Positions 1-34,963 are shown, numbered from the stretch's first letter. The stretch: 34,963 nucleotides of DNA from Myxococcota bacterium (GCA_025453525.1 JALOQD010000015.1:1-34963), one strand, 5' to 3'. Notes: generated by a model not told the origin, from the letters alone. Program-made: numbers and translations.

Positions 1-57
1 TTCTTTGCGTTCGGAAGTTCGACAATCCCCCTGACCCCCTTTGTTCAAAGGGGGAAA
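1..57. repeat. Partial copy of a dispersed palindromic element, cut by the window edge
   Basis: Positions 24-55 form a hairpin-like unit in which CCCCCTTTG is followed at once by CAAAGGGGG. Positions 11-32 match, on the opposite strand, positions 23077-23098 inside the complete element at 23052-23160. The copy here seems to hold only one terminal repeat and part of the core, because the window begins inside it. No gene lies within it. Confidence 0.7.
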
Positions 58-112
58 TCGCCATTCCGACCCGACTTTTTTGAGTTGACTGAGCACTAGT
101 CAGGAGAGTCAT

Positions 113-142
113 GGTCATGAGGGACGTGGTCATGAGGGACGT
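113..142. repeat. 15-bp tandem duplication
   Basis: GGTCATGAGGGACGT occurs twice head to tail (113-127 and 128-142). The flanks are non-coding and AT-rich on the right (positions 143-170). It lies downstream of the toxin-antitoxin pair and has no assigned role. Confidence 0.8.
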
Positions 143-231
143 ATTTTTGAAATTAAATACACTCCCGAAAAACAGGGCCTTTGTTTCTTCAAGCCTCTGA
201 ACGACACATCTCGTTCTAGTCTGCATGCATT

Positions 232-459
232 TCAGGCGGCCTTGAAGTGCTGGATAGCGATATTGAGTCCGGCTTTTTGAGCAGCGCAGACAAGTTTCTC
301 CAGGTCTCGCATGGTGTCGGCGTCGATGTACTCTTCACCGCAGGTGGAGCAGACGTGAGCGGGGACATCGCGGATGACGACGACAGTTGCACCTTTGTCG
401 ATGGTGACGGTGACTTTGCCGGGCAGGGTGCTGCCTTTTTTGCAGGCGATGCAGGTCAT
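232..459 (-). CDS. YgiT-type zinc-finger antitoxin-like protein
   Basis: A 75-residue protein with two CxxC pairs, Cys3/Cys6 and Cys37/Cys40, which is the zinc knuckle of the YgiT (MqsA N-terminal) family. The text around the second pair, VCSTCGEEY, is typical. The family usually supplies the antitoxin half of type II toxin-antitoxin operons. This protein is only the zinc module: it ends without the HTH domain that full-length MqsA carries. Its ATG overlaps the stop of the upstream DUF4258 gene by four bases (ATGA), so the two are translationally coupled in toxin-first order. DNA binding by such a short version is uncertain. Confidence 0.85.
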   Translation of the reverse strand: MTCIACKKGSTLPGKVTVTIDKGATVVVIRDVPAHVCSTCGEEYIDADTMRDLEKLVCAAQKAGLNIAIQHFKAA

Positions 460-737
460 TTTTCCCTCCGTTTGAAGGTGTCATCCCACTGGTCGGGATC
501 TGGCTGGTAAGCAGTGATGACATGGGTGATGTCGGAGTTTGTCTCGTCGGCGGCGACGACGTGCAGCGGACGATTTTTCGGCCAACCGAGGAGTCGTCGG
601 CTTGGGAAGGGCTCGTCGTCGGGGTAGTCCTCAATCATTTCACCAGTCTCGATGACGAACGCGACCTCGTCGATGCTGATGGTTCTTTCCAGCATTCTCC
701 TGGCTGCATGCATGCGAATGAACAGTTTGCGATTCAT
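456..737 (-). CDS. DUF4258 domain protein, probable toxin of a type II toxin-antitoxin pair
   Basis: A 93-residue basic protein. It contains HAARRMLERTISIDEV followed by an acidic segment and a C-terminal strand with HVITAYQPD, the pattern of the DUF4258 family, which is often found next to YgiT-type antitoxins and resembles RelE/MqsR-like folds. I chose the ATG at 737 because GGGAG lies eight bases upstream; an in-frame ATG at 752 would add five residues but overlaps this Shine-Dalgarno site. The gene is first in a two-gene operon with the YgiT-like protein. An inverted repeat at 768-798 sits just upstream and could be the autoregulatory operator. Toxicity is inferred from family and context. 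Confidence 0.8.
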   Translation of the reverse strand: MNRKLFIRMHAARRMLERTISIDEVAFVIETGEMIEDYPDDEPFPSRRLLGWPKNRPLHVVAADETNSDITHVITAYQPDPDQWDDTFKRREK

Positions 738-767
738 GACGAAGGCTCCCAATTCCGGCCTCTGTGG

Positions 768-798
768 CTAGGCTTAACCAGCATGTTGCTTAGCCTAG
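768..798. promoter_or_regulatory. Inverted repeat, candidate operator of the toxin-antitoxin operon
   Basis: CTAGGCTTAA (768-777) is mirrored by TTAGCCTAG (790-798), with one bulged base and a 12-base centre. It begins 30 bases upstream of the DUF4258 start codon, where autoregulated toxin-antitoxin operons usually place their operator. No clear -35/-10 pair was found with it. Confidence 0.45.
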
Positions 799-1241
799 AG
801 TTTCGCCCGTAATCAAGCTGCATATAGCCAGTCAAAGATGTCTCGGTTGAAAATCGGAATAAGTATTCTGCTCGAAGCCGATCGCTGATTCCAAGCCAAG
901 CCGATATAGGTCAGACAGATTTGATCGGCGATCCGATATATTGGACATCAGGATTGTCTTCCGGCATCGGGAAAACGAGAAAGAGGAAAGGGTCAAACCA
1001 TACCATATGACAATTAACAGGTCGTCCTACGTGCGCTACGGGCGCTCCGAACGTCCCAGGCGGCCTCAGCCTGTTCTCTCTATATGTCAATTGGGTTGGA
1101 TTGACCCCCTGGAGACCCCCTGGAACAGCCTGTTCTCGCTATATGTCAATTGCCATGGATTGACCCCCTAAAACCCCTAAAAGGTTTGATCTATGACCCA
1201 CGGATAGTAGTTGCCCCCGGTTGTGCGGCATGCAAATGCAC
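799..1241. other. Non-coding stretch between the toxin-antitoxin operon and the signalling operon
   Basis: Apart from the 43-bp direct repeat at 1068-1169 I see no gene here. The open frames have no ribosome-binding site and no recognisable protein. TTGACCCCCT appears twice within the repeat copies, a motif that also occurs as TTTGACCCCCTTG near 15718 in the other accessory region. The stretch may be decayed mobile DNA. Confidence 0.5.
1068..1169. repeat. Two copies of a 43-bp imperfect direct repeat
   Basis: Copy one spans 1068-1110 and copy two 1127-1169. Each reads AGCCTGTTCTC, then CTATATGTCAATTG after one variable base, then a variable GGTTGG or CCATGG, then ATTGACCCCCT. Only a few positions differ, clustered in that variable hexamer. 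A short CCCCCTGGA duplication lies between them. No gene overlaps. Confidence 0.8.
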
Positions 1242-1259
1242 GGTGCGCCGAGGCGCACC
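1242..1259 (-). terminator. Perfect GC hairpin directly after the signalling operon
   Basis: GGTGCGCC and GGCGCACC form an 8-bp stem with a two-base loop, directly next to the stop codon at 1260-1262 of the last gene. There is no T run on the downstream side, so it is either a weak terminator, a transcript-stabilising hairpin or a dispersed repeat. Confidence 0.45.
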
Positions 1260-2432
1260 CTACGGGCTCGGGGGCTTTCGTTGCACGCGGATCGGCTCCT
1301 TGATGCCCACGAGCCGGCGGTAGTTGTTGAGGCGCTCTAGGAAGGCGTGGTTGAGCCTGGTTCCTGTGGCGAGGAGCATGCGATCGTCTAGGGTGTGGAC
1401 GTCGGCGAGGAGCAGGTCATCGACCACGAGATCCTTGGCTCGCACCTCGACGATTGCGCCCAGGGCCGTCGTAAATCCGGCGGTGCCGACGAGCGGCTCG
1501 CGGAGCTTCTCGAGAAGGTCCTTGTCGTACCAACCAGGGCGCAGGGTCAAGGCGGCGTGGGCCTCGACCGGCGACAGCTTCTTCTCCACCTCGAGCTCGA
1601 CGAAATCCGAGAGGATGGCCAGCAGCTTGACCTCGGTGGCGAGCTCTTCATCGGCTGTGAACGCTGACCTGGGCGTGTTTTCCCACAGGCGCATGCGGCT
1701 TTGTTGGATGAATTTCGCCACGCTCTCGAGCCTCGGGATCTGGGAGAGCAGGCGATGGCCGATGTCTGGCACCTCGCCGAGCATCTGCGCCTCGTCGTTG
1801 CTCATGGTTCGGCCAGCGGCCGCCTTGGACCGCACCTCGTGGGGCAAGGTCACGAACCCAATGGGCGCGAGCATCACCGCGGCCTCGAGCTCCCAAGACG
1901 ATTCTATCTCGAGGGCGTGACAGGCCCGCTTGAGGAGCTCCTTGATGCGGGAGACTTTGCCGAACGCCTCGGGATCGTTGAGCGACAGGATCTCCGTGAG
2001 TACGGAGATGCTGCCTTGCAAGGTCTGGCGTAGAAGCTGCTCCTCGGCGATGACGAGCCGGTGCTGGCGGATGCCGGCCATGATCGCCAGCGCCAAGTCC
2101 TCTCCGGCGCAGGGCTTGGTGAGAAAGCGAAAGATGCTCCCTTGATTCACGGCAGAGATCGCCGTGGTCAGATCCGCGTTGCCGGTGAGCATCATGCGGG
2201 TGGTCTTGGGGGACGCGGTCTTGACCTTGAGCAAGAGCTCCACGCCGTCCATGCCCGGCATGCGCATGTCCGAAATAATCACGGCAAATGGCTCGCCCGA
2301 GGAGCTCAATTTTTGGAGCGCCTCGGCGCCGCTGCCGGCAAAGTCGGTCTCAAACCGTTTGTAGAGCTGGCGCTTGTAGCCAGAGAGAACATTGGGCTCG
2401 TCGTCTACGAGCAGAACCCGTTCCTTGAGCAT
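1260..2432 (-). CDS. Response regulator with degenerate HD-GYP-like output domain
   Basis: 390 residues. Residues 1-125 are a CheY-like receiver: acidic pair in LLVDDE near residues 8-13, phospho-acceptor Asp in ISDMRMPGMDG near residue 55, and the Lys in FLTKP near residue 106. The rest resembles the helical HD domain of RpfG-type regulators, including SISVLTEILSL, IPRLE and VAKFI. At the position of the metal-binding HD pair it reads MLAPIGFVTLP where active members have LLHDIGK, and no GYP motif is visible, so c-di-GMP hydrolysis is unlikely. It is the last gene of the operon and starts three bases after the HDOD regulator stops. It may act through protein binding. An HDOD-like fold is the alternative reading. 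Confidence 0.8.
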   Translation of the reverse strand: MLKERVLLVDDEPNVLSGYKRQLYKRFETDFAGSGAEALQKLSSSGEPFAVIISDMRMPGMDGVELLLKVKTASPKTTRMMLTGNADLTTAISAVNQGSIFRFLTKPCAGEDLALAIMAGIRQHRLVIAEEQLLRQTLQGSISVLTEILSLNDPEAFGKVSRIKELLKRACHALEIESSWELEAAVMLAPIGFVTLPHEVRSKAAAGRTMSNDEAQMLGEVPDIGHRLLSQIPRLESVAKFIQQSRMRLWENTPRSAFTADEELATEVKLLAILSDFVELEVEKKLSPVEAHAALTLRPGWYDKDLLEKLREPLVGTAGFTTALGAIVEVRAKDLVVDDLLLADVHTLDDRMLLATGTRLNHAFLERLNNYRRLVGIKEPIRVQRKPPSP

Positions 2433-2435
2433 GGG

Positions 2436-3629
2436 CTAGCCCTTCTTGGCCTGGACACTGAGCCCGCGCCAGGCCTCTATTCTCGTCTGTAGATCGCTTT
2501 GGCTCAGGAACTCGAGATCGATGCCGCTGCGTCGCTCCTCGGCCTCGGTGCCTTGGTCCTCGAGCACGAGACCATTGGCCACGTGGACCATTCCGAGCAG
2601 GGAGATCCCCCTGGGCGCGATATCGAGGGGCGTGTGGTGGAATGCCACGGCCTCGACGATCTGCCCTGGCAGCCCCCAGATGCCGAGGAGATAGGCGCCG
2701 ACTTCGGCGTGGGAAGCCCCGAGCATCTCGGTCTCCACCTCGTGAAGTGCTCGATCCTCGTCCTTAGCCCGCCGGGTCGCTTCGACGAGCTCTTGGCCGA
2801 GGTTGGCGAGCAATACGAGCTTGCCGCAGTCGTGGAGCAGCCCGGCGGTCAGGGCATCGTCGACGATCTGCTTGGTCTGGCCTTCCTGCTTGGCGATGTC
2901 CTGAGCGAGCCTGCCGACGGACATGCTGTGTCCCCAGATCCGATCGAGAGCTCCCTTGGACGCGCCCAGATCCACCTGGGAAAAGGCGTTGGCAAACAGC
3001 ACGATGGACCGGACGTTTTCGAGACCGAGGAAGTTGACGGCCATGGCCGCGCTCGTCACCTGGCGGCGCAGACCGAAATACGCGGAGTTCACGACCTGGA
3101 GAACCTTGGCGGTCATGGCCATGTCTTGCTGCACGAGCCGAGTCACATGCGGAACAGAGGGCTCTTGTGAGCGCAGCTCTTTCACGATCTCTTGGTAAAG
3201 CTTGGGCACGCTGGGCAGGTTCTTGAGGCTGGCGACAAATGACAGCCGCTCGCTGTGCAGCAGGTCTTGCAAGGCGCAGGCGCGGGAGATGGTTGTTTTG
3301 AGCGTGTCGGCGTCGCAGGGTTTGGACAGGTACTGGTGACTCGGGCCCAAGGTGCGGAGCACCGCCTCTTTGTCGGCCTGGCCCGAGAGGACGATGCGCA
3401 CGACGTTTGGGTGCTGCTTCGTCACCGCGGTGAGGAGCTGCGCCCCGTCCATGCCCGGCATGCGCATGTCCGAGACGATGACATCAACGTGATGCTCTGT
3501 CATGTGGTCCAAGGCCGCTTGACCGCTCTCGATAAAGGTCATCTCCCACTCGTCGCGCAAGGGGCGGAGCATGCGCTGGAGGCCTTGCAGCACCCGGGGC
3601 TCGTCGTCCACGAACAGCACTCTACGCAT
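2436..3629 (-). CDS. Response regulator with HDOD output domain
   Basis: 397 residues. The N-terminal receiver (1-120) has FVDDEP, the phospho-acceptor Asp in VSDMRMPGMDG (near residue 51) and Lys in YLSKP. An HDOD domain follows at about 135-335, with LPSVPKLYQEI, a helix ending VNSAYFGLRR, and LLHDCGKLVL in the HD-like position. HDOD proteins act as signalling scaffolds, mostly in motility, c-di-GMP and stress control, and usually lack hydrolase activity. The start at 3629 overlaps the kinase stop codon by eight bases, giving tight coupling. The frame stays open upstream to 4016, but that part is antisense-like and low in homology. It probably receives phosphate from the kinase encoded just upstream. 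Confidence 0.88.
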   Translation of the reverse strand: MRRVLFVDDEPRVLQGLQRMLRPLRDEWEMTFIESGQAALDHMTEHHVDVIVSDMRMPGMDGAQLLTAVTKQHPNVVRIVLSGQADKEAVLRTLGPSHQYLSKPCDADTLKTTISRACALQDLLHSERLSFVASLKNLPSVPKLYQEIVKELRSQEPSVPHVTRLVQQDMAMTAKVLQVVNSAYFGLRRQVTSAAMAVNFLGLENVRSIVLFANAFSQVDLGASKGALDRIWGHSMSVGRLAQDIAKQEGQTKQIVDDALTAGLLHDCGKLVLLANLGQELVEATRRAKDEDRALHEVETEMLGASHAEVGAYLLGIWGLPGQIVEAVAFHHTPLDIAPRGISLLGMVHVANGLVLEDQGTEAEERRSGIDLEFLSQSDLQTRIEAWRGLSVQAKKG

Positions 3630-5172
3630 GGGTGGGTTCTCCTTCGAGCTCGAGCTCGGCCAGTTTGCTGTCGCGCAAGGGCAGCCTGATGATAAAGGTC
3701 GTGCCCACCCCAACCTCGGACTCGCAGGCAATGGACCCTCCGTGTTTGTCCACCACGACGTTGTGGGCGAGCGCGAGCCCTTGCCCTGTGCCCTTGCCCA
3801 CGGCTTTGGTGGTGAAGAAGGGTTCGAAGATTTTCTCGCGGATGCTCTCAGGGATCCCTGTGCCGCTATCAGAGATCCTGATCTCCGCGCTGCTGCCTTC
3901 GACCGCAGTGGCGACGCGAATGACCCCCAGCGCTTGGGTTCCCTCGGCCGCGCGCCGGTCGGCGATCGCGTGAGCCGCGTTGACCACCAGATTGAGCACC
4001 ACCTGGTTGATGTCACCGGGGTGACACGGCACGGGCGGCAGCGCTAAAGCGAGCTCGAGCTCGAGGGTGGCCACGTACTTCCACTCGTTGCGGGCCACGG
4101 TGGTGGTGGAGCGGATGCCGGCGTTGAGATCGAACGGCGTCTTCTCCTCTGACCCTGGGTGGGAGAACTCCTTCATGGCCGCGACGATCTCGGTAATCCG
4201 GGCAATGCCCTCGAGGCTCTGCTCCAAGGCTTTTGGTATTTCGTCCAGAGCAAATTCCAGATCCGAATTGGCTTTGGCCTCGCCGAGGCCACGAAGGACA
4301 TCGCCCGTGGGCTCGCCTTGGCGCACCGCGCGCTCGAGTCGGTCGTACCACTGCACAACAATGAGAATCTGCAAGAAACTGTTCTCGAAGAAGCGCGTGT
4401 TGTCCCCGACGTACTGCGTGGGTGTGTTGATCTCGTGGGCAATGCCCGCCGCGAGGCGACCCACGGCCTCGAGCTTCTGAGCGCTGAGGATCTGCCGCTC
4501 GAGCTCCACGACCGCGGTGACATCTCGCTTGACAGCGATGTAGTGGGTCGGGACACCGCTCGAGTCGAACGCAGGGAGCACCTTGGCGTCCTCTATGAAC
4601 AAGCGGCCGTCCTTGGCGCGGTTGACGAGCCTGCCGCTCCAGACCCCCCCGTTGGAGACGGTGCGCCACAGCTCGGTGTACAGCTCGGCCGACTGCCGAC
4701 CGCTCTTGAGCAGCGATGGCCTATCGCCGATGGCCTCGGCGGCGGTGTAGCCAGACACCTTGGTGAACGCTTGATTCACGTAGGTGATGACGCCCTGGAG
4801 GTCGGTGATGACGATCGCATCTGGCGACTGCTCCACGGCCGCGGCGAGCTGCCGTTGGTCCGCGAGCATTTGGTTCTTTTCGGAGAGATCGAACATGATC
4901 CCCACGATCCCGGCGGGCTCGCCTTCTTTGTTACGAAACACGGACTTTATCAGGCGACAGTCTCGCCTTATGCCATCGGCAAAGCGGACCGGCGCCTCGT
5001 AGTCCTGGACGCCCCCTGACTTCAGCACCTGGAGATCCGCCTGAAGGTAAATCTTCGCGATGTCCGGCGGCACCGCAGGGTCGAGCTCGGCGAGGCTCTT
5101 GCCGATGATCGCCGTCTTGGGCAGGCCGAGCACCGAGGCCGCGAAGGCGTCGTGCACCACGACGACCAGCCC
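3622..5172 (-). CDS. Sensor histidine kinase, C-terminal half (frame broken from the N-terminal half)
   Basis: Recognisable protein starts at about 5172, although the frame is open to 5400. In order: the second half of a PAS domain (HDAFAASVLGLPK), a complete PAS domain with VITYVNQAF and SGYTAAEAIGD, a dimerisation helix with phospho-acceptor His in GIAHEINTP (codon near 4437), then a HATPase domain with N box VVLNLVVNAAHAI, G1 DSGTGIP, F box IFEPFFTT and G2 GTGQGLALAH. All catalytic motifs are present. No Shine-Dalgarno or obvious start lies near 5172, so this half needs the upstream frame or an unmarked internal start. It ends inside the start of the HDOD regulator. If the break is real, the kinase may be dead or expressed as fragments. 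Confidence 0.8.
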   Translation of the reverse strand, partial: GLVVVVHDAFAASVLGLPKTAIIGKSLAELDPAVPPDIAKIYLQADLQVLKSGGVQDYEAPVRFADGIRRDCRLIKSVFRNKEGEPAGIVGIMFDLSEKNQMLADQRQLAAAVEQSPDAIVITDLQGVITYVNQAFTKVSGYTAAEAIGDRPSLLKSGRQSAELYTELWRTVSNGGVWSGRLVNRAKDGRLFIEDAKVLPAFDSSGVPTHYIAVKRDVTAVVELERQILSAQKLEAVGRLAAGIAHEINTPTQYVGDNTRFFENSFLQILIVVQWYDRLERAVRQGEPTGDVLRGLGEAKANSDLEFALDEIPKALEQSLEGIARITEIVAAMKEFSHPGSEEKTPFDLNAGIRSTTTVARNEWKYVATLELELALALPPVPCHPGDINQVVLNLVVNAAHAIADRRAAEGTQALGVIRVATAVEGSSAEIRISDSGTGIPESIREKIFEPFFTTKAVGKGTGQGLALAHNVVVDKHGGSIACESEVGVGTTFIIRLPLRDSKLAELELEGEPTHA

Positions 5173-6239
5173 TCGATGGGAACTCGCCGCGACACATTGG
5201 ACCACAGCACGGTTCGCGGCTGACCAGAGTTGTGGCGCAGCTCGATCTCGAAATCGCGCAGCTCCTTGCCCGGCGCCTCGGGACCGGCCAAGGCGAGCAT
5301 GAGGTTCTGGGACGACCCGGCCAAGAGCGCGGCGAACTCGGGGTTTCCCAAGATCTCCTGGGCCCTGTAGCCCGTGACTCGCTCGCACTCGGCGTTCCAT
5401 ACGGTTACGAGCCTCTGGTCATCGAGGGCGCACATCATGACCGGCAGATGCTGAAACACATGGGTGAGCCGGGCCTCGGACACGCGGAGCACTGACTCGC
5501 GCCGCCGGTGCTCGGTCACGTCGTTGAGCACCGTGCGGATGCACACGAGCCGCCCGCCTCTGAGCACTGGCGAGGAGTGGGTGGTTGCGTACTTGATGCT
5601 TCCGTCCTTGGCGAGGAGCGGGTACTCGTGCTGCACGAGCCGCGGGTTCGTCTGTTGCTCGGCAAGCGCCAGGCGCAGGCGCGCGCGGGCCTCCTGCGCG
5701 ACAAACTCGAGCGCGCCGCGGCCGATCATCTCTTCGGGACGATAGCCGAGCAGAGCCTCGATCTGGCGGTTGGAGTAGAGGATGATTCCGGTGGGATCGA
5801 ACTCGAGCACCGCTGAAGGCAAGCCATCGAGCAGCTCGCGGTACACGGCGTCTGGAGAGCTCGCCATCCAATTCGAAAGAGTGACCTCGGCGCCAGGCCG
5901 AAGGAACAGCGCCCGCAGTGAATCGTCTGGCGGCCATACCTCGCAGCGCAGAGAGATCTCGAGGCGTTGGCCTCCCTGGGAGAGAATATCGACAGAAAGC
6001 TCGGCCGCCGCTTCCGCGGGATTGAGCAGCATCTGCGCCACGTCGCCCCTCCACTCTGGGGCAAAGAGCGGCACGATCGAGCGACCCTTCATGTCGTTGC
6101 TGGTGACGCGCAGGAGTTGACCCGCCGCGGGGTTGACGTACCAGACGACCCCGGTGGCATCGCACAACACGACCCCATCGCTCGACTGGACGAGGAGGAA
6201 GGACGCGTCGGGGCTCAGTACCAGATCGCGAACAGGCAA
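5022..6239 (-). CDS. Sensor histidine kinase, N-terminal PAS half (frame broken near 5170)
   Basis: Starts with TTG at 6239, preceded by AGGAGG at ideal distance, and by a good promoter at 6294-6321. It is cytosolic with no membrane segment. Residues 15-110, 130-245 and 255-355 are PAS domains; landmarks are VVWYVNPAAGQLL, IILYSNRQIEALLGY and VTVWNAECERVTGY. Homology stops at RRVPIEG (about residue 356). The remaining 49 residues to the stop are out-of-frame text, rich in Arg and Ser. The next correct residues, LVVVVHDAFAAS, are in another frame. Comparison with the usual PAS-PAS spacing suggests that tens of residues are missing here, so a deletion joined two PAS domains, rather than a simple one-base slip. 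Confidence 0.75.
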   Translation of the reverse strand: MPVRDLVLSPDASFLLVQSSDGVVLCDATGVVWYVNPAAGQLLRVTSNDMKGRSIVPLFAPEWRGDVAQMLLNPAEAAAELSVDILSQGGQRLEISLRCEVWPPDDSLRALFLRPGAEVTLSNWMASSPDAVYRELLDGLPSAVLEFDPTGIILYSNRQIEALLGYRPEEMIGRGALEFVAQEARARLRLALAEQQTNPRLVQHEYPLLAKDGSIKYATTHSSPVLRGGRLVCIRTVLNDVTEHRRRESVLRVSEARLTHVFQHLPVMMCALDDQRLVTVWNAECERVTGYRAQEILGNPEFAALLAGSSQNLMLALAGPEAPGKELRDFEIELRHNSGQPRTVLWSNVSRRVPIEGWSSWCTTPSRPRCSACPRRRSSARASPSSTLRCRRTSRRFTFRRISRC

Positions 6240-6293
6240 GAGATCCTCCTAGGCGTGGTTTGTCGGCTTTTTGCGGCTCACCCTGCGCTAAAC

Positions 6294-6321
6294 ACTATAG
6301 CGCCAGGACCGCCGCGCTCAA
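6294..6321 (-). promoter_or_regulatory. Likely sigma-70 type promoter of the kinase operon
   Basis: Reading leftward, TTGAGC (6321-6316) and TATAGT (6299-6294) are separated by 16 bases. The TTG start of the kinase is about 55 bases downstream with a strong AGGAGG site. This is the clearest -35/-10 pair in the window. Confidence 0.55.
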
Positions 6322-6510
6322 CCGACATCGCGCTTTCCGGCCGCCACCCACGCGAGAACCCTTTTTTTTTGGAGAATGACGGCGCTCAACGGTTTTTCGA
6401 GACGCGAAGTCTCCACCTGCGTGAGATACGCCCTGGCGCCCGGCGTGAAGCCTCCTCCGGTCGCGAACAACCACCTTGTGGGCCAACTCCGGGTGCGTCT
6501 CGGCGAGCTC

Positions 6511-7494
6511 TCATGGCTCTGTGGTGGCGCCGATCACGGCGTCGTAACTCGCGCCAAAACGGAGCTCGTCCATTACGACCGAGTCGCCCCTGGAAAAGGT
6601 GATCGTGTCATAGGTCGACTGATTGACCGAAACCGTTAAGGTGGAAATGGGCGACCCCAGGTTCATCGTCGTGTCCGGCTGGTACAACTCGATGGTGTCG
6701 GTGACGGCGCCCCAGACGATCTTGCCGACGATCAGGCCATGTTGGTCATTTCTATAAGTCGTACCTGTGAAGTCGCCTACAATGTTACCATTCACGCCGT
6801 TGCCGGATGATAGGTCGCGGAATTGGGTGGCCACGATACTTCCACTAAAGTCGCCTATGCGCCCAAGGGTCACGCCGAGGCCCGACCCGGGCTGCGTGTC
6901 CTCATTATTGATCCAATATTCGTAGCCACCGGTGTTGAACGAGCTGTTTGCCAGCGCGAACGCCAAGCGGGTATTGACAATATTTGCAGGGGTGCCGGAG
7001 CTGTCGCGGCCAATGCCCATTTCCAAGCTGAACCAGAGGGTGGCGCCATCGGCGAGCAGGCCGTTGCCGGCCAGCGCCGACGCGCTCACGCTGCGGGCGC
7101 CGCCATAGCAATCCGAAGCGAAGGACAAATGCCCGATCGAGCCGCCGCTCACAGGGAGTGTCCCGTAGGCGAGGGAGGTTTCGACGACCAAGGCCCCCCC
7201 TTCGGCCGAAAGCGCTGTCCATGTGCCCAAGAGACCGAGCTCGGAGGTGCCTGACTGAAGATTCAGATTGCCGACAGGGTAATCGAACGGTTCGTAGATC
7301 ACTGCCTTGGCGCCTGTATCGGAGCCGGTGCCAGAATCGGAGCTCGTGCTAGATCCGGTGCCAGAATCGGAGTCTGTGCTCTTCAGAGTGTATTCCAAAG
7401 TGCAGCTCAGGCTTTCCCCCAACAGAGCTCCCCATAACAGGACCGCGAGAGTCGCTGCTTTGAGTCTTTGGATTGGAACGCTGCAGTATCGCAT
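6511..7494 (-). CDS. Lipoprotein with beta-rich domain of PEP-CTERM protein type
   Basis: 327 residues from ATG 7494, chosen because a signal peptide follows at once: RLKAATLAVLLWGALLGESLSC, lipid-attached Cys at residue 31. An Asp/Ser/Gly/Thr-only linker (about 40-60) follows. The remainder starts YEPFDYPVGNL and includes GLLGTWTA, SALAGNGLLADGATLWFS, GSGLGVTLGRIG, GKIVWGAVTDTIELY and ends DELRFGASYDAVIG. I remember this order from secreted PEP-CTERM proteins of Verrucomicrobia and Planctomycetes, where it ends in a sorting signal. Here there is no C-terminal anchor; the lipid anchor replaces it. The fold is probably a concanavalin-like sandwich of unknown ligand. Base composition is lower in GC than its neighbours, which fits transfer. 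Confidence 0.75.
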   Translation of the reverse strand: MRYCSVPIQRLKAATLAVLLWGALLGESLSCTLEYTLKSTDSDSGTGSSTSSDSGTGSDTGAKAVIYEPFDYPVGNLNLQSGTSELGLLGTWTALSAEGGALVVETSLAYGTLPVSGGSIGHLSFASDCYGGARSVSASALAGNGLLADGATLWFSLEMGIGRDSSGTPANIVNTRLAFALANSSFNTGGYEYWINNEDTQPGSGLGVTLGRIGDFSGSIVATQFRDLSSGNGVNGNIVGDFTGTTYRNDQHGLIVGKIVWGAVTDTIELYQPDTTMNLGSPISTLTVSVNQSTYDTITFSRGDSVVMDELRFGASYDAVIGATTEP

Positions 7495-7727
7495 GCTACG
7501 TGGGTTTAGAAACCCAAAGGCCTTCTTCGTCTCCGCCGCCCGCGAGCCGCCGCTGCCCTCTGCTCCAATTTGGATACCCTGTCCGGTACCGAAACACAAT
7601 CCACGCTTTCATGCGGCGTCGAGGTCGTGAGCCAGACTGCTTGCTTTCTCAAAAGGGGCCAAACGGAACTCGGATACTGATGAGATCGGGTGCGGGAGAG
7701 CGGCTGTTTGTGCTAGTCTACTGCCCC

Positions 7728-9638
7728 ATGACGATACGAAATTTGACGATAGGAAATTTATGGGCAAGTGCTTTGATGGTGTGCGCGCTGTCCCTGTTGG
7801 CCCCAGCGTGTGCCTCTGCTCCCAAGCCTTTGCCCCAAATCCCCGAGGTCAGCGACGATCCCGTCGTAGAAGCCGAATATCGAGCCGCGCGCTCTGCCTT
7901 CGACGCCGGAAAGCTCGACGACGCGAAGACCGCGCTCGAGGGATTTGCCGCCGCGCATTCCGACGATCCCCTGGCCGGGCCCGCGACGCTGCTGCTGGCG
8001 CGGATCGCTTTGGCTCAAGGCAAGCCCCAGGCTGCCCGAGAGCTCATCGCTGGGCTTTTGCCGCGGGGGGACGCGACTGCTCAAAGGGCCCTTCTCTATG
8101 ATGCCGTGGCCCTGCATGCCCTCGGACAAAGCGCCGCCGCATTCCAGGCGCTCTTGCCATTGACTGGCCGGCTGACCGATCCGGCCGAGGCGGATCTGCT
8201 CGTCGAGCACCTCGTGGGCGCAGCGCAGGACATGGGCGAGCCGCAGAAGGCCCTCGTACCTCTTTCCCAGCTGCTCGGTTACTCACCGGACGAAGAACAG
8301 ACCGTCAAGCTTTCCGAGCGAGTCAAGAGCTGCCTGCAGAGTGTCACCTCTGCAAAAAAGCTGGCGCCCGTGCTCGACGAGCTGGGCAATCGAAGCCCGA
8401 TCCTCTCGGAAGTGACGGAGCGCTTCGCCCGTCTGGCTATCGACGAAGGTGCGCCGGACGACGCTCGCAAGGCGCTCGAAAAGGCCATGGCGGCAGGCAC
8501 TGGCCCGCGGCCGGACATCGCGCAACTGCTCGACGAGCTCGGCTCTCGCATGGCTGTCGACATGGGGACCATCGGTTGCATCCTCCCCATGTCCGGCAGG
8601 TCGAAGCTCGTGGGTGAGCAAGCCTTGCGCGGTGTGATGCTCGGCGCTGATCGCGTCTTGCTCGACAAAGACGGGTCTCGACTCGCGGTCATTCTGCGCG
8701 ACGACACAGGCGACCCAGCCAAGGCCAAGGCCGCGGTGAGGAACTTGGTGGAGCAGGAAAACGTCGCTGCGATCATCGGACCCTTGGACGCCGCCGCCGC
8801 GACGGCCGCGGCCGAGGAAGCCGAGCGGCTCGGCGTGCCCTTGCTCACGCTCTCCTCTCGAGAAAACCGTGCCCCGACGACCACGGTCCTGCGACCCTTT
8901 ACGAGCCACCGCGCCGAGGTGCGCGCCTTGCTCAGTCGCGCTCTTTTGGCGAGCGCCCGCCGCGTGGTTTTGCTCGTGCCCGACAGCGACTACGGCAAGC
9001 TCGTGGCGAACCTCTCCCTAGAGGAGAGCAAGGGGCTCGGGCTCGCCGACCCCCCAATCGTCTACTATCCCAAGGACGCCACGTCCTTTGCCGCCGAAGC
9101 CAAGAAGGCCGCCAGGCTCGCTCCGCAATCCGTGCTGCTCGCCGACGCCGCCGGCAAGGTCGCGTTGCTCGCGCCCGCTCTGGCCGCCGCCGGACTGTGG
9201 GCCGCAGCAGACCCAACGTCCGCGCCCAAGGGGTCACTTCCCGTGCAGCTGCTCGTCACCTCTCCGGGCTGGTCCGCGGACCTGCCCCGTCGCGCTGGAC
9301 GCTATCTGCAAGGGGCGCTGTTTGCCGACTACTACGAGTCGTGGTTCTCGCCTGCGACTCAGTCGTTCTCCGCACTGTATGCCGACGAGTACGCCGCGGC
9401 CCCGAGCTTCATCGCCGCCCTTGGACACGACGCCGCGTTGCTCGTGGGTGCAGCGCTGCAAGCGGCCCCCAAAAGCCGCAGCGCCGTGAGAGATTGGCTC
9501 GTCTCGAAAGCTGTACGCGAAGCCACGAGGCTGCCGCTGGCCACATCGTTCGGCGGCTTCGACAAAGAGACAGGCGAGCCTCGAGCCGTGCCCGTGCTGC
9601 TGCGACTCGAGGGCAGTGGAGTCGTCGTGGCCCCATGA
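7728..9638 (+). CDS. LpoA-like lipoprotein: TPR region plus periplasmic ligand-binding fold
   Basis: 636 residues from ATG 7728. The signal peptide ends in LLAPAC with lipid-attached Cys28. Residues 40-275 are Ala/Leu-rich helical repeats of TPR type (EYRAARSAFDAGKLDDAKTAL). From about 280 a type I periplasmic-binding fold follows, with IGCILPMSG, GVMLGADRVL, AAIIGPLDA, VPLLTLSS and SYGLSFGG-like closing text SFGGFDKETGEP. TPR plus this fold is the architecture of LpoA, the outer-membrane activator of penicillin-binding protein PBP1A; LivK-type transport proteins are the alternative. No Shine-Dalgarno precedes the ATG. TAGTCT lies ten bases upstream, so the transcript may have a very short leader. 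The stop overlaps the next start (ATGA). Confidence 0.8.
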   Translation: MTIRNLTIGNLWASALMVCALSLLAPACASAPKPLPQIPEVSDDPVVEAEYRAARSAFDAGKLDDAKTALEGFAAAHSDDPLAGPATLLLARIALAQGKPQAARELIAGLLPRGDATAQRALLYDAVALHALGQSAAAFQALLPLTGRLTDPAEADLLVEHLVGAAQDMGEPQKALVPLSQLLGYSPDEEQTVKLSERVKSCLQSVTSAKKLAPVLDELGNRSPILSEVTERFARLAIDEGAPDDARKALEKAMAAGTGPRPDIAQLLDELGSRMAVDMGTIGCILPMSGRSKLVGEQALRGVMLGADRVLLDKDGSRLAVILRDDTGDPAKAKAAVRNLVEQENVAAIIGPLDAAAATAAAEEAERLGVPLLTLSSRENRAPTTTVLRPFTSHRAEVRALLSRALLASARRVVLLVPDSDYGKLVANLSLEESKGLGLADPPIVYYPKDATSFAAEAKKAARLAPQSVLLADAAGKVALLAPALAAAGLWAAADPTSAPKGSLPVQLLVTSPGWSADLPRRAGRYLQGALFADYYESWFSPATQSFSALYADEYAAAPSFIAALGHDAALLVGAALQAAPKSRSAVRDWLVSKAVREATRLPLATSFGGFDKETGEPRAVPVLLRLEGSGVVVAP

Positions 9639-10792
9639 CAACCGCCCCTCATTCCCACGATGGCCGGCGCCGCTCCACGAGCTCCATCGCTCCGCCCATC
9701 GAGACCGATGATTTGTCTCTCGTGCTTTCGTCGTCGCGGATGATCGTCTGCGCTGGCGCTGGAGGCGTTGGAAAGACCACGATGTCGGCCGCGATCGCCG
9801 TGCGCGCGGCACGCCTCGGACGCAAGACCGTTTGCATCACCATCGATCCGGCCCGCCGCCTGGCCGATGGTCTTGGTGTGCCTGTTTCGGCAAACAGCGG
9901 TTTGACCGACATCACACAGATGCTGGGAGAACCCTTGCGGAAAGGGGGCAGTCTTGCTTTTGGGATGCTCGATCCGCGCCAGGCGTTCGACAGGCTGGTG
10001 CAAACCCGGGCCAGCTCCAAGGAGAAAGCGGCGCGCATTCTGCGCAACCGTCTGTATCGCTACGTTTCGACCTCGCTGTCCGGCGTGCAAGAGTTCATGG
10101 CGCTCACAGAGCTCGCAGCGCTCGCCAACCGTCCGAATATGGATCTCGTGGTGCTCGACACGCCGCCCACGGCCAACTCGCTGGACTTTTTTACAGCCCC
10201 GCAGCGACTGAGCGATGCCTTGGACGGCACGCTGGTGCGCCTGATGCGACGAGCATACGACGGCAACAAGTCCGGCTTTGATCTACTCGGGCGCTCGACC
10301 GCAGCTCTTTTGGGAGCGCTCTCTCGCTTCACCGGACAGGAGCTGCTCTCCGAGATGATGGAGTTCGTCGACGCCCTATCCGACCTGTTCGGCAGCTTCG
10401 AAACCGAAGCCAAAGAAGTCGAACAACTGCTGCGCAGCCCGTTGGTGGGGGTCTTTCTCGTCACCACTCCGGATCGGGCCACCATGCGCGAGTCCAAGGA
10501 GTTGCGGGGAAGACTGGCCCAACTCGGCATGCGCATCGACGCGGTGCTGTTCAACCGTTGCCACCACCCTGTCGTTCCCCTGAGCCCTGCCGAGCTCGAG
10601 CCCGGGCTCGCCGGGGAAATCGACGAGCTGAACCTCGCGTGGAACGCCGAGGCAGCCCGCGAAGCCGACGTCATCCAGGCCACGATGGCCTCCTGGCTCG
10701 GCCTTGCCCAGATCATCCGCTTGCCCCTTTTTCCCGAGACGAGTAGCCGGCTTGGGCTGCTCGACCACATTGGATGTTGTTTATGGTCTTGA
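9635..10792 (+). CDS. ArsA/Get3-family ATPase
   Basis: 385 residues starting in the ATGA overlap with the LpoA-like gene. GAGGVGKTT at 41-49 is the deviant Walker A with the signature Lys of the ArsA/MinD/Get3 group. TIDPARRLADGLG (69-81) and LDTPPTANSLDFF (174-186) are the switch regions of ArsA-like ATPases; the arsenite pump has DTAPTGH at the second site. Only one ATPase domain is present, while E. coli ArsA has two, so it should work as a dimer. No ArsB or ArsR neighbour exists and no arsenite-binding Cys triad is visible, so arsenic export is unlikely. A cytosolic role linked to the co-translated lipoprotein is inferred. It ends 24 bases from the convergent lipoprotein gene. Confidence 0.85.
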   Translation: MTTAPHSHDGRRRSTSSIAPPIETDDLSLVLSSSRMIVCAGAGGVGKTTMSAAIAVRAARLGRKTVCITIDPARRLADGLGVPVSANSGLTDITQMLGEPLRKGGSLAFGMLDPRQAFDRLVQTRASSKEKAARILRNRLYRYVSTSLSGVQEFMALTELAALANRPNMDLVVLDTPPTANSLDFFTAPQRLSDALDGTLVRLMRRAYDGNKSGFDLLGRSTAALLGALSRFTGQELLSEMMEFVDALSDLFGSFETEAKEVEQLLRSPLVGVFLVTTPDRATMRESKELRGRLAQLGMRIDAVLFNRCHHPVVPLSPAELEPGLAGEIDELNLAWNAEAAREADVIQATMASWLGLAQIIRLPLFPETSSRLGLLDHIGCCLWS

Positions 10793-10816
10793 TCGCCATG
10801 GGGCGAGTCATGGGCA

Positions 10817-11494
10817 CTACAAACGCCTTGGCAACACTCGCTTTCTGCCCGGTCTGCGCGCCGCGACGTCGAACGATTGGTCGAAAACCAGGAGCTGGGG
10901 CGTTTCGGAAAAGGCAATGCGCCGGGTGGGAGAGGAGGGCCGCATTCGAGGTGATTTGCTGGTGTCGAGAGACACCTCGATCTCGTCGGCATGCCGCCCC
11001 TCGAGGAGAACTTGGGCCACTCCGTCCTGATCGGTGCGGCCGACTTCCTTTCCAAGGGCCCGAATCGCCAGCGTCATCGGTGGCTTGGTGCGCACGAGCA
11101 ACACGACCTTTCGCGCAGTGACCCCGCAACGCAGAATCAAGGTCTGGGGCACGAGGGCCAACGAGCCCTCTGGCGAAGCCAGGCGGCGCAACACCACCTT
11201 GGCACGTGGAGAGGAGACCTCGTATCCATGCGGGCACTCGTGGCTCACCGCCGCGGTATCACCCTCGACACCGGCCACGAGAACGAGCAACTGCCCCTGC
11301 GGCCCAGAGACTCCCACCTTCTGCTCGTTGAGGCGCACGAGCGCTCCAGGAACGCCCTGGCCGAGGGTATCGCGAACCTCTATGGCCAGGGGCATTTCGA
11401 AGCGAACCGAAGACGGTGGCGTCGAGCATCCGATCATCCCGACACACCAAAACGCCATGGTCGGTATGGACCAGCCATCCGCGCTCCGGCTCAT
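10817..11494 (-). CDS. Lipoprotein with Cna-B/carboxypeptidase-regulatory-like beta domains, last gene of the CpaF operon
   Basis: 225 residues from ATG 11494, which overlaps the stop of the preceding gene (ATGA). A short hydrophobic segment ends in GMIGC, giving lipid-attached Cys23. Residues 35-110 read like a CarboxypepD_reg or PEGA sandwich (IEVRDTLGQGVPGALVRLNEQKVGVSGPQG is the start of it; only key parts quoted). A second similar unit follows (LAIRALGKEVGRTDQDGVAQVLL). The tail has LLVFDQSFDV and then a basic stretch. I do not know a named family. Location after a secretion-type ATPase suggests an envelope part of the same machine. Confidence 0.7.
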   Translation of the reverse strand: MSRSADGWSIPTMAFWCVGMIGCSTPPSSVRFEMPLAIEVRDTLGQGVPGALVRLNEQKVGVSGPQGQLLVLVAGVEGDTAAVSHECPHGYEVSSPRAKVVLRRLASPEGSLALVPQTLILRCGVTARKVVLLVRTKPPMTLAIRALGKEVGRTDQDGVAQVLLEGRHADEIEVSLDTSKSPRMRPSSPTRRIAFSETPQLLVFDQSFDVAARRPGRKRVLPRRL

Positions 11495-12156
11495 GGCTCG
11501 CGCCGTCCTTCCCCGTGGGCGACATTTCGCAGGATAGACAGCGCCGCAGCGGTCGCGGCGTCGTCCGGCGCGGCTCGATGCCGCTCCTCGTAGAGCAGCA
11601 ATGCATCTTCGAAGCGGCCCTCGGCCACTGCCGAAACGGCCCTCTCGAGAGGCAGCGGCTGCGCAGCTGTTTGACCGTTTCGTATTTCGCTTGTCTGCGT
11701 CGCAACGGGCAAAGGCGGTATCGCTCCGTCGGCCGTCGCGGTGCCCCTGGACTCTGCCTCGAAGGGAAGGCGCTTTGGCCGAGCTGCGGCAGGAAGCGCT
11801 GCGAGCCCGAGGAGCGACAAAAGCGCCGCAAGCCACAGCGCCCACGTTCGAGGAGGAACGACTCGCAAGCGAGCGAACCAGCGACTCGCCGCTCGCCGCC
11901 ACAGAGCCTCTGGGGCGTTCTTCTGCCAGGGCAGCGTGAGCTCGGAGGTTCCACAAGCGCCCCGGTTGGGCTTGAACTCTCCGGTGCTTCGCGTCGGGCC
12001 CTCTTCGCTCGTGCTCACCTTGGGCGAGAGCCTCGTGGCTTCGAACAAAGGCAAGGCAGGAGCCAAGGGCTCGCCGGTTCGAGGATCCACCGCGCGCAGC
12101 CGCGTCAACTCGTCCACGGCAGAGGAGGGGAAGCTGCTCTGGTGTCGCTGTTTCAT
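11491..12156 (-). CDS. Single-pass membrane protein with TPR-like C-terminus, CpaF operon
   Basis: 221 residues from ATG 12156, overlapping the CpaF-like stop by four bases. Residues 1-100 are Pro/Arg/Ser-rich and probably disordered in the cytosol. One membrane helix lies at about 104-124 (TWALWLAALLSLLGLAALPA), preceded by Arg, which fits an N-in orientation. After a Thr/Pro linker, residues 152-190 form a TPR-like helix pair (AVAEGRFEDALLLYEERHRAAPDDAA). It could tether the ATPase to envelope partners. No named family is recognised. Confidence 0.7.
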   Translation of the reverse strand: MKQRHQSSFPSSAVDELTRLRAVDPRTGEPLAPALPLFEATRLSPKVSTSEEGPTRSTGEFKPNRGACGTSELTLPWQKNAPEALWRRAASRWFARLRVVPPRTWALWLAALLSLLGLAALPAAARPKRLPFEAESRGTATADGAIPPLPVATQTSEIRNGQTAAQPLPLERAVSAVAEGRFEDALLLYEERHRAAPDDAATAAALSILRNVAHGEGRREP

Positions 12157-13178
12157 GTTGAGCCTCCACTGGGGCGATGAGGTCGGCAGCACAGCCTGCC
12201 GTCCCTGGCCCGGCAAAAAACCTCGACCAGGCGATAGTCGGACGCTCCCTCCATGGGCTTCAGGCGGCTTATCGACAGGACGTGACGGCTGCCATCGGAT
12301 TGTCGCTCGATGTGCGCGACGAGCTGGACCGCTGCCGCGACCTGGGCCCGCAACGCGTGGAGCGGAATTCCCACGTCCCCCATGAGCGCCATGGTCTCGA
12401 GCCTCCGCAGAGCGCCGACACAACTGCTGGCGTGGACGGTGGTCAGAGAGCCTCCGTGGCCGGTGTTCATGGCCTGCACCAAGTCCAGCGCTTCGGCGCC
12501 GCGCACTTCGCCCACCACGATGCGATCGGGCCTCAGCCGCAAGGTGGCTCGCAGAAGCTCTCGGATGCCCACTTGTCCCTGTCCGCGATCGTCTGCCGGG
12601 CGCGCCTCCAGCGCGACGACATGGGGAAGATCGAGACACAACTCCCGCGTGTCCTCGATGGTCACGATTCGCTCGGCCCGCGGTAAGCAGGCGGCCAGGG
12701 CACTGAGCAGCGACGTCTTTCCCGAGCCCGTGCCGCCGCACACGACGACGTTTTTACGCTGCTCGAGCGCCTGCACGAGATAGCTCGCAGCCGCTAGGCT
12801 GAGGGTCTTTCGCTCCACGAGGCCACCGAGATCCATCTTGGCCTTGGAAAAGCGGCGGATCGCGACGATCGGACCCTGAGCGCAAAGGGGTGGCAGCACG
12901 GCCTCGAGCCTCGAGCCATCTGGCAGCTGCGTTTCGAGAATGGGTCGTTGGTCGTCGAAGGGACGTCCGGCCCATTGCGCTGCTGCCAAGAGGGCCGCCT
13001 CGAGGGTCGCCGAGCTGGAAAAGGCCTCGCTCGCCCGCTCCAGGCAGCCGTGGCGCTCCACCCAAACCTCGGAAGGGCCATTGATGAGGACCTCGCTCAC
13101 AGTGGCATCGCGAAGCAGGACACCGACGGGCTCCCACAGGCGCTCAAGGGCCTCGTTCATGGTTGGAAGCGCGCTCAT
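12153..13178 (-). CDS. CpaF/TadA-type secretion ATPase
   Basis: 341 residues, a compact member of the type II/IV secretion ATPase superfamily. Walker A GGTGSGKTS at 148-156, Asp box IEDTREL at 174-180, Walker B-like VVGEVRG with Glu224, and His box GHGGSLTTVHA at 240-250 are all present, so ATP hydrolysis is expected. The N-terminal domain (VSEVLINGPSEVWVERHG, 27-44) is that of CpaF/TadA and the conserved IRRF (108-111) is present. CpaF normally powers Tad pili with CpaE, TadB, TadC and pilin; none of these is in the window. Instead it sits third in a five-gene ATGA-coupled operon with FHA and TPR proteins. A hexameric motor for an unidentified envelope machine is inferred. Confidence 0.9.
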   Translation of the reverse strand: MSALPTMNEALERLWEPVGVLLRDATVSEVLINGPSEVWVERHGCLERASEAFSSSATLEAALLAAAQWAGRPFDDQRPILETQLPDGSRLEAVLPPLCAQGPIVAIRRFSKAKMDLGGLVERKTLSLAAASYLVQALEQRKNVVVCGGTGSGKTSLLSALAACLPRAERIVTIEDTRELCLDLPHVVALEARPADDRGQGQVGIRELLRATLRLRPDRIVVGEVRGAEALDLVQAMNTGHGGSLTTVHASSCVGALRRLETMALMGDVGIPLHALRAQVAAAVQLVAHIERQSDGSRHVLSISRLKPMEGASDYRLVEVFCRARDGRLCCRPHRPSGGST

Positions 13179-13552
13179 GGGTCTTGCCCGGAAAGCTCTG
13201 AGCGCCCTGGTCGGAGCAACCCGTCGAGAGTGGTGCGCAACTGCCTCAAGTCCTCATCCATGGGACGCAGTGTCAGGAGCTGATCGAGCCTTCTCCTGGC
13301 GTCGCGCAGTCGTCCAGCATGGATCTCTGCCAGGCTCAGCTCCTTGAGCACCACGACCGGGTCTGCTCCTGCAGAAAGCGCTGCCTCGTAAAACAAGCTC
13401 GCCTCGAGCGCATGCCCGCAAGATGCCAGCGAACGCGCGACCGAGAGGTACTCGGCGCTCCCCAGCAGCTGGGGCGGTTCCTCTGCTCTTGCCTGCGCGG
13501 CGCCGCAGCCGCACAAGCCGCAGGCCCAGAGCAGCAGCAGCAAGGGCTTCAT
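13175..13552 (-). CDS. Small TPR lipoprotein, CpaF operon
   Basis: 125 residues from ATG 13552, chosen because AGGAG lies seven bases upstream and the ATG overlaps the FHA gene stop. The signal peptide is rich in Leu and Trp and ends GLCGC, with lipid-attached Cys16. The mature part is helical, with TPR-like pairs: ASCGHALEASLFYEAALSAG, then LAEIHAGRLRDARRRLDQLL and a DEDLRQL end. An ATG six codons earlier is possible but would cover the ribosome-binding site. Its stop overlaps the CpaF-like start by four bases. Such proteins usually assemble or pilot secretion parts at the outer membrane; the role here is inferred from context. Confidence 0.75.
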   Translation of the reverse strand: MKPLLLLLWACGLCGCGAAQARAEEPPQLLGSAEYLSVARSLASCGHALEASLFYEAALSAGADPVVVLKELSLAEIHAGRLRDARRRLDQLLTLRPMDEDLRQLRTTLDGLLRPGRSELSGQDP

Positions 13553-14418
13553 CGAGAGGCTCCTTTCCATTTGAGAGCCTTTTGACGCAGGACCAAGGCC
13601 GCGTCCGGAGAACACCGCTGGACGAGTCGAGCCAGTTCCTCGGCGAGTCGAGCGGCCTGCTCGAGATCCGACGCAGAAAGGGCCGCCCTCAGCGCTGCCA
13701 CCTTTGTCCTGTGACGATTGCGCAAGGCACTGGCACCCTCGTCCAGACTTTGGCAAACCGCCTGCGCGCGGGGATCGCCGAGGTGGCGCAGCGAGGAGCA
13801 AGCCTCGTTGAGCAGCCGCAGGGCCTCGAGTCTCGAATCCCCTGTGGGGTCGGGCCGAAACGCAAGCTCGGCAGCCCGAGAGGTCGAAAGGCGGATCCGT
13901 TCGAGGCAGGCGTCGCGCTGTTTGCAAGGAGCCACCGGAGTCGGACAATGAGGGCTCGAAGCGAGGGCCGCGTCCAGGGCCTCTGTGGAGCTGTCCTCGT
14001 CCGGCTCGAGTTGGGCTCCAGCCAAGACAGCCACGGCTAAGGATGCCGCTGTCAAGCTCGCGGCAATCACCGCGAGTCGGCGCGTTCTCGAGTTCGCTCC
14101 TTTGCCTGCCAAGGCCGAGGACGGATAGGCGACGAGACGCAGCGGCCCGATGACCACGGTGACGCTCGCTCCCAACATGGGCCAAAGAAGGGGGGCGCTC
14201 GCGTGCATGAGCGGATTGGTCAACTTCGGGTAGGGCTCGAGGCGAACGCGCCGGCTGCCTGGCTCGAGCCAAACCGAGCAAAGCTTCCGAGGAACCGCCT
14301 CGTGACACAACCGCAGCTCGCACTCCTGTCCTCGGCCGATGCGCACCACCGGATGATCGAAGCGAAACACGCTGGGCTGCTGGCCCTCCAGGAAGACCTC
14401 GATCGTGACCTCGCCCAT
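13549..14418 (-). CDS. Membrane protein with degenerate N-terminal FHA domain, first gene of the CpaF operon
   Basis: 289 residues from ATG 14418; an in-frame ATG at 14448 exists, but GAGGAG lies between the two. Residues 5-97 are an FHA fold with VVRIGRG (24-30). The phosphothreonine-contacting SxxH appears as PRKL, so phosphopeptide binding may be lost. One membrane helix spans about 113-136 (RRLAVIAASLTAASLAVAVL). The outside part (140-289) has four Cys in the first half (CPTPVAPCKQRDAC and ACSSL) and Ala-rich helices (LRAALSASDLEQAARLAEEL). FHA proteins next to secretion ATPases occur in type VI and Tad-like systems. The topology places the FHA fold beside the ATPase in the cytosol. Confidence 0.75.
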   Translation of the reverse strand: MGEVTIEVFLEGQQPSVFRFDHPVVRIGRGQECELRLCHEAVPRKLCSVWLEPGSRRVRLEPYPKLTNPLMHASAPLLWPMLGASVTVVIGPLRLVAYPSSALAGKGANSRTRRLAVIAASLTAASLAVAVLAGAQLEPDEDSSTEALDAALASSPHCPTPVAPCKQRDACLERIRLSTSRAAELAFRPDPTGDSRLEALRLLNEACSSLRHLGDPRAQAVCQSLDEGASALRNRHRTKVAALRAALSASDLEQAARLAEELARLVQRCSPDAALVLRQKALKWKGASR

Positions 14419-14536
14419 GGCGAAAAAGACTCCTCGAGCCCGCGTCAATGCCGCAGGCTTCTTGTCGCTCGCTTAGAACTCGGCCGATCGGGGCAAAGAG
14501 TTGACAAAAAAAATGCAGGCCTAAAAAAAAGCGATG

Positions 14537-14628
14537 CTAGGCTGGCTCGACCCGTTCGTGGAGAAGGTCGATGACGGCCTGTCGCGTGGTCGTCGCCAGG
14601 GCCGTGGCGTCCCGCAGATGCAGGGCAG
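14537..14628 (-). pseudogene. Duplicated 3' end of the PlsC-like acyltransferase gene
   Basis: This stretch repeats the last 30 codons and stop of the acyltransferase gene at 17879-17970 with only a handful of base differences and one small indel near the stop. It translates to SALHLRDATALATTTRQAV and ends DLLHERVEPA, against DLLHGRIEPS in the intact gene. Upstream codons (14629-14719) do not match the acyltransferase. It is a gene fragment from a duplication or a lost paralogue. Confidence 0.75.
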
Positions 14629-14817
14629 ATAATGGATATAGAGCGCCCTGAGCGTGCACGACGAGTTGGAGGCACTGGTCGATAAAGTGGAAAGGGCGCT
14701 GGCGCAACAGAGAGTGCAAAGAGCAAGGATGGAGCGAAGGCCGCGTGCGATACAGCCTGGAAATAAGCGATGAGGCGAACTATATCTCAGCACCGTCCCT
14801 GGCAAGTGAAAGATCGT

Positions 14818-14890
14818 AGGACCGTCCCAGGGTCCCAGGGTCCGTCCCAGGGTCCCCAGGGTCCCCGTCCAGGCTCCCAGGCTCCCGCTG
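14818..14890. repeat. Low-complexity tandem repeat of CCCAGGGTC type
   Basis: Units of TCCCAGGG with GTCC or GTCCCC spacers repeat about six times and then degrade into CCAGGCTCCCAGGCTCCCG. It joins the duplicated acyltransferase end on the left to the apbE remnant on the right, so it may mark a rearrangement junction. Confidence 0.7.
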
Positions 14891-15028
14891 GGGAAGATCG
14901 TCGCGGATGAAGAGGGCCTGCGACTGTCCCACACCATTCATCCGCGCACCGGCCGGCCCATTGACCACGGTCTGGCGTTGATCACCGTGGTGCACGAGAA
15001 TTGCGCCGATGCCACGGCAGGCTCGTAA
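14882..15028 (+). pseudogene. Remnant of apbE (FAD:protein FMN transferase), C-terminal part
   Basis: In frame from 14894 the DNA reads KIVADEEGLRLSHTIHPRTG, then RPIDHGLALITVV and HENCADATAGS, followed by TAA at 15026-15028. SH-I-PRTGRP followed by a Val-rich strand and C-ADA is the conserved C-terminal block of ApbE flavin transferases. Intact ApbE has over 300 residues. Here the upstream part is replaced by the GC tandem repeat and the end after ADA is cut short, so it cannot be functional. Confidence 0.75.
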
Positions 15029-15076
15029 CGGATTGTCCATTTCAAGACTCAATATTGCGAACGCAGGAGGTGTCTC

Positions 15077-15655
15077 ATGGCCACTCGACGTTACGTTATC
15101 TTGTCGTGGATGATTGTGGTTGTCATTGTGTCGATCGGTGCGAGCGGTTGCTTGCCCTATCTGTATAAAGAGCGCACACCGGCTCTGGTCAGCGGAATCG
15201 ACATCGACCAGTCGCTCGACGTCGCGGCGTTGGACTTGGACAAGGCAAAGGCGACGAGCGTGCTCGGCATCTGGGCATTGAGAGATCAGCCCGTGACCGC
15301 CGCACAGGCCTCGCGAATCAGCGATCTTTACCTGCGCAGCATTCTGAAGATCGATAACGATGAATTTCGCGGACGCAATTTCGCGGTGTGGCACTTCACC
15401 TGGGCCATCTCCAACCTCTACCGACTCGGCGACGATGCCGTGAAAAGCGCTTTGCTCGTTGCCTACGACGACGCGATTAAAAGAGCCGAAAAGCTCGACA
15501 AGGGCGCCGTGGACAAGCTTGTGCTCGGAGCGGACATCTACTCCGGTTTCGCCCATGCCGGCGGCAGGGCCTATGCCCACAAGCATCTCGTGGTGCCAGG
15601 CAACGACGACTACCTACAGTCGTACCGGCAATACGTGGAAGCCAAGGACAAGTAG
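15077..15655 (+). CDS. Lipoprotein of unknown function
   Basis: 192 residues with AGGAGG six bases before the ATG. The signal peptide (ILSWMIVVVIVSIGASGC) gives lipid-attached Cys25. The mature part is mostly helical: SLDVAALDLDKAKATSVLGI, an ISDLYLRSILKI helix, WHFTWAISNLYRLGDDAV, and a Tyr/His-rich end (GGRAYAHKHLVVPGNDDYL). It keeps normal codon use and strong initiation signals although both neighbours are gene remnants, so it is probably expressed. I do not recognise a family. There is no operon partner. Confidence 0.75.
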   Translation: MATRRYVILSWMIVVVIVSIGASGCLPYLYKERTPALVSGIDIDQSLDVAALDLDKAKATSVLGIWALRDQPVTAAQASRISDLYLRSILKIDNDEFRGRNFAVWHFTWAISNLYRLGDDAVKSALLVAYDDAIKRAEKLDKGAVDKLVLGADIYSGFAHAGGRAYAHKHLVVPGNDDYLQSYRQYVEAKDK

Positions 15656-15783
15656 GCATAGGTCCACTTCCTTTGACAGGGGCGATACTCGTACCCTCGC
15701 GCTTACCCCGAAGGCATTTGACCCCCTTGTCACTCCGCCCATGATAAGAGACCTTCCTTGACCAAACTCGCACCGATGACCAC

Positions 15784-15852
15784 GAGCTACCTGCCCACAT
15801 GGAGCACGAGCTGCGCCGGTACGTGGAGTGCGGTGTCCTGGCTCACGGGTTG
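15784..15852 (+). pseudogene. Remnant of an IS91-type transposase (zinc-binding N-terminal region)
   Basis: Translation gives ELPAHMEHELRRYVECGVLA then HGL, matching the stretch before the zinc ribbon in IS91/IS801 (Y2 HUH) transposases, where LP..v..El..yLeCGiLahGFar is usual. The Cys-rich ribbon and the catalytic Tyr pair that should follow are absent; after HGL the frame continues to 16008 without similarity. Confidence 0.6.
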
Positions 15853-15972
15853 ACTGCGAATGACGATCCGACGTGCTCATCGACCCGGCTGTACCGCGAC
15901 AGCTTCGTGGACTTCGGTCGATTCCGCTTCGCACAGCTACAGCAACGGGTTCTCCCTGCCTACACTTTCGAG

Positions 15973-16278
15973 CTAATGAACTTTCTGGACATCAAAATAA
16001 TTGAGTGAAAAGGTCCCCGAGTCGGCATGGATTCTCAAGACATAAACACCTTGGTCGATTTGAACCGCCCGCGACGTGTAGTCGGTCCAGGCGCCGTTTC
16101 CGTCCGAGAGCGCCATCTCTCCTGAAATATCGGTGTGATTCAGCTCCAGGTGGACCGCCTCGCCGGCGTCAGCGTGATTCACGCGAAGAGCGAAGGTGTA
16201 GACTCCCGTAGCGGTGATGTAGACTGTATATTCGAGCCATTCGTTCGCGGTGAAGTCCTCCACCTGAAAGCCGAGGTG
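15973..16278 (-). pseudogene. Truncated CBM6-like carbohydrate-binding domain
   Basis: From about 16278 the frame reads LGFQVEDFTANEWLEYTVYI and continues with GVYTFALRVNHAD, a Trp in GAWTDYTS, IDQGVYVLRIHADSG and a final FSLNYFDV. This is the body of a family 6 carbohydrate-binding module, usually the C-terminal part of a secreted glycoside hydrolase. No signal peptide, enzyme domain or ribosome-binding site precedes it; the frame runs upstream only to a stop at 16333 with unrelated residues. It is best read as the 3' end of a lost enzyme gene. Confidence 0.65.
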
Positions 16279-16538
16279 GTGCCTTATAGACCTTAGAACC
16301 CAGTCGTCGAGCGAAGCTTGTGGGGTGTAAAGTTACAGAAATAGCGCACGAGCGGCTGTCGACAATTTCTGGAAAACCAGCAGACCACGGACGCAGTACA
16401 GGGCTTCGAGTCACGGGCTCGGCGGAATCGCGACCAGGGTTGATTTCCGGGGGACGTTCAAGGAGTACGGCGCAGACCTCTGCATTCGAGCGGGTCGCAA
16501 AGGAGCCTCTCGGGACCAGCGAGCCGTGTCGTGGATAT
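16279..16538. other. Non-coding stretch in the gene graveyard
   Basis: It lies between the CBM6 fragment and the transposase stop. I find no recognisable protein, hairpin or repeat in it. Together with 15656-15783 and 15853-15972 it makes up the unassigned part of the decayed region. Confidence 0.4.
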
Positions 16539-17546
16539 CTATCCGCTCCACACTGGACGGATGATGGGCGGCTTGAACGTCCCTTCCGGAAACGCGACGT
16601 CCTTGGCACCCGCGAGATAGGCGATGGACGCGATTCGATGCGCCTTCTCAATCTCGCGGTTCTCCGCGATGACCGCCTTTCGCACCGCGTCGTCGCTGGC
16701 ATGAACTCTGGGCTTGGGCGTCTTCTTCCGCGGCTGCTCGGGCCGGGCTCTGGGGTCGAGCGCAAACAGCTCGTCCACGGTCATGGGCCTGCGGCCCGCG
16801 TCTTTGAGGGCCTTGGCCTGGGCGGCCTCGAGGTCTTGGATCTGCCTTCGAAAGAACGTCTGTCGTTGCTCTTGCGTCATGGCTTGCATGCCAGGCAGGG
16901 GATGTATCTCGAGCTCGAGCCAACGCAGGTACTTCTTGGGGTGGTGAGTCTTGCGCTTCCATCCACCGGCCTCGCCAAAGGCGGTCCAGTCGATGCCCCA
17001 GTATCGCTGCGGGTGACCGAGAGCTTGGGCCCGGTAGGTGTTGAACAAGTGGCTCTGGCGAGTGCCAGCCACGAGCCCGTCCTTGACCGCGTTGGTCATG
17101 CCGTACAGCACGAGGTGCTCGGCTCTCTTGTCGTCGGCGATCTCGGTGATGCGTGGCCGGCCAGCGAACATGTGACCTTCGCGTTTCATGCGTTGATTGA
17201 TGCCAAGCGCGATGGGGCTGAAGGCGTTGCGCAGGAAGCCCGGGACCCACACGATCTGCTGTCGGGTGACCGATAGCGTGACGTGAAGATGGTTCGCGTT
17301 GAGCTCCACGCTGTGGATGCGCACCGGAGTGAGCTCTTGTGCCCGGGCAAAGGCAAACCCGACGATATTGATGAGGCTGGGCTCAGGCACGAGCTCGTTG
17401 CTTTCGTCGAGCGCCTCGACCGGGCAGGCCTGGTGGAGCAGGGCGTTGTCGCGCCGGTGGTCTGGGCGAAAGCTATACTCCCGATCCACGAGCGTGTGCG
17501 TCAGCTCGTACACGACCCCGGGTTTGAGGATGCGGATGTCGCTCAT
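16539..17546 (-). CDS. HUH (Y1, IS200/RAYT-like) transposase with long C-terminal extension
   Basis: 335 residues from ATG 17546. The HUH motif is NANHLHVTL (His86, His88), and the probable catalytic Tyr148 is in LVLYGMTNAVKDGLV, which parallels the Y..NPV..GLV motif of REP-associated Tyr transposases. It begins MSDIRILKPGVVYELTHTLV, the usual first strand. After Tyr148 it continues for about 190 residues, with a Trp-rich segment and a basic Pro/Lys stretch (RKKTPKPRVHASDD), much longer than IS200 TnpA at about 150 residues. All core residues are present, so it may be active. Tandem and inverted repeats lie just upstream (17659-17732). Confidence 0.8.
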   Translation of the reverse strand: MSDIRILKPGVVYELTHTLVDREYSFRPDHRRDNALLHQACPVEALDESNELVPEPSLINIVGFAFARAQELTPVRIHSVELNANHLHVTLSVTRQQIVWVPGFLRNAFSPIALGINQRMKREGHMFAGRPRITEIADDKRAEHLVLYGMTNAVKDGLVAGTRQSHLFNTYRAQALGHPQRYWGIDWTAFGEAGGWKRKTHHPKKYLRWLELEIHPLPGMQAMTQEQRQTFFRRQIQDLEAAQAKALKDAGRRPMTVDELFALDPRARPEQPRKKTPKPRVHASDDAVRKAVIAENREIEKAHRIASIAYLAGAKDVAFPEGTFKPPIIRPVWSG

Positions 17547-17658
17547 CGCAAAAGGGGTATCGGCCGTTTGGAGCAGGAGTTTCCTGAAATCGACGAGCGC
17601 CAGGATTGGCGAGGGCGATCGCGTATGCGACTGTGCATCATGCGATCGGGCATGTGTC

Positions 17659-17698
17659 GGGTGCACCAAGGGGTCAGCGGGTGCACCTATTGGTCAGG
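17659..17698. repeat. Two tandem 20-bp units upstream of the HUH transposase
   Basis: GGGTGCACCAAGGGGTCAGC (17659-17678) is followed by GGGTGCACCTATTGGTCAGG (17679-17698). They differ at four positions. They lie 113 bases upstream of the transposase start and could be recognition sites. Confidence 0.75.
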
Positions 17699-17732
17699 AC
17701 CCTCCTGTTGACATATCGGGGAACAGGAGGGT
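17699..17732. repeat. 11-bp perfect inverted repeat beside the transposase
   Basis: ACCCTCCTGTT (17699-17709) and AACAGGAGGGT (17722-17732) flank a 12-base loop. A third partial copy, CAGGAGGGT, follows at about 17766-17774. HUH transposases recognise hairpins at element ends, so this may be an end of the element. The rest of 17547-17878 holds no gene. Confidence 0.7.
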
Positions 17733-17833
17733 GCGGATCTCTCCGCAGTTATCAATAACTGTCATCAGGAGGGTCTTGTTTCCTATTTATCTTCATTGTT
17801 CTCGGTTCTCACGGGAACGCCTGGCTCTAGGCT

Positions 17834-17864
17834 TTTTAGCGGGTCGTTGAAAAAAAACCGCGGG
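17834..17864. repeat. Short segment made of two sequences that recur elsewhere in the window
   Basis: TTTTAGCGGGTCGTTGA (17834-17850) recurs inverted, all 17 bases, at 34867-34883. The adjoining AAAAAACCGCGGG (17852-17864) recurs at 30876-30888. All three places are intergenic or at the edge of genes, next to A or T runs. It may be a dispersed repeat or terminator-like element. Confidence 0.6.
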
Positions 17865-17878
17865 AAGAAGGGGAAGCC

Positions 17879-18676
17879 CTAGCTGGGCTCGATCCGTCCG
17901 TGGAGAAGGTCGATGACGGCCTGTCGCGCGGTCGTCGCCAGGGCCGTGGCGTCCCGCAGATGCAGGGCAGAGGTGGGGATGGGCGCTCCGAGCAGGACTT
18001 CTTCCGCTCCAGCGCGCATTCGCCAATCGCCCCGTCGCGAGATGCGCCTGCCCCCGCGAATGGCCATGGGCACCACTGGAACCTTGGCCTTGATCGCCAG
18101 GCGGAACGCGCCGGAATAAAAAGGGCCCACCGTGCCGTCCAGGGTTCGTTCGCCCTCGGGTAGGACAGCGAGCGAGATGCCCTGTTCGAGGTAGCTCGCA
18201 GCCCGGCGCAGACCGCGGGCCGCCGACAAGGGGACATTTGGATCCAGCGGGATCTGCCCCGCGGCGGTGATGAACGGGCCCACCAGGGGCCATTCGAAGT
18301 GATCGGCGTGCTCCAGGGCTCGGACGAGCTGGGGGATGGCCTGATACATGACGAACAAATCGAAAATATTGACATGGTTACAGACATAGACATGCGTTTT
18401 TGCTTGATCGATAGACTGGCCGCCTCGCACCCGCACCTCGAGGCCAGCTAAGCGCGACGAGTAGTCGCACAGGATCTTGAACAACCTGTCCTCGTGCTTC
18501 AGGTCCCGGCGCTGGGCAGCCAACCTCAGCCCAAGGGACCACGCAGCGAGGTGGGGCAACCCCACGGACCAGCGCCACAGGGATCGGGCAGCATCTGTCA
18601 ACCCGAGCACCGGCTCTGGCGAAGGGTCGCCGGGAAAGGCATCGTTTGGCTCGCGATGTTGGGGATGCAACGTCAT
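17879..18676 (-). CDS. PlsC-like 1-acyl-glycerol-3-phosphate acyltransferase family protein
   Basis: 265 residues from ATG 18676. The catalytic motif HVNIFD (His101-Asp106, HX4D) and the phosphate-binding motif LPEGERTLDG are both present, with VPVVPMAIRGG as the fourth block. The family moves acyl chains onto lysophosphatidic acid or related acceptors at the inner face of the cytoplasmic membrane. The extra N-terminus (WRWSVGLPHLAAWSLGLRL) could lie on the membrane. The frame is open upstream to a GTG at 18781, but neither start has a convincing Shine-Dalgarno site, so the start is uncertain. It is divergent from smc. Its last 30 codons are duplicated at 14537-14628. Substrate is not predictable. 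Confidence 0.82.
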   Translation of the reverse strand: MTLHPQHREPNDAFPGDPSPEPVLGLTDAARSLWRWSVGLPHLAAWSLGLRLAAQRRDLKHEDRLFKILCDYSSRLAGLEVRVRGGQSIDQAKTHVYVCNHVNIFDLFVMYQAIPQLVRALEHADHFEWPLVGPFITAAGQIPLDPNVPLSAARGLRRAASYLEQGISLAVLPEGERTLDGTVGPFYSGAFRLAIKAKVPVVPMAIRGGRRISRRGDWRMRAGAEEVLLGAPIPTSALHLRDATALATTARQAVIDLLHGRIEPS

Positions 18677-18897
18677 GAATAAGTCGTACCGAGAGCCCGG
18701 AAGGTTCGTCAAGGGCCAATGATGCTCAAGTGCAATGCCACTGCCATACATGTATGGCAGCAAAAGGTGTTGTGGGGTCACCTTGGGTCTGCTAGGCTCC
18801 CTCGAGCCGAACCTCGAGATGACCGATGGCGGCAGACCTGCCGAGCTGCCTTAAAAGGCAGACGGAGTTGAAATCTCACGAGGCACTAAACTAGGCG

Positions 18898-21800
18898 ATG
18901 AGAATCAAAAGAGTCGATATCAGCGGCTTCAAGTCGTTTTGCGATCCGGTGAGAGTGGTGTTCGACCACGCGGTCACGGCGGTCGTCGGTCCTAATGGCT
19001 GCGGCAAGAGCAACATTCTCGACGCGGTCCGCTGGGCCCTGGGCGAACAGTCCTCCAAAAACCTCCGTGGCCTCAAAATGGAGGACGTCATCTTCAACGG
19101 CTCGGACAGGCGCGGCCCCCAGTCCATGGCCGAGGTGACCATCACCTTCGACAATACCGACGGCCGATCCCACACAGCTTACGTCGACTATCCAGAGGTC
19201 GCGGTCACCCGGCGCCTGCACCGGGACGGCACCAGCGAGTACCTCATCAACAAGACGTCCTGCCGCTTGATGGATATCACCGACCTGTTTCTCGGCACTG
19301 GCGGCGGCGCTCGAGCCTACTCCATCATCGAGCAGGGCCGCATCGGCCTCATCGTCAGCGCCCGAACCGAAGATCGGCGTGCGATGATCGAGGAGGCCGC
19401 GGGCATCACTAAGTACAAAAAAGCTCGCGCCAGCGCCGAGCGCCGCATGGACCAAACCAGGCAGAACCTCTTGCGCGTCTCGGACATCGTGAACGAGCTG
19501 GAGCGCAACCTCGCCAACCTCGATCGCGCGGCCAAGAAGGCGGCCCGCTACAAGCGCTACCGCGAGGAGCAGACCGATCTCGAGCTCTACCTTGCGAGCC
19601 ATAGATACCTCGAGCTGTGTGCTCAGAGCCGCGCCGTGAGCGCCATGCGCCTTGGTCTCGAAGAACGCAAGGTGAGCACTCACGACGTGCACGCTGCTTG
19701 CGAGACGAAGCTCGACGCCCTGCGCATCGAAGAGCAGCACACCCGCAGCCTGCTGGATCGCAAGGTCAATGCCGGCTATGAGCTCGACAACGAAGTCCGA
19801 ATTATAGAAAAAGAGATCGAGCATTTGCAGCTCACCATGCGCCGTTTGCGCTCCGATGAAGCCGGCGCCGCAGAGCAGAAGACGAGCGCCTTGCGTCAGC
19901 AGACCGACCTCGCAGAGGAGGCGGCGCTCCTCGACCAGGGAATCGAGCGCACCCAAAAGACGCTCAAATCCTCAGATGAACGCTTGAGCGAGCTGACCGA
20001 GCGAGTCGAGGCATCGAGGGATCGCCTGGCCGAGCTGGGCGCTGCCCACGACGCGCGACGGGATCGCGTCAGTCGCTCCAAGGCGAGGCTCGCTGCCTCG
20101 GACAATGCCATCTCCAATCTGGAGTTGCGCATCGCCGAGGCCGAGCAGCGCGTGGCCCATGCACAAGAGCAACGCCTGGAGCTCGAGACCTCTGCCAAGG
20201 ACCATGAGGAGCGCATCGCGATGCTGGCCGGCCAGCTCGAGATCGTCGAAAAGCGCCTTTCCACGGCCCATGCCGGCGAGCAAAGGGCAAAGGAACAAGC
20301 CGCGCGCCTAGGGGCCGAGGTCGAGTCCATGGACGGCGAGCAGCGCTGCCTGCAGGCAGAGCTGCAAGACCGACGCTCTCGGAAGGCCTCCCTCGAGGAG
20401 GTGATGCGCGCCCTCTCGAGCCACGATAGCTCGGTGCGCGACGCAGTGGCGCTTTTGCGCAGTAGCCGTCCCGAGCTGCTCGAAGGGTTACTGGTCGACT
20501 GCCTCGAGTGCGATGAGCGGTACGAAATCGCCCTTGCCGCAGCGCTGGGGGAACAGCTTCAAGCCCTGCTCGTGGACTCCCGCGCAGACGCCCTGGCAGT
20601 GCTGACGACTCTGAAGGACAAGGACGCCGCTCGTGTGAGCGTCGTGGCCAAGCAGGCTCGAAAGGCTTGCCTGCCTGTGCCGCGCCTCGAGGACGGTGCA
20701 GTGCTGTGTCGGCTCATGGATGTGCTGCGCGTCGCCCCTGGTGCGCAGGCCGCAGTGGCCAGCCTGCTCTCCAACGTGTTCGTGACCTCCTCTCTTCAGG
20801 AGGCCGAGCGGCTGTGGAATGGCGCCGAGGGTCGTGCCAGCTTCGTCACTCTGGACGGTCAGGTGCTGCTCCAAGGCGGCGTCGTTCGCGGCGGCAAAAA
20901 AGGCGCGGCAGGAGCGAACCTGCTGCGCCAGAAACGCCAGATCCGCGAGCTCGAGGGCGAAGTCGACACCCTGGCGACCCGCCTTGCCGACCTCGAGGAG
21001 CGCTACGCGGCTCTCAAGGAAGAAGTCGCGGCCCACACCATGGCCGCCGAGCGCGCTCGTCTCGACGCCAAGGACCAACAGATCGTTCTCGCGGAGCTGC
21101 GCAAGGATCGCACTCGAGCCATAGAGGATCTCGCGGCTCTTTCGAGACGTCGCGCGTCCCTCGACGCCGAGGTGAAACATCAAGAGGAGAGGCTCTGTCA
21201 GGCTCGCCTCGACCACGACCGAACCGTCCTCGAGGTGAAGGTCGCGCGCGCCGAGATCTCCGAGCTCGAGCAAACTCTGGCAGAGCTTTCTGCGCAAATA
21301 GATGTCGTTCGCATGGAGGTCGATCGCCTGAATACGGCGGCGAGCGATGTCCGCGTGCAGCGCGCCACCCTAGAACAACAGGAGCGCGGCGCCGTGGCCC
21401 GTCTTGAGCAGATCGCTAGGCAACGGGAGGAGCTCGCGACTCGCCTGGTGCTCTCCGAACGCTCGAGCGGCGATCGCACGACAGAGCTCGGCCGCACGGC
21501 CGGCCGCATCTTCTCCCAAAAGGAGTCTCTCGCTTTGCGCCTTTTGCTGGTCCGCTCGGTCAAGACCGAGATCGACGCCCAGCGCCGAGAAGTGGACAGC
21601 GCCGCAGAGGCCCGCACCGCGGTCGAGGACGAGATCAAGCTCCAGCGCGTTGAGCTCGACCGCATCGCCAGTGAGCTGTCATCCCTGACCCTCGCCGAGC
21701 GCGAATCCTACCTCGCCGTGGATCACCTCATCGATAGCGTCGCCGACAGACACGACGTCAACCTCAAGCGCGTCGTGAGCGACTACCACATGCGCGAGAT

Positions 21801-22488
21801 CCCAGGGCAAGACATCAAGGTTCGGGTCGAGGAGATCAAGGGAGTCTGCGAGCGCATGCTGCCCATTAACCTGGGCGCTATCGAGGAATTCGAGCAGCAG
21901 AACCTGCGGTACGAGGAGCTCTCTGGCCAAAAGCGCGATCTCGAGCAGGCCATGGAGGATCTCGAACGCGCCATCGCCCGCATGGACAAAGAATCCCGCC
22001 AGAAATTCAAAGCGACCTTCGACGATGTCAACGCGCGTTTCAAGGTCTTGTTTCCCAAGCTGTTCAATGGCGGCTCGGCCGAGCTGCGCCTGACGGATCC
22101 AGCCGATATGCTCCGCACGGGCGTGGATATTCTCGCTCACCCGCCTGGCAAAAAGCCCGGAAACATCGAGCTCCTCTCTGGCGGTGAAAAGGCTCTTACG
22201 GCCGTCGGTCTCCTGTTCGCCATCTTCCAGCACAGGCCGAGCCCGTTCTGTGTGCTGGACGAGGTGGACGCGCCCCTCGACGAAGCCAACATCAGCCGGT
22301 TCATCGATATGGTGAATACAATGACTGATCGCTCCCAGTTCATCATCATCACCCACAGCAAGCTCACCATGGAGCGCTCCGATGCCCTGTACGGCGTGAC
22401 CATGGAAGAGCCCGGCGTCTCCAAGCTGGTGTCCGTGCGCCTTTCCCAGGCGAGCCAGCAGGCTGGTTTGTCGGCAGCGAGCGCGTAG
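18898..22488 (+). CDS. smc: Chromosome segregation protein SMC
   Basis: 1196 residues, full length for bacterial SMC. The N-terminal head has GPNGCGKSN (Walker A, 31-39), LGEQSSKNLRG and the Q-loop region. Two coiled coils, rich in Glu, Arg and Leu, flank a hinge at about 510-640 (ELLEGLLVDCLECDERYEIA and FVTLDGQVLLQGGVVRGG). The C-terminal head has the ABC signature LLSGGEK (1092-1098) and Walker B FCVLDEVDAP (1117-1126). SMC forms a homodimer that, with ScpA and ScpB, organises and resolves the chromosome. scpA and scpB are not in the window. The ATG has no clear Shine-Dalgarno site. It is transcribed away from the acyltransferase gene. Confidence 0.97.
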   Translation: MRIKRVDISGFKSFCDPVRVVFDHAVTAVVGPNGCGKSNILDAVRWALGEQSSKNLRGLKMEDVIFNGSDRRGPQSMAEVTITFDNTDGRSHTAYVDYPEVAVTRRLHRDGTSEYLINKTSCRLMDITDLFLGTGGGARAYSIIEQGRIGLIVSARTEDRRAMIEEAAGITKYKKARASAERRMDQTRQNLLRVSDIVNELERNLANLDRAAKKAARYKRYREEQTDLELYLASHRYLELCAQSRAVSAMRLGLEERKVSTHDVHAACETKLDALRIEEQHTRSLLDRKVNAGYELDNEVRIIEKEIEHLQLTMRRLRSDEAGAAEQKTSALRQQTDLAEEAALLDQGIERTQKTLKSSDERLSELTERVEASRDRLAELGAAHDARRDRVSRSKARLAASDNAISNLELRIAEAEQRVAHAQEQRLELETSAKDHEERIAMLAGQLEIVEKRLSTAHAGEQRAKEQAARLGAEVESMDGEQRCLQAELQDRRSRKASLEEVMRALSSHDSSVRDAVALLRSSRPELLEGLLVDCLECDERYEIALAAALGEQLQALLVDSRADALAVLTTLKDKDAARVSVVAKQARKACLPVPRLEDGAVLCRLMDVLRVAPGAQAAVASLLSNVFVTSSLQEAERLWNGAEGRASFVTLDGQVLLQGGVVRGGKKGAAGANLLRQKRQIRELEGEVDTLATRLADLEERYAALKEEVAAHTMAAERARLDAKDQQIVLAELRKDRTRAIEDLAALSRRRASLDAEVKHQEERLCQARLDHDRTVLEVKVARAEISELEQTLAELSAQIDVVRMEVDRLNTAASDVRVQRATLEQQERGAVARLEQIARQREELATRLVLSERSSGDRTTELGRTAGRIFSQKESLALRLLLVRSVKTEIDAQRREVDSAAEARTAVEDEIKLQRVELDRIASELSSLTLAERESYLAVDHLIDSVADRHDVNLKRVVSDYHMREIPGQDIKVRVEEIKGVCERMLPINLGAIEEFEQQNLRYEELSGQKRDLEQAMEDLERAIARMDKESRQKFKATFDDVNARFKVLFPKLFNGGSAELRLTDPADMLRTGVDILAHPPGKKPGNIELLSGGEKALTAVGLLFAIFQHRPSPFCVLDEVDAPLDEANISRFIDMVNTMTDRSQFIIITHSKLTMERSDALYGVTMEEPGVSKLVSVRLSQASQQAGLSAASA

Positions 22489-22618
22489 CAGCATCCCAAA
22501 AGAAACGTTTTTTTGTTGCCTTGAAGTTTTTTTGCCAGCAGGGATGGTAGGCCTTAGCATGACAATCTGAAATAGATGCAGCGGGTATGGCGCGCTGATT
22601 GGAAAGGAGACCGCATCA

Positions 22619-22990
22619 ATGTCCAGGGGCAACCTCGAGCAACAGATCAAGCAGGCGGCTGAGACCTTTGCGATGCACATCGTCACGGTGCTGCGAGACG
22701 CAACGTTGGCAGAGCTCATGCAGCTTCAGGATGCAGCGAGCCGGGATCGGCCTGCCATGGCTGGCAATCCCGACCTTCCGTTCAAGCGCCGCCGCGTCGT
22801 TCTCAACTACCCCAAGTGCGCCTTCCCAGGCTGCAGTCGCAACCGCTTCGTGCGCGGAAAGGGCTATTGCGGCGAGCACTGGCGCATGTTCGAAGCTGGG
22901 GAAATCGGGCCAGCCGAGGGTCCCAAGGCCAAAAAACCGGCGGCTCCGCCCAAAGGAGCTCGCAGAGGCAGGAAACCCAAGAACGCCTAA
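22619..22990 (+). CDS. Small Cys/His (probable zinc-binding) protein with basic tail
   Basis: 123 residues; AAGGAGA lies eight bases before the ATG. The N-terminal half is helical (LEQQIKQAAETFAMHIVTVL). A metal-site pattern C-x4-C-x11-C-x2-H follows (Cys67, Cys72, Cys84, His87; CAFPGCSRNRF then GYCGEHW). The C-terminus is Lys/Pro/Ala-rich and ends RRGRKPKNA, close to an AT-hook core (RGRKP). This suggests a nucleic-acid-binding protein. It lies 130 bases after smc in the same direction, separated by T-rich DNA, so co-transcription is uncertain. I know no named family. Confidence 0.75.
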   Translation: MSRGNLEQQIKQAAETFAMHIVTVLRDATLAELMQLQDAASRDRPAMAGNPDLPFKRRRVVLNYPKCAFPGCSRNRFVRGKGYCGEHWRMFEAGEIGPAEGPKAKKPAAPPKGARRGRKPKNA

Positions 22991-23051
22991 GAATTTTAGT
23001 TGTGCTAGTGCCTCGTCAAGCCTTCACAGTCGGGTGGTGGTGTGCCTGCGT

Positions 23052-23160
23052 TCCCCCTTTGGAAAAAAGGGGATTAGGGGGATTGTCGAACTTCCGAAAG
23101 CAACTAAGGCCGCGACAAATGGACGTGTGGAAATCCCCCTGCCCCTTTTTCAAAGGGGGA
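23052..23160. mobile_element. 109-bp MITE-like palindromic element
   Basis: The ends are inverted repeats of about 30 bases: the left reads TCCCCCTTTGGAAAAAAGGG onward to AGGGGGATT (to 23084), and the right, on the opposite strand, reads TCCCCCTTTGAAAAAGGGGC to AGGGGGATT (23160-23132). Each end is itself a small hairpin. The core carries GTCGAACTTCCGAA, shared with the copy at 1-57. No transposase is encoded. Such elements are mobilised in trans. Confidence 0.7.
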
Positions 23161-23620
23161 GATCCTTAAAATAAAATTCATGAATGGCAGGTATTTTCCA
23201 GCCCATGTTGTATTGCCTGGTCCTTATCCCGTCGCTGGACAGTGAAACGATGGTCGCTCAGTACCCATCAAGGCGCTGTGATGGGTGATCGCCTGGATTA
23301 TGACCTAGACGAATATATATTACTTTTCAATGCTCTTAGCTTTCTATCAAGAGCACGGCTCTTTTACCGGCTGATGAAAAAACAGTTGCCACAGAGTCGA
23401 TGCTATGTCGTGATATTGTCATAAAAAACAACAGGATAGAGCAGCCACATGCGTTAAATGGATACCCCTTTTTGAGCGTGAATCTACGGAAATATTTAAT
23501 GCCATAATAAAAACGCATTTTTGATCATTTCCAGAATTGACAAGCCGATGGTGGGGACATAAGTTCTCGCTCTGCCTCTTGTTGTAAAGGCGGGTTAAAA
23601 CAAAGACGAAAGGAAAAAAG
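23161..23620. other. Relatively AT-rich intergenic stretch
   Basis: No gene is supported here. The only open frame of note (GTG at 23242, 60 codons) lacks a ribosome-binding site and similarity. The DNA is visibly richer in A and T than its neighbours. Its right end probably holds the promoter of the Cys-rich lipoprotein gene. Confidence 0.5.
23537..23565 (+). promoter_or_regulatory. Possible promoter of the Cys-rich lipoprotein gene
   Basis: TTGACA (23537-23542) is a perfect -35 hexamer. With a 17-base spacer the -10 would be TAAGTT (23560-23565), a weak match. The gene starts 55 bases further on. Confidence 0.35.
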
Positions 23621-24676
23621 ATGAATTGTTCAAAACGGAAATTGGCTTTTGTTGGTTGGGTGTCATGTGTCGCCCTGGCTACTTCGTTTTCTCTCGCATG
23701 CGAGACAGAAATAGCTGATGTCGACGACGATGCTGAGATGAATCCTGAATATGTTGTCGCTTCTACAAGTACCCCAGTCTGCAGTGCCATCGGATCCAGA
23801 AGCGAAGGCTGGTACTGGTCCGACACCAACAAACTCATCAAATGGGACTTTTGCAAGGATATCGGATTGACCTGTTCGAAAGTCGGTACCAGGAAGGAAT
23901 CCTTTGTCCGAGCCGACACGGGTGCTTTTATCGCCAAGGGCTCTTGCGGCAAAAACCTTCGCGTTGTCGCCCACGGCAAAAATTGCGGTGGAAGCATTGG
24001 CTATTCCTGTGAATACTCACACACCTGCTACGGAATGCCGGGCGACGGTATTATCGGCGGAACAGGAAAATGCCTCGACACGGAACTCGGCTTCTGCCTG
24101 AACCATGCTGATTGCGCCCGCACGATGCCTAACCTCGCCCCTCCCGGCTATCACGCCTGCGAGAACCACCACTGCGTTCGCAAGGTTGCGACTGCGGCTC
24201 TGGGAGAGATGTGTGGCGGATTTGCCAATATGCAGTGCAGCGAGGGTCTGGTTTGCGTCGACGAGAACGGCCAGCCCGCTCCGACTGGAACCTGCCAATT
24301 CCCCCGTGTAGCCGAAGGCGCGATCTGTGGCGGATTTGCTAATACTCAGTGTGTCGCTGGCCTCGAATGCTTCAACCAAGCCGGCCAGCCAGCCCCGACA
24401 GGCACCTGCCAGCGAGGCGAAGGCGCAGTATGCGGCGGGAGAGCTGGGCTTCGCTGTGCAGAGGGGCTCTTCTGCGCTTACGAAGAGGAAACGTGTGTCA
24501 TGCCCGACCATTCCGGCACCTGCACCCAGAAGATCGTTGGATTCAACTGCTCACCCCCGAACCCAGCCATCGACAATCGCGTTTGCGACTGCAATGGCAA
24601 TACCCAGGTCGACCGCTGCCACGCCAAGGTCGAAAACGTATCGATCGCCCATACAGGCCCCTGCGATCAAGACTAA
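23621..24676 (+). CDS. Cys-rich secreted lipoprotein with internal repeats
   Basis: 351 residues; AAAGGA lies nine bases before the ATG. The signal peptide ends FSLAC (Cys27). A Asp/Glu-rich linker follows. Residues 50-130 carry paired Cys with Trp/Gly-rich text. From about 190 a module repeats two to three times: MCGGFANMQCSEGLVC, then ICGGFANTQCVAGLEC and VCGGRAGLRCAEGLFC, the first two each followed by GQPAPTGTC. Spacing suggests disulphide-bonded knots of about 36 residues. The C-terminal part has more Cys (FNCSPPNP, VCDCNGNTQVDRCH). Surface-exposed Cys-rich proteins of this kind are common in Myxococcota; the ligand is unknown. It converges on the ATP synthase operon. Confidence 0.8.
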   Translation: MNCSKRKLAFVGWVSCVALATSFSLACETEIADVDDDAEMNPEYVVASTSTPVCSAIGSRSEGWYWSDTNKLIKWDFCKDIGLTCSKVGTRKESFVRADTGAFIAKGSCGKNLRVVAHGKNCGGSIGYSCEYSHTCYGMPGDGIIGGTGKCLDTELGFCLNHADCARTMPNLAPPGYHACENHHCVRKVATAALGEMCGGFANMQCSEGLVCVDENGQPAPTGTCQFPRVAEGAICGGFANTQCVAGLECFNQAGQPAPTGTCQRGEGAVCGGRAGLRCAEGLFCAYEEETCVMPDHSGTCTQKIVGFNCSPPNPAIDNRVCDCNGNTQVDRCHAKVENVSIAHTGPCDQD

Positions 24677-24751
24677 GAGTAGAATCCCAGCTATTCGTGC
24701 AGAAATCCTAAGGGGAAGCTACAGCAGCGGGGGATCGAGCCTGGCCGTATC

Positions 24752-24768
24752 AGGGGAGAAGATCCCCT
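24752..24768 (-). terminator. Hairpin at the end of the ATP synthase operon
   Basis: AGGGGA and TCCCCT form a 6-bp stem with a five-base loop, overlapping the first two bases of the epsilon gene stop codon (24767-24769). No T run follows, so it is a weak intrinsic terminator candidate between two convergent genes. Confidence 0.4.
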
Positions 24769-25180
24769 AGCGCCGCTGCTCGAGCAGGCCGAGACCGACG
24801 CGGTGATAGGCGAGCTCTCGAACGAGGCCGTCGTGGGCGAGAGTCTCATTAGCGCTTGGGGATAGCTGCTTTTCGATTTCCTCGATTCGCTTGCGAAGCT
24901 CTTCTGCGTCGAGCTTATCGACATCGACGCAGCGCTCGGTGACCACTTGCGCGTGTTCGGCGCCGCCCTCGAGAAAACCCCAGTCGATCAGCAGCTCGCG
25001 CCGGGTGCCGCTTTGAAGCTCGACTATCATGCGGCTCGGCTCGAGCGCTGCGAGAATGGCGCAGTGTCCAGGCAGCATGCACATCTCCCCGAGCTCTGAG
25101 CCGACGGTGAGGCTCGAGGCCTTTTCATCGAGCACAGTGCCCCGCGGAGTGACGAGTTGCACTCTCAATGCGAAGGACAT
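24767..25180 (-). CDS. atpC: F1F0 ATP synthase epsilon subunit
   Basis: 137 residues. The N-terminal beta-sandwich starts LRVQLVTPRGTVLDEKASSL and carries GEMCMLPGHCAILAAL, the epsilon hallmark (G-.-LP-H) near residues 31-42. The C-terminal helical hairpin (LDAEELRKRIEEIEKQL) is present. Epsilon links gamma to the c-ring and can inhibit hydrolysis. It is the last gene of the operon and starts five bases after atpD; GGAAGGG lies upstream of the ATG. Confidence 0.93.
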   Translation of the reverse strand: MSFALRVQLVTPRGTVLDEKASSLTVGSELGEMCMLPGHCAILAALEPSRMIVELQSGTRRELLIDWGFLEGGAEHAQVVTERCVDVDKLDAEELRKRIEEIEKQLSPSANETLAHDGLVRELAYHRVGLGLLEQRR

Positions 25181-25185
25181 CTTTT

Positions 25186-27514
<2,329 letters not shown>

Positions 27515-27523
27515 CGACCTTCC

Positions 27524-29032
27524 TTACGCCACGAACACGCCCTTGAATTCATCGAGGGCCTTGCGAATCGCGGACTCGACCTCATCGTCGAGAACCTTCT
27601 TCTCCTCGATGAGCGAGAGCAGCGTGGTATGTCGCGCATCGACGAACTGGAACAACTCGGCCTCGTAGCCTGCGACGCGATCCACCGGAACGCTGTCGAG
27701 GTAGCCCTTGATACCGGCGTAGATGATGACGACCTGCTTGCCCACGGCCAGGGGCGTGTACTGCCCCTGCTTGAGGAGCTCCTCGAGGCGCTTGCCGCGC
27801 TCGAGCTGGGCCTTGGTGGCGGCGTCGAGATCCGAGGCGAACTGGGCAAAGGCCTTCATCTCGCGGTAGCGGGCCATTTCCAGGCGCAGCGAGCCCGACA
27901 CCTTGCGCATGGCCTTGATCTGCGCGTTGCCGCCCACGCGAGACACCGAGATGCCGGCGTTGATGGCCGGTCTCTGGCCCGAATAGAACAGGTCTGGCTC
28001 GAGGTAGATCTGGCCGTCGGTAATGGAGATCACGTTTGTTGGGATGTACGCAGAAACGTCTCCGGCCTGAGTCTCGATGATCGGCAAGGCCGTGAGGGAT
28101 CCGCCGCCCAGGCTCGCGTGCATCTTGGCCGCGCGCTCCAGGAGGCGGCTGTGTAGGTTGAAAACGTCTCCAGGGAAGGCCTCGCGTCCCGGCGGACGCC
28201 GCAGCAGTAGCGACAGCTGGCGATAGGCCACGGCCTGCTTGGAAAGATCGTCGTATATCACCAGCGCGTGCATGCCGTTGTCGCGGAAGTACTCGCCCAT
28301 CGTCGCGCCTGTGTAGGGAGCGATGAATTGCAGTGGCGCCATTTCCGCCGCGCCAGCCATCACCACGGTGGTGTACTCCATGGCGCCCTCGGACTCGAGG
28401 CGTGCGACGATACGCGCGACAGTGGACTGCTTCTGGCCGATGGCGACGTAGATGCAGTGCACGTCAGTGGAGCGCTGGTTGATGATCGTATCAACCGCGA
28501 TCGCTGTCTTGCCAATGCCCCGATCGCCGAGGATGAGCTCGCGTTGACCGCGGCCGATGGGGATCATTGAGTCGATGGACTTGATGCCTGTCTGCAGCGG
28601 CTCGGTCACCGGCTGGCGTTGGACGATGCCTGGCGCCTTGAGCTCGATGCGCCGCCGCTCCTGCGTCTCGATGGGCCCCTTGCCGTCCACCGGCTGTCCC
28701 AGGGCATTGACCACTCGACCGAGCAGGCCCTTGCCCACTGGGGCGTCGGCGATGCGGCCGGTGCGTTTGACGATGTCGCCCTCTCGAAGGACCGTGTCCT
28801 CGCCGAACAGCACCACGCCGACGTTGTCCTCCTCGAGGTTGAGCACCATGCCCATTACGTTGTGAGGGAACTCGAGGAGCTCACCGGCCATGGCGCCATC
28901 CAGGCCGTACACGCGGGCGATGCCGTCACCGACCGTTAGAATGGTGCCGGTCTCCACGACCTCCACCTTGCGGTCGTACTGCTCTATCTGCTGTTTGATG
29001 ATCCTGCTGATCTCATCGGCTCGAAGTTGCAT
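27524..29032 (-). CDS. atpA: F1F0 ATP synthase alpha subunit
   Basis: 502 residues, the usual length. P-loop GDRGIGKT at 169-176 aligns with E. coli Lys175. Also seen: [10 protein letters not shown] near the N-terminus, the arginine-finger region [19 protein letters not shown] and the ISVSRVGG motif. Alpha forms the non-catalytic nucleotide sites of the F1 hexamer. The N-terminal helix ([17 protein letters not shown]) contacts delta. The 89-base gap upstream to atpH is the longest within the operon. Confidence 0.97.
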
Positions 29033-29121
29033 CGTTTCGTCCCGTCGTTTATCTGGGGAGCGCTTGTTTCAGCTGCCCTTTTTTGCGCTCGCCGTCCATG
29101 AGGAATAACCAGCCGTCGCCC

Positions 29122-29670
29122 CTAGCGAGCGCGGCCTAGCATCGACTCCTTCAACTGACGCAGGCTCGTTCGCAGCGAGCCGTCGTACATGACTCCGCCA
29201 ACGGTCGCCACCACGCCGCCCAAAAGCTCTGGGTCTCGGCGTTCGGTGACCACCACGGTCTTGCCTGTGCGCCGCGCAAGGCCTGCCCGCAACCGCATCA
29301 AGACATCCTCCGAGAGCGCGACGGGTGCAGCCACTTCGACGCGCAGCCGGTTTTCCTTGAGGTCGCTGAGGTTTCCGACCTCTCTGGAGATGGCCGGCAG
29401 CTCGCCGAGCTTGCCTCTGTCAAAGAGCAGGTTCACGAAATTCTTGCACACGGCTGACACGCCCAGCCGCTCCACCACAGAGGATAGGACCTTGCGGCGT
29501 TCCCACTGCGGCAGGAGCGGGCTGGTAGAGGCCTGACGCAGAATGTCACTGCCGTCCCACACCTCGGCCACGCGCTGGACTTCCCTCACGAGCCCGAGCA
29601 TCGCGTCCTTCTCTTCTCCTATCGCCACCAAAGCCTTGGCATAGCGCCGCGCAATGCTTCCGGTGATCAT
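29122..29670 (-). CDS. atpH: F1F0 ATP synthase delta subunit
   Basis: 182 residues. It begins ITGSIARRYAKALVAIG, the standard delta N-terminus. VCKNFVNLLFDRGKLGELPA lies mid-protein, and the C-terminal domain has DPELLGGVVATVGGVMYDGS and ends LRTSLRQLKESMLGR. Delta joins F1 to the peripheral stalk. GAGGAG precedes the ATG. It sits between b and alpha, as usual. Confidence 0.95.
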   Translation of the reverse strand: MITGSIARRYAKALVAIGEEKDAMLGLVREVQRVAEVWDGSDILRQASTSPLLPQWERRKVLSSVVERLGVSAVCKNFVNLLFDRGKLGELPAISREVGNLSDLKENRLRVEVAAPVALSEDVLMRLRAGLARRTGKTVVVTERRDPELLGGVVATVGGVMYDGSLRTSLRQLKESMLGRAR

Positions 29671-29685
29671 ACGTTTCTCCTCAAT

Positions 29686-30357
29686 TTAGGACCTCGTTGT
29701 CTGCGCCGGCGGTCGCGATACTCGAGAGGCCGGGCTGATCGCGTCGAGATACTCCTGCGTGAGCTTCTCCTGGTCCGCGGGCGTCAGCTGTTGTCGCAGG
29801 AGCCCGAGGGTGGCAAGAGACACCTTCTCGGCCAATTCCTCGCGCAGCGCGGTTTTAAGCGACGCCATTTCCTGGGCGAGCGCTATCTCGGCGTCATTGT
29901 GCAACCGCTCGGCCCGGCGCTGTGCTTCCTGGACGATGCGAGCCGCTTCGGCGCGACCGCCTTCGATCGTTTGTTCCTTGAGTTTTTCCATCTCACTTTG
30001 GAGTGAATCGATCCTCGCTTGCGCATCGGCCATGGCTTCCTGCGCTGCGGCTTTCAGACGCGCGGCTTCCTCGAGGGCGCTTTGTACCGAGTCCCGGCGA
30101 TCGGCAAAGCGGCGCGACAGTCCGGGTTTGAGGATCTTGTAAACGAGCCAGCACATGATGGCGAAGTTGATGAGCACGGCCACGAACGGCGGGTTCGCGC
30201 CCTCGCTCCACCAAGCGCCAAAATCGAACCAGTTGATGGCATCGTGGGACGCCTCATGGGCGCCCTTGGCAGCGCTCGCACAGACCGGCAGCGCAGCGCT
30301 GATCGACGCGGCCAAGGTGGCCAATGCGGTCGCGAAGGGTAGGGAAGGGTTCTTCAT
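29686..30357 (-). CDS. atpF: F1F0 ATP synthase b subunit with N-terminal signal-like sequence
   Basis: 223 residues from ATG 30357, chosen because GGAG lies six bases upstream. The protein opens with a signal-peptide-like segment (LPFATALATLAASISAALPV then CASA), followed by a short polar stretch rich in His and Trp and by the membrane helix PPFVAVLINFAIMCWLVYKI. A long helix forms the stalk (RRDSVQSALEEAARLKAAAQ). E. coli b lacks the first hydrophobic segment; similar extensions are known to me from delta-type proteobacteria. It could be cleaved or be a second membrane helix. The b' gene lies just upstream, so the stalk is probably a b/b' heterodimer. Confidence 0.9.
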   Translation of the reverse strand: MKNPSLPFATALATLAASISAALPVCASAAKGAHEASHDAINWFDFGAWWSEGANPPFVAVLINFAIMCWLVYKILKPGLSRRFADRRDSVQSALEEAARLKAAAQEAMADAQARIDSLQSEMEKLKEQTIEGGRAEAARIVQEAQRRAERLHNDAEIALAQEMASLKTALREELAEKVSLATLGLLRQQLTPADQEKLTQEYLDAISPASRVSRPPAQTTRS

Positions 30358-30392
30358 TGCGGTCTCCACAATCGATCGCCTCGCGGCGCCAC

Positions 30393-30854
30393 TCATGGCC
30401 TACGCCCGAGAATTCGAAAGATCGCCGCGCCAGCCAAGGCATCCACGTCGGCGAGCAGCGATATGCGCACCGTCTCGAGGGCACGGTCGCGCTCGGCGCG
30501 CGCCGACTCAATGGCCTTGGTGTTGGACTCACGAGCCTGCCGCACGATTTCGGCCGCCTGCTTTCGCGCTTCCTCGACGATTTTGGCTCGGGCGTCCATG
30601 GCGCTGCTGCGCGCTTCCTCGAGGCTCTGCGCGGCGTGGGCGCACAGCTGCAAAGCCTTCGCTTTCAGCTCGGCTGCGGCAAGGACGGCGCCTTGGGTGG
30701 CTATGCGTCTGGCTTCGATGAGCCGCAGGACCGGCGCAAAAAGAAGGCTTCGCAGAAGGACGAACAGCACGGCGAATATCCCGAGCTGGATGAAAAAAGT
30801 GGCGTCGAGGTCTATGAGCGACCCGCCAGCGGCGAACACGGAAAGTGGCATCAT
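30393..30854 (-). CDS. F1F0 ATP synthase b' (second b-type) subunit, first gene of the operon
   Basis: 153 residues from the ATG pair at 30854/30851. A short outside segment (GGSLIDLDATFF) is followed by one membrane helix (FIQLGIFAVLFVLLRSLLFAPVLR; part quoted) and by a long Ala/Glu/Arg helix typical of b' (ARAKIVEEARKQAAEIVRQA). The frame is open upstream to 30956, but that section is not b-like. No a (atpB) or c (atpE) gene follows or precedes it; in many relatives these lie in a separate cluster. GGATC about 12 bases upstream is a weak ribosome-binding site. Confidence 0.88.
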   Translation of the reverse strand: MMPLSVFAAGGSLIDLDATFFIQLGIFAVLFVLLRSLLFAPVLRLIEARRIATQGAVLAAAELKAKALQLCAHAAQSLEEARSSAMDARAKIVEEARKQAAEIVRQARESNTKAIESARAERDRALETVRISLLADVDALAGAAIFRILGRRP

Positions 30855-30942
30855 TATCGTTGCCTGATCCTTCTTAAAAAACCGCGGGGATGGTGCCAGA
30901 AACGTACCTGGTTGACCAGCGGGAACTTTCTCTTTTGAGAAG

Positions 30943-30956
30943 ATGACTTCTGTCAT
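30943..30956. promoter_or_regulatory. Perfect palindrome between the divergent ATP synthase operon and M23 peptidase gene
   Basis: ATGAC and GTCAT flank TTCT. It lies in the gap of under 140 bases between divergent starts, where a regulator could affect both. No confident -35/-10 pair was found here. Confidence 0.3.
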
Positions 30957-30991
30957 ACTGTGGCCGCGGTGATGACGCAGGTTGGCGACCG

Positions 30992-32278
30992 GTGCGAAGC
31001 TCTGATAACAAAAGGCTAATGCGGCAATTACTCGTAGGCGCTTCGATTTTGTGTTGCCTTTTTCTGCTTGGCCCGAGCCTTGGAAAAGCCGCGGGCGCCC
31101 GCCCCTGGCAAAGACGCGTCGGCCAGGAGGTCGAGGCCCGTCATATCACGGCGCACCGGGGCACCAAAGTGGAGCTCTGGCCCAGCGAGCCGGCCTCTCC
31201 CGCAACGGTCGATCCCCTGAAGTTCGAGGCCGCGCTGTCGCGCCTGTGCGGGGCCATGCCTTCGGACCGCCTGCGCGGCTATCGAACGACCATGCTCGAT
31301 GCAGCTTCCGAATACTTCGTCGATCCTTTCCTCCTGGCAGCGCTGGTCTACGACCAGAGCCGCTGCTGGCCCAGAACGCAAAAGCGCGATGAAGCCCGCG
31401 GCCTGTTTGGTTTGACCCGCTTGCCGGTGGACATGCACGCGCCCCATGTGCGCAAGGGAAAGTATCGGTACTTCGCCCTCGAGGACGGCAAATGGCAGCC
31501 TCGCGAGCTCCCCATGCCTTCCATGCCCCTGAACCGCTATCGAGCCGCCGATCCATCGGATGGCCTGTACCTGTCCGCTGCGATCCTCCGCGTGCTGGAG
31601 CGACAGCACGAGGATCTCGACGCGAGCTTCCCACAGACCCCGCATCGCCATTTCATTTCGCACTGGTTTTACGGCGACGTGGTGGGCGAAACAGAGCCCG
31701 AAACCCGCGTGCTGACCGTGCGGCGCCGATTGCTCGAGTTTTATTTGCAGACGGTTCACGGCCCATTGGGAACCCTGCAAGGAGTTGGGATGCAACTGCC
31801 CCTCGATGGCCGTCCCAGGCTCGTGCTCGACTACTTTGGCAACACTCGGGGCAAGAAACAGGAGGGTTACAGCCACCGGGGGATCGATTTGGATGCGACC
31901 GAAGGAGAGCCGGTGCGCGCCATGGCGAGTGGGCGAGTGACCTTTGCTGGCACAGACCTGCCGGGCGGAAGCAACAGCGGGCCCTTGACCCCGCAGGAAG
32001 CCTCCGCTCTCGTGGAGAGCAAGGCGCCGCTCGGCCCTGGCGGCCTATACGTCCACATCAACCACGGAAATGAGTTGGGATCCCTTTACATGCATTTGTC
32101 GTCTATCGCGGTGAGCTGCGGAGATTCGGTCAAAGCCGGGCAGATCATCGGCGCGGCTGGTCGCACTGGCACAGATGTGTCAGGCCCCCACCTGCACCTT
32201 GAGCTGCGCGTGGGCACGAACCGGGTCGACCCGGCAAAGATCCTATTTCCGGCTCTGGTGGACCCTTTTGCTCGATAG
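30992..32278 (+). CDS. M23 (LytM-type) peptidase with degenerate lytic-transglycosylase-like N-terminal domain
   Basis: 428 residues from GTG 30992; ATG 31019 is an alternative start. Both have weak ribosome-binding sites. A signal peptide (LLVGASILCCLFLLGPSLGKA) directs it to the envelope. Residues 95-245 resemble an SLT lysozyme-like domain (ASEYFVDPFLLAALVYDQSR, then ARGLFGLTRLP); the usual catalytic Glu before Ser is Gln122. Residues 285-425 form an M23 domain with the zinc ligands His295, Asp299 (HRGIDLD), and His402 in HLHLELR, plus His368 in YMHLS. A 28-residue insert with Gly/Pro lies before LYVHINHG. It should cut peptidoglycan cross-bridges. It is the first of three co-directional genes. 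Confidence 0.85.
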   Translation: MRSSDNKRLMRQLLVGASILCCLFLLGPSLGKAAGARPWQRRVGQEVEARHITAHRGTKVELWPSEPASPATVDPLKFEAALSRLCGAMPSDRLRGYRTTMLDAASEYFVDPFLLAALVYDQSRCWPRTQKRDEARGLFGLTRLPVDMHAPHVRKGKYRYFALEDGKWQPRELPMPSMPLNRYRAADPSDGLYLSAAILRVLERQHEDLDASFPQTPHRHFISHWFYGDVVGETEPETRVLTVRRRLLEFYLQTVHGPLGTLQGVGMQLPLDGRPRLVLDYFGNTRGKKQEGYSHRGIDLDATEGEPVRAMASGRVTFAGTDLPGGSNSGPLTPQEASALVESKAPLGPGGLYVHINHGNELGSLYMHLSSIAVSCGDSVKAGQIIGAAGRTGTDVSGPHLHLELRVGTNRVDPAKILFPALVDPFAR

Positions 32279-32336
32279 ATCGGGGTTTTGCCAAGCAATT
32301 GACATCACCGTCATGCCCTGGCTATCTTGGACCGCG

Positions 32337-32813
32337 ATGATCCCAATAGGAAGCAAGGCGCCAACGGTGGAGTTGCGGACCGACGAGAGCACACTTTTGT
32401 GCCTGGACGACTTTCGCGGCCGGACTCTTGCGCTCTTCCTGCTCGGTCCGCGCTTTTCAGGTCTGGGAGAGCGCACCTTGGCGCTCTTGTGCGAGACTGC
32501 CGAGAAGTTTCTCGCCCTCGAATGCAGCCCCGTCGTCCTCATAGGGGAAAGCGCCGAGGCCTTGGCCGAGTACCGCAGCGTCAACGACATGCCCTTCTTA
32601 TTGCTCTCCGATGAGGATCTAAAATTGCACCGCATTATCGGAGGCGAGCGAGAACAGCGAATCGGTGCCTGCCTCATCGACTCCAGCGGCGCGGTCGCAG
32701 AGCTCGTGCCCGTGCTGCCGCCGAGCGAGCTCGTCCGACTCACCCTCGACCGTGTGGCCCGCTCCTGTCCGCCACAATCAGGCTCAAGTCGCGATTCAAT
32801 TCCCGGCGCCTAA
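32337..32813 (+). CDS. Peroxiredoxin-fold (AhpC/TSA-like) protein without peroxidatic Cys
   Basis: 158 residues from ATG 32337; an in-frame ATG at 32313 adds eight residues without a ribosome-binding site. The order IGSKAPTVELRT, LDDFRGRTLALFLL, SPVVLIGESAEALAEY, LLLSDEDLKLHRIIGG and ACLIDSSGAVAEL is that of AhpC/TSA peroxiredoxins. The active-site segment reads GPRFSGLGERTL, where active enzymes have a T/S-x-x-C; Cys is replaced by Gly. Cys52 lies too far along to substitute. It may be a binding or regulatory protein that keeps the thioredoxin fold. It has no signal peptide. It follows the M23 gene by 58 bases. Confidence 0.75.
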   Translation: MIPIGSKAPTVELRTDESTLLCLDDFRGRTLALFLLGPRFSGLGERTLALLCETAEKFLALECSPVVLIGESAEALAEYRSVNDMPFLLLSDEDLKLHRIIGGEREQRIGACLIDSSGAVAELVPVLPPSELVRLTLDRVARSCPPQSGSSRDSIPGA

Positions 32814-32826
32814 AAGGAGGCTGCTC

Positions 32827-33255
32827 ATGAAGAATCGACCTCTCGTGGTTTTCCTGTTTTTGAGTATCATTTCCCTTCTGATCGCAGGGTGTTACATCGC
32901 AACCTCAGCCGATGGAAACTCCAGGCACCGGGCAAGGCATCGCGACCGAGGTCGCGAACAAGCCGAGCATAGCGACGAAGGAGACAACCGCCGCGAAGAG
33001 AGAGACAACCGCCGCGAAAAGAAACCGCAGCAAGAGAAGCAGAAGCAAGAGCGAGAGCAAGAGCCAAGCAAGCAGAAGCAAGAGAAGCAGAAGCAAGAGA
33101 AGCAGAAGCAAGAGAAGCGAGAGCAGCAAGAGCAGCAAGAGAAGCAGAAGCAAGAGAAGCAGAAGCAAGAGAAGCAAGAGAAGCAGAAGCAAGCACCGGA
33201 TACGGATACAGATACGGAGACGGAGTCGGTGACACCACCGCCATTATCCTACTGA
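32827..33255 (+). CDS. Lipoprotein made mostly of Lys/Gln/Glu repeats
   Basis: 142 residues with a perfect AGGAGG six bases before the ATG. The signal peptide ends LLIAGC (Cys22). Residues 30-65 are charged (HRARHRDRGREQAEH and two DNRRE units). Residues 66-122 are almost only Lys, Gln and Glu, built from KQKQE and close variants. The end is DTDTDTETESV then TPPPLSY. It has no globular domain. A lipid-anchored, highly charged rod or helix could reach across the periplasm or bind other surface components. The Asp/Thr stretch resembles the linkers of other lipoproteins in the window. Confidence 0.75.
   Translation: MKNRPLVVFLFLSIISLLIAGCYIATSADGNSRHRARHRDRGREQAEHSDEGDNRREERDNRREKKPQQEKQKQEREQEPSKQKQEKQKQEKQKQEKREQQEQQEKQKQEKQKQEKQEKQKQAPDTDTDTETESVTPPPLSY
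33028..33194. repeat. Coding tandem repeat of AAGCAGAAGCAAGAG units
   Basis: The 15-base unit and 9- or 12-base part-units (AAGCAAGAG, GAGCAGCAAGAG) repeat without frame change through the KQKQE region of the lipoprotein gene. All length differences are multiples of three. Such DNA changes length easily by slippage. Confidence 0.85.
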
Positions 33256-33287
33256 TTTTGAGAACCTACAAGCCCACGAGCGAACGT

Positions 33288-34835
33288 TCAAAGCTTCGGC
33301 AAGGGCGCTTTCAACACCAGTGCCGCATCTATGATGCCTGCGCCAAAACGCGCAGTATCCCAGCCGCTGGGCTTGCGGCAACCGCTGGTTTGGAGAATCT
33401 GGCGAAAGGCCTCTGGGACTTTGGAGGGACGGTTTCCGTAGTGGGCTAGCAGGGCATCGTAGCCGTGGTACCCGAGCCACAACGCAGCCACGCTCGCGGC
33501 CAGGGCCGTCGACATGGACGTGCCCTCGCTGCGGTCGGTATCGTTGACATATTCCGTCATGTTGACCCAGCCGGCCCGGGCTCTTCGGACATCCTCGGCA
33601 GGGGCGCAAATGTCGACTTCTGATCCTCTTGCTGTGTCTCGCCACGGTTCTCCATAGGCGTTGGAACCGCAGACAGCGATGGTTTCTTCGTATGAGGCTG
33701 GCTTGGAAACGCCCATGAGCAGGGGATTGGTGTTTCTGTAGGGAGCGTTGCCCGCGGCTGCGAGCACGATCACCCCGCTATCGGTGGCGTCTTTGATGGC
33801 CTGTCGTAGAGCAGCGTCGCCCAACACCCCACCCATGCTGATGGATATCACCTGGGCGCCCTTCTGAGTCGCATAGCGGATCCCTTTGGCCAGCTTGCCC
33901 ATGGAAGAGCCGGTCATCAGCACGGACGGAGCCACGCGGATGGGGATGACCTCGGCGTACGGCGCAGCGCCCTCTGTGTGCAGATGACCCACGGTTCCCG
34001 GCTGCTTTTCCGGCGGACTGATGATGAGGGAGGCGGTCGTTGACCCATGCCCTACATAGGCCAGCTTAATGGTCTTATTGATCGTGATGCCACACAGGGT
34101 GTTACAGAAATCATGCGCATCGTTTGGTTTGGAGCTTTCCGAAAAGTTCTTCTGCAGATCCAGGCGCAAGCGAGTGGAACCGTCGGGGAAAAAGAGCTCG
34201 GGATGGTCCAGGTAACCGGTATCTGGCAGACCCACGAGGACGCCCTCTCCGGGTTTTTTTCCTTTTGCCTCGATCATCGCCCAGGCTTGGTAAGCGTTGA
34301 TTCCCAAGGGGCCCAGGTACCATGTGGGATCATCGATGGGAAGCTGGCCCTCCTCCGCTTTGGGCACAGTAAAACTGGGATCGGCATAAACCGGTTTGAC
34401 CGAAACCACCCACGGATCCTCTTTGAACATCTCGACGAGCCGGAAGAGTCTCGCGTCTGAGACGAGGTTGCCGGATTCCGGCCATAGCTCGTAGACGTCG
34501 CTGAACAATCCTTTTCGCTTGACGTCCCAGCGCAACCCCAGGATCCGCCGGCTCAAGGTATCCATGGCGATCGCGGAATCCCAGAGGGCCTTTTTCGAAA
34601 AGGTGATCTCTATGTGGGGAGTCCCAGAGGTGCTGACTTCCGTATCTTCACCCGCGGTGTCATGTGCGATGGTCGCAACGACGAGGTCGTCCTCGGAGGA
34701 ATCGCCGCCCACCTCGTCGCTCGTATCGCTGCTGGTATCGGACAGAAGGTCGACATTGCTGCCAGGATCTCCGCAGCCGTAGATGGAAACGAGCAAAGCC
34801 CAAAGCCAGAACCGCCACAATGAGGTTTCTTTCAT
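33288..34835 (-). CDS. Subtilisin-like (S8) serine protease lipoprotein
   Basis: 515 residues; GGAG lies nine bases before the ATG. The signal peptide (WRFWLWALLVSIYGC) gives lipid-attached Cys21, followed by an Asp/Ser/Glu linker (30-65). Residues 73-160 look like an inhibitor-type propeptide. The S8 domain has all catalytic residues: Asp205 in LPDTGYLDHPEL, His263 in GHGSTTAS, oxyanion Asn363 in AAAGNAP and Ser440 in GTSMSTALAA. It should act outside the cell membrane, with lipid anchoring in the outer or inner membrane. It ends after the catalytic domain without the C-terminal repeats seen in many relatives. It converges on the Lys/Gln/Glu lipoprotein gene with a 32-base gap. Confidence 0.93.
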   Translation of the reverse strand: MKETSLWRFWLWALLVSIYGCGDPGSNVDLLSDTSSDTSDEVGGDSSEDDLVVATIAHDTAGEDTEVSTSGTPHIEITFSKKALWDSAIAMDTLSRRILGLRWDVKRKGLFSDVYELWPESGNLVSDARLFRLVEMFKEDPWVVSVKPVYADPSFTVPKAEEGQLPIDDPTWYLGPLGINAYQAWAMIEAKGKKPGEGVLVGLPDTGYLDHPELFFPDGSTRLRLDLQKNFSESSKPNDAHDFCNTLCGITINKTIKLAYVGHGSTTASLIISPPEKQPGTVGHLHTEGAAPYAEVIPIRVAPSVLMTGSSMGKLAKGIRYATQKGAQVISISMGGVLGDAALRQAIKDATDSGVIVLAAAGNAPYRNTNPLLMGVSKPASYEETIAVCGSNAYGEPWRDTARGSEVDICAPAEDVRRARAGWVNMTEYVNDTDRSEGTSMSTALAASVAALWLGYHGYDALLAHYGNRPSKVPEAFRQILQTSGCRKPSGWDTARFGAGIIDAALVLKAPLPKL

Positions 34836-34866
34836 GTCCTGACTCTCCTTCGATTCCGCAAAAAAA

Positions 34867-34883
34867 TCAACGACCCGCTAAAA
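34867..34883. repeat. Inverted copy of the 17-bp sequence found at 17834-17850
   Basis: TCAACGACCCGCTAAAA is the exact reverse complement of 17834-17850, and both are preceded by a run of A or T. It lies upstream of the protease gene. The rest of the DNA to the window end holds no gene that I can support. Confidence 0.6.
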
Positions 34884-34963
34884 GACCGATACGAGGAAAC
34901 TGGGTATCCCGTGGAAGGCCGAGGACTGTCTGAGTCGTCCTTTTCATGCCCGAGTTCCAAAAG

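Follow-up and report, generated by a model that had tools for sequence, protein, structure and literature searches.

Five adjacent genes of a Myxococcota bacterium very probably form a displaced accessory module of a Tad pilus (type IVc, Kil-like), judging from their sequences and those of their relatives, and not a free-standing machine. They lie within the window that we analyzed, a stretch of 34,963 nucleotides (GCA_025453525.1, JALOQD010000015.1:1-34963), and the operon likely encodes one half, the accessory one, of a Tad pilus with two motors; in this taxonomic order, the genes of that pilus are distributed among at least four loci. On balance we favor the view that the ATPase encoded by the third gene, P0003, is a motor acting on the same Tad pilus; that its task is specifically retraction or force generation is a more doubtful proposal, which we put forward as one candidate role. 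We reached this reading by comparing gene order, co-occurrence, and the remaining Tad parts of the genome, and from these we infer the mechanism.

Five open reading frames occupy positions 10817–14418 of the window, end-to-end on the minus strand and all open. We refer to the families of proteins P0001–P0005, in window order, as m1–m5, so that m3 denotes the ATPase family of P0003. The genes and their junctions are as follows.

13549..14418, minus strand: m1 (P0001, 289 aa, family A2), protein with a degenerate FHA domain, a single transmembrane (TM) segment, and a helical periplasmic part
13549..13552, minus strand: ATGA junction m1/m2
13175..13552, minus strand: m2 (P0002, 125 aa), TPR lipoprotein
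13175..13178, minus strand: ATGA junction m2/m3
12153..13178, minus strand: m3 (P0003, 341 aa), second CpaF/TadA-type ATPase lacking NTD0 and NTD1, assigned from profiles, residues, and trees
12153..12156, minus strand: ATGA junction m3/m4
11491..12156, minus strand: m4 (P0004, 221 aa), protein with a cytoplasmic tail, a single TM segment, and a periplasmic TPR-like part
11491..11494, minus strand: ATGA junction m4/m5
10817..11494, minus strand: m5 (P0005, 225 aa), lipoprotein with two tandem CnaB/transthyretin-like beta-sandwich domains

The first-pass annotation of this DNA had reported the five genes and four ATGA overlaps, and all are present exactly where it placed them. Its suggestion that the five proteins are made in a fixed ratio does not follow from this coupling, because the ATGA overlap is the commonest type of operon junction. 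The overlaps do exceed chance, since, of the 38 junctions that could be measured in the window and in relatives from its order, 31 are four-base overlaps (ATGA or GTGA), and the same order of the five families recurs. An orthologue of P0003 was found in 12 of 13 order relatives (49–60% identity), and these 12 show the five genes in unchanged order wherever their contigs extend far enough.

The domain guesses made earlier for the four partner proteins (a degenerate FHA membrane protein, a TPR lipoprotein, a TPR membrane protein, and a beta-domain lipoprotein) were borne out by profiles and by AlphaFold models of P0001 and P0005 built from alignments. The model of P0001 (mean pLDDT 84) comprises an FHA domain at about residues 1–100, a transmembrane helix, and a periplasmic part made of helices, and its leading matches in the PDB are FHA domains, among them the cytoplasmic domains of the T3SS proteins YscD/PscD. 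The m1 family retains the FHA Gly-Arg, while the Ser/His and Asn-Gly of the phosphothreonine pocket are substituted; in one class relative (L141) the FHA domain of m1 is recognizable. P0002 has a weak Pfam match to TPR and a conserved lipobox Cys, and class relatives have longer TPR lipoproteins at the m2 site, close behind TadC, which is the place of TadD in canonical Tad loci. P0004 contains one weak TPR match (Pfam) and a hydrophobic TM segment, and some of its class counterparts carry an FHA domain at the N-terminus. In P0005 a lipobox precedes two tandem CnaB-like beta-sandwiches (mean pLDDT 87; Foldseek matches to Ig/CnaB-type domains). The set is thus predicted to include parts for the cytosol, the inner membrane, and the periplasm or outer membrane, as had been proposed.

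P0003 matches the T2SSE family of Pfam (PF00437, E=2.9e-49) and is an ATPase of CpaF type, with Caulobacter CpaF as its best PDB match (E=3e-67). The match starts at CpaF residue 150, and P0003 begins at NTD2, without NTD0 and without the three-helix motif of NTD1. Its motor motifs are intact, as noted in the first pass, with Walker A, Walker B, and the His boxes all present. It scores 280 bits against the NCBIfam profile TIGR03819, below the cut-off of 373, and with the PilT family profile TIGR01420 it reaches 50 bits where the cut-off is 319, which places P0003 outside that family. Assignment to a T4SS ATPase was also rejected: the VirB11 and TrbB profiles give 221 and 214 bits, both under their equivalog cut-offs. 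VirB11 and TrbB resemble P0003 in being short CpaF-like ATPases, but the mapped m3 loci contain Tad genes and not VirB/Trb genes.

To compare residues, we aligned 51 m3 sequences (one from Rhizobium) with 62 TadA/CpaF sequences, using CpaF residue numbers checked on PDB sequences. Neither set, m3 or TadA, shows any variation at the catalytic residues, namely the Walker A Lys, the IED-motif Glu and Asp, the Walker B Glu, and the histidines of the His boxes. The positions that differ are among those at which mutation of Caulobacter CpaF (G147/G149, D208, and E331) abolishes pilus function; two of these residues were modelled against the platform, and E331 is the Central Loop acid by which CpaF contacts it (PMC11300603). 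Of the 62 TadA proteins, 60 have Gly at hinge position 147 and 61 at position 149, whereas in m3 Gly is outside the six commonest residues at these sites, and both are Glu in the P0003 of the window. Asp at position 208 occurs in 62/62 TadA versus 23/51 m3 sequences and is retained in P0003. Position 331 is Glu in 60/62 TadA proteins versus Arg or Lys in 43/51 m3 proteins, and Arg in the window. The m3 proteins also lack the FHA domain carried by the partner TadA. The residues thus portray m3 as a motor that is changed but live, with catalytic residues intact and contact residues altered. P0003 shares its ATPase family and catalytic motifs with CpaF (TadA) of Caulobacter crescentus (PDB 8rjf/8rkd/9e24) but, lacking NTD0, the NTD1 three-helix motif, the hinge glycines, and E331, which is replaced by Arg, it does not have the features of a CpaF/TadA orthologue.

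In an IQ-TREE phylogeny of 71 ATPase rows, a branch with 100/100 support separates canonical CpaF/TadA proteins (from Myxococcota, Rhizobium, Chloroflexi, Moraxella, and Priestia) from m3 and the second ATPase of Rhizobium. By this tree m3 is an old CpaF paralogue, and a recent duplication of the local TadA is ruled out; P0003 is 47% identical to the TadA of its own genome. The TrbB root joins at a long branch, and because rooting by such branches is unreliable m3 may be paraphyletic. The m3 of the window itself lies on a long branch, which is the one trait that would fit a decaying, functionless remnant of a split Tad locus. We regard decay as the least probable explanation of the operon, as it is at odds with five open frames joined by conserved overlaps and with catalytic residues and gene order conserved over the order and the class.

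The first-pass annotation had described the ATPase as solitary and the other Tad parts as missing, which is true within the window and false for the genome. The search for TadB and TadC elsewhere in the genome, which it had recommended, recovered both on contig C243, next to an FHA-CpaF of 511 aa. Contig C348 carries a Flp-like pilin, a CpaA-like peptidase, two TadE-type genes, a TadG-type gene, and CpaB (TIGR03177, 137 bits, cut-off 71); its TadE is over the Pfam cut-off, the Flp-like pilin is below the Pfam Flp_Fap cut-off, and the CpaA-like peptidase was called by sequence. Contig C310 begins inside a Tad-type secretin, of which the N-terminal 192 residues are present at the contig edge. 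Since these parts lie on C243, C348, and C310 besides the window, the Tad machine is present and is in at least four pieces in this assembly. The genome therefore holds a motor with TadB/TadC, the Flp, CpaA, TadE, TadG, and CpaB components, and a Tad secretin. A complete Tad locus without a CpaF of its own, which the first-pass annotation had named as a refuting case, was not found; an FHA-CpaF belongs to the Tad core itself, so that the ATPase of the window is a second CpaF and not the only one, separated from its locus. Further PF00437 matches (C43, C231, C53, C221, C27, C32, and C302) were rejected as relatives of the module because they are of GspE/PilB/PilT type by score and, for C53, C221, and C43, also by reading.

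The same dispersed organization recurs in the order. Each relative that bears m3 has a second CpaF elsewhere, with a longer ORF (at least 450 residues) and lower identity, and the same 12 of 13 genomes hold m3, TadA, a Tad secretin, and TadE-type genes. In the remaining genome (G001, 71% complete), none of m3, TadA, the Tad secretin, or TadE-type genes was found. The m3 and TadA loci of these relatives are flanked on both sides by unrelated genes, and in the order TadC lies 1.2–2.1 kb upstream of m3 in 0 of 13 loci, four of the contigs holding less than 2.3 kb of upstream sequence.

Outside the order, m1–m5 are part of the Tad locus. A phylum-wide search with the P0005 family gave matches in 107 of 379 genomes, many of them weak or partial, and 60 flanking regions were mapped in six frames; six-frame searches underlie the synteny given here outside the order. 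The names Polyangia, for the class, and Bradymonadia, for family f26, are labels that we inferred and not stated taxonomy. The class arrangement outside the window's order, on one strand, is TadE-like, TadG, TadE, unknown, secretin, FHA-TadA, TadB, TadC, m1, m2, m3, m4, m5, and in 25 of the 26 class loci mapped, m3 is preceded on its own strand by TadC at a distance of 1.2–2.1 kb. In one genome (G356, locus L114), m1–m5 occur without a Tad core within 10 kb. The mapped loci showed no PilC-like platform beside m3 apart from TadB/TadC. Presence of the module also tracks the Tad core: among 153 class genomes, a separate TadA match occurs in at least 64 of the 67 with m3, and any CpaF-like match in at most 27 of the 86 without it (Fisher p = 2e-17). 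A TadA match was not found in two m3 genomes, G392 and G399, the latter 88% complete.

These distributions bear directly on the earlier view that the operon encodes a minimal ATP-driven envelope machine that is not a pilus. The class loci put the unit at the distal part of a Tad locus, and in the window's order it stands apart from the Tad core. There the five genes do stand alone with their order kept, and the reduced cluster of Bradymonadia-like genomes described below does not directly adjoin TadA. Class-wide linkage to the Tad operon, co-occurrence, joint absence in G001, and the Tad loci of Rhizobium nevertheless argue strongly against a solitary machine as the reading of these genes, and we rate a free-standing machine as highly improbable.

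Related arrangements occur in two other lineages. Bradymonadia-like genomes carry a shorter cluster of m3, a pseudokinase/TM protein at the m4 position, and m5. TadA and m3 are about 15–18 kb apart in five of the nine of these genomes with m3; in G021 they are far apart, and in three they are on different contigs. In a sixth genome TadA lies 11 kb from m5, and the contig ends before m3. Rhizobium plasmids (R. etli CFN42 p42e, R. leguminosarum, and R. acidisoli; 88 records at ≥90% identity) have the order Flp, CpaA, TadE/TadG, Tad, TadE, unknown, CpaB, TadA, TadB, TadC, FHA/TM protein, with an NTD-less second ATPase beside Flp in divergent orientation. On p42e of R. etli CFN42 (NC_007765.1), the gene for this ATPase spans positions 185925–186881 approximately. 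Our profiles did not find m2, m4, or m5 at these plasmid loci, and we therefore take the minimum common to the lineages to be TadA, TadB, TadC, an FHA/TM protein, and a second ATPase.

We propose that the genome's own FHA-CpaF (C243), seated on TadB/TadC, would drive pilus extension, and that P0003 would be a second CpaF-type motor, presumably hexameric, at the same pilus base. Because the platform-contact domains and residue of CpaF are missing from it, P0003, which has neither the N-terminal domains nor the acidic Central Loop residue, would probably engage through a different surface. The FHA/TM protein m1, encoded directly behind TadC in the class, and perhaps m4 would be its membrane adaptors. 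The step powered by P0003 would be distinct from extension, most likely retraction or pulling at high force, the part that PilT/PilU play in type IVa pili, and the TadD-like TPR lipoprotein m2 and the beta-sandwich lipoprotein m5 would form the periplasmic or outer-membrane end near the secretin. PilT/PilU are likewise a case of a second motor paralogue for one pilus family, proposed to antagonize or boost the first, but P0003 belongs to the CpaF/VirB11-like branch, and retraction is only a candidate role for it.

The altered platform contacts mean that m3 could also skip TadB/TadC wholly and drive something else. It might, within the Tad machine, energize an envelope subassembly of m1, m2, m4, and m5, for example in loading or ejecting tip or minor pilins or effectors, or in gating the secretin. 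The candidate adaptors m1 and m4, the m5 genes that adjoin TadE/TadG pilin genes in family f2, and the distinct m3-m4-m5 cluster of Bradymonadia-like genomes would suit such a role. We consider it rather unlikely, as TadB/TadC are the only PilC-like platform beside m3 in the mapped loci and as the second ATPase does not need m2, m4, and m5, given that Rhizobium has it, with the FHA/TM protein, and without these three by our profiles.

The FHA-rich context (TadA itself, m1, and class m4 proteins) and the pseudokinase at the m4 position in Bradymonadia-like genomes raise a different prospect, in which m3 is a regulatory partner of TadA. Mixed hexamers, or competition for the base, would set direction or an on-off state under FHA phospho-signalling, comparable to PilU with PilT. 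The core of P0003 is similar enough to its own TadA for shared interfaces, and mixed hexamers have been discussed for the superfamily (PMC6711533). This reading seems less probable still: the invariant catalytic residues of all 51 m3 proteins argue that m3 is not a dead subunit, and the FHA domain of m1 lacks the phosphothreonine-pocket Ser/His.

A second motor on the same pilus, the reading we prefer, departs from the published view that one bifunctional ATPase runs Tad pili, the generality of which across the family was left open (PMC11300603, PMC12019362). In Caulobacter one CpaF drives both extension and retraction (PMC11300603, PMC12019362), so that retraction as such does not call for another motor. 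We found no published Tad locus with two CpaF proteins in the literature searched, which is not proof that none exists. It is conceivable, at somewhat less than even odds, that two motors drive the Tad pili of the class, of Bradymonadia-like bacteria, and of some Rhizobium, and that one of them, an ancient CpaF paralogue with a charge-reversed Central Loop, mounted on an FHA/TM adaptor, is a dedicated antagonistic or force motor. If this is true, the rule of one motor per Tad pilus does not hold generally, and a conserved second CpaF-type ATPase that is catalytically competent by its residues and has altered platform loops would offer a natural setting in which extension might prove separable from retraction. 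A related second ATPase is present in tractable Rhizobium strains.

Tad genes have been described as lying almost always in one locus (PMC6711533), with the Kil clusters of Myxococcus a noted exception (PMC8460266), and surveys that demand a contiguous locus would miss systems scattered like the one described here. Among known systems, the Kil system of Myxococcus xanthus (KilF and others), a Tad-like predation pilus, resembles it in its FHA-fused TadA, its FHA-rich set of proteins, and the spread of Tad genes over separate loci (PMC8460266); in the genome of this study TadA has an N-terminal FHA domain, and m1 has an FHA fold. Kil is described as having one ATPase and neither TadD nor TadG (PMC8460266), whereas the system described here has an additional ATPase together with a TadD-like lipoprotein and a TadG-type gene. 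The m1 protein also recalls the inner ring protein SctD/YscD of type III secretion in combining a degenerate FHA cytoplasmic domain, a TM segment, and a periplasmic part, and m1 relatives score to Yop-YscD_cpl; m1 is modelled with a helical periplasmic part, and the resemblance is one of a single domain and not of membership.

Outside the order to which the window belongs, only one mapped locus of the class, L114 in genome G356, carries the five-gene module (m1–m5) apart from TadC, and this split perhaps arose as an independent event. In family f2 of the class, the m5 lipoprotein gene adjoins the TadE/TadG pilin genes instead of following m4 (loci L120, L124, L128, L133, L137–L139, L156, L158, and L160). 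In Bradymonadia-like genomes, the m4 position between the ATPase gene m3 and m5 is occupied by a gene for a 666-aa protein (L146:11776–13776) with a transmembrane segment and a partial kinase domain, the latter below the Pfam cut-off.

Large genomes of the same class (G190 and G368) contain additional Tad-like loci (L106, L107, L109, and L110), in which profile searches found TadB, TadC, m4-like, and m5-like genes together with TadE/TadG. TadA, m3, and the secretin were not detected in these four loci by the profiles used, and the motors of the main Tad locus may also serve the additional loci in these genomes.

The window itself contains four other features:

9740–10792, gene for an anion-transporting ATPase of the ArsA type (matching Pfam PF02374 at E = 4e-27), oriented convergently to m5, the last gene of the operon
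14822–14885, GC-rich tandem repeat upstream of the operon, 3.1 copies of a 21-base unit
16539–17669, ORF judged by eye to resemble a REP-associated/IS200-type transposase, with no match in a Pfam search at E ≤ 0.001
33029–33185, imperfect AGCAAGAGA repeat array, 2.6 copies with a 57-base period
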